Source: Acidobacteriota bacterium (lineage in GTDB: Bacteria > Acidobacteriota > Holophagae > Thermotomaculales > Thermotomaculaceae). From it: a stretch of DNA of 64,000 nucleotides. The notes beneath the pieces were generated by a model. The model saw only the letters and a list, made by a program, of their open reading frames with translations, made no database searches and was not told where the DNA came from. The position numbers and the translations under genes were made by a program. Within the stretch, counting starts at the first letter, position 1. Each line of letters starts with the position of its first letter. The stretch covers positions 1 to 64,000 of the forward strand of contig JAADGL010000026.1 of the NCBI GenBank assembly GCA_013152385.1, written 5' to 3'. Of this stretch, positions 1 to 64,000 are shown one piece after another.

Positions 1-1310
1 ATTTTTTTCAACGCCTGTTCAAAAAGAATCCGTTCATGAGCCACATGCTGATCAATAATATACAGCTCCCCCTCCCGTTCCACCAGAATATATGTTTCCT
101 GGAACTGAGCCAGAACTGAAAAAGACGCCGTTACCACCGGCCTGGATTCATTTTGAAATTCAGCAAAACGAGGTGAAGACGAGGGGGATTGTTCCGATAC
201 CTGCCAGCCGCGTGAGAAGGAAACGTCCTTCCCACCGGCACCGGAAGGGATATGCTGCCAGCCGGGCGATTCCGGAACAGAAGTGACAAGGCGTTCCTGT
301 TCCTGACGGTAAAACACGGAAGGGGCCTGACGCCGGGATTGAAGCGCACTCAAACAACAGCTTTTCACCGTGTTGTACACATCCGACTGACGGCGGAACC
401 GGACTTCCAGTTTTGAAGGATGAACATTTACATCCACCGCCTCCGGTTCAACAGTCAGCTTGATAACAGCCTGAGGATATCCCTCAATGTGCGCGGAAAA
501 CTGGCGATACGCCCCCAGCATGGCACCGGAAACGGTTCTGTCCCGGACAAAACGCCCATTCAACAGAAAAAATTGTTTCAGCGGTGAACGCAGGTTGTGT
601 TCCGGCGGCAGCAGAAAAACAGAAACATCAATTCCGGCTTCCGACAGCTCCGCAGCCGCGGGTGCCTCGCCCAGTACCTGCTGAACCCGGTCCGTCAATC
701 CCAGCCGATCGGAAAATGCCAGAGTCTGTTTCCCGTTGTGTGTTAAATAAAAGGAAACATCCGGGTTTGCCAGCGCATAGGAAGTAACCATCCGCGCAAC
801 TCTGCCATATTCCGTTTCCACTGTTTTCAGAAATTTTTTCCGTGCCGGTACGTTGAAAAACAGCGAGCCCACTTCAATTGCCGTTCCGGATTCAAGGGGC
901 CCCTGAACAACTTTTTTCAGTACCCCGCCCTCCATGAACAGAATGGTGCCCTCTGCTTCTCCCTTCCGGCAGGTGGACAGCCGCAGCCGGCTCACCGAGG
1001 CAATGGACGGCAGTGCCTCCCCGCGAAACCCCAGTGTCGCCACAGAGAGAAGGTCCTGCTCCGAACTGATTTTACTGGTGGCGTGGCGCTCAAACGCCAG
1101 CATGGCATCGTCGTATGCCATGCCGCAGCCGTCATCAATGACTGTGATATTGAGCTTTCCGCCGTTTTTCAGCAGAATCCGAATGGTTGAAGCTCCCGCA
1201 TCCAATGAATTTTCAATCAATTCCTTAACAACAGATTCCGGGCGTTCCACCACTTCCCCGGCAGCAATACGATTGGCAACAATGTCCGGCAGTACACGAA
1301 TGCTTGTCAT
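1..1310 (-). CDS. mutL: DNA mismatch repair protein MutL (C-terminus beyond window)
   Basis: MutL is the GHL-family ATPase that couples MutS mismatch recognition to strand incision. About 436 residues are readable in one uninterrupted frame. The start is the ATG at 1310, preceded by GGGAGGAG. Visible GHL motifs are GEVVERP near residue 18, ELIENSLDAGA near 32, DDGCGM near 60 and GFRGEAL near 93. VNVHPSK marks the end of the N-terminal domain, followed by a low-complexity Ser/Gln/Pro linker of about 70 residues. The window cuts the gene just inside the C-terminal domain, right after DQHVAHERILFE. That fits the metal-dependent endonuclease motif DQHA-X2-E-X4-E with one A-to-V change, suggesting the self-nicking type of MutL found where MutH is absent. 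Identity is secure; nuclease activity is inferred. Confidence 0.96.
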   Translation of the reverse strand, partial: MTSIRVLPDIVANRIAAGEVVERPESVVKELIENSLDAGASTIRILLKNGGKLNITVIDDGCGMAYDDAMLAFERHATSKISSEQDLLSVATLGFRGEALPSIASVSRLRLSTCRKGEAEGTILFMEGGVLKKVVQGPLESGTAIEVGSLFFNVPARKKFLKTVETEYGRVARMVTSYALANPDVSFYLTHNGKQTLAFSDRLGLTDRVQQVLGEAPAAAELSEAGIDVSVFLLPPEHNLRSPLKQFFLLNGRFVRDRTVSGAMLGAYRQFSAHIEGYPQAVIKLTVEPEAVDVNVHPSKLEVRFRRQSDVYNTVKSCCLSALQSRRQAPSVFYRQEQERLVTSVPESPGWQHIPSGAGGKDVSFSRGWQVSEQSPSSSPRFAEFQNESRPVVTASFSVLAQFQETYILVEREGELYIIDQHVAHERILFEQALKK

Positions 1311-1406
1311 CTCTCCTCCCGAATCCCTCTCCCCGCATTATTGCAGATTCAAGTCGTCCTTCCAACCGGCTTTGGAGAAAGACCGCGATTTTTTCAATCT
1401 GTCATG

Positions 1407-1412
1407 TATAAT
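1407..1412 (+). promoter_or_regulatory. -10-like TATAAT just before the DHH gene; possible leaderless start
   Basis: A perfect TATAAT hexamer lies only 9 bases before the preferred ATG at 1422, with no Shine-Dalgarno sequence in between. A transcript starting about 7 bases after the hexamer would have almost no leader. No good -35 element is visible, so this is tentative. Confidence 0.4.
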
Positions 1413-1421
1413 GAAACAATC

Positions 1422-2420
1422 ATGAAAAAGACAGATGAACTCAAACAACTTCTTGACACAATCTCCCCAAAAGACAAAATTTGCATTCTGACCCACAACA
1501 ACCCCGACCCGGATGCCCTGGGCGCCGCTTTCGGGCTTCAGAAACTATTTTCTCACCATAGCGGCATCAACGGGGACATTGTTTTCAACGGAATTATCGG
1601 CCGGATGAACAATAAACAGATGGTCAAGCTCCTGGAGATTCCCCTTCGGCACCTGAGTGCCGTAAATCTTGATGACTACCGGCATCTCTGCCTGGTGGAC
1701 TCCCAGCCGGGGATGCAGAACAACAGTTTTCCGGCCGGGCGCCCCGCCCTCATTGTTGTGGATCATCACCCGGCAGGCGGCAAAGAATTTCAATGCAAAT
1801 TTCTGGACCATCGAATGAATACCGGTTCTACTTCCACAATTATTGCCAGCTACCTGAGAAACTTTGACATCCCTGTTTCCCAAAAACTCGCTACAGCTCT
1901 CTTTTACGGAATCAAAACGGATACCGACGGACTGGCGCGGGATAGCAGCAACCTGGACCGGGAACTCTTTTTCAATTTATACCCGCAGATTCACCCGGAA
2001 CTCCTGAATCAGATTGAAACCCCGGATCTTCCCAGAAAATACTACCATGATGTGGGAGATGCCGTATTGTCCGGACAAGTTTACGAGCACATTCTGATTG
2101 CCGACACCGACGAAACCTTCAATCCCGACATGCCGGCTGAAATGGCCGATTTTTTCCTTCGGATGGAAGGGATTGAAATCGTTCTGGTTTATGGCCGCTA
2201 CAAAAATACCCTGCATTTTTCTCTACGGACATCAATGAACGGCATCCGCCTCGGCGGACTGGCAATTCTGATGGTTGAAGGTATCGGCACCGCCGGCGGG
2301 CATACCCGGGCAGCAGGGGGACAAATTCCCTTCAGCGCGGCAAATGTCCGGATGATGCTGGAACGTTTCTACCATTTTTTCGCAGTGGAACCCGGTCAGT
2401 TTCACCCGATTTATTCTTAA
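1422..2420 (+). CDS. DHH/DHHA1 phosphoesterase, NrnA-like (nano-RNase / pAp phosphatase)
   Basis: A cytoplasmic metal-dependent phosphoesterase of 332 residues, the usual size for bacterial NrnA-type proteins that degrade very short RNAs and dephosphorylate 3'-phosphoadenosine 5'-phosphate. The DHH domain shows THNNPDPDALGAA near residue 24, VDSQPG near 95, VVDHHP near 112 and KTDTDG near 165. The C-terminal DHHA1 substrate-binding domain ends in GGHTRAAGGQI. The start is uncertain: in-frame ATGs lie at 1341, 1404 and 1422. I chose 1422 (MKKTDELK) because homologues begin shortly before the first motif. No ribosome-binding site is visible and a TATAAT sits just upstream. It stands between divergently oriented mutL and the dnaK operon. 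Substrate preference cannot be read from the sequence. Confidence 0.88.
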   Translation: MKKTDELKQLLDTISPKDKICILTHNNPDPDALGAAFGLQKLFSHHSGINGDIVFNGIIGRMNNKQMVKLLEIPLRHLSAVNLDDYRHLCLVDSQPGMQNNSFPAGRPALIVVDHHPAGGKEFQCKFLDHRMNTGSTSTIIASYLRNFDIPVSQKLATALFYGIKTDTDGLARDSSNLDRELFFNLYPQIHPELLNQIETPDLPRKYYHDVGDAVLSGQVYEHILIADTDETFNPDMPAEMADFFLRMEGIEIVLVYGRYKNTLHFSLRTSMNGIRLGGLAILMVEGIGTAGGHTRAAGGQIPFSAANVRMMLERFYHFFAVEPGQFHPIYS

Positions 2421-2476
2421 CATCCTCATTTTCTTCCCAGTTTTCCCCTTCAATATAATATTTTTTTAGAAAGAAC

Positions 2477-2497
2477 CTTGACAACAACTCACTAAAG
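2477..2497. promoter_or_regulatory. HAIR-like HspR operator overlapping the dnaK -35
   Basis: The arms CTTGACA (2477-2483) and ACTAAAG (2491-2497) are separated by exactly 7 bases. The HAIR consensus for HspR is CTTGAGT-N7-ACTCAAG, so 11 of 14 arm positions match with the correct spacing. The left arm contains the TTGACA -35 element, so bound repressor would block RNA polymerase. An HspR-type regulator is the third gene of this operon, which supports autoregulation. Confidence 0.6.
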
Positions 2498-2506
2498 ATT
2501 TATATT
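2478..2506 (+). promoter_or_regulatory. Sigma-70 promoter of the dnaK operon
   Basis: TTGACA at 2478-2483 and TATATT at 2501-2506 are separated by 17 bases. They lie about 38 bases upstream of the dnaK ATG, with GGAGGT at 2534-2539 as ribosome-binding site. This is a near-consensus housekeeping promoter. Confidence 0.8.
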
Positions 2507-2543
2507 AACGTCGTGATAAAGAATTCTCTTACCGGAGGTAAAT

Positions 2544-4454
2544 ATGGGAAAAATTATTGGAATTGACCTCGGCACCACAAACTCTGTGGTAGCTGTTATG
2601 GAAGGAACAGATGTAACAGTCATCCCCAACCAGGAAGGCGGACGGACAACCCCGTCTGTGGTGGGGTATGCAAAAAATAATGAAGTCCTCGTTGGCCAGG
2701 TGGCAAAACGCCAGGCGGTAACCAACCCGGAAAAAACCGTTTATTCCATCAAACGCTTCATGGGACGGCGTTTTGAGGAAGTTTCGGAAGAAATGAAGAT
2801 GGTCCCTTACAAGATTCAGAAAGCGGAAAACGGAGATGTCCGGGTAAAAATTGACGGGAAACTCATTGCACCACAGGAAATCTCCGCCAAAATTCTCCAG
2901 AAACTGAAGCAGGCGGCGGAAGACCACCTCGGTGAAACCGTTACCGAGGCAGTCATCACGGTACCGGCCTATTTCAACGACGCCCAGCGGCAGGCAACAA
3001 AAGATGCAGGCAAAATTGCCGGGCTGGATGTAAAACGAATCATCAACGAACCCACCGCAGCTGCCCTCGCGTACGGACTTGACAAAAAATCAGATGAAGT
3101 CATTGCCGTTTACGACTTCGGCGGCGGCACATTCGATATTTCCATCCTCGAAGTTGGCGACGGCGTGGTGGAGGTGAAGGCAACCAATGGAGACACTCAC
3201 CTCGGCGGCGACAACGTTGACCACAAAATCATCGACTGGATTGTGTCTGAATTTAAAAAGGATTCCGGAATTGATTTGTCAGGCGACAAAATGGCATTGC
3301 AGCGGCTCCGGGAAGCAGCGGAAAAAGCAAAAATCGAGCTTTCCTCCATGATGGAAACGGAAATCAATCTGCCGTTTATCACTGCAGATGCATCCGGACC
3401 CAAACACCTGAACCTGAAACTCACCCGCTCCAAGCTGGAATCCATGATTTCAGACCTGATTGACAGGACGATGGAACCCTGCAAAAAGGCACTGGAAGAC
3501 TCCGGAGTCAGCACATCCGAAATCAGCGCGGTGGTACTGGTGGGAGGGTCCACACGGATTCCGCTGGTCCAGCAGAAAGTAAAAGATTTCTTCGGGCAGG
3601 AACCGCACAAGGGTGTTAACCCCGACGAAGTAGTCGCCATCGGCGCGGCTGTTCAGGGCGGTGTCCTTGCGGGAGACGTAAAAGACGTTCTGCTCCTTGA
3701 TGTCACTCCGCTGACACTGGGAATTGAAACCCTCGGGGGCCAGTTCACCCGGATGATTGAACGGAATACCACAATTCCCACAAGAAAATCGGAAGTGTTC
3801 ACCACCGCGGCGGATAACCAGACTTCTGTTGAAATCCATGTGCTCCAGGGGGAACGCCCGCTGGCTCAGGACAACAAAACTCTGGGGAAATTTCACTTGG
3901 TGGGAATTCCGCCCGCGCCGAGGGGCGTGCCTCAGATTGAGGTAACCTTTGACATTGACGCCAACGGAATTGTGAACGTTTCCGCCAAAGACAAAGGTAC
4001 CGGAAAAGAACAGAAAATTACCATTACCGCATCCAGCGGACTGTCCAAAGAAGAAATTGACAAAATGGTACGGGAAGCGGAAGCTCACGCCGATGAAGAC
4101 AAGAAAAAACAGGAGCTGATTGAAGCGAAAAACAGGGGAGAAACCTTTGTGTATCAAATGGAAAAACTTCTGAATGAAAACAAGGACAAAATCCCCGCAG
4201 AAGATAAAACTGCCGTGGAAAATGGTATTTCCGCATTGAAAACAGCAATCGGAGGAGATGACACGGAAGCCATCAATACCGCCATTAACAACCTGACTGC
4301 GGCATCGCACAAGATTTCCAGTATCCTTTACGGCGGGGAAAATCCCGGTGATTCTGCCGGTGCACAAGGCAATGCGCCAGGAAACGCGGCGGGAGAACAG
4401 ACCGGAAATAATGATGATAATGTTGTTGATGCCGAGGTTGTGGACGAGGATTAA
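2544..4454 (+). CDS. dnaK: Molecular chaperone DnaK (Hsp70)
   Basis: A 636-residue Hsp70 of normal length. The nucleotide-binding domain (about 1-380) opens with [10 protein letters not shown] and contains [10 protein letters not shown] and [11 protein letters not shown] substrate-binding domain (about 385-505) and helical lid follow. The tail is Gly/Ala/Asn-rich and acidic and ends [10 protein letters not shown], like the EEVD-type tails of bacterial DnaK. The protein folds and disaggregates cytoplasmic clients in ATP-driven cycles with DnaJ, encoded 11 bases downstream. No grpE is visible in the window. It is the first gene of the operon, behind a strong promoter and a HAIR-like operator, so derepression on heat shock through HspR is likely. 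The GGAGGT ribosome-binding site fixes the start. Confidence 0.98.
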
Positions 4455-4465
4455 CAGGATAAACT

Positions 4466-5581
4466 ATGTCCAGTAAGGATTATTATGCCATCCTTGGATT
4501 AAGCAAGGGGGCATCGGCCGCGGAAATAAAAAAAGCTTATCGAAAGCTGGCAAGAAAGCATCACCCGGATGTAAATCCGGGTGATGCTGATGCCGAAAAA
4601 AAGTTCAAGGAAATTTCCGAGGCATATTCTGTCCTCTCCGACCCGAAACTGAAAGAACAGTACGATACCTACGGATTTGTCGGAGACAGAAACGGCGGCC
4701 CCGGACCGGATTTCAGTGGTTTCGGCGGATTTAACGGAACTGCCGGGGGGTTTGATTTTTCCGAAATTTTTGACATGTTCGGCAAAAGCGGGGGATTTCG
4801 AGCAGGGAACCGTCCCCGCCCAAACGCCCCCATGCGCGGCGAAGACATTCAGTACAGCATGAAGTTAAACTTTCAGGATGCTGTAAACGGCATCACCACC
4901 AAGATTCGGGTCAACCGGAGCAAACCCTGCTCCGTATGCGGTGGAAAGGGCCAGGTTCCCATTGCCAAACCCACCGTATGCCCCCGCTGTCACGGAAGCG
5001 GACAGGAAACAGCCGGCGGCGGCCTTTTTCATGTGCAGCGCCCCTGCTCTCTCTGCGGAGGCAGCGGGCAGATTCAGGAAGCACAGTGCAGCGCATGCCA
5101 CGGAAGCGGCCGGAAACCGTTTACAGAAACCATCAATGTCCGCATCCCCGCGGGAGTGGATAACGGCTCCAAAATCCGAATTGCCGGCAAAGGGGAAGCC
5201 GGCCACGCCGGCGGCCCTCCGGGAGACTTGTTTATCATCACCAAAGTGGAGCCCCATCCATTTTTCCGCCGGGTGGGAGACAACATTTACCTGACCCTTC
5301 CGATAACTGTGTCCGAGGCGGCACTGGGCAGTAAAATCAAAGTCCCCACCGTAACCGGCACAACAACAGTAAGAATTCCGCCCGGAACGCAATGCGGCCA
5401 GAAAATCCGGATTCGGGGGAAGGGGATTAAATCGCTTCGCACCGGAACGCCGGGAAATATGTTCCTTGAAATCATGGTGCAGACACCGGAAACAAGAAAC
5501 ACACGGGTCCGTGAACTTCTGCGGGAACTTTCGGAATTTGAAGATCCGGACATCCGCAAACATTTGCCAACAGAAAAATGA
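4466..5581 (+). CDS. dnaJ: Chaperone protein DnaJ (Hsp40, type I)
   Basis: A complete 371-residue class I J-protein that stimulates DnaK ATP hydrolysis and delivers clients. The J domain (about 1-70) carries KHHPDVN with the catalytic HPD. A Gly/Phe-rich linker covers about 75-115. Four zinc motifs follow: [24 protein letters not shown] and CSACHGSG. Two beta-barrel substrate-binding domains and a short C-terminal dimerisation segment complete it. It starts 11 bases after the dnaK stop codon with only a weak ribosome-binding site (AGGATA), so translational coupling with dnaK is plausible. All family hallmarks are present and nothing looks degraded. Confidence 0.97.
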
Positions 5582-5617
5582 TGTGTTTCAATAAACGGTA
5601 CCGGACAGGAGAAAGAA

Positions 5618-6031
5618 ATGACAGGTCGTAAACAAAAAGATTCCGAACCCTACTACATGATCAGTGTGGTGGCTAACATGTACAATATCCACCCCCAGAC
5701 ACTGCGGCTCTACGAAAAGCACGGCCTCCTGACACCGTCCCGCACCGACGGTAATACCAGGCTCTATTCTGAAAATGATTTAAAACGGCTTGAAGTTATC
5801 CTGAACCTCGCCCGGGACCTTGGGGTCAACCTTGCAGGGATTGAAGTCATCCTGAATATGAGAAAGAAGATGGAACAAATGCAGAATGAAATCAATCAGT
5901 TGGCCGTGGCTCTGGAAAAAATTATCGTTGAGCATCTCGACAACGGCAAAGAAAAAATCCGGAACGCACTGGTAAAAATCCCCCGAAGCGGGATTGTCCG
6001 CCTGGACATTGAGAACGAAGATGGCAAATAA
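5618..6031 (+). CDS. hspR: HspR-type MerR-family heat-shock repressor
   Basis: A 137-residue winged-helix regulator. The N-terminal MerR-type domain reads MISVVANMYNIHPQTLRLYE near residue 10, followed by GLLTPSRTDGNTRLYSENDL, the pattern of HspR, which represses dnaK operons by binding HAIR inverted repeats. A C-terminal coiled coil (about 70-120) would dimerise it. A ribosome-binding site AGGAG lies 7 bases before the ATG. Its place directly after dnaK-dnaJ matches actinobacterial and deltaproteobacterial HspR operons, and a HAIR-like site overlaps the dnaK promoter. Together these support an autoregulatory loop in which free DnaK acts as co-repressor. That last point is family knowledge from actinobacteria and is not visible here. 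Confidence 0.9.
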   Translation: MTGRKQKDSEPYYMISVVANMYNIHPQTLRLYEKHGLLTPSRTDGNTRLYSENDLKRLEVILNLARDLGVNLAGIEVILNMRKKMEQMQNEINQLAVALEKIIVEHLDNGKEKIRNALVKIPRSGIVRLDIENEDGK

Positions 6032-6869
6032 GCGAATCTACGAGGATGAGCAGGCACTGAAACTCTACCTCCATGAAATCAATGAACTTCCAAGGATTAC
6101 ACCGGACGAGGAAAAGGAACTGGCCCGTAGAATTCAGAAGGGGGACAGTGAGGCGTTGAGAAAACTGGTTGAAGCCAATCTGAAATTCGTTGTTTCAGTT
6201 GCCAAAAATTACCGGGGACGCGGGGTCCCCTTCATGGATCTCATAAACGAAGGAAACCTCGGGCTGATTGAAGCGGCAAAGCGTTTTGACCCGGATCGGA
6301 ACGTAAAGTTCATTACTTATGCGGTCTGGTGGATTCGCCAATCCATTATTCATGCCATTTCGGAACAAAGCGGTGTTTTTCGGGTCTCCCACAAAACCCT
6401 GAACCTGTTCAATAATATTTCCAGAGTTCAGAACAAGCTCCAGAAAGAACTGGGCAGAGACCCCACCCCGGAAGAGGTGGCGGAAGAACTGAACATCACG
6501 GAGCTCCAGCTTCGTTCCATTCTTTCAAAAGTGGTGGAAGCCCAATCCCTCAACGCCTCTCTCTCGGACGATGCGGACATTTCCCTTGAGGACCTTATCG
6601 AACAGGTTTCCATTCCCGGCGCAGACGAGAAGCTCATCAAACAATCTTTTCTGGATGACCTTGATGAATCTTTATCCATGCTGAACGATAGAGAAATCAA
6701 GATTTTAAGTCACCGATACGGGCTCAACGGCGAAGACCCGAAAACCCTCCAGGAAATCGGTGAATTGATTCATCTCTCCCGGGAACGGGTCCGCCAGATT
6801 GAAAAAAGTGCATTAAAAAAAATCCGGCGATCCCGGTACCGGGGCATTCTGAAAAGTTATCTCAACTGA
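6021..6869 (+). CDS. RNA polymerase sigma factor, RpoD/SigA-like short form
   Basis: A 282-residue sigma-70 protein with regions 1.2, 2, 3 and 4 but no region 1.1 and no long non-conserved insert. Region 2 reads GNLGLIEAAKRFDP and FITYAVWWIRQSI (promoter melting and -10 recognition). Region 4.2 reads LSRERVRQIEKSALKKIRR (-35 recognition). The start is the ATG at 6021, which lies inside the end of hspR (11-base overlap), so it is probably co-translated with the heat-shock genes. Its size fits a compact primary sigma or a group 2 alternative sigma. It lacks features that would make me call it RpoH. It ends 12 bases from the convergent acyltransferase gene. Confidence 0.88.
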   Translation: MANKRIYEDEQALKLYLHEINELPRITPDEEKELARRIQKGDSEALRKLVEANLKFVVSVAKNYRGRGVPFMDLINEGNLGLIEAAKRFDPDRNVKFITYAVWWIRQSIIHAISEQSGVFRVSHKTLNLFNNISRVQNKLQKELGRDPTPEEVAEELNITELQLRSILSKVVEAQSLNASLSDDADISLEDLIEQVSIPGADEKLIKQSFLDDLDESLSMLNDREIKILSHRYGLNGEDPKTLQEIGELIHLSRERVRQIEKSALKKIRRSRYRGILKSYLN

Positions 6870-6880
6870 ATCCTGTCTTT

Positions 6881-7471
6881 TTAAAATTTTTCCGGATACT
6901 TCGCGGTCACTCCGTCAAAAAGATGCTGTAGTATCCCAACATCCGATTTCTGATTTCCGGTGGGAACAAAAGGAGGCATAAAGGTAATGGTTTTTTTTGC
7001 ATAATCCAATGAAACCGGAACAATTGGGATTCCCGCTCCTTCTGCAATACGATAAAATCCGCTTTTCCAGTGTGAGACTTTCTTCCTTGTCCCCTCGGGT
7101 GACATCCCCAATGCCATACCGTCAGACTCTCTTATCCGGGCAATCACCTGATCCACAACATGGCCGGCTTTTCCCCTGTCAACGGGAATACCTCCCATCC
7201 ATTTCATGTATGTACCGAAAGGTTTTCTGAAAATCGTGTGCTTTCCCAGCCAGTTTACCCGGAACCCAATGGCAAACACCGCCGTTATTCCAAGAAAAAA
7301 ATCCCAGTTGGAAGTGTGGGGCGCCACAATAAACAACAGTTTTTTTTCATTCGGCAGCCTACCCTCAAATCTCCACCCCATAATCCGGAGAATCAAACGC
7401 CCGACAAAACGGGTAAAACAGTTGCCGAATCGTTCCATGTTTTTCGGAACAGACGGAATATAAATCGTCAT
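6881..7471 (-). CDS. PlsC-like 1-acyl-glycerol-3-phosphate acyltransferase family protein
   Basis: A 196-residue, probably membrane-associated acyltransferase of the PlsC/AGPAT superfamily. Motif I APHTSNWD (H-X4-D catalytic pair) lies near residue 51, motif II with GIPVDRG near 93 and motif III SPEGTR near 122, with a hydrophobic stretch around 55-72. It is on the short side for true PlsC proteins and resembles the small family members of unknown acyl acceptor. It begins about 24 bases after the purF stop on the same strand, so the two probably share a transcript. The substrate cannot be stated. Confidence 0.85.
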   Translation of the reverse strand: MTIYIPSVPKNMERFGNCFTRFVGRLILRIMGWRFEGRLPNEKKLLFIVAPHTSNWDFFLGITAVFAIGFRVNWLGKHTIFRKPFGTYMKWMGGIPVDRGKAGHVVDQVIARIRESDGMALGMSPEGTRKKVSHWKSGFYRIAEGAGIPIVPVSLDYAKKTITFMPPFVPTGNQKSDVGILQHLFDGVTAKYPEKF

Positions 7472-7495
7472 TTCAGTTCCCCATCGGTAAAATTG

Positions 7496-8998
7496 TTACT
7501 GGCTTCCGCTCTCTCCCCGCTGCATCATCCGGTCCCGGACAATGCACTGTTTAACATCCTCCGGAACCGGAACCGGATAATCTCCGTCAAAACATGCCGC
7601 ACAGCGTTCTTTGCCGAAAATACGGTTCAGGCGCCCCACAGAAAGAAAAGTCAGAGAATTTACACCCAATTCCTCCGCAAGGCGTGATTCCAGCTTCTCC
7701 TGGTTCTGCCCATCGAAACTTTCCTCCCCCAAGCCCAGCTCTTTCATCATCTGATAGGCAATCAATTCATTCCGGGTGGACATATCAATGCCGTAAAAAC
7801 AGGGGTGAATCACCGGCGGAGAATAAATCGCGAGATGAATCTCTTTCGGCTCTTTATATGCCAGTGTGGCAACAATCTGTTTCAGTGTATTTCCCCGGAC
7901 AATGCTGTCATCTATCAACAGTATCCGGCGCCCCCGGACTTCCGAGTCAATGGGATTCAGTTTCAGCCGGAGAGCGGATTTTCTCGCCCCCTGATGGGGC
8001 ATGATGAATGTCCGGCCACTGTACCGGTTCTTGATAAATCCCTCCCGCACCGGCACCCCGATTGTCTCGGAAAACATAATAGTGGAAGGACGGGCGGTAT
8101 CCGGTATCGGCATCACCACATCAAGCTCGTAATCCCGGCGTTCCATCCATTCTTCGGCAAGGAGTTTCCCCAGTTTCAGCCGAACCTGATACACATCGTC
8201 ATCATTGATTCTGGAATCCGGCCGGGCAAAATATATGTATTCAAAGATACAGGGGCGCCTTCCCCGGAAATCTATGCTTTCCCTGAACGGCTCTTTCCCG
8301 GGCCGGAAAAAAATCACTTCACCCGGCGCCACCGAGCCCACAGTGTCAAAGTCCAGAACATCCATACAGATACTTTCGGATGCCACCATGTAAGCATCCC
8401 CTTTCCGCCCCCACATTGCAGGGCGGATACCATAGGCGTCCCGGGCAACGAAAAGGGTGTCCTCGCCTTCAATATTCATAATCCCGACAATGGAATAGGC
8501 GCCTTTCGCAATTTTGTATGTTTCCCGCATTCCCCGGAGCACATCCTCCACCGTGTAAGATGCTTTCGGTTTCCCGTTTCCCTTCATAATCTCGCTGGAC
8601 AACAGATAAAGCACCGGCTCGATATCACAGCGGCTGGAAAGATAATTGGACTGGTCCAGCAGATGTTTTTTCATTTCTTCAAAATTCATGATGTTGCCGT
8701 TGTGGGCCATGATAATCCCCGGCCAGCGGCTGTAAAACGGCTGGGCATCCTCCTTGCTGGCACTGCCCATGGTCGGATACCGGACATGGCCGACGGCACA
8801 GCTTCCCTCCAGGCGTTTCAAATCATCTTCGCTGAAAATCGTGTGCACAAGCCCCAAGTCCTTATACAGACGGAAATGGTTGCCTTTTTTTGTGCCGATA
8901 CCTGCGGAATCCTGTCCGCGGTGCTGAATCGCCTGAAGTGCCGTTGCCACATGCCTTGAGGCATTTTCCAAACCGATCATTCCCACAAAGCCACACAT
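7496..8998 (-). CDS. purF: Amidophosphoribosyltransferase (purine step 1)
   Basis: PurF converts PRPP and glutamine to 5-phosphoribosylamine, the committing step of purine synthesis. The start is set at the ATG at 8998 so that the nucleophile Cys is residue 2 (MCGFVG), with GGAGGG 4 bases upstream; no propeptide is needed. The class II glutamine amidotransferase domain covers about 1-230. The phosphoribosyltransferase domain contains the PRPP loop LLIDDSIVRGNT. Cysteines in RRPCIFEYIYFARPDS, HPCFYGIDM and CAACFDGDYP match the four ligands of the [4Fe-4S] Bacillus-type enzyme, suggesting an oxygen-sensitive iron-sulfur form. The length of 500 residues is normal. It is followed on the same strand by the acyltransferase gene. 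Confidence 0.96.
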   Translation of the reverse strand: MCGFVGMIGLENASRHVATALQAIQHRGQDSAGIGTKKGNHFRLYKDLGLVHTIFSEDDLKRLEGSCAVGHVRYPTMGSASKEDAQPFYSRWPGIIMAHNGNIMNFEEMKKHLLDQSNYLSSRCDIEPVLYLLSSEIMKGNGKPKASYTVEDVLRGMRETYKIAKGAYSIVGIMNIEGEDTLFVARDAYGIRPAMWGRKGDAYMVASESICMDVLDFDTVGSVAPGEVIFFRPGKEPFRESIDFRGRRPCIFEYIYFARPDSRINDDDVYQVRLKLGKLLAEEWMERRDYELDVVMPIPDTARPSTIMFSETIGVPVREGFIKNRYSGRTFIMPHQGARKSALRLKLNPIDSEVRGRRILLIDDSIVRGNTLKQIVATLAYKEPKEIHLAIYSPPVIHPCFYGIDMSTRNELIAYQMMKELGLGEESFDGQNQEKLESRLAEELGVNSLTFLSVGRLNRIFGKERCAACFDGDYPVPVPEDVKQCIVRDRMMQRGESGSQ

Positions 8999-9144
8999 CA
9001 TTCCCTCCACTTTGAAATCACTCCACCAATCTAAACGATTTTATCCGAAACATCAAAATCTTTCTCCCCTGTTTCTTTACAAAACTTTCAATCAGGCTGT
9101 GCTAGAATATATTTCAGACACAATAACAGCCAGGAGGACAGAAA

Positions 9145-10047
9145 ATGCCGATGATATCACTCCCGACAGGGGCGGTACTCCACTATGAAAAGGCGGGAAA
9201 GGGAGAACCTGTAATCCTGCTCCACGGATTTATGGGAACCGGACGAACCGAACTGGGCGGCCTCATTGATGCGCTGTCAAAAACCCACCTTGTATTTGCA
9301 CCCACATACAGGGGTTACGGAAAGTCTCTCCCGAAACCCCGGACATTCCCCCACGATTTCTACCAGAGAGACGCCGGGGATATTCTGGCATTTATGGATG
9401 CCCTGAAGCTGAAAAAAGTTCACCTCCTCGGCTTTTCCGACGGCGGTGAAATCGGACTGATTCTGGCGGGGACTCACCCGGAACGGTTCCGGTCGGTTGT
9501 AGTATGGGGTGCTATCGGTTACGTCGGCCCCGGCGTGAAAAAAGAAGTTGCCAAATATTATCCTCCCACCTGGGTAACGGAGGAAATCAAGAATCGGCAC
9601 GGTATCAAAGACCCCGGCCCGATGGTGAAACAGTGGGTGGAAACCATCGAATGGCTGGCGGATCAGGGCGGCGACCTCAGTGTCCACACCGCAGACAGAA
9701 TCAAAGAACCCCTGCTGATGATGCTGGGAGACAAAGATTACCTGAATCCGCCCCAGTACGCCGCGAAAATCCTGGTACGGGCATACAATTCAAGGTTAAG
9801 AATGTTTCCCTGCGGCCACCGGATCCACGACGACCTGCCGGAACGGTTTTTACAGGTTGTCCGGGAATTCATCAACCGCTATCCCATGGAAAAGCGGCCG
9901 ATTGAATCATCGTATTCCGGCAGACAAAACCAGAATAAACCGCTATTGCCGCTCCCCCCATCCGCACTGCTTCTCGCAGGGGGGCTTTCCTGGTTTCACC
10001 GGCGGAAAAAAGATGTTGCAGCCGCCACGGAGAAAATAAAAGGTTAA
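9145..10047 (+). CDS. Alpha/beta hydrolase with an unusual hydrophobic-basic tail
   Basis: A 300-residue alpha/beta-hydrolase. The oxyanion region is ILLHGFMGTG near residue 24 and the nucleophile elbow GFSDGG lies near 99. An acid appears in LLMMLGDKDYLNPP near 195 and the catalytic His in FPCGHRIHDD near 227. AGGAGG 8 bases before the ATG fixes the start. The fold is secure but the substrate is unknown. Residues after about 255 do not belong to the hydrolase fold: a Pro-Leu-Pro-Pro segment, a short hydrophobic stretch (ALLLAGGLSWF) and a basic HRRKK end resemble a PEP-CTERM-type sorting tail. No N-terminal signal peptide is present, so true sorting is doubtful. It is divergent from purF and followed by a MinD-like gene. 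Confidence 0.85.
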   Translation: MPMISLPTGAVLHYEKAGKGEPVILLHGFMGTGRTELGGLIDALSKTHLVFAPTYRGYGKSLPKPRTFPHDFYQRDAGDILAFMDALKLKKVHLLGFSDGGEIGLILAGTHPERFRSVVVWGAIGYVGPGVKKEVAKYYPPTWVTEEIKNRHGIKDPGPMVKQWVETIEWLADQGGDLSVHTADRIKEPLLMMLGDKDYLNPPQYAAKILVRAYNSRLRMFPCGHRIHDDLPERFLQVVREFINRYPMEKRPIESSYSGRQNQNKPLLPLPPSALLLAGGLSWFHRRKKDVAAATEKIKG

Positions 10048-10169
10048 AAATCTCAGCAAAAGGGCGGCAAAGCGGCTGCCCTGCGGAAACAACTACCAGA
10101 ATTAAACTTGTCTTTTCTAACAGAATTCCTGTGCTATAATCCCCATGAACAGAACAAAGGAGGTCTTGA

Positions 10170-11438
10170 TTGCGCATCATACCGGTATCTTCTGGAAAGG
10201 GCGGCGTGGGCAAAACAACATTTGCCATGAACTACGCACTGGCACTGTCCCGTACCCATAAAACCGTGCTCATTGACATGGACACCGGCACTTCCAGCCT
10301 ACGGAACTGCCTGGATACACCGGTAAAAAAAGACCTGTACCATTTTCTCAAAAAGAACGCGGCATTGAAAGACTGTCTCACTCCGCTGGACACAAAACTG
10401 GACCCGGACGGGGTATTCAAAAACTTCTCTTTTATTGCTTCTCCGAGAAATTTCATCTACGATGTTGTCAACTTCTCAGACGATGTGAAACTCCGTCTCA
10501 TTGACGGAATCAACAGTATTGATGCTGATTTTGTCATCCTGGATGTAAAAGCGGGGATTGACTACAACGTCATCGAATTTCTGCCTTTCACAAATACGGG
10601 AATTCTGTTGTTCACTCCGAAGAACAAAGCCGCCACCGTTACCGCTTCGGAGATGACCAAAGCCATTCTGTTTCGTATGATCCGTCTGATCTTCCAGTCC
10701 GCCGAAGTACTGAACCGGCATTTTCCCAACATTGACAAAAACGATACCCAGCTTTTCAACGAGTTAATTGACCTGGTGGAAGACGGCTACGACGAACAGC
10801 TCAAATCCCTTGATGACTTTCTCCGGATGATTGAAGATGAATTCCCGGACAAACGCTTTGTCCACCTGCTGCGCCACGCCATTGAACACTTCCGTGTTTA
10901 TTTTGTGCTGAACATGTTTGATTCCATTGAAGAATCCACAGATACCGTTATCAAACCCTTTGTGGAAAACATCTACTCCACCGTTTCCGACAAAGTAATT
11001 ATTCACAACCTGGGCTGGATTGTCCGTTCAGAAGAAATTTACAAATCTACCGTAGATGCCGTTCCGTTTGAAATTGCCCACCACTATCGGAAAACAAAGT
11101 CGGAAAACCGCAAAAAGAAAAAAGATGAGAACCTCAGAAGTTTACTGGGACTGGAGCCTGCAAAAAAACACAGAAAAAAAATTAAAACAGAGTCCACATC
11201 GGAAGAAATCGACCATCAGGTGGATCTTTTGAAAAAAATGTACATGAACGGTGCGGGAAACGACCCGGCAACCAATCTCAGTTTTGTGACGAACCGCACG
11301 CTGAACATCAGCCAGAGCTCTGTCCACCGTTTTGGCATGAGGAAAATCTATACCAATGAACATTTCCTGGACAAATTTTTTACCGAAATGAAACAACAGC
11401 CGCAAATCGCCGAAAATATAAAGTCCATATCCACCTGA
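10170..11438 (+). CDS. MinD/ParA-like ATPase with basic C-terminal extension
   Basis: A 422-residue deviant-Walker ATPase. It opens with PVSSGKGGVGKTTFAMNYAL (signature Lys and P-loop), followed by VLIDMDTGTSSL (switch I) and FVILDVKAG (Walker B). After the core comes a helical insertion (about 170-260) and a lysine-rich region (about 310-350: KKKKDEN, KKHRKKIK), then a C-terminal segment unlike anything I recognise. The start is the TTG at 10170 with GGAGG upstream; TATAAT lies at 10135-10140 but no good -35. The tail end faces a second MinD-like gene and its J-like partner on the other strand. The family positions large complexes such as cell-pole machinery, pili or flagella, or chromosomes; the role here is unknown. 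Confidence 0.85.
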   Translation: MRIIPVSSGKGGVGKTTFAMNYALALSRTHKTVLIDMDTGTSSLRNCLDTPVKKDLYHFLKKNAALKDCLTPLDTKLDPDGVFKNFSFIASPRNFIYDVVNFSDDVKLRLIDGINSIDADFVILDVKAGIDYNVIEFLPFTNTGILLFTPKNKAATVTASEMTKAILFRMIRLIFQSAEVLNRHFPNIDKNDTQLFNELIDLVEDGYDEQLKSLDDFLRMIEDEFPDKRFVHLLRHAIEHFRVYFVLNMFDSIEESTDTVIKPFVENIYSTVSDKVIIHNLGWIVRSEEIYKSTVDAVPFEIAHHYRKTKSENRKKKKDENLRSLLGLEPAKKHRKKIKTESTSEEIDHQVDLLKKMYMNGAGNDPATNLSFVTNRTLNISQSSVHRFGMRKIYTNEHFLDKFFTEMKQQPQIAENIKSIST

Positions 11439-11462
11439 TATCAACTTCCCGGATCCCGAAAC

Positions 11463-11993
11463 CTACTTCTTTTTCCGTTGAACCGTCCAGTTATTGTAAC
11501 GAAGCATATATGAAGGCACAATATCATCGGCAGAGAAACCGAGATACTCCGCAACCGCCCGGACAAATCCCCTGACATAAACGGCGGCATCGGGCAGGCG
11601 CCCGAAATCTTCCATCTCCAACGCCCGGATATAGTCTTTCCGAACCTTTGTCCGGCGGGAAACTTCATCCAGTGTCACCCCGATTTCATTTCGGGTTCGA
11701 AAAAGAAGCTCTCCGTTCACCGGAGTTCCCTCTTCCACGCGCCTTTGCCGGGGCACCACCCCCTGAGTCTGTGTTTTCAGCTTTTTCAGCAACATCCTGT
11801 ACGCGTTTTCAATCTCATCCAAAAGTTCCAGGCGCTTTGTTTCTGAAAATTCCCGCATTCCCGGAACCGCGGCGGTTGAATCACCGGAATAAATCCGTTT
11901 CAGCATCCGGTACGCGTGCTCAATTTCCTGAAGCGTCGCTCCCGCATCAACTTCAAGAATCCTGTAATACTGTTCCAGGCCGTCTCCGTTCAT
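11463..11993 (-). CDS. J-like domain plus RodZ-type helix-turn-helix protein
   Basis: A 176-residue soluble protein with two parts. Residues 5-80 look like a J domain (YYRILEVDAGATLQEIEHAY, later EIENAYRMLLKKL), but the HPD loop is absent (YSGDSTA in its place), so it should not activate DnaK. Residues 100-165 form a RodZ-type HTH_25 domain: RTRNEIGVTLDEVSRRT, then KVRKDYIRALE and LPDAAVYVRGF. Unlike RodZ there is no transmembrane helix. The start at the ATG at 11993 overlaps the stop codon of the upstream MinD-like gene by 4 bases (ATGA), indicating tight coupling and probably a shared complex. The function is unknown; I infer an adaptor or scaffold for the ATPase. Confidence 0.8.
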   Translation of the reverse strand: MNGDGLEQYYRILEVDAGATLQEIEHAYRMLKRIYSGDSTAAVPGMREFSETKRLELLDEIENAYRMLLKKLKTQTQGVVPRQRRVEEGTPVNGELLFRTRNEIGVTLDEVSRRTKVRKDYIRALEMEDFGRLPDAAVYVRGFVRAVAEYLGFSADDIVPSYMLRYNNWTVQRKKK

Positions 11994-12910
11994 CCCGTCT
12001 CCCCCGAAACACCGGGACGCAGTGAAGCTCCCTCTGACAGCCTGTCCGTAACTCTGCACATATCCACCATAATCCGGGCGGCCGAAACACGGCTGAGACA
12101 AACCTGATCCTGAAGCAGACGGTCCCAGAAATCCCGATCATAGCGAACGTGACCGGCAAAAGAAGCGGGGATTCCCAGATACTTCTCCGTCATACTCTTC
12201 ACGGCAAACCCGGTTTCCGTCTGCCGGTAATCCCGAACCTTGTTCAGTACAATGTGCACCCGGAAGTCACGCATCGCCTCCCCGTACAACTGCCCGAATT
12301 CCGGATAATGCCCGCTGAGGTAATCTGTAAATTCCTCCATCGAAGAGAGGTTAAAATCACTCCGCCTGGCCCATATTTCCCTTGCCTCATTCCGAATCCC
12401 GGCTTTGGTAAACAACGGAGAAAGTTTGCGAAAGAAAGCACTCTTAATAAAAACATACAGATTTTCTATCGCCATCCGTTCCGGTACCGTTACCACAATC
12501 ATCCGGTCCGCTTCCAGAAAAACATCCAGTGTCTTATGGTGACTGCCCGCACCGAGGTCCAGCAGAACCACATCTGCCTGAAGTTTTTTCAGTTGACGGA
12601 AAAATTTCACTTTCAGGGCATAAGTCATAGGATTTGTACCGGAGCTGTTTAAATCTCCCGCAATAATCGAAAGGCCCGGCACCGGTGTTTCCAAAATCAG
12701 TTCAGACAGCTGCGCACTGCCCCTGACAAATTCGCCGTAAGAGTGCCCGGGCTTCAGAACCGCACAATAGGTATGGAGATTCGCTCCGCCAAAATCCGCA
12801 TCAACCAGAATCACTTTCAATCCTCTCTCGGCAAGACACACACCGAGGCCGGAAGTAACGAAACTCTTGCCCGTGCCTCCTTTTCCTCCTCCTACGGCCC
12901 AGATCTGCAT
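11990..12910 (-). CDS. MinD/ParA-like ATPase, partner of the J-like/HTH protein
   Basis: A 306-residue deviant-Walker ATPase starting at the ATG at 12910. Its P-loop is WAVGGGKGGTGKSFVTSGLG, with switch LVDADFGGANLHTY and Walker B VVLLDLGAGSHHKTLDVFLE. A helical insertion with FIKSAFFRKLSPLF corresponds to a similar insertion in the 10170 gene (TKAILFRMIRLIF), so the two are likely members of one subfamily. It lacks a FlhG-type N-terminal DQAxxLR segment and an obvious MinD membrane-targeting helix. Its stop codon overlaps the next gene's start by 4 bases. Such ATPases normally cycle on a membrane or the nucleoid to place cargo; the cargo is unknown. Confidence 0.86.
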   Translation of the reverse strand: MQIWAVGGGKGGTGKSFVTSGLGVCLAERGLKVILVDADFGGANLHTYCAVLKPGHSYGEFVRGSAQLSELILETPVPGLSIIAGDLNSSGTNPMTYALKVKFFRQLKKLQADVVLLDLGAGSHHKTLDVFLEADRMIVVTVPERMAIENLYVFIKSAFFRKLSPLFTKAGIRNEAREIWARRSDFNLSSMEEFTDYLSGHYPEFGQLYGEAMRDFRVHIVLNKVRDYRQTETGFAVKSMTEKYLGIPASFAGHVRYDRDFWDRLLQDQVCLSRVSAARIMVDMCRVTDRLSEGASLRPGVSGETG

Positions 12911-13012
12911 AGATCACCCCTGCTAAATGTGCTCTAATACCAGAATAGCAGTTTTCTAAAAAATATCCAGATTCTTTCCTGAAATAGAGCGATTTTTCGC
13001 CTTTACGACTGC

Positions 13013-13025
13013 ATAGTGACACTAT
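13013..13025. promoter_or_regulatory. Perfect 13 bp palindrome between the MinD-like gene and trxB
   Basis: ATAGTG-A-CACTAT is a perfect inverted repeat about 100 bases upstream of the minus-strand MinD-like gene and 110 bases before the trxB promoter. Size and symmetry suit a dimeric repressor, but one short palindrome can arise by chance. The rest of this 286-base intergenic region shows only the trxB promoter. Confidence 0.3.
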
Positions 13026-13134
13026 TGACAATAAAAACCGAACTTTTCCATGAAAAAAGTTAAGAAACTCACTCCTTCCGAACGCCGGGTGATAAACCGG
13101 GACGGCAGGACACACCGGGAAAGAGGAAGGGCTG

Positions 13135-13163
13135 TTGCACGGGTACCGCTTTATGGCTATAAT
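13135..13163 (+). promoter_or_regulatory. Sigma-70 promoter of trxB
   Basis: TTGCAC at 13135-13140 and TATAAT at 13158-13163 have a 17-base spacer. They lie 33 bases before the trxB ATG, which has its own AAGGAGA ribosome-binding site. Confidence 0.75.
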
Positions 13164-13196
13164 ACAATTGAAAATGGTTGAGAAAAAGGAGAAAAC

Positions 13197-14138
13197 ATGA
13201 CGATTCAACGACACTGGCCACTGGTAATTATCGGCAGCGGGGCCGCAGGCTATACAGCCGGCATTTATTCCCGCCGGGCAATGATTGACACCCTGATGAT
13301 CGAAGGACTGCAGCCCGGGGGCCAATTGACAATTACGAGTGATGTGGAAAACTTTCCCGGCTATTCCAGCATTATGGGGCCGGAATTGATGATGAAAATG
13401 AGGGAACATGCCGAAAAATTCGATCTGGACATTTATTCCGACATGGTGGATTCCGTTGATTTAGGTAAACACCCGTTTACAGTTCACACAATGAATGACA
13501 AAACATTGACAACAAATTCAATTATTGTTGCAACCGGAGCATCCGCCCGTTTCCTCGGAATCCCCGGCGAAAAGGAATTCATGGGACGCGGGGTCAGCGG
13601 ATGCGCCACCTGTGACGGTTTCTTTTTCAGGGACAAAGTGGTAATGGTGGTCGGCGGCGGTGATACGGCAATGGAAGATGCCACTTATCTGACCAACCAT
13701 GCCAGCAAAGTTTACATTGTTCATCGCAGGGACGAACTCCGTGCCAGCAGAATCATGCAGAAAAAGGCGCTGGAAAACCCGAAAATCGAATTTATCTGGA
13801 GTGCGGTTCCGGTGGAAGTGCTGGGAAACGAACAGGTGGAAAAAATCCGTCTGAAAAATACCAAAACCGGTGAAGAGTTTGAGCAGGAAGTAGACGGCTT
13901 CTTTGTCGCCATCGGCCACAAACCCAATACCGGATTTTTGAACGGACAACTGGAATTGGATGAGACCGGTTACATTCGCACCAAACCGGATTCGACCTAC
14001 ACTTCAGTGGAAGGCGTTTTTGCAGCTGGAGATGTCCGGGACCATGTTTACCGCCAGGCCATTACCGCAGCAGGTTCCGGGTGTATGGCTGCCATTGACG
14101 CGGAACGCTGGCTGGAAGATAACGGCCTGAAAGGCTGA
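13197..14138 (+). CDS. trxB: Thioredoxin-disulfide reductase
   Basis: A 313-residue low-molecular-weight flavoenzyme that reduces thioredoxin with NADPH. The FAD-binding IIGSGAAGYTAGIYSRR lies near residue 11, the redox-active disulfide CATC near 137, the NADPH motif GGGDTAMEDATY near 152 and the second FAD motif GVFAAGDV near 280. It is cytoplasmic. It has its own promoter and an intrinsic terminator immediately after the stop codon, so it is probably monocistronic. No thioredoxin gene lies nearby. Length and all motifs are standard. Confidence 0.97.
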   Translation: MTIQRHWPLVIIGSGAAGYTAGIYSRRAMIDTLMIEGLQPGGQLTITSDVENFPGYSSIMGPELMMKMREHAEKFDLDIYSDMVDSVDLGKHPFTVHTMNDKTLTTNSIIVATGASARFLGIPGEKEFMGRGVSGCATCDGFFFRDKVVMVVGGGDTAMEDATYLTNHASKVYIVHRRDELRASRIMQKKALENPKIEFIWSAVPVEVLGNEQVEKIRLKNTKTGEEFEQEVDGFFVAIGHKPNTGFLNGQLELDETGYIRTKPDSTYTSVEGVFAAGDVRDHVYRQAITAAGSGCMAAIDAERWLEDNGLKG

Positions 14139-14145
14139 AAAACAG

Positions 14146-14172
14146 GGGCGGGGTGATTCCCGCCCTTTTTTT
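14146..14172 (+). terminator. Intrinsic terminator of trxB
   Basis: A 7 bp stem GGGCGGG/CCCGCCC (14146-14152 and 14159-14165) with a 6-base loop is followed by seven T residues, 8 bases after the trxB stop codon. It overlaps a possible GTG start of the next gene, which argues against that start. Confidence 0.9.
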
Positions 14173-14179
14173 AATTATT

Positions 14180-14686
14180 ATGTTACTGGTAGCGGGGATT
14201 GCGGGAAAAGTCATTGTCATTCTGGTTCTTCTGATTGCGCTGGCATTGACGCTCACGGGATTTGCCGGCAGTGCATTGGCTTTTCTCGACGCCCTCATCT
14301 ATGGCTGGGCTACCGGTTTTCAGTCCATGTCTTTTCATGTTTTAATTATACTCTTTGTTCTTATGGCACTGGCAGAGTTGATTGAGTTTCTCTCCGGCAC
14401 CATCGGAGCCAAAACCTTCCATGCTTCCAAGCAGGCGGTCTGGGGCTCTGTCATCGGCATGTTTGCGGGTTCACTGCTGGCAATTGTGACGTTTCAGTTC
14501 TACCTGATTCCAGCGGGCCTCATCCTCGGGGTGATTATCGGTGAAACCGTCGCAGGCAGGACAGAAGCCGGAACAATTTTTCGTTCCGTAGCCGGTGTCC
14601 TTATCGGAAAAATCAGCGGGATCATCCTCAAGTCCCTTATTGTCGTGGCAATGTCAATAATTATTATTTTTCATCTTTTCGGCTGA
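14180..14686 (+). CDS. DUF456 family membrane protein
   Basis: An integral membrane protein of 168 residues with about four to five hydrophobic helices. The signature region reads ELIEFLSGTIGAKTFHASKQ, then AVWGSVIGMFAG and GLILGVIIGE, matching the DUF456 family, whose function is unknown. In-frame starts exist at GTG 14153 and ATG 14180. I chose 14180 because 14153 lies in the loop of the trxB terminator. Neither has a clear ribosome-binding site, so the start remains open. The last 23 bases overlap the convergent gene on the minus strand. Confidence 0.78.
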   Translation: MLLVAGIAGKVIVILVLLIALALTLTGFAGSALAFLDALIYGWATGFQSMSFHVLIILFVLMALAELIEFLSGTIGAKTFHASKQAVWGSVIGMFAGSLLAIVTFQFYLIPAGLILGVIIGETVAGRTEAGTIFRSVAGVLIGKISGIILKSLIVVAMSIIIIFHLFG

Positions 14687-15317
14687 GCAGCGCAGAAGCA
14701 GAATGCCGAATCAGGGGATGGAGGGAAAGTGTTTTCTCAATTGCCGCCAGTTCAGGTTTCGTCATTTGTTTCAATGAAATCAATGCTGTGGTTAAATCGG
14801 TCTTTTTGCAATAGACAAGCGCAGTTCGAACAGACCGCCGATTCTGCCAGAGCCGGTGGTTTGCAATCATAATTGAAAAATCAGCCTGCATTGCAGGAGA
14901 GTGAATCAGCTGAACCAGCGCACTTTCCGTCATTCTGGGATTATCCAGCAGCACGGAAAACAGCCCGGGCTGATCCTGCTTCATGACCCAGGAAAACAGT
15001 TTTGGCGGACACACCCTGGCAAGTGCTTTCCACTCCCCTGCCGCCGCTCTTTCCATACGCTGTCTCAACAAACGCAGTGCTTTTTGCTTTGCCCGTTCCA
15101 CCACCGCAGGGCAGTCCATAACTTTCAATAGATCCCGCCAGAAAAGATGGGGAAAAATGAGTTCCCGAAGGCTCTCCGGGCAGCGGGGATGAAGGGACAA
15201 AGCGACCCATACGGCATGCGCATGTTTCTCTTTGCGGTTCAGTTCATATATTTCTTCAAGTACCGGGCCCGGCGTCGATGGATTCAGTACCAGGCGCCGC
15301 ATTTCTTTCAATTCCAC
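14664..15317 (-). CDS. Hypothetical protein, helical-repeat-like
   Basis: About 217 residues, not assigned to a named family. The sequence is rich in Leu, Ala and Arg and looks like successive two-helix units (for example PRCPESLRELIFPH, NPRMTESALVQLIHSPAM, HPLIRHSASALLSR), as in HEAT/VHS-like repeats. There is no signal peptide or membrane segment. A GTG at 15317 sits 5 bases after GGAGG; GTG 15320 and ATG 15302 are alternatives. It overlaps the preceding membrane-protein gene by about 60 bases in another frame and is the last gene of the 18.8-14.7 kb minus-strand cluster. Its role there is unknown. Confidence 0.65.
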   Translation of the reverse strand: MELKEMRRLVLNPSTPGPVLEEIYELNRKEKHAHAVWVALSLHPRCPESLRELIFPHLFWRDLLKVMDCPAVVERAKQKALRLLRQRMERAAAGEWKALARVCPPKLFSWVMKQDQPGLFSVLLDNPRMTESALVQLIHSPAMQADFSIMIANHRLWQNRRSVRTALVYCKKTDLTTALISLKQMTKPELAAIEKTLSLHPLIRHSASALLSRKDEK

Positions 15318-15888
15318 CACATCCTCCGCTGCGCACCGTACAAAAGAGCACTGCCGCAGTTGTCAGCTGAATCAAATCAAGGGGAATTGCAAAAACCGGT
15401 TGAAACCGGTATGCATGTTCCCAGAACAAATAGAAGAAAACATATATAAGAGAAACAATACAATAAACCGATAAAGAAGGGGCCAGTACAACCGCCAGGC
15501 CTTTCACACGGGAAACCGCATAAATCAGAGCTCCGATTGCCAATACACCGGGAAAAACCACCGGAATCCGAAACCCGGCGTATCGGGCAAGGAAAAAAAA
15601 GAAAAACACCAGTAGAACAACCGAAACCCGAAATGGAATTTTATTGTCCCGCAGCAGAAGAAAAAGAACACCGAAAAGAACCGCCCGGAATACCGCAGGC
15701 GGTGCCACAAGAATGAAAGCAAACTGAAGAACCACAAAAAACCACGGACGCGGTGCAGTAAGAATAAAGAAAAATGTCATTCCCACCAGAAAGTAATCCG
15801 CAGCAGCATTTGGGATCAGAAACAGTGCAAACCACTGACATCCGTAAATGAAAAGGAGAATATCAGTTCGTTTCAGGAATTTCATCAT
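15256..15888 (-). CDS. Hypothetical polytopic membrane protein
   Basis: A 210-residue protein dominated by hydrophobic helices, about six, with runs such as VLLVFFFFFLARY. The C-terminal 25 residues are hydrophilic and Gly-rich, and lie in the region overlapping the next gene. I recognise no catalytic motif or family. It overlaps the DUF4388 gene upstream by 26 bases and the helical-repeat gene downstream by about 60, so the cluster is translated as a unit. Tandem ATGs at 15888 and 15885 are both possible starts. Confidence 0.62.
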   Translation of the reverse strand: MMKFLKRTDILLFIYGCQWFALFLIPNAAADYFLVGMTFFFILTAPRPWFFVVLQFAFILVAPPAVFRAVLFGVLFLLLRDNKIPFRVSVVLLVFFFFFLARYAGFRIPVVFPGVLAIGALIYAVSRVKGLAVVLAPSLSVYCIVSLIYVFFYLFWEHAYRFQPVFAIPLDLIQLTTAAVLFCTVRSGGCGGIERNAAPGTESIDAGPGT

Positions 15889-17008
15889 TTAAAGCTTTCT
15901 GCCACTGGATGGAAAAGGGAATCCGGAGACCATACTTTCCGGGAAGCATATACCGGTCTTCTCCAACTGTAATCATGCTGCCGGGCCGTACGGAAAAATC
16001 ACTCTTGATAATACGATGAAGCTCACCTACCCTCATTTTTTCCAATCTTCCGAACTCGTTGAGCTTCTCAACGTCCGACTGGCGGTCTATCCGGCTGTAT
16101 GCAGGAAACAGACGGCTCACCGGACTGTGAAATGAAAACAGAAACCCGATTAAAAACAGGATACCTACCAGGATAGCGACCGGAGTGCTGTACTCTTTAC
16201 GCTCCTCCGTATAGCGGAAATAATCGGAAACAGCCGGAACGGTATATTCCGTTTTTTCTATAAATCCGCCTTCATGCAAATCATACAGGTTTCGGAATGT
16301 TTCAAACTCAATCAATTTGGATTTGTCACTGATTTCTTTAACAGATGAAACGCCATCCACCAGATTGAGCACATATACCTGGTCGTGGGGCAAACTGATG
16401 GACTCAATTTCACTGCCCAGGCCGGGCTCATCAAAAGATGAAGAAAAAGAATCTCTCACTTTTATTGCTTTATCCGTTCGCCGGAAAACAACATAAGGAT
16501 CTGTGATAACCCGTTCGATCAACGGCCATTCATCCAGCATCCGTAACCCTTCCATCAGAATGCTTTCGGTGGAAATCGGTTCAATGTTGTCTCTGTCAAA
16601 ATCCACCACTTCCCGGGGAGAGAAGTGATAGTGGCCGTTCTTCCAGCGAAACAGGCTGTATACGATTTGCAGTACCTGATTTCTGAGCGCTTCTTTTAAG
16701 TCTGCCGAACCGATGAATCCATTCTCAACCAGAACCTGCCCCAGGCGCTGCAGACTTTCGGACTGGGTTTCCAATGCACGGTTCAACTGTTCCTGAGAAA
16801 TTACGCCGCGTTTTACCAGAACATGCCCCAGGCGGGATTCCGTCTGTTCCGATTCTTTTTCCGCCCCTACGATTGTCCCGTTTTGGAATGTAACCCTGAC
16901 AAGCTCTTCCCCTTCTCTCAGTACCAGCATACCTGTTTTTTTCTGAATACCGATCAATTGGAAAATATCGGCAAGGCTGAAATCTTTTAATGTTCCTTCA
17001 AGTGCCAT
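15863..17008 (-). CDS. DUF4388 (PatA-like) protein with MshEN-like motifs and one membrane helix
   Basis: A 381-residue protein. Residues 1-60 form a DUF4388/PatA-N domain (GTLKDFSLADIFQLIGIQKK, then TGMLVLR). Two repeats follow at about 80-125, RLGHVLVKRGVISQEQL and RLGQVLVENGFIGSADL, which resemble the N-terminal nucleotide-binding motifs of type II secretion/type IV pilus ATPases (MshEN; some bind c-di-GMP). A second DUF4388-like segment spans about 125-165. A hydrophobic helix at about 275-294 is followed by a roughly 85-residue tail that I predict to be periplasmic. DUF4388 proteins in Myxococcota and relatives occur with gliding or signalling systems. It directly abuts the 586-residue TPR protein, its probable partner. 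Confidence 0.72.
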   Translation of the reverse strand: MALEGTLKDFSLADIFQLIGIQKKTGMLVLREGEELVRVTFQNGTIVGAEKESEQTESRLGHVLVKRGVISQEQLNRALETQSESLQRLGQVLVENGFIGSADLKEALRNQVLQIVYSLFRWKNGHYHFSPREVVDFDRDNIEPISTESILMEGLRMLDEWPLIERVITDPYVVFRRTDKAIKVRDSFSSSFDEPGLGSEIESISLPHDQVYVLNLVDGVSSVKEISDKSKLIEFETFRNLYDLHEGGFIEKTEYTVPAVSDYFRYTEERKEYSTPVAILVGILFLIGFLFSFHSPVSRLFPAYSRIDRQSDVEKLNEFGRLEKMRVGELHRIIKSDFSVRPGSMITVGEDRYMLPGKYGLRIPFSIQWQKALNDEIPETN

Positions 17009-18769
17009 TTAATCTTCTCCCAGTTCCGGCACAATCCCGAAAATATTTATGACCAGAATAAAAACAATCACCAGCAGAAAAGGCACTGCCAGAAACCAGC
17101 TTCCCAATAATTTTAATTCGCTCCGGGATAACAGCAGACATCCGGAAAACAGAAAATATGAAAATACGCCGCGAACCCCAGTTTCATTAACAAAGATATT
17201 ATACGTTCCGGGAATTAACAAGCCAATGGTTCCCTGAATAATCTTCCGGATACGATTGTATTTACGAATACTTTCCACTTTTGCCATCCGCTTTCCGGAA
17301 TCCAGATTCTCCTTTTTTACAAAGACAGTTACGCACTGTTTACACATCTTGTCATTATGGGATTCCAGAAAGCGGAATGGCTTTCCGCACCGGCTGCAGC
17401 TTTCGGAAATATCCCGGTCACGGAAAATGAATCCCAACAAAAGAAAAATCAGAAAAATGAGAACCACAAAAACCATTTCCTTTTCCCCCGAATCACCACC
17501 GGGTATCACTCCCTTCTGAAAGTGCAGGGTAAAAAGTTTGCCATACAGAAATGCGGCGCCGGGGACTTCGATCATCGGCACCGGATAACGAATTTGTTCA
17601 AGGAGATTTGAAATAACACGGTTCGGGCTTTTTTCATAAACGGATTTCAATTCCGAAGAAGACTCCGCAAGGTTGTAGGTACTGAGCATTACTACAGCAA
17701 GATTATATCCCGGAGTTTTCAAGTTTCCCGATTTTTGTGCCGCTTCCCTGAAAAAATCCCGTGATAATTCGAACTCTTTGAGATGGAAATAGGCCACCCC
17801 GATATTGTTCAAGGCAAAAGGATAGAGATAGGAGGAAGAATCAATTTCTTTGTAAAATGAAATCGCTTCCGAAAACTGCCCCCGGCGCATCCGGTTGGTC
17901 GCCTTTGAAAAAAGCTCCAGCCGTGGCTCCGGATTAAACCCCTCCACCTGCGAAAACGGCATCTCAAGAGATCGATAATAAAGAAATTCAGGAGAAGAAA
18001 CCTGATTCCCCACTTTTGCGGCATACATGAATCCCGCAAGAAATATCAGAACGAGCCCCACGTTGAGAGAAAATGCGATTTTCTCATTTCTTGAAAAATA
18101 TGGAGAAAAGAGCAAACCCCAGTAAATGGGCAAATATTTTGCAGGCACCGTAAACAGAACAGGAAGCAGGTAAAGGAGTGAACTCGCCATCACTCTCAAG
18201 AATTCGGAAGAAATTCTTGCCTCAAGAAACCGGCTGATATCGTGGTGAAAATTTCGTCCGTATTTGATCAGTGCAATCACACCGAAAATACCAAAAAAAA
18301 TCATACCCAGAAGATACAGGCCTTCAAAGCCGCTCAACAGCAGTCGGACCATATTCAACGGGTCTTTCAGCACGGTGGAAAACCCTTTGGAAAGTTCCCC
18401 CAATACCGGTTTCAGTTGGCCGGCAAGAATTAAACGGTCAATTCCGGCAAACCGCCCCCGTTTCCATTCCGGATTCCATTCCTGCAATGCCTTTTTTACA
18501 GCGCTTTCACTCCCCCCGTGTACTGCCGGAGAAAAAAGGTCATCCGAGAAAGGAAAAACCTGATATCCGCCTTCATCCATTGATCGGCGAATTTCATGGA
18601 CAGCCTTTTGCTGTTCAACCGTGGTTTCCGCTTTCAAGCCGTTGATGACCGCAGCTTGAAGCCTGCCGCCAACGCCTTTGGAATCGGCATGTACAGCAAG
18701 GGGCCACCCGCATATACAAAAGATAAGAACCGGGGCAATTAACCGGAAATATTTCGTAACATTCAACAA
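17009..18769 (-). CDS. Exported multi-pass membrane protein with TPR and zinc-ribbon segments
   Basis: A 586-residue protein of no family I can name. Residues 1-28 look like a signal peptide or first membrane helix ending AVHADS. Helices near 145-170, 195-255 and 255-270 precede a TPR-like segment (about 290-380: GQFSEAISFYKEI, FALNNIGVAYFHLKEFELSR). Another helix follows, then CSRCGKPFRFLE and CKQC (about 470-500), a four-cysteine ribbon. The last 100 residues hold two or three more helices. The start is the TTG at 18769 with AGGAG upstream. A promoter lies at 18803-18830, making it the first gene of the minus-strand cluster. A scaffold role is plausible but inferred. Confidence 0.68.
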   Translation of the reverse strand: MLNVTKYFRLIAPVLIFCICGWPLAVHADSKGVGGRLQAAVINGLKAETTVEQQKAVHEIRRSMDEGGYQVFPFSDDLFSPAVHGGSESAVKKALQEWNPEWKRGRFAGIDRLILAGQLKPVLGELSKGFSTVLKDPLNMVRLLLSGFEGLYLLGMIFFGIFGVIALIKYGRNFHHDISRFLEARISSEFLRVMASSLLYLLPVLFTVPAKYLPIYWGLLFSPYFSRNEKIAFSLNVGLVLIFLAGFMYAAKVGNQVSSPEFLYYRSLEMPFSQVEGFNPEPRLELFSKATNRMRRGQFSEAISFYKEIDSSSYLYPFALNNIGVAYFHLKEFELSRDFFREAAQKSGNLKTPGYNLAVVMLSTYNLAESSSELKSVYEKSPNRVISNLLEQIRYPVPMIEVPGAAFLYGKLFTLHFQKGVIPGGDSGEKEMVFVVLIFLIFLLLGFIFRDRDISESCSRCGKPFRFLESHNDKMCKQCVTVFVKKENLDSGKRMAKVESIRKYNRIRKIIQGTIGLLIPGTYNIFVNETGVRGVFSYFLFSGCLLLSRSELKLLGSWFLAVPFLLVIVFILVINIFGIVPELGED

Positions 18770-18802
18770 TTCACTCCTGGGCTCTTCTTTTCATTTGTTG
18801 AA

Positions 18803-18830
18803 ATTATATCACCCCCCTTTTGAAATGCAA
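18803..18830 (-). promoter_or_regulatory. Promoter of the DUF4388/TPR cluster
   Basis: Reading the minus strand, TTGCAT (18830-18825) and TATAAT (18808-18803) are separated by 16 bases. They lie about 34 bases before the TTG start at 18769. Confidence 0.65.
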
Positions 18831-18964
18831 CTGAAAATCTCTCTTTGATGTAATACTCACAACAGCCGCAGTGGCATGGATTTCCCGACACTTGTCTTTT
18901 CAGGACAGCCGGAGACTGCGGATGAAAATTTCACACTGTGAGAATAATGCGCTGCGGGATAAGC

Positions 18965-18992
18965 TTGCCGCTGCATTCGTATTCCGTATAAT
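18965..18992 (+). promoter_or_regulatory. Promoter of mtnA
   Basis: TTGCCG at 18965-18970 and TATAAT at 18987-18992 have a 16-base spacer and lie 33 bases before the mtnA ATG. The -35 is moderate and the -10 perfect. Confidence 0.6.
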
Positions 18993-19024
18993 AAGATGTT
19001 ATACAAAAAAGGCCCGGAGGCATC

Positions 19025-20002
19025 ATGGAACATATTTTGTGGAAAAACAATGAACTGATTTTACTGGACCAGCGCAGGCTGCCGGAAAAAAAAGAATTCA
19101 TATCCTGCAGGACACCGGAAGAAACCGCCAGCGCCATTCGGGACATGGTGGTTCGCGGAGCACCCGCCATCGGAATCACGGCTGCCTACGGGCTGGCATT
19201 GTCCGCGATGTTAAACCGGGAATTCGACAGGGATTGCCGCCTGCTTCTGGACAGCCGCCCCACTGCCGTCAATCTCCGATGGGCGGTGGAGCGGATGCGG
19301 AAGTGCCATGGGAAAACCGGTGGAAACGCCGCGGCGCTGGCAGCGGAAGCACTTAAAATTCATATGGAAGATATTGAAATGAATCGGCAGATGGGAGATT
19401 TGGGGGCAGCGCTGTTTCAAAAACCGGTCACTATCCTGACCCACTGCAATGCCGGCGCCCTGGCAACAGGCGGATACGGCACAGCGCTGGGGGTAATCCG
19501 GTCCCTTTACCGGCAGCGGAAGCTGAAAGAGGTGTTCGCGGACGAGACACGGCCCTACCTCCAGGGGGCACGGCTCACCGCATTTGAACTGGCGGAGGCC
19601 GGAATCCCTCACCGGGTCATCACCGACAACAGCGCCGGATATTTCATGGCAAAAGGAGAAATTGATGCTGTAATTACCGGGGCTGACCGCATCGCAGCCA
19701 ACGGAGACACCGCCAACAAAATCGGAACGATGGTGGTGGCGGTACTGGCCCGGTATTTCAAGATACCGTTTTATATCGCTGCACCCATGTCCAGCTTTGA
19801 CCTTTCTCTCAAGTCCGGTGCCGGTATCCCCATTGAGGAACGAAGCCGGGATGAAGTGGCATTCATTAACGGAAAACCGATCGTACCGGCGGCAAGCCCC
19901 GTCTCTCACATTGGTTTTGACGTAACCCCCGGGCATCTTGTCACCGGCTTTATCACCAACAGGGGAATTTTGCACCCGCCGTTTCATCCGGACTTTGGAT
20001 AA
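19025..20002 (+). CDS. mtnA: S-methyl-5-thioribose-1-phosphate isomerase
   Basis: A 325-residue member of the eIF-2B alpha/MtnA family. It isomerises methylthioribose-1-phosphate to the ribulose form in methionine salvage. Motifs include RDMVVRGAPAIGITAAYGLA near residue 40, catalytic Cys in LTHCNAGALATGGYGTALG near 140, and the catalytic Asp in ITGADRIAANGDTANKIGT near 220. A ribosome-binding site GGAGG precedes the ATG. No other salvage gene (mtnK, mtnB, mtnP) is in the window; the purine nucleoside phosphorylase at 62 kb is of another class. It stands alone behind its own promoter. In organisms with partial pathways MtnA can serve other 5'-deoxyribose salvage routes. Confidence 0.94.
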   Translation: MEHILWKNNELILLDQRRLPEKKEFISCRTPEETASAIRDMVVRGAPAIGITAAYGLALSAMLNREFDRDCRLLLDSRPTAVNLRWAVERMRKCHGKTGGNAAALAAEALKIHMEDIEMNRQMGDLGAALFQKPVTILTHCNAGALATGGYGTALGVIRSLYRQRKLKEVFADETRPYLQGARLTAFELAEAGIPHRVITDNSAGYFMAKGEIDAVITGADRIAANGDTANKIGTMVVAVLARYFKIPFYIAAPMSSFDLSLKSGAGIPIEERSRDEVAFINGKPIVPAASPVSHIGFDVTPGHLVTGFITNRGILHPPFHPDFG

Positions 20003-20064
20003 GACGAACTCTCCGGTTACGGAACAAAAAGGGAAAAAATTGTACTTTCTGCCGCTTGTTTTGT

Positions 20065-20092
20065 TTGACAAGGGCGGCGAAATTGCTATAAT
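20065..20092 (+). promoter_or_regulatory. Promoter of spoVG (and probably tRNA-Gln/prs)
   Basis: A perfect TTGACA (20065-20070) and a perfect TATAAT (20087-20092), 16 bases apart, lie 35 bases before the spoVG ATG. GGAGG lies in the leader. It is one of the strongest-looking promoters in the window. Confidence 0.85.
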
Positions 20093-20127
20093 GACCACGT
20101 TTTGACTAAACATGGAGGTCATGTAGC

Positions 20128-20568
20128 ATGCAGATCACAGAGGTCAACGTAACACCCATCAACAATGAGAAAAAACTGAAGGGATTTGCTTCCATCGTCT
20201 TTGACAACTGCTTCATCGTCAGTGACATCAAGATTATTGAAACTGCACGGGGGGCCTTCCTGTCCATGCCCAGCAAAAAGGCTGCCAATGGCAAATTCAG
20301 AGACGTCGCCCATCCCCTGAACGGAGAAACCCGGAAAATGATTGAAGAACGGGTATTTGAAACCTACGAAAACGTTACCGGGCGCCGTCTCGGCAGCGAT
20401 TTTGCCGTTCAAGATGTCGAAACAGAAAACTCACCGGAACCAATGGAGCAGAAACCGGTTTCCAGTGAAGCCGTTTCGGAAGGAGAAGAATCCGCCCGGG
20501 AAGAAAAAACGGAAGAAAAGTCTGTGGACACATCCACACTTTTATCTGTTAAGGAGTTCGGTTACTGA
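20128..20568 (+). CDS. spoVG: SpoVG family regulator with acidic tail
   Basis: A 146-residue protein. Residues 1-90 are a complete SpoVG domain (QITEVNVTPINNEKKLKGFA, then SIVFDNCFIVSDIKIIE and SMPSKK). SpoVG is a small nucleic-acid-binding regulator, site-specific for DNA or RNA in Firmicutes and Borrelia and widespread in non-sporulating bacteria. The last roughly 50 residues form a Glu/Ser-rich disordered tail not found in short SpoVG proteins. GGAGG lies 9 bases before the ATG. tRNA-Gln begins 7 bases after the stop codon, an arrangement with prs, rplY and pth seen in Deltaproteobacteria and relatives. It does not imply sporulation here. Confidence 0.92.
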   Translation: MQITEVNVTPINNEKKLKGFASIVFDNCFIVSDIKIIETARGAFLSMPSKKAANGKFRDVAHPLNGETRKMIEERVFETYENVTGRRLGSDFAVQDVETENSPEPMEQKPVSSEAVSEGEESAREEKTEEKSVDTSTLLSVKEFGY

Positions 20569-20575
20569 TTTAATT

Positions 20576-20650
20576 TGGGGAGTAGCCAAGTGGTAAGGCA
20601 GCGGGTTTTGGTTCCGCTATGCGCAGGTTCGATTCCTGCCTCCCCAGCCA
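20576..20650 (+). tRNA. tRNA-Gln (TTG anticodon)
   Basis: A complete cloverleaf. Acceptor arm TGGGGAG pairs with CTCCCCA, the D-loop contains AGTGGTAAGGC, and the anticodon loop TTTTGGT presents TTG. The T-arm contains GGTTCGATTCC. Discriminator G and an encoded CCA end at 20650. It sits 7 bases after spoVG and just before prs, so it is probably cut out of a shared transcript. Confidence 0.97.
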
Positions 20651-20673
20651 TCCTGATTAAAAGGAAAGGTTGA

Positions 20674-21621
20674 ATGATGAAACATCACCCCATCAAGATT
20701 TTTTCCGGTAATTCGAATCCGGCCATCGCAAAGGAAATTGCGGATTATCTGGGAATTGAACTGTCACATATTGATCTCGGCCGTTTCAGCGACGGTGAAA
20801 TTTCCTGCTATATCCCGGACAATGTCCGGGGTTCCGATGTGTTTTTCATTCAATCCACATGTGCGCCGGCAAATGAAAACCTCATGGAACTGCTTATCGC
20901 CATTGACACACTGAAACGTTCCAGTGCCACCCGCATCACGGCAGTTATCCCCTATTTCGGATACGCGAGGCAGGACAGGAAACACAAACCCAGGGTTCCC
21001 ATCACATCCAAGCTGGTTGCCGACCTCCTGGAAAAAGCCGGTGTTTCAAGGATTCTCACAATGGACCTTCACGCAAATCAGATTCAGGGTTTCTTTGACA
21101 TACCGGTGGACCACCTGTACAGCTCGGCAATTTTCATTGGCTTTATCCGTTCACTGAACATCCCGGACCTCTGCGTAGTCGCACCGGATGTGGGCGGAGC
21201 GGAACGGGCACGGGCATATTCAAAACGCCTGGACGCGCCCCTTGCCATTGTGGACAAGCGCCGGGAACAGGCCAACGAATCGGAAGTCATGAACATTGTC
21301 GGAAATGTGAAAAACAAAAATGTATTGATTGTGGACGATATCATTGACACTGCCGGTACAATTGTTAAAACCGCGGAAGCACTGATGACAAAAGGTGCCC
21401 GTTCCATCCGGACCGCCATTACCCACGGCGTACTTTCCGGCCCGGCAATCGACCGCATCAACCAGTCCCATATTGAGAAGGTGTACATAACCAACACCAT
21501 CCCGTTTAATAAAGAAAATGACCCGAAAGACCGGGTTCAGGTCCTGTCCGTTGCCAACCTTTTCGGTGAAGCAATCAAACGGACACACGAAGAAACGTCA
21601 ATCAGTTCACTATTCATCTAA
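20674..21621 (+). CDS. prs: Ribose-phosphate pyrophosphokinase (PRPP synthetase)
   Basis: A 315-residue class I PRPP synthetase that makes PRPP from ribose-5-phosphate and ATP, feeding PurF (at 8 kb) and other nucleotide, histidine and tryptophan routes. Motifs: FSGNSNPAIAKEIADYLG at the N-terminus, IPYFGYARQDRKH near 92, DLHANQIQGFFDIPVDHL near 130, APDVGGAERAR near 170 and the PRPP loop VDDIIDTAGT near 220. Tandem ATGs at 20674/20677 follow GGAAAGG. It sits between tRNA-Gln and rplY in a widely conserved order. No unusual features. Confidence 0.97.
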   Translation: MMKHHPIKIFSGNSNPAIAKEIADYLGIELSHIDLGRFSDGEISCYIPDNVRGSDVFFIQSTCAPANENLMELLIAIDTLKRSSATRITAVIPYFGYARQDRKHKPRVPITSKLVADLLEKAGVSRILTMDLHANQIQGFFDIPVDHLYSSAIFIGFIRSLNIPDLCVVAPDVGGAERARAYSKRLDAPLAIVDKRREQANESEVMNIVGNVKNKNVLIVDDIIDTAGTIVKTAEALMTKGARSIRTAITHGVLSGPAIDRINQSHIEKVYITNTIPFNKENDPKDRVQVLSVANLFGEAIKRTHEETSISSLFI

Positions 21622-21635
21622 TCTGGAGGAACACA

Positions 21636-22277
21636 ATGAAAGAGTATATTGAAGTCGAGCCGAGAGAGTTAACAGGGAAAGGCCCCAACAGACGGCTCAG
21701 AAAACTGGGAATGATCCCCGGCGTCGTATATGGCGGTGACCGGAAGCCCATGTCCATTTCCATTGCGGAAAAAGAAGTCTGGCAGATGCTCCATGCAGAA
21801 ACCGGGTTGAACACGGTACGGATGCTGAAACTTGCCGGAACCGACCGGAAACGTCACGTCATGATTAAGGACTACCAGATAGACCCCATCTCCCACCGGG
21901 TCATTCACGCGGATTTTCTCAGGGTTAACCCGGATCAGGAAATTGAAGTTTCCGTGCCCGTTATCCTGAAAGGAACCCCCTTCGGCGTTAAAAACGAGGG
22001 CGGCATGATGGACTTTATCGCCAGAACCCTGAACCTCGTGGCAAAAGTAACGGAAATTCCCGCCAACATTGAATTGGATGTTTCCGAACTCAGAATCGGC
22101 GACTCCATCCGTGTAAAAGACATCGAACTGGAAAAAGGGAAAATCACCGATCATGACGATACCGTTGTGGTAAAAGTGGACATCATGAGAGTTCATGAAG
22201 AGGAAACCGCTGAAGCGGAAGAATTGCTGGAAGAGGGAGAAGAGGCAGCAGCCACCGAAACAGCAACCGAAGAATAA
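21636..22277 (+). CDS. rplY: Ribosomal protein bL25, long (CTC) form
   Basis: A 213-residue bL25/Ctc protein that binds 5S rRNA. The N-terminal L25 domain (RELTGKGPNRRLRKLGMIPG, VVYGG) covers about 1-95 and the C-terminal CTC beta domain (LRVNPDQEIEVSVPVILKG, SIRVKDIELEKG) about 96-185. A Glu/Ala-rich tail follows. GGAGG lies 8 bases before the ATG. The long form is common outside gammaproteobacteria. It is co-transcribed with prs (14 bases) and pth (8 bases). Confidence 0.95.
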   Translation: MKEYIEVEPRELTGKGPNRRLRKLGMIPGVVYGGDRKPMSISIAEKEVWQMLHAETGLNTVRMLKLAGTDRKRHVMIKDYQIDPISHRVIHADFLRVNPDQEIEVSVPVILKGTPFGVKNEGGMMDFIARTLNLVAKVTEIPANIELDVSELRIGDSIRVKDIELEKGKITDHDDTVVVKVDIMRVHEEETAEAEELLEEGEEAAATETATEE

Positions 22278-22285
22278 CAATATTT

Positions 22286-22861
22286 ATGTACCTGATTGTA
22301 GGCTTGGGAAATCCGGGACGGCGGTATCAATTTACCCGCCATAATCTCGGATTTCTTTTTTTGGACTATATCTGTATTCAGCAGAATGAAAAAGCGAAAT
22401 TCAAGGACAAGCTGAATTTTTCTTTTCTGAAAACCGGCCTTTTCGGGGAAGATGTAGTAATGGCGAAACCAACCACATTCATGAACTTAAGCGGAAACGG
22501 CGTAAAAGACGCCATGAACTATTTCAAAATAGGCCTTGACAGAATTATCGTTTGTTATGATGACCTGGACCTGCCGGCCGGTTCCATCCGAATCCGCGAA
22601 CAGGGAAGTTCAGGCGGCCACAAGGGGCTGGCTCACATCATAAATGTTCTGGGAACAGATACATTTACACGAATCCGGTTCGGAATTGATTCCCCCCTCA
22701 GGGGAGACCGGCCGGGAGCAGATTTCGTTCTCTCAAAAATCCCGAAGGGAGAACAGGATTTGTTTGAAAACGCGTTTAAAAACGCATATAATGCTCTTCA
22801 TATACTTCTGGGGGAGCACGACTTGAAAAAGGCAATGCAGCTTTACAATAAAAGACCGTAA
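22286..22861 (+). CDS. pth: Peptidyl-tRNA hydrolase
   Basis: A 191-residue bacterial Pth that releases peptides from prematurely dissociated peptidyl-tRNA. Conserved motifs are [18 protein letters not shown] with the catalytic His near residue 20, [10 protein letters not shown] with Asn near 68, and [20 protein letters not shown] then HKGL near 94-115. It starts 8 bases after rplY and has a poor ribosome-binding site, consistent with translational coupling. Length and active site are normal. Confidence 0.96.
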
Positions 22862-22875
22862 GGAGGGTTGAAGTT

Positions 22876-24912
22876 TTGTCTATGCAAACAATCATTTACC
22901 TGATTCCAGTTGGTGGGGTACTGGCGATCCTGTTCGCGTTGTGGAAATCAATGTGGGTGGCAAAGCAGGATGAGGGAAACGACACAATGAAAGAAATCGC
23001 CGGACATATCCGGGAAGGCGCCATGGCATTCCTGTCCCGGGAATACCGGGTTCTCGCCATCTTTGTTATTGTGATTGCCGTTCTCCTGATCATTGGAAAC
23101 TACGGCAATTCAGCAAGCAGCCCGCTTGTGGCCCTTTCATTTGTCGTAGGCGCTCTCTGCTCCGCCCTTGCCGGATTTTTCGGTATGAAAGTGGCGACAC
23201 TCTCCAACGTCCGGACCACCAACGCGGCCAAAAAAGACGGCCTGGTTTCCGCCCTCATGGTTGCTTTTTCCGGCGGCTCGGTTATGGGAATGGCGGTTGT
23301 GGGGCTGGGCGTCCTGGGCCTCGGCACATTGTTCATCATCTATCTCAAGGTATTTCAATTCAACTTCCAGAACCTCAGTGTACTGAACCGGATTCTTGCC
23401 GTCCTCAGCGGATTCTCCCTGGGAGCCAGCTCCATCGCTCTCTTCGCGCGTGTCGGCGGGGGAATCTATACCAAAGCGGCAGATGTCGGCGCGGATCTGG
23501 TGGGGAAAGTGGAAGCCGGCATTCCGGAAGACGATCCCCGGAACCCGGCTGTTATTGCCGACAATGTCGGTGACAATGTCGGCGACGTTGCCGGAATGGG
23601 TGCCGACCTGTTTGAATCCTATGTCGGTGCCATCGTCGGAGCCATGGTCCTCGGCACCACCATGCAGCCCAATCCCATCAACTTTGTTGTCATGCCGCTG
23701 GCACTTGCAGCCGTGGGAATCATCGTCTCCATCCTCGGCACATTCTTCGTTAGAACCAAAGAAGGTGGAAACCCGCAGGCAGCACTGAACATCGGAACCT
23801 TCGGTGCCGGAATTCTAATGGCAATCGTGTCATACTTCATCATCGGCCACTTTGCACCGGGGAAGACACTGCACATTTTCATCGCGGTGGTTTCAGGGCT
23901 GGTTGCCGGAATTCTCATCGGGCTTATTACCGAATATTACACCTCTGAATCCAAAAACCATGCCCGGAACATTGCCAAAGACTCCCAGACCGGCGCCGCC
24001 ACAAATATCATCAGCGGTCTTGCAGTCGGTATGCGGTCAACAGCAGCTCCCATTGCGGTACTGGCCATTGCCATCATTGTGGCATTCAAATTTGCCGGCC
24101 TTTACGGAATCGCCCTTGCCGCCGTCGGTATGCTGGCCACCACCGGAATTCAGCTTGCAGTAGACGCCTACGGCCCCATTGCCGACAACGCCGGCGGTAT
24201 CGCCGAAATGGCCGGCCTGGATCCGGAAGTCCGGGGCATCACCGATAAACTGGACGCAGTGGGCAACACCACCGCCGCCATTGGCAAAGGATTTGCCATC
24301 GGTTCCGCCGCTCTGACCGCGCTGGCATTGTTCAGTGCATTCAAGCACACTGCCCACGTCGGTCCCATCAATGTGGATAACCCGTACGTAATGGCCGGAT
24401 TATTCATCGGCGGAATGCTGCCCTTCCTGTTCTCCTCCCTCGCCATGCAGGCGGTGGGAGAAGCTGCATTTGAAATGATTGAAGAAGTCCGGCGCCAGTT
24501 CCGGGAAATCCCCGGCCTGCTGGAAGGAAAAGCTAAAGCCGACTTTGCCCGCTGCGTGGACATCTCCACCGCTGCGGCAATTAAACGAATGATCGTACCC
24601 GGGCTGATTGCGGTTGTAACACCGGTGGTCTTCGGTTTCATCAACAAAGAAATGCTGGGCGGCCTGCTGGCCGGAGTCACCGTCAGCGGCGTACTTCTCG
24701 CCATCTTCATGGCCAACGCCGGCGGTGCATGGGACAACGCCAAAAAACACATCGAAACCGGCGCATTCGGCGGCAAAGGTTCCGATGCTCATAAAGCGGC
24801 TGTCGTAGGTGATACCGTGGGAGACCCGTTCAAAGATACCGCCGGGCCGTCCCTGAACATCCTGATTAAATTAATGTCAGTGGTTGCGCTTGTCATTGCG
24901 CCGCTGCTCTGA
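22876..24912 (+). CDS. hppA: Membrane-bound ion-translocating pyrophosphatase, K+-dependent type
   Basis: A 678-residue protein with about 16 membrane helices that couples pyrophosphate hydrolysis to H+ or Na+ export. Substrate motifs are [20 protein letters not shown] near 210, [20 protein letters not shown] near 230 and the C-terminal [15 protein letters not shown] near 640. The determinant [10 protein letters not shown] carries Ala where K+-independent enzymes have Lys, so this is the K+-dependent class, which includes Na+ pumps. DLFESY with Glu is compatible with Na+ transport but does not decide it. TTG at 22876 lies 8 bases after AGGAGGG; the ATG at 22882 is too far. It occupies the slot between pth and rpsF where related gene orders usually carry ychF. 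Confidence 0.94.
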
Positions 24913-24930
24913 TATACTCTCGCAGTCCTT

Positions 24931-24953
24931 GGGAGCGGGAGGACCCCGCTCCC
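24931..24953 (+). other. Strong hairpin between hppA and rpsF
   Basis: A perfect 9 bp stem GGGAGCGGG/CCCGCTCCC with a 5-base loop lies 18 bases after the hppA stop codon and 28 before the rpsF ATG. It is followed by TGTTTAA rather than a T tract, so it is a weak terminator at best. It could be a processing or attenuation element, or the S6:S18 autoregulatory leader type, which I cannot confirm by eye. Confidence 0.5.
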
Positions 24954-24980
24954 TGTTTAAGCCATAAGGAGGTTTATAAA

Positions 24981-25394
24981 ATGAGTTTTTATGAAACATT
25001 GATCCTCACCGTGCCTCATCTCACAGATGAAGAGCAGGATCAGATCGCGGCTGCTTACACCGCTGTCATTGAGGGTCAGAACGGAACCGTCCGAAACGTG
25101 GACAAATGGGGCAAACGTGTCCTTGCTTACCCCATCAACAAAATCACCGAAGGTGTTTATACCCTCATTGAATTCACCGGTGACGGCAAAGTGGTCAACG
25201 AACTGGACCGCAAACTGAAAATCGACGAAAACGTCATGCGTCACATTGTGGTGAATCAGGATCATGACATCAAGCTCAAAGCACGGGCAGAGGCAAAAGC
25301 CAAAAAGAAACAGCGCCCGGTGAAAGTAGAGGCTGAAACCCCGGCAGTGGAGACAACCCCCGCTCCTGAAAAAACAACAGAAGAGGAGGCATAA
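24981..25394 (+). CDS. rpsF: Ribosomal protein bS6
   Basis: A 137-residue small-subunit protein. Residues 1-95 are the canonical S6 fold ([47 protein letters not shown]). S6 binds S18 and the central domain of 16S rRNA. After residue 97 comes a Lys-rich then Glu/Pro/Thr-rich tail of about 40 residues, longer than in E. coli even after glutamylation-site extensions. AAGGAGG precedes the ATG. rpsR begins one base after the stop codon. Confidence 0.96.
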
Positions 25395-25395
25395 C

Positions 25396-25659
25396 ATGGC
25401 AATGCAGCAACGGCCGAGACGCCCGAGAGGCGGAAAACGCAATTTTTTCTACAAAAAGAAAAAATACTGCAAATTCTGCGCAGGGAACATTGACGTAATC
25501 GACTACAAAGACACCAACCTTCTGAGAAACTACGTGCTGGAAGGCTCCATGATCGCGCCGCGCCGGGCAACCGGAACCTGCGCCAAACACCAGCGCAAAC
25601 TGCAGACCGCCATTAAACGCGCCCGCGTCATGGCCCTTCTGCCCTACGTATCGGAGTAA
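25396..25659 (+). CDS. rpsR: Ribosomal protein bS18
   Basis: An 87-residue S18 with an Arg/Lys-rich N-terminus ([20 protein letters not shown]), the [15 protein letters not shown] segment, and [19 protein letters not shown]. Cysteines at CKFC and GTCAKHQ match the zinc-coordinating (C+) form. It partners S6, encoded immediately upstream. Its stop codon overlaps the start of the DUF2232 gene (TAATG). Confidence 0.97.
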
Positions 25660-26531
25660 TGCGGCCTGAACTGAGATCCTTTCTCCTTTTGACTGCATTT
25701 GTGTTTGTCTTGAACTTTATGGGACCGCTGGCATTGCTGCTTCCGGTCCCGTTTATTTTCTATTACAAACGCGTACCGGCGCCCTACCGTGCCGTTTCAG
25801 CCGGAATTGTAGCGGTACTGCTCATGCTCCTCGTCCGGGATCCGCTGGCGCATTTTGTTGTTCTCGTCCAGTTTATCTCACTGATTGCGCCCTTTCTGCT
25901 CTTCCTCAGCATGCAGGAAAAAGGCTATGGAATCAATACCAGTATTCCCGCCGCCCTGCTTCTGACCTTTGTTCTCATTGCAGCGGCTGCACTGGCATAT
26001 CCCCTCTTCTTCCACTCTCCGATCGCAGACCAGCTGAACACCGTACTGAAACAATCCGGCTTCAAGCCCAGCCCGGACCTGAATAAAGCCCTTACCTCTC
26101 TGATTCACATTCTTCCGGGCATTATCTTCCTGTCCGAAGGCATCATACTGCTCCTGAACCTGATGATATTCGCCCGAATCAGCCGGGAACCCATTGAATT
26201 TCATAACTTCCGCCTGCCGGACACACTTATCGCGGCTTTTATTATCGCAGGCATTCTCTTCATCTTCACCGGCATCGTCCCGGCCATCCACTCCGAAATG
26301 CTTCACAACATCGTATCCAACACGTTGATTGCCCTCGCCTTTGTCTACTTCACACAGGGGCTGGCAGTGGCCGTATTCTTCCTCAACAGAATTAAAATGC
26401 CCCCGCTCCTCCGTCTCGCCTGCTTTGTCTTCATCTTCATCCAGCCCGGCCCATTCCTTGTAACCGGCCTGGGATTTGCAGACATCTGGGTTGAATTTCG
26501 AAAACGTTCCTTTATAATCAATAAAAAATAA
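25659..26531 (+). CDS. DUF2232 (YybS-like) membrane protein
   Basis: A 290-residue polytopic membrane protein with about eight helices, in the position where DUF2232/YybS proteins sit in rpsF-rpsR-rplI operons. Visible features are an N-terminal hydrophobic region with PVPFIFYYKRVPAPYR, an amphipathic central loop (KQSGFKPSPDLNKALT) and helices to the end (RLACFVFIFIQPGPFLVTGLG). Function is unknown; the family has been linked to cell-envelope processes only by context. Start overlaps the rpsR stop by one base. rplI, expected next in many genomes, is absent; glycosyltransferases follow. Confidence 0.8.
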   Translation: MRPELRSFLLLTAFVFVLNFMGPLALLLPVPFIFYYKRVPAPYRAVSAGIVAVLLMLLVRDPLAHFVVLVQFISLIAPFLLFLSMQEKGYGINTSIPAALLLTFVLIAAAALAYPLFFHSPIADQLNTVLKQSGFKPSPDLNKALTSLIHILPGIIFLSEGIILLLNLMIFARISREPIEFHNFRLPDTLIAAFIIAGILFIFTGIVPAIHSEMLHNIVSNTLIALAFVYFTQGLAVAVFFLNRIKMPPLLRLACFVFIFIQPGPFLVTGLGFADIWVEFRKRSFIINKK

Positions 26532-26543
26532 AGGGGGAATCTG

Positions 26544-27218
26544 TTGTACAAAGACAAAACCATAACCGTAGTCATCCCCTGCCTCAACGAGGAAAAAGCC
26601 ATTGGAAAAGTCCTTGACGACGTTCCCGGTTTTGTGGAAGACGTTATCGTCGTGGACAACAACTCCACCGACCGCACACCGGACATTGCAAGGGAATGGG
26701 GGGCAACCGTCATTCAGGAAACGGTACGGGGATACGGCCGGGCATACAAAACCGGGTTCTCCAAAGCCACCGGAGACATTATCGTTACACTGGACGGAGA
26801 CCATTCCTATCCGGTACACGACCTGAAACGGCTTCTGGACATCTTTTTTCAATACGATGTGGACTTCCTCTCCTGCTGCCGCTTTCCGGTCATGGACGCC
26901 GAAGCCATGTCCTTCAAACACTGGATCGGCAACCAGGTACTGTCACTGGTCATGTCCATCCTCTACAAAACCCCCATTGAAGACTCCCAGTCCGGGATGT
27001 GGGTATTTTACCGGAACATTCTCGATAAAATCAGGCTCAGAAGCGACGGAATGCCTTTATCCGAAGAAATCAAAATCGAAGCCATCCGGAACAAAGACAT
27101 CCGGTTCAAAGAAGAACACATCAAATACTCCGCCCGAAAAGGTGAAATCAAACTCCGGCCCTGGCGGGACGGAATGCGGAACCTCCTGTTCCTCTTCCGA
27201 AAACGGCTGTTCCCCTGA
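26544..27218 (+). CDS. Family 2 glycosyltransferase, dolichol-phosphate-mannose-synthase-like
   Basis: A 224-residue GT-A glycosyltransferase. The nucleotide-sugar site is VVIPCLNEEKAIGKVLDDVP near residue 9, with DNNSTDRT near 38 and the metal-binding TLDGDHSY near 81. QSGMWVFYRN near 146 is typical of the DPM1/polyprenyl-phosphate glycosyltransferase group. There are no C-terminal membrane helices, so it is probably a peripheral inner-membrane enzyme transferring a sugar to a lipid carrier. The start is the TTG at 26544 after GGGGG. It is in line with the ribosomal operon (12 bases after DUF2232) and followed by a second glycosyltransferase. Confidence 0.88.
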   Translation: MYKDKTITVVIPCLNEEKAIGKVLDDVPGFVEDVIVVDNNSTDRTPDIAREWGATVIQETVRGYGRAYKTGFSKATGDIIVTLDGDHSYPVHDLKRLLDIFFQYDVDFLSCCRFPVMDAEAMSFKHWIGNQVLSLVMSILYKTPIEDSQSGMWVFYRNILDKIRLRSDGMPLSEEIKIEAIRNKDIRFKEEHIKYSARKGEIKLRPWRDGMRNLLFLFRKRLFP

Positions 27219-27233
27219 TCCGCGGCAGGAAAC

Positions 27234-28253
27234 ATGGCAAGCGTCAGCATCATCATTGCCAACTACAACGGCCTGCACTTTCTGAAAGACTGCCTGCACT
27301 CCCTGTCAAAACAGACCTTTTCCGACTTTGAAACCATCGTATCGGACAACGGCTCCACCGACGGCTCCCGAGAATGGATTTCCAGCCGCCCCTACCCTTT
27401 CGTCATACCGGTTCTGCTGGAAAAAAATTTCGGCTTCGGCATTGCCAACAACCGGGGTTTTGACGCAGCAGCCGGCAACATCATCGTCATCCTTAACAAC
27501 GACACCATCGTTGCGGAAAATTTTCTGGAAAAACTGATAGAACCGCTGAAAAATACCGATGTGGACATAGTGGCCCCCCTCATCGTCTACAAAGAACACC
27601 CCGGCATCGCGGACAAAGCCGGCGGCCATCTCTTTTACCCGGACGGCTTAAACCGTGGCCGGGGCTGCGGAGAAAAACTCACTGCCGGACACCGGAAAGC
27701 GGGGCAATGCTTCTATCCCGACGGCTGCGCCGCCGCATTTCGGAGAAAACTCATTGAAAAAGCCGGATTCTTCGACGAAGACTTCTTCCTCTACGGAGAA
27801 GACACCGATTTGGGCCTGCGCTACCGCCGCACCGGTGCCGCCTGCTTCTACCAGCCGGAAGCGGTGGTTTACCACATCCACTCTGGAACCGCCGGGAAAT
27901 ACAGTCCGGCCAAAGCCTACTTTGTGGAACGAAACAGATGGTACGTCATAATAAAAAATCTGCCCTGGTTCTGGATTATCATATCCCCGTTTTTCTCCCT
28001 TCTGCGTTACTTTCTGCAAGCCGTTGCCGTCATTTCCGGGAAAGGCTCTCCCGGCCGCTTCACCGAAAACCATTCACGGACAGAACTGCTGAAAACCCTC
28101 TGCCGCGCCAACCGGGACGGCATCAAAGCCATTCCCTCCCTGCTCAAAAAACGGAAACAGCTGCAACCGCTCTTCACCGTCGGCGGGTTCGGATTTTCCC
28201 GTCTGATACTCCGATACTTCCTCTCCCCTGTGAAAATCGCGTTCAGAGATTAA
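27234..28253 (+). CDS. Family 2 glycosyltransferase, rhamnosyltransferase-like
   Basis: A 339-residue GT2 enzyme. SIIIANYNGLHFLKDCLHSL lies at the N-terminus, SDNGSTDGS near 37, LNNDT near 85 as the metal-binding motif and DEDFFLYGEDTDLGLRYRR near 180, the GEDxDLxxR signature of WbbL/RfbF-like rhamnosyl- and related transferases. A hydrophobic segment near 242-266 (FWIIISPFFSLLRYFLQAVA) suggests membrane association. It most likely adds sugars to cell-surface polysaccharide on a lipid carrier. It starts 15 bases after the first glycosyltransferase and ends the operon; the donor sugar cannot be inferred. Confidence 0.86.
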   Translation: MASVSIIIANYNGLHFLKDCLHSLSKQTFSDFETIVSDNGSTDGSREWISSRPYPFVIPVLLEKNFGFGIANNRGFDAAAGNIIVILNNDTIVAENFLEKLIEPLKNTDVDIVAPLIVYKEHPGIADKAGGHLFYPDGLNRGRGCGEKLTAGHRKAGQCFYPDGCAAAFRRKLIEKAGFFDEDFFLYGEDTDLGLRYRRTGAACFYQPEAVVYHIHSGTAGKYSPAKAYFVERNRWYVIIKNLPWFWIIISPFFSLLRYFLQAVAVISGKGSPGRFTENHSRTELLKTLCRANRDGIKAIPSLLKKRKQLQPLFTVGGFGFSRLILRYFLSPVKIAFRD

Positions 28254-29085
28254 GAATAAGGAACAGAAAAAGAAACCAGACTCCTCACAGAACTCCCGGA
28301 AAAAGCCCCCCCGACACCAACAACTGCCCCCCTCCGAACAAACTACTCCCTGGAAATCCCTTACAACTCAAACTATAAAAAAATTCTCCACATTTTCATA
28401 CCTTATAACATTTATTGTTTCGACCATCATTTAATCCCTTGATTGTTTCAGAATTCCTTATTTTCAACCCAAACGGTATCCCTTTGTCATCCAATATATT
28501 GCGTAATTTTTTACAGATAGCTCCCCCCAATTTCTTACCCCTGCCATTTAGCACTTATCTTATCGACATATCAGCATTTTCCGGCTTCCTCTGGCCATAA
28601 CCGCAAAACGGGAACAGGTTTGGGGAAGTGAAAGCGGGGACATTTCCCCCTGACTTTCCCCACACGCGACAAGGAGCAGAGCGAGCAAATTCCCCCGGCT
28701 GGCCCGGGACTTGAGCGGCCTTTGAAAGGAGGGGGCGGAGTTCACCACAAACCGCCCACTTTCCAAAAAGCCGCGATCCACAAAAATGCAGTTTTGGGGG
28801 ATTGGGCTGCTGACGGCGCCGGCCGCAAAGCGCTGCTTCGACATTCCTGCCAGAAAAAGGAAAACAAAATCGTTGATTATCCCGGCATGTATGATAGAAT
28901 GTCTCCCGCTGGCTGTCCTGTACTGTTTTGATTCGGGACAGACGGGGGGAATTTCCCCGAACCCGTGCAGGAATGCAACTGTTTATTTCAGTATTTACGG
29001 CACCTGAAAAAATCTGTTAACCGCTCGGGGCGAAGCAACAAAATCAGAGAAATTACGTTATTTCTTTTTGCTAAGGAGTTTGGGC
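28254..29085. other. 830 bp gene-poor gap before rplS
   Basis: No convincing gene. The first 300 bases are AT-rich and contain, on the minus strand (28554-28396), a 52-codon GTG frame with coding-like composition (LGGAICKKLRNILDDKGIPF) but no ribosome-binding site. The part at 28620-28850 is GC-rich, with purine runs and inverted segments such as CCTTTGAAAGG and a GGGGGCGG/CCGCCC pair, resembling dispersed intergenic repeats. The last 200 bases hold a candidate rplS promoter and two small hairpins (CTGTCC/GGACAG near 28915-28943 and ACGGG/CCCGT near 28944-28968). Confidence 0.5.
28873..28900 (+). promoter_or_regulatory. Candidate promoter of rplS
   Basis: TTGATT at 28873-28878 and TAGAAT at 28895-28900, 16 bases apart, lie about 185 bases before the rplS ATG. 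This would give a long leader with hairpins, compatible with ribosomal-protein feedback control, but the match is only moderate. Confidence 0.4.
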
Positions 29086-29433
29086 ATGGACATTATCAAA
29101 CAGTTTGAAGAAAAGATGCTCCGGACTGATATTCCGGATTTCAAGGCAGGGGACACCGTACAGGTGCACGTTAAAGTAAAAGAAGGCAACAAACAGCGGA
29201 TTCAGGTTTATCAAGGCCTTGTTATCAGCCGCTCCAACGGCTCCAACCGGGAAACGTTTACTGTCCGGAAAATCGCCGAAGGCGTCGGCGTGGAAAGAAT
29301 TTTCCCCCTCCATTCCCCCATTATCGACAAAATTAAAGTCCTCCGCAAAGGACGCGTCCGCAGAGGGAAACTCTATTACATCCGGGAGAAAATCGGAAAA
29401 GCAGCCCGTATCCGCGAGAAACGAAGCTACTGA
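29086..29433 (+). CDS. rplS: Ribosomal protein bL19
   Basis: A 115-residue L19 located at the 30S-50S interface. Motifs: [20 protein letters not shown] near residue 23, [20 protein letters not shown], and the C-terminal [13 protein letters not shown]. The start is the ATG at 29086 with AAGGAG 8 bases upstream, beginning [11 protein letters not shown]. It is separated from the usual rpsP-rimM-trmD partners and appears monocistronic, with its own leader and an intrinsic terminator. Confidence 0.97.
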
Positions 29434-29464
29434 TAAATTTCTTCATTTACCCCGTATGATTCAG

Positions 29465-29487
29465 GCCGGTTCAAACCGGCTTTTTTT
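29465..29487 (+). terminator. Intrinsic terminator of rplS
   Basis: GCCGGT-TCAA-ACCGGC followed directly by seven T residues, 31 bases after the rplS stop codon. A classical rho-independent terminator. Confidence 0.92.
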
Positions 29488-29488
29488 A

Positions 29489-29516
29489 TTGCATTTTCGA
29501 TTCATTTATTTATAAT
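29489..29516 (+). promoter_or_regulatory. Promoter of the pil operon, possibly giving a leaderless pilM mRNA
   Basis: TTGCAT at 29489-29494 and a perfect TATAAT at 29511-29516 are 16 bases apart. The pilM ATG at 29523 starts 7 bases after the -10, which is where transcription should begin, and there is no Shine-Dalgarno sequence between them. Confidence 0.6.
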
Positions 29517-29522
29517 GAAATC

Positions 29523-30569
29523 ATGTTAAAAGGTTTACGAAGATCAGATTCAGGTATTGGGCTGGAAATAGGAAACGGTGCGGTTCGGATTGTACAGTTG
29601 AGAACCGGAACGGACCGGCCCGAAGTCCTTCAGGCAACCATGGAGCCTATCCCTCTGAGTGGTGATAACGAACCGGCAAGTAAGCAAAGCCTGGCCGCCC
29701 TGAAAGAGGTGGTGAAAAGAACCGGTCTTCGCAAAAAAACAGCCGCAGTGGCATTGGAACCGGCCATTCTCACCACACGGGACATTCAAATTCCCCGGGT
29801 TCCCGACGAAGAACTCTTTTCCGTAGTTGAATGGGAAATCAGACAACTAATTGACTTTAATAAAGAAACACATAACCTGGACTTCATCATCCATAACCGC
29901 GATGACAGCAGTCCATCCAACAAATATCAGGTTATGGTTGTGGTCTCCAAAAAAAGTGACCTGATGGAAACAGTCAAACTGGTGGAAAATGCAGGTCTCC
30001 GGGTTGGCCGTCTGGGCGTGCCCGCCGATGCACTCTGCAGCCTGGCATCCATTCATCCGGATGTTCAGCAGGAAATGGAATCTGCCATTGTAAATATCGG
30101 GTTCCGGGATTCTTCTGTTACCGTTATTCAAAACGGAAAGCTCCGATTCACCCGTCAGCTTGATTTTTCAATGAACAGCCTTATTTCCGGAATTGCCGAA
30201 CAACTGGCTGTCTCTCGGGAAGAATCCGCTGCGACCCTGCAACAGATTTCCCTCGCTCAAAGCGAAAATGAATCGGTGGAAAAAAAACGGTTGAGGGCCC
30301 TGGGCAGCTCGCTTCTGGAATCCCTGACTGCCGAACTGAATAAAAGTTTTAATTTTTATGCCTCCGTTTCCAGAGGAGGCTCTGTCAGCAGAGTCTATCT
30401 CACCGGGGGAATCTCGGATATAAACGGAATTGAATCTTTTTTCCTTGAACACCTCGGGGTCATCACTGCTAATTTCCACCCTTTCAAGGGATTGGAAGTG
30501 AAAGGCCGGCTCCCCCGGAATGCCAGCCAGTTTTCCGTGGCTATCGGAATGGGGTTAATGCCATGGTAA
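29523..30569 (+). CDS. pilM: Type IV pilus assembly ATPase-like protein PilM
   Basis: A 348-residue actin-fold protein (FtsA/PilM family) that forms the cytoplasmic ring of the pilus alignment subcomplex and binds the N-terminus of PilN. It opens MLKGLRRSD and GIGLEIGNGAVRIVQL (phosphate 1 motif). VVEWEIRQLIDFN near 102 and YLTGGISDINGIESFF near 298 match SHS2/FtsA-like elements. The start is firm because the fold begins at once, yet no ribosome-binding site exists and a -10 lies 7 bases upstream. Its end overlaps pilN by 7 bases. It heads pilMNOPQ; no pilin or motor ATPase (pilA, pilB, pilT) is in the window. Confidence 0.93.
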   Translation: MLKGLRRSDSGIGLEIGNGAVRIVQLRTGTDRPEVLQATMEPIPLSGDNEPASKQSLAALKEVVKRTGLRKKTAAVALEPAILTTRDIQIPRVPDEELFSVVEWEIRQLIDFNKETHNLDFIIHNRDDSSPSNKYQVMVVVSKKSDLMETVKLVENAGLRVGRLGVPADALCSLASIHPDVQQEMESAIVNIGFRDSSVTVIQNGKLRFTRQLDFSMNSLISGIAEQLAVSREESAATLQQISLAQSENESVEKKRLRALGSSLLESLTAELNKSFNFYASVSRGGSVSRVYLTGGISDINGIESFFLEHLGVITANFHPFKGLEVKGRLPRNASQFSVAIGMGLMPW

Positions 30570-31165
30570 GAAGACATTACGAACCACATTTCAATCTTTT
30601 TTCCAAAGACCTGTCCCAGAAGAAATTACCGGAAAACTTTTATTTCAATATGATGATGATCGGCAGCATGCTGCTTCTTATTCTGTTTGCCATCGTTCTG
30701 GCTATTGTCGGTACCCGATATGCGGTAGTCTCTCACAAGCACCGCATGCTGACGAAAGAACTGAATATACTTCATGAAAAAGACCGCCAGCTCATGAATC
30801 TGTCAATCCGGGTAGCAAGGTTAAAATCGGACAACGACGCCCTTGCGGGCAGTATTCGCACAGTCTCCAGCCTTTTTGACCGGAAAACCGGCTGGACCGC
30901 AATCCTTGAAAAGGTCAGCGCGCAAATGGAAGCGGGGGTCTGGCTGGACAATTTTACCGGAAAAAGTTTTCCGGACAGTCAGGGAGAAACCGTTTCACTG
31001 GCACTGGACGGCGGCGCGATTTCCATAAAAACCCTGAATCGCTTTGTGGGCCGGCTGGAAAAGAATTTCGGAAATGTGAAAGTAAATATCAAAGCAGCTG
31101 AAAATGAAGATACCCGCTACTATACTTTTTCCGTTACCCTGCTCTGGAAGGAAAAAAAGAAATGA
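30563..31165 (+). CDS. pilN: Type IV pilus assembly protein PilN
   Basis: A 200-residue bitopic inner-membrane protein. A short cytoplasmic N-terminus contains FNLFSKDL, the equivalent of the INLLP motif that docks to PilM. One membrane helix spans about 28-52 (MMIGSMLLLILFAIVLAIVG), then a coiled coil to about 100 and a ferredoxin-like periplasmic domain follow. It pairs with PilO (4-base overlap) to link the cytoplasmic ring to PilP and the secretin. Weak sequence conservation is normal for this family; position and topology make the assignment secure. Confidence 0.88.
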   Translation: MVRRHYEPHFNLFSKDLSQKKLPENFYFNMMMIGSMLLLILFAIVLAIVGTRYAVVSHKHRMLTKELNILHEKDRQLMNLSIRVARLKSDNDALAGSIRTVSSLFDRKTGWTAILEKVSAQMEAGVWLDNFTGKSFPDSQGETVSLALDGGAISIKTLNRFVGRLEKNFGNVKVNIKAAENEDTRYYTFSVTLLWKEKKK

Positions 31166-31821
31166 GACAATTTCTGTTAAAACTGGAGAAAAAATTTGTT
31201 TCTCTTCACCCCAGAGATCAGAAAATTCTTCCCTATTTTACATTTATCTGCATATTTCTCATCTTCTACATGCTGATTATTTCTCCACTCTCCACAAAAA
31301 CCACGCAAATGAGCACAGACAACAGTCAGATGGAACAGGAAGCTTTCTCTCTGAAACAGAAACTGGAAGTTCTGGATACCGTGAAACAGCGGTTGATGCG
31401 GGGAGAAGAAAAAAGTAAGGTATTCAAAGACCGGTTTCAGGAATTGAAACAGCAGGTACCCAGCCAGGATGAAATTGCCCGGGTACTCAGCCACCTTGCG
31501 GATTCACAAAAAGTAAATTTCCTGATTCAAAGTATTTCGGAAAGGGATTATGTGGAAACCCGGAAATATACCAGCATTCCGCTGGTCATTTCTGCGGCGG
31601 CGGATTTCAGCCACATCATACATTTTGTCAAAGCGGTGGAAACTTCCAAACGGCTGATGACCATCAGTTCCATTCAAATCAGCGTGGATAATGATAATCC
31701 AGCCATCATTACAACACAGTTCACAGTAAACACATACAAAATCCCCGGCCTGGAACAGCTGATCCGGGTCTATCGGGAAGAGGCACAGGAGAAAAAGAAT
31801 GAAAAAAATAAAAAGAAATAG
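31162..31821 (+). CDS. pilO: Type IV pilus assembly protein PilO
   Basis: A 219-residue bitopic protein: a cytoplasmic stretch of about 22 residues, a membrane helix (ILPYFTFICIFLIFYMLIIS), coiled coil at about 50-105 (MEQEAFSLKQKLEVLDTVKQ) and a ferredoxin-like domain ending near 195. A Lys/Glu-rich tail (EEAQEKKNEKNKKK) follows. PilO forms heterodimers with PilN in the periplasm. It overlaps pilN by 4 bases and pilP by 23. Identification rests mainly on topology and order. Confidence 0.87.
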   Translation: MRQFLLKLEKKFVSLHPRDQKILPYFTFICIFLIFYMLIISPLSTKTTQMSTDNSQMEQEAFSLKQKLEVLDTVKQRLMRGEEKSKVFKDRFQELKQQVPSQDEIARVLSHLADSQKVNFLIQSISERDYVETRKYTSIPLVISAAADFSHIIHFVKAVETSKRLMTISSIQISVDNDNPAIITTQFTVNTYKIPGLEQLIRVYREEAQEKKNEKNKKK

Positions 31822-32161
31822 AGTTTTTCTGTCCGCCCTTGTGATATCCCTTTCACTTTGCCCGCTCTACGGGGCAAAGAAAAACCCATTTTCGAGGCCG
31901 GCTTTTCTCTCACAGAAAACCGGTCAAAAAAACGGAGAATCCGCAGAAGAAAAGAAACCGGAAACCACTCTGGCCAATCTCTCCCTCACCGGCATCATCA
32001 ATGGGAAACTGGCTGTTATCAATCATCAGTTCTATCGGAAAGGACAGAAAATAGGTATCCTGACGATTACGGCAATCACAGCCAACAAGGTCGTCCTGGA
32101 ATCCCGGGGCGTCCGGTATGACCTGATTTTAAATTTATCAAAGATAAAAAGGAAGGAGTAA
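31799..32161 (+). CDS. pilP: Pilus assembly protein PilP
   Basis: A 120-residue exported protein, shorter than typical PilP (about 170). A signal peptide covers about 1-24 (FLSALVISLSLCPLYG) and lacks the lipobox Cys seen in classical PilP lipoproteins. A Lys/Glu-rich linker leads to a small beta domain (about 60-115: LANLSLTGIINGKLAVINHQ, FYRKGQKIG) resembling the HR domain that contacts secretin N-domains. It lies between pilO (23-base overlap) and pilQ (3-base gap). The name relies on context plus the domain pattern. Confidence 0.78.
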   Translation: MKKIKRNRVFLSALVISLSLCPLYGAKKNPFSRPAFLSQKTGQKNGESAEEKKPETTLANLSLTGIINGKLAVINHQFYRKGQKIGILTITAITANKVVLESRGVRYDLILNLSKIKRKE

Positions 32162-32164
32162 GAC

Positions 32165-33601
32165 ATGAAACGGATTCTGCTTTTGATACCCATCCTCATA
32201 CTAACCATGTCGTGTATGCGAAAGGAGAGTACGAAAGCGCCCTCCGCCGGTGATCTCGCCAGTTTGACAAACCTCAAAGTACTGGATGTCAAACCGATAA
32301 AACCGGTGGAAAATCCGAACGCCATGAACAAAATTCCTGAAAAAATCCTGAAAGCAACGAAAAAATACACCGGGACACCGGTTACCCTGTCCTTTTACAA
32401 AGCAGATATCCATGACTTTTTCCGGGCAATATCCGAAGTTGCGAAAGTAAATTTTCTGGTTCATGACCAGGTTCACGGTACCATCACCATTGATGTCCGG
32501 AATATTCCATGGGATCAGCTTCTGGATACCGTGTTGCAGTTTAACAAGCTCACCAGCATCCGAAAGGGAAACATTATTGAAATTATTCCCCGGAATCTTG
32601 CTGACAAAGTAACCGAAGTCATCAAAGTTAATTACGGAACGGCTGAAGACATTGTCAAAACGCTGAAAGGGGAAGCCGGACTGGGTAAATCCTCCGGAGG
32701 AAACGAAATTGTTGCGGATAAACGGAGCAACTCAATCATTGTTACCGGGATTCCGGAAAACATCGCAAAAATCAAACGGATTGTGGCCGCGCTGGATCAA
32801 CAGCCCCAGCAGGTACTCCTTGAAAGTGTCATCGCTGAAGTAACACTGGATGACACCAACCAGCTGGGCCTGGGCTGGACTTTCGGCCAGAACGGACGGC
32901 TCCGGGGTTCCTGGGGAAACAACTCCTTTGTCAGTTCCGGAAGTTCCAACTTTCCGCTGAACAATGTTGCCGAAGGAACGGGATTTCAATACGCCCTTTC
33001 GGTAAATGACGGTCAGGTCATGGCAATACTCAACGCGTATGCCCAGGCTGACAAAGCAAAAGTACTCTCCCACCCGAAGCTGGTCACATATGACAATACC
33101 GAAGCCACAATGAAAGTGGTGGAACGCCGCTTTGTGCAGACTTCGATTAATACCAACACCGCCACCGGAATCGGCGGTATTTTCAGCAACTTCGAAGAAC
33201 GGGACTACGGCATTGTGCTCACTGTCACCCCCCACATCAATCAGCAGGGAGACATCCTGCTGAAAATTAAACAGGATGTCAGTGACCTGACCGGGGTAGA
33301 CAGCAACGGAAACCCCATCTCCACCCAGCGGATCATCAACACGACCCTGCTTCTGCGCAATGGCGAAACAATGGTCCTCGGGGGCTTGATTCAACAGAAA
33401 AATAAAAACAGCACCCGTGGGTTACCCTGGTTTTATAAAGTTCCCGTTCTCCGTTCCCTCTTCGGCACTCGGGAAAAAGAAAACAAACGGACGGAGCTTC
33501 TGCTGTTTATTACCCCGCATTTGATTCGAAACTTTACGGAAGCAAAAGCTGTCACAAAAGCTGTAATGCACCAGAATACCAGTGTGAAACCCCTGAATTA
33601 G
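32165..33601 (+). CDS. pilQ: Type IV pilus secretin PilQ (compact, lipobox-bearing)
   Basis: A 478-residue outer-membrane secretin through which the pilus exits. The signal peptide ends in LTMSC with Cys17 as probable lipidation site. An STN/N0 domain follows at about 75-135 (TLSFYKADIHDFFRAISEVA), an N1 domain at about 140-215 (KVNYGTAEDIVKTLKGEAG, NSIIVTGIPENI), then the secretin core at about 220-465 with VLLESVIAEVTLDD, EATMKVVERR and RTELLLFITPHLI. The N-terminal AMIN domains of larger PilQ proteins are absent, so it is a minimal secretin that may sort itself as a lipoprotein. GGAAGGAG precedes the ATG. Confidence 0.93.
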   Translation: MKRILLLIPILILTMSCMRKESTKAPSAGDLASLTNLKVLDVKPIKPVENPNAMNKIPEKILKATKKYTGTPVTLSFYKADIHDFFRAISEVAKVNFLVHDQVHGTITIDVRNIPWDQLLDTVLQFNKLTSIRKGNIIEIIPRNLADKVTEVIKVNYGTAEDIVKTLKGEAGLGKSSGGNEIVADKRSNSIIVTGIPENIAKIKRIVAALDQQPQQVLLESVIAEVTLDDTNQLGLGWTFGQNGRLRGSWGNNSFVSSGSSNFPLNNVAEGTGFQYALSVNDGQVMAILNAYAQADKAKVLSHPKLVTYDNTEATMKVVERRFVQTSINTNTATGIGGIFSNFEERDYGIVLTVTPHINQQGDILLKIKQDVSDLTGVDSNGNPISTQRIINTTLLLRNGETMVLGGLIQQKNKNSTRGLPWFYKVPVLRSLFGTREKENKRTELLLFITPHLIRNFTEAKAVTKAVMHQNTSVKPLN

Positions 33602-33605
33602 CAAT

Positions 33606-35522
33606 ATGCGAAAGTGCCTTTTCTGGATTATCGGATTCTTATTTGCCATCACTGCCTTCAGCCAGAATCCCTTTGTCCGGGAAGACAACCCGACTTTCAG
33701 TCCTCCGTTGAGTCCACGAACCGTGGGTTACAGAATTTCAGCAATTTTAGATACCGAAAGCCATATTATCTCCGGAAATGAAAAAATCTACTTCTTTAAC
33801 AACGGGAAGAAAGCCATTGACAGCATTAAGATGCATCTTTATTTAAATGCTTTCTCTTCCAATCAAACCCCTATGGCAGGAGCAATCCGGCCCCTGAGAA
33901 GAATGCTCAAAGTTCCGGTAAACCGCAAAACAATCGGATATTGCCGAATCCTGAAACTCACTGTAAATTTCGCATCCGTACGACACACCCTGGAAGTAAA
34001 CAATACGGTTGCCGCTTTTGAACTGCCCTACCCCTTAAAACCGGGAGAATCCGCCCTCATTGAAATTGAATTTGAAACCCGACTCCCCCGGCTGGTGGTT
34101 CGAAGCGGATATGCCGGTACTTTTCACATGATTGCCCAATGGTTCCCGAAACTCGGGGTACTCCGTCCGGACGGCAGCTGGGACTGCCCTCAATACGGAG
34201 CAAACGGCGAATTCTTCTCCGATTTCGGAGTTTACGATGTCACGCTGAATGTTCCCAAAGGGTTTGACGTTATCGCAACCGGTATCCTGGAACAGAAAAG
34301 CACCGCGGACAACCGGAATACCTTTCACTTCTATGCCGAAGATGTCCATGATTTCGTTGCGGCGGCATGGGACCGGTTCAAATTCAGAAAACGGAAAATC
34401 GGCAACTGTCAGCTCACGGTTGCCTACCCTCCGGGGCATGAAGCTGTCTCTCTCCGTGAAATGGATGCGCTGGAAGGTGTTTACCGCTGGTACACCGACC
34501 ATATCGGCAATTATCCCTACTCCGCCTATACGGTGATTGACACTCCATTTTGCGCCCTTGCCGCTTCCGGGATGGAGTATCCGATGATCTCCACAGGTTT
34601 CGCGCTGAAACTGGTTCCGAAATGGTTCCGTCTGCCGGAAGAAACCGTTGTCCACGAATTCGGCCACAGTTACTTTCAGGGAATGCTGGCATCCAACGAA
34701 TTCCGGGAAGCGTGGGTGGATGAAGGCATCAACACCTATATGACCGCCCTGATTATGGAATCCCTTTACGGAAAGTGTAACTTCAACACATTAAAACGAT
34801 TCTGCAGCGACGGTTTTGACCGGATGCTCAATAACAATTACAGTGCCCTCCGTTACCAGAAACCGGACCAGCCGGCCGACACTTACACGGACAGAAATGC
34901 CTACACCGAAGCCAGCTATAACAAAGTCGCAATGCTGCTCAAAACAATGGAAAACCTCATTGGAAAAGACAAAATCATTGAGATTATGAAAGACTATTTC
35001 AATAAATTTCAATTTACTCACCCGAAAGGAAGCGATTTCATCAAAATCTTCAACAATCACACCGACAACCAATACGCGGAACTCATGGATATTGTGATTC
35101 ACCGGAATTCCGTCCCCGATGCCGCCGTCCTCCGGGTCACCCGAGCTCCCCTTCCCGCCTTCAAAGGTTTCGTACCGGAAAAAACCACCTATATGGAAGC
35201 CCCGGAGACAAAAAAAACCATCCGCTATACCGTTGTAATGGGAAAACACGCTCTGCCGATTCCCGTTCCCTACCGCATCACGTTCAGTGACGGCAGTATC
35301 CAAAGCGGCGAACTGTCAGCCGGAGAAAGCACAAAAACAATCATCATAGACAAAGCCGGCTCCATTCGGCTTATTGAAGCCCGGATTGATCCGGAAAGAA
35401 AAATACTCATTGATATGGACCGGTCCGATAATCGCTACGGCAACACCGGGACTGCGGCCCAGAAAATGGGAACATCCGCCCTGTTCCTCACAGTAATGGA
35501 GTTGTGCTTCTATGTTTTTTAA
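33606..35522 (+). CDS. Exported M1-family (aminopeptidase N-like) metallopeptidase
   Basis: A 638-residue protein with signal peptide (about 1-19, ending ITAFSQ). The N-terminal beta domain contains GYRISAILDTESHIISGNEK. The catalytic domain has ASGMEYPM as the GAMEN equivalent near 320, zinc motif HEFGH at about 350 and WVDEGINTYMTAL with the third zinc ligand Glu near 373. It is shorter than full PepN because the long helical C-terminal domain is missing. The start is 4 bases after pilQ and the stop overlaps a membrane-protein gene by 11 bases. It probably acts on peptides in the periplasm or at the surface. A role in pilus function is unproven. Confidence 0.9.
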   Translation: MRKCLFWIIGFLFAITAFSQNPFVREDNPTFSPPLSPRTVGYRISAILDTESHIISGNEKIYFFNNGKKAIDSIKMHLYLNAFSSNQTPMAGAIRPLRRMLKVPVNRKTIGYCRILKLTVNFASVRHTLEVNNTVAAFELPYPLKPGESALIEIEFETRLPRLVVRSGYAGTFHMIAQWFPKLGVLRPDGSWDCPQYGANGEFFSDFGVYDVTLNVPKGFDVIATGILEQKSTADNRNTFHFYAEDVHDFVAAAWDRFKFRKRKIGNCQLTVAYPPGHEAVSLREMDALEGVYRWYTDHIGNYPYSAYTVIDTPFCALAASGMEYPMISTGFALKLVPKWFRLPEETVVHEFGHSYFQGMLASNEFREAWVDEGINTYMTALIMESLYGKCNFNTLKRFCSDGFDRMLNNNYSALRYQKPDQPADTYTDRNAYTEASYNKVAMLLKTMENLIGKDKIIEIMKDYFNKFQFTHPKGSDFIKIFNNHTDNQYAELMDIVIHRNSVPDAAVLRVTRAPLPAFKGFVPEKTTYMEAPETKKTIRYTVVMGKHALPIPVPYRITFSDGSIQSGELSAGESTKTIIIDKAGSIRLIEARIDPERKILIDMDRSDNRYGNTGTAAQKMGTSALFLTVMELCFYVF

Positions 35523-36234
35523 TACCTTGAAACGGGAAATGAGCATACATTATTTCACACAGGTTGCACTGCTTACCCTTGCATATTTCATTCTGTCACC
35601 GGGGCCGTACATTCCGGAACGTTTCGGGCTTTTCCATGATTTCGGCCTCTGGCATCAGCTTGCCCCGCTGGTTCTCCCCGCCGCACTCATTCTCTACGTA
35701 CTGGATAGCTGGCTCATTCTCTCCGCCCACGCTACTCTTCTGGGACGCGCGGTAAAACGTGCGGACGTTTTCATGTACCTCATTACATCTGTCATTACAC
35801 TGTTTCTCTATCTGCTGTCCGCAGCGCTGATTTACGCATGCCTCTCTCCGCTGATCACCCATCTGCGCCTGACTGCCCTTACCGAAGTGCCGGTACTCCT
35901 CAGCTACTTACTTCTCATCGCCCTCACCGCCATCTGCTGGAAATGGCTTACATACCTGAAATGGCGCACCCGGATCCGCTATTTTCAGGCAGACGGCACT
36001 TTTTCAAAAAGGACACTCCTTGCAGGCCTTTCCGGTTCACTTCACTGGAAACCCTTTGCAGCCTTCCTCCTGATCGCATCCGCCACCGTCGGCCTCCCCG
36101 CCCTGCTGCTGCTTTTCGGTGCTTATCTGCAGGATGCACCGCTCCTTGCCGCCTCATTGATGGCTGCAATCCTCTGCTACACCATTGGCAAGTTCTATCT
36201 CCTCTACAGGCTCTGGAACCGGATGGCCCAATAA
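35512..36234 (+). CDS. Hypothetical polytopic membrane protein
   Basis: A 240-residue protein with about six membrane helices. The central RTRIRYFQADGTFSKRTLL and LSGSLHWKPFAAFLL form a charged loop between helices 4 and 5. No family is recognised. Overlap with the M1 peptidase gene (11 bases) implies co-translation and possibly a shared process. It is the last gene of the pil transcript and converges on the rpmF terminator. Confidence 0.65.
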   Translation: MFFNTLKREMSIHYFTQVALLTLAYFILSPGPYIPERFGLFHDFGLWHQLAPLVLPAALILYVLDSWLILSAHATLLGRAVKRADVFMYLITSVITLFLYLLSAALIYACLSPLITHLRLTALTEVPVLLSYLLLIALTAICWKWLTYLKWRTRIRYFQADGTFSKRTLLAGLSGSLHWKPFAAFLLIASATVGLPALLLLFGAYLQDAPLLAASLMAAILCYTIGKFYLLYRLWNRMAQ

Positions 36235-36260
36235 AAAAAGGAGGCCTCAAAAGGCCCCCT
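36232..36260 (-). terminator. Terminator of the DUF177-rpmF operon
   Basis: On the minus strand a hairpin (AGGCC...GGCCT with flanking G-C pairs, 36240-36259) is followed by a run of seven T residues (complement of 36233-36239), 27 bases after the rpmF stop codon. It may also slow the convergent pil transcript. Confidence 0.8.
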
Positions 36261-36286
36261 CAATTCATAAACGCGTTATTCTTTAC

Positions 36287-36469
36287 TTAGAACTCTTTTA
36301 CTTCCACCACCTGTTCACCTTTGTAATATCCGCAATGGGGACATACACGATGAGTCAACTTCTTTTCCTGACAGTTGGGACAAATGGTCAAAGCCGGCAC
36401 CTTCATGGCGTCATGCGCCCGGCGCTTATCCCGTCTTGCTTTAGAATGTCTTCGTTTCGGGTTTGCCAT
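36287..36469 (-). CDS. rpmF: Ribosomal protein bL32, zinc-binding form
   Basis: A 60-residue L32 starting [24 protein letters not shown] and CPHC form a complete four-cysteine zinc ribbon, so this is the zinc-dependent (C+) version. It follows the DUF177 gene by 3 bases on the same strand, the classic yceD-rpmF pair. An intrinsic terminator follows. In many genomes plsX comes next; it is absent here. Confidence 0.97.
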
Positions 36470-36472
36470 AAC

Positions 36473-36997
36473 TTACTCCTTCTTATTCAAAAATAATTCC
36501 AAATCTTTCCATCTCGGATCCACGGTATCCACCACACAATCACAATCGCCTTCATTGAGGTTTTTTCCGCATGTGGGGCAGATTCCCCGGCAACTTTCCC
36601 GGCACTGATGCGCCATGGGAATATTCAACCGCATCGTATCCAGAACCTGCCGCTCCAGGTCAATAACATCACCTGTCAGAAGCTGAACATCGCTATCCAT
36701 GTCATCCGGCGGAACAAAGCCTTCCAGTTCAGCCGGATCAGCGGTAAACAGCAATGAGAAAGAATGATTCACTTCCTCATCATATGCTTCCAGACAAGTT
36801 GTACAAACAAGGTTAATTGAACCGGAATAATGGGATTTCAGCATCAGCTCGGACTCGCTGATCCGGTACAGTTCATATTCGACCCGACAATCTTTTATGG
36901 TAAAACCGTCTGTCGAATCCGAATCCATCTCCCGATCCCGAATTCTGAAATCGCCTTTAATCGGCCGCTGTTCAATCTTTGCAACTTCTATCCGCAC
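36473..36997 (-). CDS. DUF177 (YceD) 23S rRNA accumulation protein family
   Basis: A 174-residue protein of the DUF177/YceD family, linked to 23S rRNA accumulation and almost always encoded before rpmF. Residues 80-110 (CTTCLEAYDEEVNHSF) and the C-terminal CRESCRGICPTCGKNLNEG and CDCV form the conserved cysteine-rich end. I set the start at the GTG at 36997 (VRIEVAKIEQRPIKG). A strong promoter lies at 37050-37023, so any ATG further upstream is outside the transcript, and AGGGGGAG lies just before the GTG. The leader contains a perfect hairpin that overlaps this ribosome-binding site. Confidence 0.87.
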   Translation of the reverse strand: MRIEVAKIEQRPIKGDFRIRDREMDSDSTDGFTIKDCRVEYELYRISESELMLKSHYSGSINLVCTTCLEAYDEEVNHSFSLLFTADPAELEGFVPPDDMDSDVQLLTGDVIDLERQVLDTMRLNIPMAHQCRESCRGICPTCGKNLNEGDCDCVVDTVDPRWKDLELFLNKKE

Positions 36998-37003
36998 AAC
37001 TCC

Positions 37004-37018
37004 CCCTGTCCGACAGGG
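37004..37018 (-). promoter_or_regulatory. Perfect palindrome in the DUF177-rpmF leader
   Basis: On the minus strand CCCTGTCGGACAGGG (7 bp arms, 1-base centre) starts about 5 bases after the -10 and runs into the AGGGGGAG ribosome-binding site. It could fold as an RNA hairpin masking translation or act as a DNA operator at the transcription start. Confidence 0.5.
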
Positions 37019-37022
37019 TGGT

Positions 37023-37050
37023 ATTATAGCACGGCATCCCCGCCTGTCAA
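37023..37050 (-). promoter_or_regulatory. Promoter of the DUF177-rpmF operon
   Basis: On the minus strand a perfect TTGACA (37050-37045) and a perfect TATAAT (37028-37023) are 16 bases apart. The GTG start at 36997 follows 26 bases after the -10. Confidence 0.88.
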
Positions 37051-37157
37051 CACACTGCCGGAAGAAATTCATTCTCTCCCGCCAGCCCATCCCGGTTATT
37101 GTGCCCCGTAAAACAGCCGATACCGGAAAAACCGATTGGCTCAAAAATAGATTTTAC

Positions 37158-37185
37158 TTGACATTATGCAGGAACAGTCTACAAT
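37158..37185 (+). promoter_or_regulatory. Promoter of tRNA-Leu and the tig-clp-lon operon
   Basis: TTGACA at 37158-37163 and TACAAT at 37180-37185 with a 16-base spacer lie 35 bases before the tRNA-Leu 5' end. With tig starting 46 bases after the tRNA, the two may share this transcript. Confidence 0.8.
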
Positions 37186-37220
37186 CCTTTTGCCGAACCG
37201 AACCGGATTCTGCCAGAAAT

Positions 37221-37306
<86 letters not shown>

Positions 37307-37351
37307 TAAATCCAATAACAAATTGCAATGATCAAATAAAGGAGACTCCAC

Positions 37352-38782
37352 ATGGAAACCAGAGTTGAGACATTGAGTTCTGTTACCCGAAAACTGGTAA
37401 TTGAGTTAAAACCCGATGAAATGAACGAACAGTACGGGTCAATCGTAAAAGAATTTAAAAAGATTGCGAAAATTCCGGGATTCAGAAAAAACAAGGCACC
37501 GCTGCATCTGATAGAGGCCCGGTACCGGAAAGAAATTGATCAGGAAATCATCCGGTTTATTGCCAATGAGAAATATCCGGAAGCGGTGGAAACGGTCAAA
37601 GACGAATTGGGAAAAATTATCCGGGAAGAAATCATCAACTACAAGATGGACCCGGACCATTCGGTGTCGGCGGAATTTTATGTGGAAGTTCTGCCGGAAT
37701 TTGAGCTGAAAGACATGGATACCCCCACTTTGACGATCCCGAAACAGGAGAAAAAACCGGAAGAGACCATAAAGAATGTGCTGGCAGACCTTCAGCAGCA
37801 ACACGCAGAGATAAAACCCGTAGACAGAGAAACGGCAGAAGCCGGAGACTTTGTGGAATTGAAACTGAACGGTGTGGACAAAAACGGGAACACAGTGGTT
37901 CAAAACGAAGAACTGAAACTGGAATTATCGGAGGAAGGTTATTTTGCCCCGGTGGTTCCGGAAATTATCGGAATGAAAATCGGTGAAGAAAAAACATTTT
38001 CCGTCACTTACCCCGAAGAAGAACAGTTCGGAATGCTGAAAGGTGAAACCATTTCCTACACCGCCACTGTCAATCGGATTATGGAAAAAACCGTCCCGGA
38101 ACTGAATGATGATTTTGCAAAGAAAATCGGAAAATTCGAAACCCTGGCAGAACTGGAAGAAGATATTCGGAAAAATCTGATGGAAAAATACGAACAGGCG
38201 GAAAGAGCGGCAAAACAGCGGGCAGTCATGGATTATCTCCTCAGCCGGCATGAGTTTGAAGTGCCCCCGATTTTAATCCATGAAGAAGCACGGAAAATGA
38301 CGGAAGACTATTTCAGCCAGCTGGCCCGGTACGGGCTGCCCCCGGAAAAAGACGAAGAAAAAATCAGAGCGGTTTATGAACAGAACCGGACTGAAGCGGA
38401 ACAGCGGGTAAAGGAAGGAATTCTTCTCGGCCGTTTCGCAGAAAAATACGAAGTGAAAGCGGATGAAGCTGAAATCAACAATACCCTGGCAAAAATCGCT
38501 GCCGGTTTCGGTGGGGATGTGCCGGTTGAAAAGGTCCGGAAAGTCCTTGAAGAAAAAGATGAAATGGAGAATATTGAGTCTAAGATCCGTCAGGACAAGG
38601 TATTTGATATTTTGTTATCCAACGCCGCTTTTGAAGAAAAAGAGATGAGCAAAGAGAACAGCGGCGACGATACAGCGGATGAGAAAACAGCGGAAAAAAC
38701 AAACAAAAAAACCGCCGCAGAGACCGCTTCCGAACCCAAAGAAAAAACGGAGGAAACAAATGCTGATTCCGATGGTGATTGA
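37352..38782 (+). CDS. tig: Trigger factor (ribosome-associated chaperone)
   Basis: A 476-residue trigger factor. The ribosome-binding N-terminal domain covers about 1-115 with the signature [16 protein letters not shown] near 30. A PPIase/FKBP-like domain spans about 150-245 ([35 protein letters not shown]). The helical C-terminal cradle spans about 250-430. It then carries a 45-residue Lys/Thr/Glu-rich disordered tail, an extension absent from E. coli Tig. AAAGGAG precedes the ATG. The 3' end overlaps clpP by 23 bases, so the tail region doubles as the clpP ribosome-binding site and start. Confidence 0.95.
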
Positions 38783-39359
38783 ACAGACGGGACGGGGAGA
38801 ACGGGCGTATGACATCTATTCGCGCCTGCTGAAAGACAATATCATTTTTATCGGAACCCCCATTGATGACAATGTCGCCAATGTGGTAATTGCGCAGCTT
38901 CTCTTCCTGGAAGCGGAAAATCCGGATAAGGACATCTCCGTTTATATCAATTCCCCCGGCGGTTCCGTTTCCGCCGGACTGGCCATTTACGATACCATGC
39001 AGTTTATCAAACCCGATATCAGCACAATCTGTATCGGCCAGGCGGCATCCATGGGCGCAATCCTGCTGGCCGGCGGCACAAAAGGGAAACGCTTTTCCCT
39101 GCCCAATTCCCGGATTCTGATTCATCAGCCCATGGGCGGCATGCAGGGGCAGGCATCGGATATTCAGATTCACGCACGGGAAATTGCCAGAATCAAATCT
39201 CTTTTAAACAATATACTGGCAAAGCATACCGGGAAACCGGTTTCACAGATTGAAAAAGACACCGACCGCGACAATATCATGTCGCCGGAAGAGGCAATTG
39301 CCTACGGGCTGATGGACCGCATCATCACAAAAAAAGAGGAAACAGGGGATGACAACTAA
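38760..39359 (+). CDS. clpP: ATP-dependent Clp protease proteolytic subunit ClpP
   Basis: A 199-residue serine protease subunit. The start is the ATG at 38760 ([19 protein letters not shown]), with GGAGG 7 bases upstream inside tig. The catalytic triad is visible: Ser in [13 protein letters not shown] near 97, His in ILIHQPMGG near 122 and Asp in KDTDRDN near 171. It forms the tetradecameric chamber fed by ClpX, encoded immediately downstream with an 11-base overlap. Standard length and motifs. Confidence 0.97.
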
Positions 39360-40602
39360 TCAGAAAAAAAGTGGAAAAAACAACAAATGCTCTTTTTGCG
39401 GACGCCCGGACCATGAGGTGGAAAAACTCATCATGGGAAACGGGGTGTTTATCTGCAATGAATGTATCGAACTCTGTTCGGAAATCCTGAAACAGGATGA
39501 AGACCCGGAGATTGATGACATTATGCGCACCCAATTAAAAGACTTGCCAAAGCCGGTTGAAATCAAGGAAAAACTGGACCTTTATGTGATCGGCCAGGAT
39601 GAAGCAAAAAAGAAACTGGCGGTAGCAGTGTATAACCATTATAAACGGATCAAACACAACCGCCACTCCGGTAATATTAAACTGGAAAAAAGCAATGTAC
39701 TCCTCGTGGGACCCACCGGCACAGGGAAAACTCTCCTCGCCCAGACCCTTGCAAGTATTCTGCAGGTCCCTTTTGCCATCGCCGACGCCACAACATTGAC
39801 AGAAGCCGGCTATGTGGGGGAAGATGTGGAAAATATTCTGCTGCGCCTCCTCCAGAACGCAGATTTTGATGTAAAAAAAGCGGAAAAGGGAATCATATAC
39901 ATTGATGAAATCGATAAAATCGGACGAAAAAGCGAAAATCCTTCCATCACACGGGATGTATCGGGAGAAGGCGTTCAGCAGGCGCTGCTGAAAATCCTGG
40001 AAGGCACCACCGCCAATGTGCCGCCCCAGGGCGGCCGGAAACATCCGTATCAGGAATTTATTCAGATTGATACATCCAACATTCTGTTTATCTGCGGCGG
40101 CGCCTTTGTTGGAATTGAAAAAATTATCACCAACCGGCTGGGCCGCAAGGTCGTAGGATTCAAAACCGGAGAAACAGACACCGGATCACCGGTTTCCACA
40201 TCATCCGATAATATTCTCCACCACATCATGTCCGAAGACCTGACAAAATTCGGCCTGATTCCGGAACTGGTGGGAAGAATCCCGGTCATTGCGGTACTGG
40301 ATGAGCTGGATGAAACCGCACTGAAACGGATTCTCCTGGAACCGAAAAATTCGCTGACCCGTCAATACATGCATATTTTTGAACTGGACAACATCAGGCT
40401 CCGGTTCACAGACGGAGCCATTGCCGCCATTGTAAACCAGGCAACCCACAGCGGGCTCGGTGCCCGGGGGCTCCGTCAGATTATGGAAGAAGTAATGATG
40501 GACTACATGTTTGAATCCCCTTCCATGGCAGAACGGAAAGAACTGACAATCACGGCGAAAGATGTTAAACGTGCGTTAACCAAACAGAAAAAAACCGGAT
40601 GA
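39349..40602 (+). CDS. clpX: ATP-dependent Clp protease ATPase subunit ClpX
   Basis: A 417-residue AAA+ unfoldase. The N-terminal zinc-binding domain has [10 protein letters not shown] and CNECI. Walker [16 protein letters not shown] lies near 120, Walker [16 protein letters not shown] near 180, pore loop GYVGEDV near 150, and sensor 2 [13 protein letters not shown] near 365. It recognises and threads substrates into ClpP. Starts inside clpP and ends with a 4-base overlap with lon. Confidence 0.97.
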
Positions 40603-42992
40603 ACAACATGACAGAACGGCTGCCGGTACTCCCGCTGACTGACAATGTAATTTTCCCGGAAGTGGAAACCGATATTACCATTTCCTTTCCCCACCTTTCC
40701 ATTCCGTTTGAATTTGCGCTGACCCACGGCGGCACAATGCTGGCGCTGGCAACCCGCAGCAGCAACTTGAATAACATCGCCGACGGGGAATTTTTCTCAA
40801 TGGGAACGCTGATCCGGTTTCAAACATTCATCACGGAGAAAGACGGGCTCAATTATCTGTGTACGGTCCGGGGAATAAAACGTTTTGATGTCCGGAACAT
40901 TCAGCGGGGCAAAGGAATGTTTTTTGCGGAAGGGGAAGCGCTCCCCGCTCCCCGTGATGAAACAGACGTTTTTGCCCTGCAGCAGATTCCGAAAATCATT
41001 CAGCTGATTAAAAAATTTCCAAAACTGGCAAAGGAAAAAACAGACCTCAAATATCTGGAACGGGCACGCCGGCTGGCGGACAATCCGAACGCTTTCGCGG
41101 ATACCCTGGCATTTTCCCTGAAACTTCCGGTCACGGACAAGCAGGCACTCCTGGAAATCCGCTCTGCATACTTTCGTTTGCAGCGGTTATCAGAACTTCT
41201 GGAAAAAGAATCTTTTGTGTACCGGATTGAAAACGACCTGGATCAAAAGGTCCGCGCAAGCATTGATGAAAACCAGAAACGTTATTTCCTCACCGAAAAA
41301 ATGAAAGCCATCCGGGAAGAACTGGGAGAAGACGGCGCCAGCGAAATCGGGGAAATGGAAGAAAAAATTAAAAACGCGGGGATGAGCCCGGAAGCGGAAG
41401 AAAAGGCGAAGGAAGAACTGAAACGGCTGAAAATGATGGCATCCGCCTCCGCCGAAGCATCGGTTTCCAGAACCTATATCCAATGGCTCCTTGACATCCC
41501 GTGGAAGAAAAGCAGCCGCGACCGCCTGGACCTTACCCGGGCAAGGGCAATTATGGATCGGGACCATTACGCGCTGGCAGACTGCAAGGACCGGGTTATT
41601 GAGTTCCTCGCTGTCCGGAAACTGACCCGAAAGAGTAAAAACCCGATTCTGTGTTTTGTGGGGCCGCCGGGAGTTGGAAAAACATCACTGGCAAAAGCAA
41701 TCGCGGAAGCCACCGGACGGAAATTTGTCCGTATGTCCCTCGGCGGAGTGCGGGACGAAGCGGAAATCCGGGGACACCGGCGAACTTACATCGGCGCTAT
41801 TCCCGGCCGGATTATCCATCTGATGAAGAAAGCCGGCACTGTCAATCCGCTGATGCTGCTGGATGAAATTGACAAATTGTCGTCTGATTTCCGGGGCGAT
41901 CCGTCTTCCGCTCTGCTGGAAGCACTGGACCCGGAACAGAATGCACATTTTGTGGATCATTACCTCGATATTGACTATGACCTCTCAAAAGTCTTTTTCG
42001 TAGTTACCGCCAACATTATTGATACCATCCCCGCCGCCCTGCGGGACAGACTGGAAATTATCCGTATTCCCGGCTATACCTTCAATGAAAAACTGGAAAT
42101 CGCCAAACGGCACCTGATTCCCAAAAAAGTGAAGGAAACCGGTATGAAACGCTTCAAACCGGCATTCAAAACCGATGCCGTTGAAACAATAATTGAGAAA
42201 TACACAAGAGAAGCCGGGGTCAGAAATCTGGAACGGAATATTGAAAAACTTTTCCGGAAATTTGCAGTGGAAGCAGCCGCGGGGAAACTGAACTCTCCGG
42301 TTCCCGTTACCACTTCCACAATTTATGAAAAACTCGGCATCCCCCGCTTTCGAAACCAGATTGCGGAGGAAAGCCCCATGGTGGGAGTCGCCACCGGCCT
42401 TGCGTGGACTCCGGTGGGCGGCGATGTCCTGTTTATTGAAGTTATTACCATGCCGGGAAACGAGAAAGTCGAAATTACCGGTCAGCTGGGAGACGTGATG
42501 AAAGAATCGGTCCGCGCCGCACTTTCTTTCATCAAAGCAAACCATGAACAACTGGGCATTCCTGTGGAACGGTTCAAAGACATTGACCTGCACATTCACA
42601 TTCCCGAAGGCGCCATCCCCAAAGACGGCCCCTCCGCCGGTGTCACGGTGGCCACCTCTATTTTTTCCGCCCTGTCAGACCGGCCGGTGAGTAACAAAAT
42701 CGCCATGACCGGAGAAATCACCCTGCGGGGCAGGGTTCTTGCCGTGGGCGGCATTAAAGAAAAACTCCTTGCTGCCCACCGGGCCGGTATTTTCGAAATC
42801 ATCATGCCGGAAGAAAACGAACGGGATTTAAAAGAAATCCCGGAAGAAATTAAAAACATCATGGACTTTCACTTTGTCCGCAAAATGGATGAAGTACTGA
42901 ATATTATCTTTGGAGTCGGCGAGAAAAAGCCGGTTACACTCCCCTCCGGAAAAGGAAAACCGGCCCGGACACAAAAACAAAAAGGAAACTGA
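40599..42992 (+). CDS. lon: ATP-dependent protease Lon
   Basis: A 797-residue LonA-type protease. The N-terminal LON substrate domain covers about 8-200 ([20 protein letters not shown]). A coiled-coil segment follows, then the AAA+ module with Walker [21 protein letters not shown] near 354 and Walker [11 protein letters not shown] near 416. The protease domain has catalytic Ser in [10 protein letters not shown] near 678 and Lys in [18 protein letters not shown] near 721. There is no membrane helix, so it is not LonB. A 4-base ATGA overlap with clpX places all three proteolysis genes in one transcript with tig. Confidence 0.97.
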
Positions 42993-43029
42993 ACCCGAAA
43001 GACGGGCGGTTTCCGATTGAGGACCATCT

Positions 43030-43632
43030 ATGCATATCGGAAAAAACATTACCTTTATTAAAAGTGCCCCGAATTACGGGGAATTCAGGGACATTCCCCT
43101 TCCCCACCTGGTTTTTGCCGGCCGCTCCAATGTGGGAAAATCCTCCCTTATCAACAAAATTGCCGGACGGAAACAGCTGGCAAAGGTCTCCGGCACACCG
43201 GGAAAAACCCGGCTTCTGAACCTGTTTAATGTGGATGATTCCTTTCTCCTGGTGGATTTGCCGGGATACGGATACGCAAAAGTTTCCAAGCAGATGAAAA
43301 CTGACTGGCACAAAATGATTGACCGGTATCTGATGGAAGCGGCTGACAGAATTCTGCTTGTTTTTCTCGTGGACAGCCGCCACGAGCCCCAGAAAAAAGA
43401 CCTGGAACTCTTTGATTACATTCACCAATTGGGACTCCGTTTTCTCATTGCTTCCACAAAAATTGACAAATTGTCAAAAAATCAGCTTGCAAAAAACCTC
43501 GCAATCCTTAAAAATACATATACCCCATCAGATCATAACCGGTTTTTTCCCGTATCGTCACGAACCGGAGATGGCATCGGCCCGTTGGTCGAACAAATCC
43601 TGAACGAAATAAAATCCATTCAAGGAGAATAA
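43030..43632 (+). CDS. engB: Ribosome biogenesis GTP-binding protein EngB/YsxC
   Basis: A 200-residue TRAFAC-class GTPase needed for late 50S assembly. G1 [15 protein letters not shown] lies near residue 34, G2 Thr region [10 protein letters not shown] near 57, G3 [11 protein letters not shown] near 77 and G4 STKIDKLS near 144. GAGG precedes the ATG. It is 37 bases after lon and directly before rho (1-base gap), a grouping also seen in Acidobacteriota and Deltaproteobacteria. Normal length. Confidence 0.95.
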
Positions 43633-43633
43633 A

Positions 43634-44884
43634 ATGAATATCGCAGAACTGAAAGAAAAGTCAATTGATGAACTCATGTCAATTGCAAAGGAACTGAAAC
43701 TGGAAGGGGCCACCGCCCTGCGAAAACAGGAATTGATTTTCCGGATTCTCCAGGGCCAGACGGAGCAAAACGGACTGATTTTCTCGGAAGGTGTGCTGGA
43801 AATCCTGCCGGAAGGTTTCGGTTTTCTCCGGGCACCGGACTACAACTACCTTCCGGGGCCGGATGACATCTACGTTTCCCCCTCCCAGATTAAAAAATTC
43901 GAACTGAGAACCGGGGATACGGTTTCCGGCCAAATCCGCCCGCCGAAAGAAGGGGAACGCTATTTTGCCCTGATAAAAGTGGAAGCCATCAACTTTGAGC
44001 CCCCGAGCTATAAGCGCCAGGCTCTCTTTGACAACCTGACCCCTCTCTATCCGGATGAGAGAATTAAGCTGGAAACTACAGATCCGAAACGGATGTCAAC
44101 CAGAATCATGGATTTACTGACCCCCATTGGAAAAGGGCAGCGGGGACTCATTGTGGCACCCCCCAGAACCGGTAAAACCGTTCTTCTCCAGAATATTGCC
44201 AACAGCATCACCGAGAACCATCCGGAAGTCTTCCTCATTGTCCTGCTCATTGACGAGCGTCCGGAAGAAGTTACCGACATGCAGCGTTCCGTCAACGGAG
44301 AAGTCATCAGCTCCACCTTCGACGAACCGGCAACCCGCCACGTACAGGTATCGGAAATGGTCATTGAAAAGGCAAAACGCCTTGTGGAATACAAAAAAGA
44401 CGTGGTGATTCTGCTTGACAGTATCACACGGCTTGCCCGGGCCTACAACACCATCGTCCCCCCCAGCGGCAAGGTTCTCTCCGGTGGTGTGGATTCCAAC
44501 GCGCTGCAGCGGCCGAAACGTTTTTTTGGTGCCGCCCGCAACATCGAAGAAGGCGGAAGCCTGACCATCATCGCCACCGCACTGGTTGAAACCGGCAGCC
44601 GGATGGACGATGTTATTTTCGAAGAATTCAAAGGCACCGGCAACATGGAACTGATTCTTGAAAGAAAGCTGGCAGACAAACGGGTGTTCCCGGCAATTGA
44701 CATTGACCGTTCCGGAACAAGAAAAGAAGAACTTCTCATCAGCGATTTCGAACTGAGCCGGGTATGGGTGCTGCGGAAGGTTCTGGCGCCTCTGTCTGTT
44801 GTGGAAAAAATGGAACTCCTCACCGAACGCCTGGGGAAATTCAAAGATAACATGGGCTTCCTCGAATCACTGAGCAAGGGTTAA
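43634..44884 (+). CDS. rho: Transcription termination factor Rho
   Basis: A 416-residue hexameric RNA helicase. The N-terminal Rho-N helix domain ([20 protein letters not shown]) leads to the OB-fold primary RNA site (about 50-125: [20 protein letters not shown]). The ATPase has Walker [21 protein letters not shown] near 172, Walker [18 protein letters not shown] near 256, and the Q-loop/R-loop region to [20 protein letters not shown]. The motif set is complete. AAGGAG precedes the ATG. Its stop codon lies one base from lolA. Confidence 0.97.
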
Positions 44885-44885
44885 T

Positions 44886-45578
44886 ATGAAGAAACACAGC
44901 CGTTTCTCACTGAAAAAAACTCTCTGCACCCTGCTGGCCGTATTGATTGCCACGCTGCCGGCAGCCGCACTGGACAACAGGCTTCCGCAGGATCAGGTGG
45001 AAAAACTCCTTGAAGAAACCACCAGCCATTACCAGGGTATTGAAACACTGGAAACCTCTTTCACCCAGGTACGGACCACCCGGCTTCTGAAAAAACCGGC
45101 AATTACAAAAGGAAAACTGTTTTACAGGAAACCGGGGTTCTTCCTCTGGAAATTCACTTCCCCCTACACCCTGTCCATCCTGTCAAAGGGCAAATATCTG
45201 TATAAAATAGACAGAAAACGGGGAACCTATTCAAGATTGAGAGTAAAAAAATACCAGTCAATCATCATGAATTTCATGGACGTATCCAAAGCGTTCAAAT
45301 TTCTGAACAAATACTTCTACGTAAAACAGATTGACACGAAACTCAAAGACCTTTACATCATCTTCATCCCCAAAAAGAGACGGGTAAAAAAACGGGTAAA
45401 ACTTGTGGAAATATGGCTGAACCCCGACACAAAACTGTTTCACCGGATCAAAGTGGAAGAAAAAAACGGAAGTATCACCGACATCACTTTTCAGGACTGC
45501 AAACTGAACCGGAAACTTCCCGAAAATATCTTTGAGGTTCACCTGAAAGGGTTAAAAAAAGAAAAATGGCAGGAATAA
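44886..45578 (+). CDS. lolA: Outer-membrane lipoprotein carrier LolA
   Basis: A 230-residue periplasmic protein with signal peptide (about 1-29: TLCTLLAVLIATLPAAALDN). The mature part has the LolA pattern: LEETTSHYQGIETLETSFTQ near 40, GKLFYRKPGFFLWKFTSPY near 76 and later EIWLNPDTKLFHRIKVE near 175. LolA ferries lipoproteins from the LolCDE transporter to the outer membrane; no other lol gene is in the window. It is direct evidence for an outer membrane. The 3' end overlaps dapF by 13 bases. Confidence 0.9.
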   Translation: MKKHSRFSLKKTLCTLLAVLIATLPAAALDNRLPQDQVEKLLEETTSHYQGIETLETSFTQVRTTRLLKKPAITKGKLFYRKPGFFLWKFTSPYTLSILSKGKYLYKIDRKRGTYSRLRVKKYQSIIMNFMDVSKAFKFLNKYFYVKQIDTKLKDLYIIFIPKKRRVKKRVKLVEIWLNPDTKLFHRIKVEEKNGSITDITFQDCKLNRKLPENIFEVHLKGLKKEKWQE

Positions 45579-46324
45579 CGGTTCACAAACTCCACAGTTC
45601 CGGGAATGATTTTACAGTTGTTCTGGATTCAGCCGAACCACCGCTGATTTCCCCCGGCCGGGAAGGGAAACTGGCAAGACGCCTCTGCCGGCCCCATTTC
45701 GGAATCGGCAGTGACGGGGTGATGCTGGTCCGGAAAAACCAAGTCCGCCACTTCGACCCGGACGGTACCCGGTCATTCTGTATCAACGGCTCTCTCTGCC
45801 TGGCACGGCTCATTCCGGAATACCCGGAAATCCCGAGAAGTTTTTCCCTCTACCACGTTCCGGTCGCCATTGATTTTGAAGACGGAAAATCCTCTCTTCT
45901 CTTTCGGCCGGAAATGATTCAGGTACAGGAAATGACGGTTGAAGGGCATGAAGGGCGCTATGTTTTTGTTGGAAACCCGCATTTTTTCATCCACGGTTAT
46001 CCGGAAAACATCGGGGAAGCGAGAAAAACCGCCGCCGACATCCGGTCAAGCTCGGTATTTCCGGAAGGAAGTAATGTTTCTTTCTGGGAACACCACGGCC
46101 ATTCGGTAAAAATCCTGACTTTTGAGCGGGGAGTGGAAGATTTCACCCTCTGCTGCGGTTCCGCCTGCGCGGCATTCGCAGCCGGAATGCACCGGACAGG
46201 GGAAACGATTTTTCTTCCCCCGTCAGAAGGAAAACTCACGGTACATCTGGATCATGAAAGCGGCACAATGACTGTCACCGGAGAGGTAGACTATGTTTTC
46301 AAAGGCACTTTTTTTCTTTCTTAG
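45566..46324 (+). CDS. dapF: Diaminopimelate epimerase, divergent
   Basis: A 252-residue DapF-like epimerase (usual length about 275). DapF interconverts LL- and meso-diaminopimelate for lysine and peptidoglycan. Recognisable features are HKLHSSGNDFTVVLDS at the N-terminus, FGIGSDGVMLV near 49 and the VGNPHFF region near 136. The catalytic loops are altered. The usual CGNGxRC reads CINGSLC, and the second loop, normally CGTGA, reads CCGSACA, one residue shorter. Both candidate cysteines remain. Overlaps with lolA (13 bases) and the next gene (32 bases) suggest the frame is under selection. It may be a true but drifted DapF or an epimerase with another substrate. Confidence 0.78.
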   Translation: MAGITVHKLHSSGNDFTVVLDSAEPPLISPGREGKLARRLCRPHFGIGSDGVMLVRKNQVRHFDPDGTRSFCINGSLCLARLIPEYPEIPRSFSLYHVPVAIDFEDGKSSLLFRPEMIQVQEMTVEGHEGRYVFVGNPHFFIHGYPENIGEARKTAADIRSSSVFPEGSNVSFWEHHGHSVKILTFERGVEDFTLCCGSACAAFAAGMHRTGETIFLPPSEGKLTVHLDHESGTMTVTGEVDYVFKGTFFLS

Positions 46325-46811
46325 TATCAGTTTTGCTTTGACCGCCGCTGCCACACCACCTCCCGCTGTCAAAGCCGTTGTAAAACTGGACCACGGCCGA
46401 AGCTACCAACTCGCGGAGATATCCATTCCGGAAAGCGCGGAAGGCAACGCTTTCTGGTTTACCGAAAAGGGCGGGCTGTCCCGCCATGTCTTCTTTTCCA
46501 GCCTCATTGCAATCAACCGGAAAAAAGGAAAACTTTTTATCACACTGCTGAGAACCGGCACTCAACCGGTTGAAGAAATTGATGATATCCAGTTCCGTGG
46601 AAAAACCGTAAAAGGGGACATTGTCTTTTTCCGGCTGCGGCACCTCATTTCCCTGCGCTTCGTTTCGGCAAAATGCGATAAAATCTGCCCCCTGGGACAT
46701 ATCTGGCGAAACACCGACTACCTCTACTGCCCCTACGACGGATTGAGATTGAAAGTCCTGCAGAAAAGCGGCCTTCAGGACATGGAGAAAAAAGAAAAAA
46801 CAAAAAAATAG
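46293..46811 (+). CDS. Exported small protein with C-terminal zinc-ribbon-like cysteines
   Basis: A 172-residue protein, not assignable to a named family. A signal peptide covers about 1-20 (ALFFFLSISFALTAAA). The middle is beta-rich (SYQLAEISIPESAEGNAFWF). Near 127-150 it has CDKICPLGHIW and YLYCPYDGLRL, a CxxxCP.GH...CP.DG pattern normally found in cytoplasmic zinc ribbons. The tail is Lys-rich. It overlaps the end of dapF by 32 bases and is followed by a terminator that closes the long tig-to-here gene run. A zinc ribbon on an exported protein is unusual; function unknown. Confidence 0.7.
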   Translation: MFSKALFFFLSISFALTAAATPPPAVKAVVKLDHGRSYQLAEISIPESAEGNAFWFTEKGGLSRHVFFSSLIAINRKKGKLFITLLRTGTQPVEEIDDIQFRGKTVKGDIVFFRLRHLISLRFVSAKCDKICPLGHIWRNTDYLYCPYDGLRLKVLQKSGLQDMEKKEKTKK

Positions 46812-46873
46812 ACGGCACACAGAGGGTACCGTCACTGAAAAATCCGCTTTATTTCCGATTCACAGACAATGCC

Positions 46874-46897
46874 ATGCCGCCTGCCGCGGCATTTTTA
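46874..46897 (+). terminator. Terminator closing the tig-dapF gene run
   Basis: ATGCCGC-CTGCC-GCGGCAT followed by TTTTATTT, 62 bases after the stop of the exported zinc-ribbon gene. The T tract overlaps the stop codon of the convergent gene at 46895. Confidence 0.85.
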
Positions 46898-47617
46898 TTT
46901 ATCTTTTAACAGCATTACCGCGAGAACAACACTGTCGCCCTTTCTGCCGGAAATTCCGACAATTACGGGCTTCCCCTCCTTCACCGGAAATGAAGTATTA
47001 AGAACCGTCCACTTGTCATAAACCGTTCTTCCGTCCGCTTCCTTTGTCGGCACAAGCTTTACAACTGTAAAATCATTTAAAAGCAGGTTTCCTCTGCGTC
47101 CTTCGGGACGAAAAGCCAAACGGTACCCCGGGCCGTTATCCGGAATCATGCTGGCTGTCAGGAATTTGCCGGTAATCGCCTGCAGACGGGACTTATAAAT
47201 AATCTTTGCCCCTTTTATGTCAATTTCTTTCAATTCCTTCACCACCGTTTCATTCAATTGGGAATCAAAACCGCCGGTGCCCGCCTGTAAAATATAAGTC
47301 AGAAAGACCAGCGCCTCCGGCCGCACATCCACTTTATTCAAAAGCCGCTCCACCTTCTGGATGGTAATGGGGGTGGCGGTAATCACCAGCACATTGCTTT
47401 TGTTGTCATAATCCACACTTGCAGCGGTGGAATAATCCTCACGGACAATCCGCTGAACCGCATCGTAATAAGCCCTTGCCAGAACCGGCCCTTTCAGACG
47501 AATCACCTTTGTTTCCAGCCGTGCCGGAACATCGGCTGTCTCCTTCGGTGTATTGCCCTGCGCCATACCCACAACGGGAAGCAACAGCAGCAGCGTCAAA
47601 ACCGTCCATTTTTTCAT
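46895..47617 (-). CDS. Exported protein with secretin N-domain-like region
   Basis: A 240-residue protein with signal peptide (about 1-20: WTVLTLLLLLPVVGMAQ). Residues 35-100 (VIRLKGPVLARAYYDAVQRI, NVLVITATPITIQKVERLLN, KVD) match the small alpha/beta N-domain of secretins (NolW-like). The secretin barrel is absent; the rest is beta-rich (FTVVKLVPTKEADGRTVYDK). It is the third gene of an ECF sigma/anti-sigma operon, 12 bases after the anti-sigma gene. I infer an envelope-located effector or sensor of that system; no specific function is recognised. Confidence 0.7.
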   Translation of the reverse strand: MKKWTVLTLLLLLPVVGMAQGNTPKETADVPARLETKVIRLKGPVLARAYYDAVQRIVREDYSTAASVDYDNKSNVLVITATPITIQKVERLLNKVDVRPEALVFLTYILQAGTGGFDSQLNETVVKELKEIDIKGAKIIYKSRLQAITGKFLTASMIPDNGPGYRLAFRPEGRRGNLLLNDFTVVKLVPTKEADGRTVYDKWTVLNTSFPVKEGKPVIVGISGRKGDSVVLAVMLLKDK

Positions 47618-47628
47618 GTCACATCCTC

Positions 47629-48129
47629 CTAATTTTTGTATGAAATCCAGACTACATTCTCTTTCAGCCGGGTAACGGTGGTTTTCCGTTGAATATCCCG
47701 TATTTCCGGCGCGCGAACCGGGCTGTGATTCAACAAGGCGGTTCGAACCGGCGCCTCCCGAATCAAATTAATCTCACTGATTGAAGTGTGGTGAAACAGA
47801 AATGAAAACAACAGTGCAAATACCACCGTTGCCGCCAGCGCCCCTCCGTAAAATACGCGTTTCACAGGGAAACGAACATCGGAAACCGGTTTTTCCCCGG
47901 TGCTTTCCTCCAGCACACGGTCCGCAATGCCGGATAACTTCATTTCATCTGCTTTGCCGTCAAAAAGACTGTCCAGGCCCGCCGAAATCCGATTTTCCAG
48001 TTCCAGGGCTTCCCGGCATTGTGCGCATGAAACCAAATGCCCGGAAACAGCTTTCGCCGTATCCGCATCCAGCAAACCGCGCTGAAATAACGGCAGAAGA
48101 TTCCGAATCTCTTTACAGTCCATGACCAT
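47629..48129 (-). CDS. Anti-sigma factor with zinc-finger (zf-HC2) and membrane helix
   Basis: A 166-residue membrane-bound anti-sigma factor. The N-terminal anti-sigma domain has the ZAS motif HLVSCAQCREALE (H-x3-C-x2-C) near residue 32. A single membrane helix lies near 95-112 (GGALAATVVFALLFSFLFHH), with a periplasmic tail of about 55 residues. It should hold the ECF sigma encoded just upstream inactive until an envelope signal releases it. The start is placed at the ATG at 48129, overlapping the sigma stop (TGATG); the ATG at 48123 is equally possible. Confidence 0.87.
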   Translation of the reverse strand: MVMDCKEIRNLLPLFQRGLLDADTAKAVSGHLVSCAQCREALELENRISAGLDSLFDGKADEMKLSGIADRVLEESTGEKPVSDVRFPVKRVFYGGALAATVVFALLFSFLFHHTSISEINLIREAPVRTALLNHSPVRAPEIRDIQRKTTVTRLKENVVWISYKN

Positions 48130-48653
48130 CACCTCACAAATTCCGGAAAATACCGGATAATATAATTTTTCATCCGCGTCCGGGCATTCTGATAATGGCT
48201 GCGGACCGTGGAAGCGGAAAGCCCCAGAATTTCCCCCACTTCGCCGGAGTCCAGATTTTCATAATGAATCATTGCCACAATCATCCGCTCCTTTTCTTTT
48301 AAAACTGCCATTGCCCGGGAAATCACTTCCTTTTCATCCAGGCGGGAAGACGTGTTGTCTCTCTTTCCCTGTTCGGGAACTTCATCTATCCCCACCGCAT
48401 TTGCCCTTTTTTTCAGCATGGTAAGGCAAACATTCCTGAGAATCTGAACAAGATAGGCTCGGATATAACCGGCCGAATCCAGCCGTTCCCGGGACCGCCA
48501 GAACCGCAGATACGCGTCCTGAACCGCGTCCCTGGCATCCTCGGTATTCAACAGGATACCGTAGCCCACTGACATTAACAGGCGCTCCGTTTCACCGACA
48601 AACTCTCTGAATGCTTCTTCGTCGCCCTGTCTCAACCGCTCCGTATCAACCAT
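48129..48653 (-). CDS. ECF-type RNA polymerase sigma factor
   Basis: A 174-residue group 4 sigma with region 2 (TEDARDAVQDAYLRFWRSRE near 40-60) and region 4 (LDSGEVGEILGLSASTVRSH near 135-155) joined by a short linker, and no region 3. It directs transcription of an envelope-related regulon and probably its own operon. The ATG at 48653 follows GAGGCGGGG. It begins 24 bases after the radical SAM gene and is translationally coupled to its anti-sigma factor, so transcription may also come from the genes upstream. Confidence 0.92.
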   Translation of the reverse strand: MVDTERLRQGDEEAFREFVGETERLLMSVGYGILLNTEDARDAVQDAYLRFWRSRERLDSAGYIRAYLVQILRNVCLTMLKKRANAVGIDEVPEQGKRDNTSSRLDEKEVISRAMAVLKEKERMIVAMIHYENLDSGEVGEILGLSASTVRSHYQNARTRMKNYIIRYFPEFVR

Positions 48654-48677
48654 TCCCACCCCGCCTCTGTTCCATTC

Positions 48678-49655
48678 TCACCATAACCGGTCACCTGTAC
48701 TACCCGATATCGTATCTTCCCGTCCAAAAAACTTTCCCTGCCGGCTGTTTCTCCGGTTCAGCTCATCCGTAACCTTTTGTGCAGGCTTCAGATGGAGCTT
48801 CCCCCAGGCCGGTGCAATGAGAGCCGAATGGGTATCCGCCCGGGCGGAAAGCCGGTGTATCACCACATCCGGCGGAATACGTTCAAGAAAATCCGCCACA
48901 AGGTTCACATATTCATTCAGTTCCAACGGAAAAACCCGCCCTTCGCGGTACCACCGGGCCATCTCAGTACCTTTCAGCACATTCAACTGGTGAAACTTCA
49001 CCCCTTTCGCGCCGAATTCGGTGAACAGGCGGACAGCCACCATCATCTCGTCCCGGCTCTCCGAGGGCAATCCGAAAATCAGGTGAATACAGCTGTGTAT
49101 CTTCGGATAATTCCGTAAGCGTTCCAGTACCCGGAAGGCAGCGGCGGCATCATGGCCCCGATGCACCATCTCCAGCACCCGGTCTGTCAACGACTGGACA
49201 CCGAGGTCCAGAATGACCAGTTTTTTTTCCGAAAGTTCTCCCAGCCAGCAAAGCAGGTCATCCGCGATACAATCCGGCCGCGTTCCGATTGCAATTCCCA
49301 CCGCGCTGTCATCCATCACCGACATGTAACGGGAAATACAAACTTCTGCAGGCGCATACGTATTCGTGTATGACTGAAAATAAGGAATAAATTTTCGAAT
49401 TCCGAGTTTATCTTTAATTTTCCGGCACCCGGTTTCATACTGCAACCGCAGCGCCTGATTTCCATCCACATGAGCAGCCGCGCTTCCCCGTTCATCGCAA
49501 AATGCGCAGGGGTGAACACTGCCGCTGCCAGAATGCCGGTTGGGACAGGAAAACCCGCCGTCCACCGTCACCCGGTACACCCGTTCTCCGAAGCGTTCCT
49601 TCAGAAAATCCGACAGCTTTCTATAAACGGGAAAGTTTTTTCTTCCAGTGGGCAT
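48678..49655 (-). CDS. Radical SAM protein, TIGR01212/YhcC-like
   Basis: A 325-residue radical SAM protein. The [4Fe-4S] cysteines appear in FSCPNRHSGSGSVHPCAFC near 35-55, the spaced C-x-...-C-xx-C pattern of the YhcC/TIGR01212 family. YTNTYAPAEV near 95, IGTRPDCIADDLL near 123 and VILDLGVQSLTDRVLEMVHR near 145 are typical of the Elp3/HemN-like barrel. The molecular reaction of the family is not established. The start overlaps the upstream flavoprotein gene by 35 bases. The last 25 residues are hydrophilic and outside the domain. Confidence 0.88.
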   Translation of the reverse strand: MPTGRKNFPVYRKLSDFLKERFGERVYRVTVDGGFSCPNRHSGSGSVHPCAFCDERGSAAAHVDGNQALRLQYETGCRKIKDKLGIRKFIPYFQSYTNTYAPAEVCISRYMSVMDDSAVGIAIGTRPDCIADDLLCWLGELSEKKLVILDLGVQSLTDRVLEMVHRGHDAAAAFRVLERLRNYPKIHSCIHLIFGLPSESRDEMMVAVRLFTEFGAKGVKFHQLNVLKGTEMARWYREGRVFPLELNEYVNLVADFLERIPPDVVIHRLSARADTHSALIAPAWGKLHLKPAQKVTDELNRRNSRQGKFFGREDTISGSTGDRLW

Positions 49656-50337
49656 TAGTTTTTTCCCGGTACATCTTCTCCGGAATCAGGGGCTGTTTCA
49701 GCTTCTCCATCAATTTTTCATCCACAGAACCGGTCCGGACAAACTGTTCCCCCGCCTTCTCCACGTTTTTCAGATACCGGTTTACAATGGGATTCAACAG
49801 CATATGCCTGATTTTTAGAAGTTCCCCCATCGTCCGATAAATTTCAAGCTTCACCGTAACATTTGTTTCCCGCGCCAGGCGGCTGAAAAAATGGCTCATC
49901 ACCTGAAACTGCGAATACTCGGGATATCCGCAATTGGAAATCACAATGAAATCGGGATAATGCTCAAAACGGCGGGTATGGCGTGTTTCCCCGTTCACAT
50001 ACTCAAAATACGGATTCACCATAGGGAGAATCCGTTCCAGAAACTTTTTCAGAATTGACGTAATATTGTCGGTATAAAGGGGCGCTGCCAGCACCACCAT
50101 ATCGGAACCGAGAAAAAGGGAATGTAAATCTTCCACATCATCCTGGTGAATACATTTCCCCGGCGTCGTATCCCAGCAATTAAAACACCCCCGGCAATGT
50201 TCAACCGTTTTCTCCACCAGAAAAACATTCTCTGTTTCCGCCCCTGCCTTCTCCGCTCCCCGGAGAAAAGCCTGAACAATTCTGTCCGTATTTCCATTCT
50301 TTCCCCTGGGACTGCCGTTAAATGCCGTAATCTTCAT
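49621..50337 (-). CDS. NAD(P)H-dependent FMN reductase / flavodoxin-fold protein
   Basis: A 238-residue flavoprotein of the NADPH-dependent FMN reductase/iron-sulfur flavoprotein group. The FMN loop FNGSPRGKNGNTDRIVQAFL begins at residue 5. HCRGCFNCWDTTPGKCIHQDD near 47-67 carries the compact cysteine motif of Isf-like proteins, and APLYTDNITSILKKFLERI near 85 completes the fold. It may bind a [4Fe-4S] cluster as well as FMN, typical of anaerobes; this is inferred. Its start has AAAGGGGGGAC upstream. It heads the minus-strand run leading into the ECF operon. Confidence 0.86.
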   Translation of the reverse strand: MKITAFNGSPRGKNGNTDRIVQAFLRGAEKAGAETENVFLVEKTVEHCRGCFNCWDTTPGKCIHQDDVEDLHSLFLGSDMVVLAAPLYTDNITSILKKFLERILPMVNPYFEYVNGETRHTRRFEHYPDFIVISNCGYPEYSQFQVMSHFFSRLARETNVTVKLEIYRTMGELLKIRHMLLNPIVNRYLKNVEKAGEQFVRTGSVDEKLMEKLKQPLIPEKMYREKTNAHWKKKLSRL

Positions 50338-50472
50338 CCGTCCCCCCTTTCAAATTCTTTCTTCCGGCAGTTTACCACAAGGGGCAGCCGCCGCGCCCGA
50401 CAAGCTGCCTCTCCGCAATAAAACACCCTTAAATAAAACCGGAGCCAATGCTCCGATTCTCTGTTTCACTCC

Positions 50473-50501
50473 TTGACAACTCAAAATGGAATCCCCATAA
50501 T
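50473..50501 (+). promoter_or_regulatory. Promoter of the CAP-domain gene
   Basis: TTGACA at 50473-50478 and CATAAT at 50496-50501, 17 bases apart, lie 30 bases before the ATG, with AAAGGAG in the leader. Confidence 0.75.
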
Positions 50502-50530
50502 AACTGACAGCAAAGGAGAAAGAAGAACGA

Positions 50531-51541
50531 ATGAGAAAACTGCTTGTGACGATATTGATACTCATCCTAACCGGGCCCGCCGGCGCGCGTCAAAACAAAC
50601 ATCATCCCGTTTCTCCTGAAAAAACTGTCCTGAACACCCTCTACGCAGAATTACCGGATGTTTCCCGATGTTTCAGCGGCAAACTCAAAAAAACAGAAAT
50701 TCAGGCTGCGTTTCGGGAAATCAACCGGATTCGGGCAATGCACCGGCTGCCGCCCGTACGTTACCGGAGCGACCTTGATCGAATCAGTGCCAATGCTGCG
50801 CTCATCATCACCGCAAACCGGAATATGACACATTATCCCGCCCCGGCATCCAAATGTTATTCCGAAAAAGCTGCGAAAATCAGTTCCCACAGCAATCTTC
50901 TGTTTCACATTTATCATTTGTGGAGCCCGTCATCAAAGAAAAAACGAATCCCCGACATCCTCGCGCGGCTGAAAGACAACATAATTTCCACCCGGCAAAT
51001 TGTAGCCGACTGGATTATTGATAAAAACGTGTTTCCTCTGGGCCATAGAAGATGGCTGCTGAACCCCTTTCTCACTTCCATCTCATTCGGGCGCGTAGAC
51101 AGCATCAGCAACAAAGGCAAGAGATGGGAACTTATAACCGGCGCAGCGTTGGCCTACAATTCCGGCCGTTCGGTTAAAGAACTGCCCCGGAACTTTTTTG
51201 TCGCCTGCCCCTACGGGAACTACCCGGCATCCCTTTTCGACCCCAATGAAGTTTTTTCCTTTTCCGCCGTTCCCATCAGTGCCAACGTATTCGGGAACCG
51301 CTTCGTCAATTTTGAGAAAGCTGTCATCACAATAAAAGACGAACATGGCAACATCCTGAAAGTTCATGACATTAAATGGGATAACGTAGCATATGGCGTA
51401 CCCGACGTACTCATGTGGCGTACTCCCGGCGTAAAACCGGGCATTCTCTACAATGTCACCATTTCAAACGTGTTTTTCGGCAATTCACCCCGGAATTATC
51501 ACTATAGCTTCCGGATTCAGACAGAGAAAAACACTCACTGA
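50531..51541 (+). CDS. Exported CAP-domain (SCP-like) protein
   Basis: A 336-residue secreted protein with signal peptide (about 1-20: LVTILILILTGPAGAR). The CAP core runs from about 55 to 190: INRIRAMHRLPPVRYRSDLD, ISANAALIITANRNMTHYP (CAP His-type region) and VFPLGHRRWLLNPFLTSISF, the GHRRWLLNP signature of bacterial CAP proteins. The C-terminal 130 residues are beta-rich. CAP proteins include lipid-binding and protease-like members; activity is unknown here. It has its own strong promoter, and its stop overlaps the convergent lut operon by 7 bases. Confidence 0.84.
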   Translation: MRKLLVTILILILTGPAGARQNKHHPVSPEKTVLNTLYAELPDVSRCFSGKLKKTEIQAAFREINRIRAMHRLPPVRYRSDLDRISANAALIITANRNMTHYPAPASKCYSEKAAKISSHSNLLFHIYHLWSPSSKKKRIPDILARLKDNIISTRQIVADWIIDKNVFPLGHRRWLLNPFLTSISFGRVDSISNKGKRWELITGAALAYNSGRSVKELPRNFFVACPYGNYPASLFDPNEVFSFSAVPISANVFGNRFVNFEKAVITIKDEHGNILKVHDIKWDNVAYGVPDVLMWRTPGVKPGILYNVTISNVFFGNSPRNYHYSFRIQTEKNTH

Positions 51542-53421
51542 CCCCCACCTTCTTCTGAAAATGAAACCATCATATCAGCGGGGTGGCGGACACGTTCCCG
51601 GCCAAAAATCCGCCGAAGCTGAAGCAGACAGGATGGGCACGATGTCACAACCGTAAACCGCTCCGGCAAACCGGGTTCTTTCCGGAAAAGTATTTTTTTT
51701 GAAATCAACGGATGCTGAACAAAATACGTTCCGCCGCTGCCGCAGCACCGGGCTTCATTCTCCCAGTCAGAAAAAGAAATCACCCGGCTTAAAACTTTTT
51801 TTTCATCCTTACCCTGTCCGGTTTTCAGATGGCAGGGCTGATGATAAAAAACAGCCGTATCGGGATTGATTTTGTCTATTTTCTCCGCCAGTACCATACT
51901 TAACAATTGAATCTTCCCGCCGAAATTCTCCCGGAGATAGGCAAATCCGGAAGAACATGGCAATAACACCCTGTCAAAAGGCTCAAAGCGCCGCCCGATT
52001 GCCTCCAACAATTCTTTTGCCGCAGACAACCGGCCCTTAAAATAATGGGGCATCCCGCAGCAACCGGAGTCCAGAATCTCCGCGCCGGGGAAATAGTGGA
52101 AAACCGCCGCTTCAATCGCCTTCCTCTCCCGCTTCATCAATGGCGTGCGAAAAGCACAGCCCATGAAAACAGCAAAAGAAGGTGATGCGTGATGACGGGC
52201 AGAAGAAGACGGAGAATCAAACACTTTCGGGCGTTTCTGCCCATCATTCACGTTTGCCGGCTCCCTCTGCCGGCCGACCTGTACAGCCGGCCGCCGCCCC
52301 ATCCATTTCAATGGCAATGACAGATAAAGCGGCAGAGGATAAGATTCAGACAATCCGGCAACCAGGTCCGCAATGGGAACTCCCATGGGGCAAGCCGGCT
52401 CACAGCTCTTACAGCGGAGACAGTAAGACGCAATTGCCGAAGCATCCTGTTTCCTGCCGGTAAACTCTGTCAAAAGAGCACCGATTCCACCGTGATACAC
52501 CTTTCCGAAAGTATGCCCCCCCACCTCCTGGTACACCGGGCAAATATTCAAACAGGCGCCGCAGCGGATACACCGTGCCCCCTCTGAAAAAGAACTTTCC
52601 ATCAGCGCTTTCCGCCCATTATCCAATACCACGAGAAAAACCTGCTGGCCGGGAAGCGGCTTCCTGAAAAAATCTATGTAAGAGGTAAACTCCTGAGCTG
52701 TGGCACTGCCGGTTAACAGGCGCTGCACCCCTTCAATCCCATCAACAGAATCATAAATCCGGTCCCAGCCGGTCACAATAAACAATTTTTCCGGCAGCCT
52801 TGCAGAAAGGGACACATTTCCCTCATTACTAACCGAAACAACCGTTGCCGGATCCGCGCAGACCATATTGGCACCGATAATTCCGGCATCGGCATTCCGA
52901 AACTTCTCCCGTAACTTCCGCCTCACGAACCCGGTCAAAGCAGAAGCATCCGCAGGAAGATTCTCTCCGAACTTCCGGTTAATCATCTCCGCCACATCGC
53001 CGGCAGAAAGATGAATCGCAGGGGCTGTAAAATGGGATGGAAGCTCATTTCGCTGTTGAATAATCCATTCACCGAGATCGGTTTCCACCACCTCCCGCCC
53101 TTCCCGTTCCAGTACCTGCCGCAGTTCCATCTCTTCCGTTGTCAGGGATTTCCCCTTAACAATCAGCCTGGCGCCGCCTAAATGTTCCGAAATAAATCCA
53201 TTGGCGGATGCCACCGTATCTGCGAAAAAAACCTCAATTCCATTTTCCCGGAACCGTTTTGCCGCAATTTCCCAAAAACGAGCAGCTTCATCAAGAGATG
53301 CCTTCCGTTTTGTCACTGCGCCGTCCCGAAGGGCATCCAGCCCCCGTTCCCGGAACAATTTCGCCCGTTTTCGAACCGTCAGATTTGTCGCCTTGAACAC
53401 ATTTTCATTGAACTTCGACAA
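51535..53421 (-). CDS. LutB-LutA fusion: lactate-utilisation iron-sulfur protein
   Basis: A 628-residue protein joining two usually separate subunits of L-lactate oxidation. Residues 1-285 are the LutB LUD domain (TVASANGFISEHLGGARLIV, GANMVCADPATVVSVSNEGN). Residues 285-350 are a two-cluster ferredoxin region (CIRCGACLNICPVYQE and CLRCKSCEPACPMGVP). After a roughly 60-residue linker, residues 425-628 carry two CCG domains as in LutA (LDSGCCGMPHYFKGRL and ARCCGSGGTYF with the matching Cys segments). Its start overlaps lutC by 17 bases. It would oxidise lactate or a related hydroxy acid at the membrane. Substrate and electron acceptor are inferred. Confidence 0.87.
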   Translation of the reverse strand: MSKFNENVFKATNLTVRKRAKLFRERGLDALRDGAVTKRKASLDEAARFWEIAAKRFRENGIEVFFADTVASANGFISEHLGGARLIVKGKSLTTEEMELRQVLEREGREVVETDLGEWIIQQRNELPSHFTAPAIHLSAGDVAEMINRKFGENLPADASALTGFVRRKLREKFRNADAGIIGANMVCADPATVVSVSNEGNVSLSARLPEKLFIVTGWDRIYDSVDGIEGVQRLLTGSATAQEFTSYIDFFRKPLPGQQVFLVVLDNGRKALMESSFSEGARCIRCGACLNICPVYQEVGGHTFGKVYHGGIGALLTEFTGRKQDASAIASYCLRCKSCEPACPMGVPIADLVAGLSESYPLPLYLSLPLKWMGRRPAVQVGRQREPANVNDGQKRPKVFDSPSSSARHHASPSFAVFMGCAFRTPLMKRERKAIEAAVFHYFPGAEILDSGCCGMPHYFKGRLSAAKELLEAIGRRFEPFDRVLLPCSSGFAYLRENFGGKIQLLSMVLAEKIDKINPDTAVFYHQPCHLKTGQGKDEKKVLSRVISFSDWENEARCCGSGGTYFVQHPLISKKILFRKEPGLPERFTVVTSCPSCLLQLRRIFGRERVRHPADMMVSFSEEGGGQ

Positions 53422-53755
53422 AAATGCACTCCTTCGGCCCGTGAACCCCTGAAATCAGTTTTTTTTCAATATCCGCAGTTTTACTCTCCGCGCTGACAAA
53501 ACAACCCTGCGCAAAATCCCCTGCCAACGCTTCTTCGTAACTTTTCAGCCGCCTCCGGCACACAAGCACCACCACATCGGAAAGAAAAAGCGCCTCCGCA
53601 TTCTCCCGGCTGTCAATCGGCACAAAAGCCCCTGTGGCCGGGACAAAACCTGTTGACTCCACACAGGAAACAGATTGTCCTGCAAAACGGTCCTGAATTT
53701 TATTGATAAACAAATGCAACTCATCTTCGGAAATCGAATGCCATTCAGTTGCCAT
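53405..53755 (-). CDS. Half-size LutC-like LUD-domain protein
   Basis: A 116-residue protein matching only the C-terminal half of LutC (normally 220-240 residues). VESTGFVPATGAFVPIDSRE lies near 33 and KTADIEKKLISGVHGPKECI near 92, the terminal LutC signature. The start is the ATG at 53755, inside the 3' end of the kinase gene (11-base overlap). It might be a truncated gene, but clean overlaps on both sides argue that it is a functional compact form working with the LutBA fusion. Confidence 0.75.
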   Translation of the reverse strand: MATEWHSISEDELHLFINKIQDRFAGQSVSCVESTGFVPATGAFVPIDSRENAEALFLSDVVVLVCRRRLKSYEEALAGDFAQGCFVSAESKTADIEKKLISGVHGPKECIFVEVQ

Positions 53756-54410
53756 TTTCCTTATCCCCGGAACGTTTTGGCAGCCGCGGCTTATTAAAAA
53801 ACCAGAGTACCCGAACCCATTCAAAGCGCTTGAGAAAACGCCTGTCGGCTTCGGAAAGGGAACCGGGACAGATAAAAGACCGCCACTTAATCACGGCACT
53901 GATATCCACATAACGAAAAAGAGGGCGCATCAGCCAGTAAAACGGATTCCACAGGGAAAAACGAACGGAACTGGCAAAATCAATCAGAACGACTTCCCCG
54001 TTTCTGGACATTACATTTCCCCGTTTCCTTAAATCCAGATGAAAGAACCGGTGACGGTGCAGCTCCCGGACAACCTCTTCCAGTTTTCCCGGAAGAAAAC
54101 AGAACTCCCTCTGGCCCTGAAGCTCCGCAACCGTCGGGCCGTCCACATATTCCATTGCAAAGGCAAAGCGGTCAATCTGGCCGATAAGCCGGGGGACAAA
54201 GTCAAACTGCTGCAAAAACTCATAGTTGCGGCGTTCCCGCCATAGAGTAAATGCGCCGTACCAGCGGGCAATCTTTCCTTTATTCAGGTAATCCTTCACA
54301 ACAACCGCCCGGCCATCATTCTCAATCACATAAACATCTGCCTGTTTCTTTTTCCCATGTAACAGAAAACGTTTTTCCGCCCGGTTCAGAAAATCCCGTG
54401 TAATATTCAT
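53745..54410 (-). CDS. Kdo/WaaP-like lipopolysaccharide kinase family protein
   Basis: A 221-residue atypical kinase. VVVKDYLNKGKIARWYGAF near 36 contains the ATP-binding Lys. FAMEYVDGPTVAEL near 83, ELHRHRFFHLDLRKRGNVM near 115 (catalytic HxDLRxxN) and VVLIDFASS near 139 (the DFG-equivalent DFA) match the KdkA/WaaP/RIO-like family that phosphorylates LPS core sugars. It is cytoplasmic or peripheral. Start overlaps the merR stop by 4 bases and the end overlaps lutC, an odd partner set. LPS kinase is the best guess; a protein kinase is possible. Confidence 0.8.
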   Translation of the reverse strand: MNITRDFLNRAEKRFLLHGKKKQADVYVIENDGRAVVVKDYLNKGKIARWYGAFTLWRERRNYEFLQQFDFVPRLIGQIDRFAFAMEYVDGPTVAELQGQREFCFLPGKLEEVVRELHRHRFFHLDLRKRGNVMSRNGEVVLIDFASSVRFSLWNPFYWLMRPLFRYVDISAVIKWRSFICPGSLSEADRRFLKRFEWVRVLWFFNKPRLPKRSGDKENGN

Positions 54411-54763
54411 TCGCCTGTTTTCAGAAAATCCAGAATTCCCTGCAACTCATCCCGAATCCGAAGCAGAGTTTCAGTTTTTATATCGTTACCATTGGGATCC
54501 GGCTTTTCAGCACCGCCGGATTCCGCCATCTTCTTTTTCAGCCCCTCAATTGTCATTCCGGTTTCCTTAAGCTCGCGCCGAATCATCTTCAGCAGTTCCA
54601 CATCTTTCGGGCTGAAAATTCTCTGTCCGCGGCGGGTCTTTCTCGGCTTCAACCGGGGGAACTGGGTCTCCCAGAACCGAATCACCGACGGCTTGACACC
54701 CAGCAGGCGCGAAACATCCCCAATTCGAAGATATTTCTGATCCGGTACATTAAATTTTGCCAT
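54407..54763 (-). CDS. MerR-family transcriptional regulator
   Basis: A 118-residue regulator. The N-terminal winged helix reads YLRIGDVSRLLGVKPSVIRF, then WETQFPRLKPRKTRRGQRIF and SPKDVELLKMIRRELKETG, the pattern of the small MerR proteins found near ihfA/pheT and in envelope operons. A short C-terminal helix follows; there are no metal-binding cysteines. The ATG at 54763 is preferred; a GTG at 54772 is possible. It heads the merR-kinase-lutC-lutBA operon and may regulate it. Confidence 0.87.
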   Translation of the reverse strand: MAKFNVPDQKYLRIGDVSRLLGVKPSVIRFWETQFPRLKPRKTRRGQRIFSPKDVELLKMIRRELKETGMTIEGLKKKMAESGGAEKPDPNGNDIKTETLLRIRDELQGILDFLKTGE

Positions 54764-54978
54764 TATTTTCACCCCAGGTTGTTATTCCGGCACACCCCTA
54801 CCGCCGAACTTGAACAGTATAACACATCCTCAAGAACCAAAAAGGCTCTAAAAAAACCTCCGCGCAGAGAAAAACACACAAAGCAAACTGCGGAACATCG
54901 GACTGTTTCCCAAAAAATCACACAAAATCAGCCGGAACGGAACCTGCCCGTGCCCGTTTTGCGCCCCCGCCGCCACAT

Positions 54979-55007
54979 TTGCTTATTTCAGCATTCTGTT
55001 CTACAAT
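54979..55007 (+). promoter_or_regulatory. Promoter of the DEAD-box helicase gene
   Basis: TTGCTT at 54979-54984 and TACAAT at 55002-55007 with a 17-base spacer lie 55 bases before the GTG start. GGAGG is present in the leader. Confidence 0.6.
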
Positions 55008-55062
55008 ATAGAAAAGAAAGCGGGAAAATCCCGCTGACTGCAGTCACTGGAGGCGCTGAATC

Positions 55063-56485
<1,423 letters not shown>

Positions 56486-56783
56486 CAATACCTTTAAATT
56501 CAGGCCGAAATCAAAAAAAATGAAAAACACAGGAAAACCAATTCTTTTTCCACCTGTCCACGCGCACATCCGCTTGCGCTCTCTCCGCCCCGGGCCATGA
56601 AAGAACAAAAACGGGAATTGGGATTATCTGCGGTTTCAGTGTGCATATTACCTGTCTATCCCCTCTTTACCGATTAAATCGTCAGCCGTATTTCCCCCCG
56701 CTGGCAATTTCCCACGCCAGAAGATATACTAATCTTCACGATAATAAGCAGCTTTTACCCACAGGAAGTGCCAATGAAGGTAG
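56486..56783. other. Intergenic stretch without recognisable genes
   Basis: About 300 bases between the helicase and the toxin-like remnant. I see no promoter, RNA or repeat I can support. Stops in all plus frames and a shift to AT-richer sequence towards the 3' end fit decayed DNA of the following locus. Confidence 0.5.
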
Positions 56784-56942
56784 TATGCAGAAACCTTAAT
56801 CCCAGAATGCAAGCAAGATATTGATGAAATCAATAGAAAACAAAGGTGGAAAGATTGGCAATGTGTCCCTGAAATTATTCCATCAGCCGACAACTCTCCC
56901 GGTACAAGAGAGAAAACATATATTGAGTTAGGAGAAGAATGA
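56784..56942 (+). pseudogene. C-terminal remnant of a lost gene, possibly a polymorphic toxin
   Basis: A 52-codon open frame with no start codon, directly preceded by a stop (TAG 56781). It reads ETLIPECKQDIDEINRKQRW, then CVPEIIPSADNSPGTREKTY, and ends at TGA 56940-56942. The composition is coding-like and AT-richer than the neighbouring housekeeping genes. Its stop codon overlaps the start of the next gene by 4 bases (ATGA), the coupling expected for a toxin followed by its immunity gene. The upstream part appears deleted or scrambled. The toxin idea is inferred from this overlap and the Rhs remnant 700 bases downstream. Confidence 0.45.
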
Positions 56943-57502
56943 TGAATTATATGAAATTAAGCAAAATAGGCGGAAGACGAGAGACTTGGATTGTGGTATC
57001 GTTTTGCTTGTTTTTTTTAATGTTTTTGTCCTGGACATTTGATAATTGGGGATACTTTCTCCGGTTTCGAAATGGTACGGGCATAAAAATCGGAAATGTG
57101 GAGCTGACAGTTCCCAACGGTTACTACATTGGTGATAAAGACAAAAACGAGTACTCCATTTGTAACATCGATGGTCAGAAATTTCAATTTAACATTCGGG
57201 AATGGGACGGGACTCCGAAAATAGCGAAAATCAAAGAACACGTCCAATCGGCAAAGGGTGAAGTGCATTCGTATACAATTCATGGCTATCTTGTACACGA
57301 ATTTTTTATCCGCAGTGATGTCTGGAAAAAGGAATATGGAGGAGTTGTGTACATATTTCCCCGTTTACATCTTGAAATTATGTATATAGGCTCATTAACT
57401 GAAATGTACGCCACGATGGATAAGTTTGTCCGAATGTTCAAGAGGATTCCGGGACCACCCATCCCAGGCCCTCTGCCATCAAAAAACACCTCCCCGGAGT
57501 GA
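56939..57502 (+). CDS. Small membrane-anchored protein, possible orphan immunity protein
   Basis: A 187-residue protein with one N-terminal membrane helix (about 16-36: WIVVSFCLFFLMFLSWTFDN) and a soluble domain of about 130 residues (KIGNVELTVPNGYYIGDKDK, EYGGVVYIFPRLHLEIMYIG). No family recognised. Codon use is noticeably AT-rich compared with the flanking operons, suggesting acquired DNA. GGAG lies 7 bases before the ATG, which overlaps the end of the preceding remnant (ATGA). The position next to toxin/Rhs scraps suggests a retained immunity gene; this is inference. The C-terminus is Pro-rich. Confidence 0.6.
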   Translation: MMNYMKLSKIGGRRETWIVVSFCLFFLMFLSWTFDNWGYFLRFRNGTGIKIGNVELTVPNGYYIGDKDKNEYSICNIDGQKFQFNIREWDGTPKIAKIKEHVQSAKGEVHSYTIHGYLVHEFFIRSDVWKKEYGGVVYIFPRLHLEIMYIGSLTEMYATMDKFVRMFKRIPGPPIPGPLPSKNTSPE

Positions 57503-57564
57503 GGGAGAAGTAAGGGGTGGAGCACGCCGCCTTCGGCGGGATGAACGGTTTTAAATGGTAGGTG

Positions 57565-57584
57565 CTCAATAGCAGAAAAACCGG
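57565..57584. repeat. Short direct repeat, copy 1
   Basis: CTCAATAGCAGAAAAACCGG recurs at 59090-59108 as CTCAATGGCAGAAAACCGG: one substitution and one A fewer. The two copies flank the Rhs remnant and the DUF2911 gene. An ATGAAC precedes each copy at different distances. It could mark ends of a duplicated or inserted segment. Confidence 0.4.
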
Positions 57585-57600
57585 ATAGTGAACCACAGAC

Positions 57601-57625
57601 CGGGGCCAATTGGCCCCGTTTCTTT
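57601..57625 (+). terminator. Palindromic hairpin, probable terminator
   Basis: CGGGGCCAATTGGCCCCG is a perfect 18-base palindrome followed by TTTCTTT, about 100 bases after the putative immunity gene. It can act as its terminator. Confidence 0.7.
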
Positions 57626-57667
57626 GACAAAATGATAGAATAACCCAAACCGAACACCGGAGGCATA

Positions 57668-58024
57668 TTGCAAACTAAAACCGGCTCCCGTTCTTCAATC
57701 TGCCATTCACAAATCACCGGTCACGAATCACTGCGCCCCCGGCGCATCTACATGCTGGCACGCTACTACACGGCGGGTTCCGGAAAGTTCCTGCAGGTGG
57801 ATCCGGGGGATGATTATGATCCCATACATCCAATGAGTTTCAATCTGTACGGATATGTGCGGGAGAATCCGGTGATGGGGACGGACCCGACGGGAACAAA
57901 CCGGTTTAAGATTGATGGAAAATGGCAATGGGAAAAGGGGGATACATACACCGATAAAGACCAAGACAGAAGAGAACAAACTCTCCACAGCGATTACAAA
58001 AATTTAAAGAATACATTTCCTTAA
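57668..58024 (+). pseudogene. Rhs-repeat-associated core fragment
   Basis: A 118-codon frame from TTG 57668 (GGAGG upstream) to 58024. Residues 30-78 contain the terminal core signature of Rhs/YD-repeat proteins: LARYYTAGSGKFLQVDPGDD, then MSFNLYGYVRENPVMGTDPT. Such a core normally closes a shell of many hundreds of residues, so this is a fragment with only the core end and about 40 residues of variable C-terminal tip. The N-terminal SRSSICHSQITGHESL comes from a TCACGAATCAC-like simple repeat. A small expressed cassette cannot be excluded because of the good ribosome-binding site. Confidence 0.75.
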
Positions 58025-58170
58025 AATCCCTTTCGGACGGGAGACGGCACCGGCCGTCAGCGCGGCGGAACCGTCCCCATATGTAAACTCCCCCCTGCAC
58101 CTCTCCCTTATCTTTTCCGTACAGATTGTGTAGAATAGAAGATGAAAACAGCATATTAAGGGGAGAGTTT

Positions 58171-59037
58171 ATGCAAAACCGGCTTTTTCTCATCATTTTT
58201 CTAGCAATGACAATTTCCGTTCCCGGGATTGCCCAGGAAGAAGCGGTTCGGCCCATGCTGAGCCAGAAAGCCATGACCATGCAGCGCATCGGCCTCACCG
58301 ACATCACCGTTACCTACCATCGGCCCGGTGTAAAGGGCCGGGTGATCTGGGGGAAACTCGTTCCCTACAATGAATTATGGCGTGCCGGTGCCAATGAAGC
58401 CACCACAATTTCTTTCTCAGACAATGTCACCATCAACGGACACCGCCTGAAAGCCGGAACCTACAGTTTCTTTGTCAGGCCGACACGGGAAAAGTGGCAG
58501 ATCATTTTCAACAGCAACGCAGAACAGTGGGGCACCTATTTCCTTGACAAAAGCAAAAATGTCTTAACCTTTACCGTCACTCCATATAGCATCCCTCATC
58601 AGGAATGGCTCCTTTACGACTTCACCGATCTTGCCATGAATGCTGCAAAACTGGAGCTCCGCTGGGACAATCTGGCTATTCATTTCACAATCCGGGTCAA
58701 CACAAAAGAAAAAATGGAAAAAATGAATAACGCATATGTCCGGAAGGCCTCGGAACAACTGGCAGGTGCCGCACTGACCTACCTGGAACATCATGAAAAC
58801 CTGAAAACCGCACTGGCTGATATTAACCGGGCCATCGCCATCCACTCTTCTTTTGAAAACTGGAACATCAAAGCTAAAATCCTCGGTGAATTGAAACAGT
58901 ATCAAAAAGCCATCTCCGCCGCAGATGCTGCGCTGAAAATTCAGAAAAATGAAAAAAATGCCTATACCAACATGGAGGCATGGCAGCTCAAGCGGTTAAA
59001 GAAAAGCTGGGCAGAACACGGAAAGCCCGACAACTAA
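58171..59037 (+). CDS. Exported DUF2911 protein with C-terminal TPR-like helices
   Basis: A 288-residue protein. The signal peptide covers about 1-22 (LFLIIFLAMTISVPGIAQ) when started at the ATG at 58171, which follows GGGGAGAG. The DUF2911 domain covers about 30-170: TVTYHRPGVKGRVIWGKLVP, YNELWRAGANEATTISFS and LKAGTYSFFVRPT. A helical TPR-like region (about 205-285: ADINRAIAIHSSFENWNIKA) follows. The family is of unknown function, frequent in Bacteroidetes and Acidobacteriota. TAGAAT at 58131-58136 is a possible -10. It stands alone between the Rhs scar and the convergent rsmG operon. Confidence 0.84.
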   Translation: MQNRLFLIIFLAMTISVPGIAQEEAVRPMLSQKAMTMQRIGLTDITVTYHRPGVKGRVIWGKLVPYNELWRAGANEATTISFSDNVTINGHRLKAGTYSFFVRPTREKWQIIFNSNAEQWGTYFLDKSKNVLTFTVTPYSIPHQEWLLYDFTDLAMNAAKLELRWDNLAIHFTIRVNTKEKMEKMNNAYVRKASEQLAGAALTYLEHHENLKTALADINRAIAIHSSFENWNIKAKILGELKQYQKAISAADAALKIQKNEKNAYTNMEAWQLKRLKKSWAEHGKPDN

Positions 59038-59089
59038 ATCCCTGTGCCCGCCCTCTTCCGCACAGCCTGTACCGGATTACATGAACATC

Positions 59090-59108
59090 CTCAATGGCAG
59101 AAAACCGG
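59090..59108. repeat. Short direct repeat, copy 2
   Basis: CTCAATGGCAGAAAACCGG, partner of the copy at 57565-57584, 52 bases after the DUF2911 stop codon. The 220-base gap to rsmG holds no gene that I can support. Confidence 0.4.
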
Positions 59109-59259
59109 GAAAGACAGAGTAAAAGGGAAATCGTGCACAAAGAAACGAATGCCCCCCTGTTCAACTTGCCCGAGAGGAATAACAGATGCTGTTTAAAAAG
59201 CTTTATTTCCCCGAACCGCCCGGTCAGCTGGCCAATATCAATTTTGCGCACGCTGTAAA

Positions 59260-59850
59260 TCAACCGATAGAAACACTGTCCAGGTAGCGGTTTCGTTGTT
59301 CGGCAGGAAGCTGATATTCAAAGATGGTGTTTTCCGTCGGCCGGGAAGAGAAACAGAGAAGATTTTTCAATCCTTTTTCGAAAAGTTGGTTTTTGAATTC
59401 ATTGTCCACACGAACAGCCCGTGTAATCGCGGCAGCCGGAACAGGGGTCGCCGGGTTCCAGTCCCCCAGCAATGTTTCCACAACATGAACATTCGGCAAA
59501 TCCAGCCGCCGGACAAGCATTTTCAGAAAAGCACATTTTCGGGCAACTTTTTCAATGAGAAAGAAGGTTTTTCCCGGCAGCATCACCGCCAGCGGAATGG
59601 CGGGAAAACCGGTGCCGGAACCGATATCAGCCAGCATATCGTCATTTGCCTTCACGGCAAGCGGGGTCAGGGAGTCCAGCAGGTGACGGGTCAGCAGGGT
59701 TTCACGATTGTTATCCGCCGTCAGGCTGATTTTCCGGTTCCAGTTTAAAAGCAGGTCTAAAAACCGTTCCAGTTTTGTTTCCTGTCTGGTATCCGGCAGA
59801 GGAATGCCGTTTTTTTCAAGCCAGGGGTAAAAATCTCTCAGCTGTTTCAT
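59260..59850 (-). CDS. rsmG: 16S rRNA (guanine-527-N7)-methyltransferase RsmG
   Basis: A 196-residue SAM-dependent methyltransferase (GidB) that modifies G527 of 16S rRNA. LLLNWNRKISLTADNNRETL near 33 and HLLDSL near 55 are followed by SAM motif ADIGSGTGFPAIPLAVMLPG near 74 and EKVARKCAFLKMLVRRLDLP near 99. It is encoded away from mnmG and parAB, its common neighbours, as the last gene of the nupC-pnp-cdd-FHA-ddl operon. Start and ddl stop overlap (TGATG). Slightly short C-terminus but all motifs present. Confidence 0.93.
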   Translation of the reverse strand: MKQLRDFYPWLEKNGIPLPDTRQETKLERFLDLLLNWNRKISLTADNNRETLLTRHLLDSLTPLAVKANDDMLADIGSGTGFPAIPLAVMLPGKTFFLIEKVARKCAFLKMLVRRLDLPNVHVVETLLGDWNPATPVPAAAITRAVRVDNEFKNQLFEKGLKNLLCFSSRPTENTIFEYQLPAEQRNRYLDSVSIG

Positions 59851-60851
59851 CAGCCTCTCGTGAATGCCAGTTCCAGCAGCCGGGTCACCAGCCCGGAAAA
59901 ACTCATTCCGACTGACATCATGAGTTTCGGATACATGGAAATCGCGGTAAAACCGGGCATGGTATTGATCTCATTCAATGCCAGCCGGCCGCTGTTCCGG
60001 TTATACAGAAAATCCACCCGGGCCAGCCCGAAACAGTTGGTTTTCAAAAATGCGGCTGCGGCAAGTTTACGAACTTTTTCAACAGTTTCAGCCGGAACAT
60101 CGGTGGCCGGAATCTGGAAACGGGTTTTGTTGTCCACATATTTGTCATTATAACTGTAAAATGTATCTCCCGCGATCAATTTTCCGGGACCGGCAACTGT
60201 CAGTTCCCCCGGCCGCCCCAATACCGCCACTTCCAGTTCTTCCGTAATGTCAATTCCCTCTTCCACAATAACGCAATCATCAAATCGGAATGCCGTATCC
60301 ACCGCCTTTTCTAATTCTCTGCCGGTCTCCACCCGGGAAATTCCAATGCTGGAACCGCCCCGGCAGGGTTTCACGAACAGGGGGAAATTCAGTTTTCCCC
60401 TGATTTCAGCAAGAGCAGACTGGGATTCGAACCGGGAAAAGTAGGAATAGCCGGGCTGGGCAATCCCGTTTGCGGTAAATATGTCCCTGAACAGGCCCTT
60501 GTGCATGTTCAGCACCGAAGATTCCACACCACAGCCGACGTAGGGTATATTCAGCATCTCCAAAAGCCCCTGAATGGTTCCGTCTTCCCCGAACGGGCCG
60601 TGGAGAACAGGGAAGACCACATCCGCTTCCCGCAATGTGTCAAAAGAAGCGGGGGAAACACGGTCTGTTTTGCCTGTCTTCAAAAATTCGAATCCGCCCC
60701 GGCCCCGGTAAATCCTCCCTTCCCTGTCAATGGGGAAAAACAGCGGCTGATATAACGTCCTGTCCAGATTGGCCGCAATTGTCCCGGCAGAAATGATGGA
60801 AATATCATGTTCGGGACTTTTGCCTCCAAAAACAAGGCCGACTGTTTTCAC
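59850..60851 (-). CDS. ddl: D-alanine-D-alanine ligase
   Basis: A 333-residue ATP-grasp enzyme making the D-Ala-D-Ala dipeptide for peptidoglycan. VGLVFGGKSPEHDISIISAG lies at the N-terminus, VLHGPFGEDGTIQGLLEMLN near 82, FVKPCRGGSSIGISRVETG near 157, and GLARVDFLYN plus LNEINTMPGFTAISMYPKL near 270-300. Tyr-type residues that distinguish D-Ala-D-lactate ligases cannot be judged reliably here. A 4-base overlap with the FHA gene and a 1-base overlap with rsmG place it mid-operon, and it belongs with dapF in wall synthesis. Confidence 0.95.
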   Translation of the reverse strand: MKTVGLVFGGKSPEHDISIISAGTIAANLDRTLYQPLFFPIDREGRIYRGRGGFEFLKTGKTDRVSPASFDTLREADVVFPVLHGPFGEDGTIQGLLEMLNIPYVGCGVESSVLNMHKGLFRDIFTANGIAQPGYSYFSRFESQSALAEIRGKLNFPLFVKPCRGGSSIGISRVETGRELEKAVDTAFRFDDCVIVEEGIDITEELEVAVLGRPGELTVAGPGKLIAGDTFYSYNDKYVDNKTRFQIPATDVPAETVEKVRKLAAAAFLKTNCFGLARVDFLYNRNSGRLALNEINTMPGFTAISMYPKLMMSVGMSFSGLVTRLLELAFTRG

Positions 60852-61378
60852 CTGATATCCTCTTCCCTGTCCCGGATAATCAGCATCATGCTGATGCTGC
60901 CGATCCGGAATTCATCTTTGTCTTTGAGCTTGACCTCTGTAATTCGAATGCCGTCCATAAATGTTCCGTTGGTGCTTTCCAGGTCTTTTAAATACACTCC
61001 GTTGGCTTGAATACTCAATTCCGCGTGTTTCCGGGAACATTCCGGGTCATCCAGTTCAATATCACAATCCGAACGTCCGATGGTCACGGGAGATTCCCGT
61101 ATCTCAAAAACCTGACCCGCCAATTTACCGGAAAGAAAAGCGATGGAAATCCGTTTTCTCCGCAACAGTTCCTTTGCAACCTCTTTTTGTATGTCCCCGA
61201 TGGATTTCGTACTGTGAACCGCAGTCGTAGCATCCGGTTTTTTCTTCCTGTTTTTCGGGTTTGTAATTTCAAAAACGGTCCCGCAGTGGGGACATTTGAT
61301 CTTTTTTGTCTCTTCGCCCTTAAACCGCGCTTCATCATATTTATATTTTTTTCTGCAGCCCGGGCATTGAATAATCAT
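60848..61378 (-). CDS. Zinc-ribbon plus FHA-domain protein
   Basis: A 176-residue cytoplasmic protein. Residues 1-40 form an MJ0042-type zinc ribbon (IIQCPGCRKKYKYDEARFKG and IKCPHCGTVFEI). After a linker, residues 80-172 are an FHA domain with SPVTIGRSDCDIELDDPECS, RKHAEL and LKDLESTNGTFMDGIRI: the conserved Gly-Arg, Ser-x-x-His and Asn-Gly of phosphothreonine-binding FHA folds. This architecture is frequent in Myxococcota and Acidobacteriota signalling. No Ser/Thr kinase is in the window. It is coupled to cdd and ddl by 4-base overlaps. Its phosphoprotein partner is unknown. Confidence 0.87.
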   Translation of the reverse strand: MIIQCPGCRKKYKYDEARFKGEETKKIKCPHCGTVFEITNPKNRKKKPDATTAVHSTKSIGDIQKEVAKELLRRKRISIAFLSGKLAGQVFEIRESPVTIGRSDCDIELDDPECSRKHAELSIQANGVYLKDLESTNGTFMDGIRITEVKLKDKDEFRIGSISMMLIIRDREEDIR

Positions 61379-61773
61379 TTTGCGTCATCCAGGTCTTTGG
61401 GGCCGAAAGGGAGCGGCACCAGTTCGGAAATGGAAACCCGTTTTATGTTTCCGTTCCGGTTGATTAACACAATGGGCAGGTTCGGGTCGAATTCCATCAA
61501 AACCTGCCGGCAGGCACCGCAGGGGGCGGTAAATGCTTCTGTTTCACTGTACAGGAACAGTTCGGCCGGTTTTTCATAACCACCGGCCACAAAAGAAAAA
61601 ACCGCGTTCCGCTCCGCGCAGGAAGTCAGGCCGTAAGAGGCGTTTTCCACATTAACTCCCCGGGCCAGTTTCCCGTTTTTATCCCGAATTATCGCCGCCA
61701 CCTTAAAATTGGAGTACGGGGCGTATGCCCGGGTCAACAATTTTTTGAGTTCGTCCAGAATTTCCGCGTTCAT
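61375..61773 (-). CDS. cdd: Cytidine deaminase
   Basis: A 132-residue tetrameric-type zinc cytidine deaminase converting (deoxy)cytidine to (deoxy)uridine. YAPYSNFKVAAIIRDKNGK near 17, the catalytic and zinc motif TSCAERNAVFSFVAGG near 50 (Cys-Ala-Glu) and PCGACRQVLMEFDPN near 84 (two zinc Cys) are all present. The operon with nupC and the nucleoside phosphorylase indicates nucleoside salvage. Overlaps both neighbours by 4 bases. Confidence 0.95.
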   Translation of the reverse strand: MNAEILDELKKLLTRAYAPYSNFKVAAIIRDKNGKLARGVNVENASYGLTSCAERNAVFSFVAGGYEKPAELFLYSETEAFTAPCGACRQVLMEFDPNLPIVLINRNGNIKRVSISELVPLPFGPKDLDDAK

Positions 61774-62585
61774 ATTTCCACTCTCTCCAGAAAATTTGAA
61801 ATAATCTGAACAAAATCATACTTGACCCGCTCTCCGGTTTCAAGTACTTCCGTATGGGACAGGGGCTGATCCGTTACCCCTGCCGCCATGTTTGTTATGC
61901 AGGAAATCCCGCAGACTTTCAAACCGGCGTGCCGTGCCACAATCACTTCCGGCACAGTGGACATTCCGATGGCATCCGCGCCGATTATCCGTAACATCCT
62001 TATTTCAGCGGCAGTTTCATAGGAAGGGCCGGTCAGAGCGGCATACACACCTTCCCGCATTTCCTTCCCCGACTCCCTGCCGCATTCCCGCAGCAGTTTT
62101 GAAAAATCCGGATCATACGCATGGGTCATGTCGGGAAATCTGGGCCCCAGATCATCCCGGTTTCCGCCGATAAGCGGATTGGTTCCCATAAGATTCAAAT
62201 GGTCACGGATGACCATCAGGTCTCCGGGACGAAATTCCCGATTTACCCCGCCGGCGGCATTGGTAACCAGATACAGTTTTGCCCCCAGCACAGCTGAAAG
62301 CCGGGGAAAGAGGGTGACCACATCCATGGGATACCCCTCATAGTAGTGAAACCGGCCCTGGAACATCATCACCCTTTTTCCGCCAAAACGGGTAAATACA
62401 ACCTTTCCTCCGTGGCCTTCAACTGTCGGACGGGGAAACCCCTCAATCGTATGGTAGGAAACCGAAGACCCTCCCGCTCCATCCGCCAGTGTCCCCAGCC
62501 CGGAGCCGAGAACCACGGCGATATCAGGAGATTCGAAGCCGTCCGCTGCTTTCAACTGTTCCAGAATTCGCGTTTCGTCAATCAT
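61770..62585 (-). CDS. Purine nucleoside phosphorylase (trimeric, PNP-I class)
   Basis: A 271-residue phosphorylase of the trimeric PNP/MTAP family that cleaves purine nucleosides with phosphate. AVVLGSGLGTLADGAGG near 24, VEGHGGKVVFTRFGGKRVMM near 55, FHYYEGY near 79, VTNAAGGVNREFRPGDLMVI near 108, and GPSYETAAEIRMLRIIGADA IGMSTVPE near 185-215 are family signatures. The Glu and Asn in the base pocket suggest guanosine/inosine preference (punA-like) rather than methylthioadenosine, but this is not certain. It sits between nupC (28-base gap) and cdd in a nucleoside salvage operon. Confidence 0.93.
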   Translation of the reverse strand: MIDETRILEQLKAADGFESPDIAVVLGSGLGTLADGAGGSSVSYHTIEGFPRPTVEGHGGKVVFTRFGGKRVMMFQGRFHYYEGYPMDVVTLFPRLSAVLGAKLYLVTNAAGGVNREFRPGDLMVIRDHLNLMGTNPLIGGNRDDLGPRFPDMTHAYDPDFSKLLRECGRESGKEMREGVYAALTGPSYETAAEIRMLRIIGADAIGMSTVPEVIVARHAGLKVCGISCITNMAAGVTDQPLSHTEVLETGERVKYDFVQIISNFLERVEI

Positions 62586-62613
62586 GTTTCCTCCCTGTTC
62601 TCTTCAAGATGAA

Positions 62614-63822
62614 TCAAATCAGCAAACCGGCGATACAAGCGGTCATCCAGGAAGCCAGTGCCCCCCCGATCATGGCTTTGAGCCCCAGTTTGGCAAGGTC
62701 TTTTTTTCTACCGGGTGCAATTGCACCAATCCCTCCCACCTGAATCGCAATGGAGGAAAAATTGGCAAAACCGCACAGGGCATAGGTGGCCAAAACAGTG
62801 GCACGGTGGGAAAGAACCCCGGCACCGGTCATTTTTGCCAGTTCGGTGTAGGCAACAAATTCATTAACGGAAATTTTGGTTCCAAGGAGGTAGCCGAAGG
62901 ACACGCAATCTTTCAACGGCACCCCCATTACCACGGCAAAGGGATAAAAAAGTGTTCCCAGGACAGTTTTCAAATCTGTATGAAAAATGCCGAGGAATGA
63001 ATCAAACATATGAATCAGTGCAATAAAGGCAATCAGCATCGCCGCCACATTCAATGCCAGCTTCAACCCCACCGTGGCGCCTTCTGCCGCCGCGTCAATG
63101 AGGTTGGTTGTGGTCACCTTGATTTCCGCCTTGTGTTCATCCAGAGTCAGCGGCTTTCCGGTCTCCGGATAGATGATTTTTGCAATCAGCACTGCCGCCG
63201 GTGCTGACATGATACTGGCGGCAACAAGGTGGCCGGCACTGAGCCCGAGGCCCACATATGCCACAAGTACCGAACCGGCAATGGTTGCCATGCCACCGGT
63301 CATGAGGGTCATCAGTTCGGACATGGTCATCTTTTCAACATAAGGCTCAATGACAAGCGGTGCTTCTGTCTGCCCCACAAAGGTATTGGCCGCAACCGCC
63401 ATGGATTCCGCCCCGGAAATCCGCATTGTTTTCTGCATGATAAAAGCCATGCCCTTGATGATTTTCTGCATGATGTGAAGGTGGTAAAGAACCGCCATGA
63501 GAGAAGAAAAGAAAATAATTGTGGGTAAAACCTGAAAAGCAAAGATAAATCCAGGCTTTAAACTGCTTCCCGGACTGGCCAGCTTCCCGAATACGAACTC
63601 GGAACCGGCCTGTGAAAAGGCCAGAAGCTTTGCCGCGTAAATTTCCACCGCATGGAAAGCCGAGCGCCCCGGCCCGGTTTTCAGAATCAGGACGGCAAAG
63701 AGAAATTGCAGCAACAGACCGCCGATAATCACCCGAAACGGAATTTTTTTCCGGTTCTCCGAAACCGCATAAGCAACCAGCATCATGAACACGAGACCAA
63801 TCAGCGACACAAATCGATACAT
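62614..63822 (-). CDS. Concentrative nucleoside transporter, NupC/CNT family
   Basis: A 402-residue inner-membrane nucleoside importer with about ten helices. Family motifs are VFGKLASPGSSLKPGFIFAF near 78, FVGQTEAPLVIEPYVEKMT near 148 (the Gln-Thr-Glu nucleoside-binding hairpin), GGMATIAGSVLVAYV near 175, and VFYPFAVVMGVP/TKISVNEFVAYTEL near 290-320. CNT carriers are driven by Na+ or H+; the cation cannot be read with confidence, though a Na+ gradient would fit a Na+-pumping pyrophosphatase at 23 kb. First gene of the salvage operon with pnp and cdd. Confidence 0.93.
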   Translation of the reverse strand: MYRFVSLIGLVFMMLVAYAVSENRKKIPFRVIIGGLLLQFLFAVLILKTGPGRSAFHAVEIYAAKLLAFSQAGSEFVFGKLASPGSSLKPGFIFAFQVLPTIIFFSSLMAVLYHLHIMQKIIKGMAFIMQKTMRISGAESMAVAANTFVGQTEAPLVIEPYVEKMTMSELMTLMTGGMATIAGSVLVAYVGLGLSAGHLVAASIMSAPAAVLIAKIIYPETGKPLTLDEHKAEIKVTTTNLIDAAAEGATVGLKLALNVAAMLIAFIALIHMFDSFLGIFHTDLKTVLGTLFYPFAVVMGVPLKDCVSFGYLLGTKISVNEFVAYTELAKMTGAGVLSHRATVLATYALCGFANFSSIAIQVGGIGAIAPGRKKDLAKLGLKAMIGGALASWMTACIAGLLI

Positions 63823-63912
63823 TTCCGCCCCTTTTTCACCTTCTTCAATTCACTGTTCTGCAAAGAGTTGAACAACAACCGCGAAAGAAATTATAAACAA
63901 TTCCACTTTTTA

Positions 63913-63941
63913 TTGCAATAGCAGGGCTGCGTTGCTATAAT
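63913..63941 (+). promoter_or_regulatory. Sigma-70 promoter for a gene beyond the window
   Basis: TTGCAA at 63913-63918 and TATAAT at 63936-63941, 17 bases apart, point out of the window. Just downstream GACCTG...CAGGGTC (63942-63962) forms an imperfect dyad that might be an operator or leader hairpin. No coding start is visible before position 64000. Confidence 0.65.
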
Positions 63942-64000
63942 GACCTGTCATTTTGCAGGGTCAACGTGTAAATTGACAAGGATTATCAGGTAGGGGGTTT

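Follow-up and report, generated by a model that had tools for sequence, protein, structure and literature searches.

The locus lies at positions 14664-18769 of the window, i.e., the whole stretch of 64,000 nucleotides that was analysed, and belongs to an Acidobacteriota genome of 2.57 Mb, 99% complete (G000:C38). Four minus-strand genes are transcribed there in the following order: a TPR membrane protein of 586 residues, a DUF4388 protein of 381 residues, orf2 (210 residues) and orf1 (218 residues) (Table 1). The first-pass annotation had described their ends as abutting or overlapping, and the ORF check verifies this, coordinates and strand included. The TAA of the TPR gene (17009-17011) touches the ATG of the DUF4388 gene (17008) with a gap of 0. 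The overlaps are of 26 bp for DUF4388/orf2 and 65 bp for orf2/orf1. GGAGGAT is found just before the GTG start of orf1. The idea that one promoter serves the four genes is unsupported: upstream of 18769 the sigma-70 scan gives no promoter-like site on the minus strand, and across the region such sites are in no clear excess over shuffled sequences (8 found, 5.4 +/- 2.5 expected). Relatives of the locus that carry a name all fall in the Acidobacteriota, among them Thermoanaerobaculia, Holophagae and Acanthopleuribacter pedis; the nearest are two Acidobacteria/Acidobacteriota MAGs.

Table 1. Features of the locus, with positions in the window, strand and basis or context of each assignment.
Feature	Position	Strand	Basis or context
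AGGAG ribosome-binding-like site	18774..18778	-	before the TTG start of the first (TPR) gene
TPR/zinc-ribbon-like polytopic membrane protein, 586 aa, TTG start	17009..18769	-	ORF, Pfam, AlphaFold, topology
TPR region, residues 282-391, predicted periplasmic	17597..17926	-	TPR_2 27.8 bits (cut-off 27), model
C458-C461...C476-C479 zinc-ribbon-like motif, predicted cytoplasmic	17333..17398	-	Cys conservation
DUF4388 (PATAN) protein, 381 aa: MshEN insert, winged helix, TM, tail	15863..17008	-	ORF, Pfam, NCBIfam, model
DUF4388/PATAN domain part 1, residues 1-54	16847..17008	-	Pfam and AlphaFold model
MshEN c-di-GMP motif pair, residues 59-111 (24 + 5 + 24)	16676..16834	-	NCBIfam, sequence check, 5htl_B match
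DUF4388/PATAN domain part 2, residues 112-160	16529..16675	-	Pfam and AlphaFold model
Winged-helix-like domain, residues about 207-250	16259..16390	-	model and structure comparison
Single transmembrane helix, residues about 275-293	16130..16186	-	sequence check and hydropathy
Predicted periplasmic tail, residues 294-381; position homologous to the GspG-like head of orthologs, sequence diverged	15866..16129	-	
orf2, 210 aa, about six hydrophobic segments; accessory	15256..15888	-	ORF, regional comparison
orf1, 218 aa, helical repeat-like orphan; accessory	14664..15320	-	ORF, Pfam, regional comparison

The combination of TPR and CxxC...CxxC attributed to the 586-residue protein is recovered in full (Pfam TPR_2; two CxxC pairs). 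The predicted order of its parts is: signal peptide, periplasmic helical N-terminal part, block of four membrane helices and periplasmic TPRs, followed by a transmembrane helix, a cytoplasmic CxxC-x14-CxxC and two C-terminal transmembrane helices. The AlphaFold model has a mean pLDDT of 79.9, and its Foldseek matches are generic TPR superhelices only. C458, C461, C476 and C479 are invariant in 35/35 aligned rows. Pfam zinc-ribbon and FYVE matches of this protein are all below cut-off; the four-Cys motif is zinc-ribbon-like, with putative metal binding. The content of Lys plus Arg is higher on the N-side of TM4 in 23 of the 35 rows (C-side in 5) and on the C-side of TM5 in 29 (N-side in 1), thus the TPRs are predicted to be outside and the Cys motif inside. 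TM1 and TM6 have a charge bias that gives no clear side.

The Pfam DUF4388 model, which corresponds to the PATAN domain, matches the 381-residue protein with 127.4 bits (cut-off 25) and is matched by 23/23 members of the DUF4388 alignment from which the profile A2 derives, at E<=1. In the window protein the match falls in two stretches because the domain is split by an MshEN insert. The two LGxVLVxxGxI repeats, at residues 59 and 88, are genuine and far beyond shuffle expectation: upon 20,000 shuffles of the protein, none holds even one strict 24-residue motif and 13 hold one relaxed motif, as compared with two of either kind in the real protein. The presence of the pair is thus confirmed, but not its location, which had been given as residues 80-125 and is in fact 59-111. 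NCBIfam c-di-GMP_motif covers exactly these residues with 63.3 bits (cut-off 38). According to Wang et al. 2016 (PMC5013675), the VcMshEN motif has two halves of 24 residues each, separated by a spacer of 5. Both halves of the window protein fit the VcMshEN form, i.e., RLGxx(L/V/I)(L/V/I)xxG(..)(..)xxxxLxxxLxxQ, with a 5-residue spacer; Phe occupies position 11 of half 2.

Among the eight MshEN matches of its own genome, the window protein comes second (67.2 bits), level with three T2SSE/PilB-type ATPases. Its AlphaFold model (mean pLDDT 70.9) has four helices at the insert. Foldseek superposes the model on MshE with bound c-di-GMP (5htl_B) with an rmsd of 0.6 A over 53 columns, 40% identity and a probability of 1.00, the E value of 0.59 being poor for a query that is a long multi-domain chain. 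A second structure comparison of the insert with MshE gives Z 7.5 and 2.1 A over 59 aligned residues. The NCBIfam score, the comparison within the genome and the fold matches all identify the repeats as MshEN, as had been proposed, and fold support is present. Fumarase C rows in the structure comparison were taken as a chance fold, and Pfam matches below cut-off as chance. No CheY-like receiver domain is found by Pfam in the window protein (E<=1), and for the 23 A2 members the listing of 22 families contains none either.

Downstream of the DUF4388 domain, the announced transmembrane helix is located at about residues 275-293, and a hydropathy of at least 1.6 is observed for this helix in 76/79 orthologs. 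The tail that follows is best understood from the orthologs. T2SSG is matched by 12/23 A2 members at E<=1 and exceeds the curated Pfam cut-off in 3/10 orthologs inspected. A tail profile (A4) was built with 36 of the 76 tails extracted from orthologs; against the PDB its top seven rows are all GspG (best 7.8e-5). In the genome of the window, A4 finds a true GspG that carries a prepilin signal, as well as pilin-like proteins, a lipoprotein whose head is of the same type, and also the window protein; this last recovery is partly built in because an ortholog of the same genus (L089) sits in A4. The window protein's own tail has no Pfam match to T2SSG and is modelled at low confidence (pLDDT below 50 from residue 333). 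An N-terminal prepilin peptidase signal (GFTxxE type) is absent: the protein opens with the DUF4388 domain. The predicted topology of both proteins upholds the envelope-spanning anatomy that had been suggested.

The pairing of the two genes was followed in relatives at three scales. In at least 81 of 99 relatives, the TPR gene is directly upstream of the DUF4388 gene and shares its strand. For this count the matched parts must lie within 700 bp, and each genome enters with its best TPR match and with its best DUF4388 match among the rows considered (E below about 1e-28); weaker paralogues and a second TPR match in G098 are left out. It is a lower bound since three genomes (G095, G096 and G097) are scored as non-adjacent though profiles place their genes side by side. 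The partner is also upstream, on the same strand, in 80/80 named loci, i.e., the best 80 of 366 relatives by DUF4388 alignment, chosen by similarity and not at random. Most junctions are within about 20 bp; in L120 and L127 the frame of the partner ends about 370 bp short. Finally, an even sample of 60 Acidobacteriota genomes, at least 90% complete and including that of the window, was searched with a profile of the partner's C-terminal part (A5, E<=1e-10) and with A2 (E<=1e-50). Both genes are present in the same 32/60 genomes and neither occurs alone at the chosen cut-offs; looser cut-offs give 40/60 for A5 and 35/60 for A2 (1e-30). The pair is adjacent in 31 of the 32 holders, the genes of G116 being on different contigs. 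The Fisher value for this co-occurrence takes no account of kinship and is given no weight. It must be noticed that one genome of the window's genus (G003, 94% complete) has no ortholog of the pair despite 9 GGDEF and 8 T2SSE matches.

The accessory genes behave otherwise. Relatives of orf2 are found in 6/20 regions compared, all in the window's family. Those of orf1 are found just downstream of the pair in 7 of the best 80 named loci (14/100 loci when duplicate copies of the same contigs are counted), and are confined to the Acanthopleuribacter group and the genus of the window. The window copies of orf1 and orf2, six orf1 relatives and one orf2 relative have no Pfam match above cut-off; the resemblance of orf1 to LRV repeats stays under the threshold (13.7 bits, cut-off 27). 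The notion of a four-gene unit is abandoned because orf1 and orf2, each restricted to few lineages, come and go independently and do not travel together. Conservation of gene order thus holds for the TPR-DUF4388 core and fails for orf1 and orf2; likewise, the test of whether the genes occur independently goes against the unit of four and in favour of the core of two.

With 15 GGDEF matches in its genome, the source cell probably makes c-di-GMP. GGDEF is present in all 10 tested genomes that were scored as pair-holding in the 99-relative count or carry L088, and in 11 of the 14 tested genomes not scored as such, one of which (G096) has a diverged pair according to the profiles. The three genomes devoid of GGDEF belong to one small-genome genus, without the pair but with a T2SSE ATPase. 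This co-occurrence is suggestive only. The T2SSE ATPase is found in 23/24 tested genomes, pair or no pair, so that co-occurrence with pili is uninformative. No pilus or secretion gene was recognised among the listed neighbour clusters beside the pair, where ORFs have no domain typing.

The gene pairing, the domain anatomy, the intact motif of the window's copy and the predicted topology are the observations from which an interpretation can be built. The preferred one, held with confidence that stands at the midpoint, is that the TPR and DUF4388 proteins form a two-protein c-di-GMP receptor complex of the inner membrane, which would signal to the periplasmic tail and perhaps to a pilus or secretion machine. 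From the above we infer binding, a physical complex and the direction of the signal. In the cytoplasm, c-di-GMP would bind the four-helix MshEN insert and shift the PATAN platform with the adjoining winged helix at the inner membrane face; the single membrane helix would relay this shift to the pseudopilin-like tail. The polytopic TPR partner would be the envelope scaffold that holds the receptor and also receives the signal, with TPRs turned towards the tail in the periplasm and the zinc-ribbon-like motif turned towards the PATAN/MshEN side in the cytoplasm. Several observations count against this reading: the erosion of the motif in orthologs, the absence of the pair from G003, the diverged and poorly modelled tail of the window protein, dnaK as the next gene in part of the named loci, the neighbour clusters in which no pilus or secretion gene was recognised, and the poor Foldseek E value.

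PATAN domains with a helical insert and MshEN (Wang et al. 2016) are already known; Makarova reportedly named the insert of PATAN domains the 'alpha-clip' in 2006. The insert may be mainly a protein-binding helical bundle of this sort and the pair a constitutive membrane scaffold, with c-di-GMP binding retained or regained in some lineages only, such as the window's genus. This possibility is weaker than the receptor complex, though it deserves serious weight, and the conservation of the motif cuts both ways. Motifs were counted in 79 of the 80 named loci (best 80 of 366), L153 being too short. All 79 readable orthologs retain the insert, at 53 residues and with unchanged spacing, and the MshEN model is matched by 23/23 A2 members (best E 1.3e-17), but the key residues are not kept: all seven are complete in both halves of 9/79 orthologs, and the general Wang consensus is found in both halves of none (0/79). 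It must be noticed that the Phe of half 2 in the window's genus is barred by this general consensus but accepted by the VcMshEN form. In the nearest sister genus the first Arg and the last Gln of the motif are lost, so that c-di-GMP binding may not be what the pair is conserved for. Against the scaffold, the motif of the window protein is intact and equals in strength those of the PilB-type ATPases of its own genome, Arg, Gly and Gln are present in both halves of 64/79 orthologs, and, according to Wang et al. 2016 (PMC5013675), binding may not need perfect conservation of the motif.

Two further explanations concern the surroundings of the pair and its winged helix. In 21 of the best 80 named loci, dnaK is the next downstream gene on the same strand (31-286 bp), often then followed by hspR-like and sigma-factor genes. 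It is conceivable, though improbable, that the pair serves envelope assembly or quality control, with a holdase-like periplasmic TPR scaffold and a DUF4388 protein reporting the state of the envelope to the heat-shock system; such reporting would explain the dnaK-hspR-sigma neighbourhood. The TPR fold matches include co-chaperone TPRs, though TPRs are broadly alike. However, neither protein has chaperone-specific features, dnaK is not next door in the window and in 59/80 named loci (some of them cut by contig ends), and this neighbourhood can be hitchhiking. Regulators of the ToxR/CadC type are membrane-bound transcription regulators, and the winged-helix fold of the model, together with weak TrmB/MarR/IclR matches in orthologs, would fit a protein of this kind that binds DNA under control of the tail or of c-di-GMP. 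This is the least probable explanation: these matches stay under the curated cut-offs, and the winged helix (model 162-257), whose fold is common, has its best structural match in a GATOR1 complex chain (Z 9.5) and not in a DNA-bound regulator; any DNA binding is putative.

Returning to the receptor complex, its output is the most speculative part. The choice of type IV pili or type II secretion follows from the links that MshEN, PATAN and GspG-like heads each have with such machines elsewhere. A bolder version, rather unlikely, is that of an Acidobacteriota-wide membrane complex coupling c-di-GMP to these machineries by means of a regulatory 'dummy pseudopilin': the membrane helix and GspG-like head of the PATAN-MshEN receptor, held by the TPR/zinc-ribbon partner, would enter or cap the pseudopilus. 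With the conserved two-gene unit, a named and testable c-di-GMP output would be available for Acidobacteriota, a phylum with many uncultured members. MshEN would be at work in a membrane PATAN protein instead of a secretion ATPase, and a signalling protein would include a head of the pseudopilin type. Culturable relatives, e.g., Acanthopleuribacter pedis, allow direct testing of the proposed chain.

The comparison with known systems leads to both likenesses and differences. MshE-type ATPases of pilus and secretion systems, on which MshEN is found (PMC5013675), share with the window protein the two 24-residue motifs, the 5-residue spacer and the four-helix bundle (0.6 A on 5htl_B). In these ATPases MshEN is N-terminal, whereas here it lies inside the DUF4388/PATAN domain of a membrane protein and its binding of c-di-GMP is predicted. 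NfrB, a c-di-GMP-activated glycosyltransferase, is another membrane-associated system with MshEN, and NCBIfam gives a match to its MshEN part; the window protein has no glycosyltransferase domain. GspG, the major pseudopilin (T2SSG, PF08334), resembles the orthologs by its head, which their post-TM tail matches; the window protein differs by the lack of a prepilin signal, a membrane helix that is internal after a cytoplasmic part of 270 residues, and a diverged tail. The cyanobacterial regulators PixG, PixE, LsiR and PatA share the PATAN/DUF4388 domain. As described in PMC9090330 and PMC7690835, they are CheY-like response regulators, and PATAN regulators act on PilB1 in Synechocystis. The window protein, in contrast, has no receiver domain and possesses a winged helix, a transmembrane helix, a tail that is pseudopilin-like in orthologs and a fixed TPR partner.

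The literature search found no paper on the TPR-DUF4388 pair, in agreement with its being called undescribed, and none on a pseudopilin-like tail of DUF4388 proteins, on DUF4388 in c-di-GMP signalling or on the combination of TPR, zinc-ribbon and PATAN. For DUF4388 signalling it brought up only work on nitrite reductase, for PATAN with MshEN nothing beyond cyanobacterial pilus and phototaxis papers, and for MshEN in Acidobacteria only unrelated papers. According to PMC11580455, the pilus regulator SgmX of Myxococcus co-occurs with one TPR protein and two PATAN proteins; these proteins might possibly be kin of the Acidobacteriota pair.

The pair (the genes of the TPR/zinc-ribbon-like membrane protein and of the DUF4388 protein with its MshEN insert) is directly followed by dnaK in 22 of 100 loci (L087, L107, L113, L115, L126, L131, L145, L146 and L159 among others), with hspR-like and sigma-factor genes often next. 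The cluster itself has trxB-like and DUF456 genes as neighbours in the 6 members of the window's family examined (6/6).

Features near the cluster and elsewhere in the window's own genome
Feature	Location	Strand	Remark
DUF456 membrane protein gene	window 14153-14686	+	convergent with the last gene of the cluster (orf1), 23 bp overlap
MinD/ParA-like gene and overlapping gene of a 212-residue protein	window 11463-12910	-	Pfam
Putative lipoprotein (L183)	G000:C29:19448-19660		GspG-like head without prepilin signal

MshEN-like inserts are common in DUF4388 proteins here, since four more of these proteins in the same genome (contigs C35, C22, C11 and C19) have MshEN-model matches overlapping the insert position, two of the four above the cut-off. 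The putative lipoprotein has the same GspG-like head as the DUF4388 orthologs, and such heads are thus reused outside pilins.

Searches of three small genomes (G031, G045 and G057; 0.9-1.2 Mb, one genus of the window's class) gave no GGDEF match and no pair. A T2SSE-type ATPase is retained in all three.

It must be mentioned that the 212-residue protein combines a RodZ-type HTH_25 domain (Pfam, 63.9 bits vs. a cut-off of 24.6) and a DnaJ-like part, the latter being a weak match (25.5 bits, below the cut-off of 27.8).
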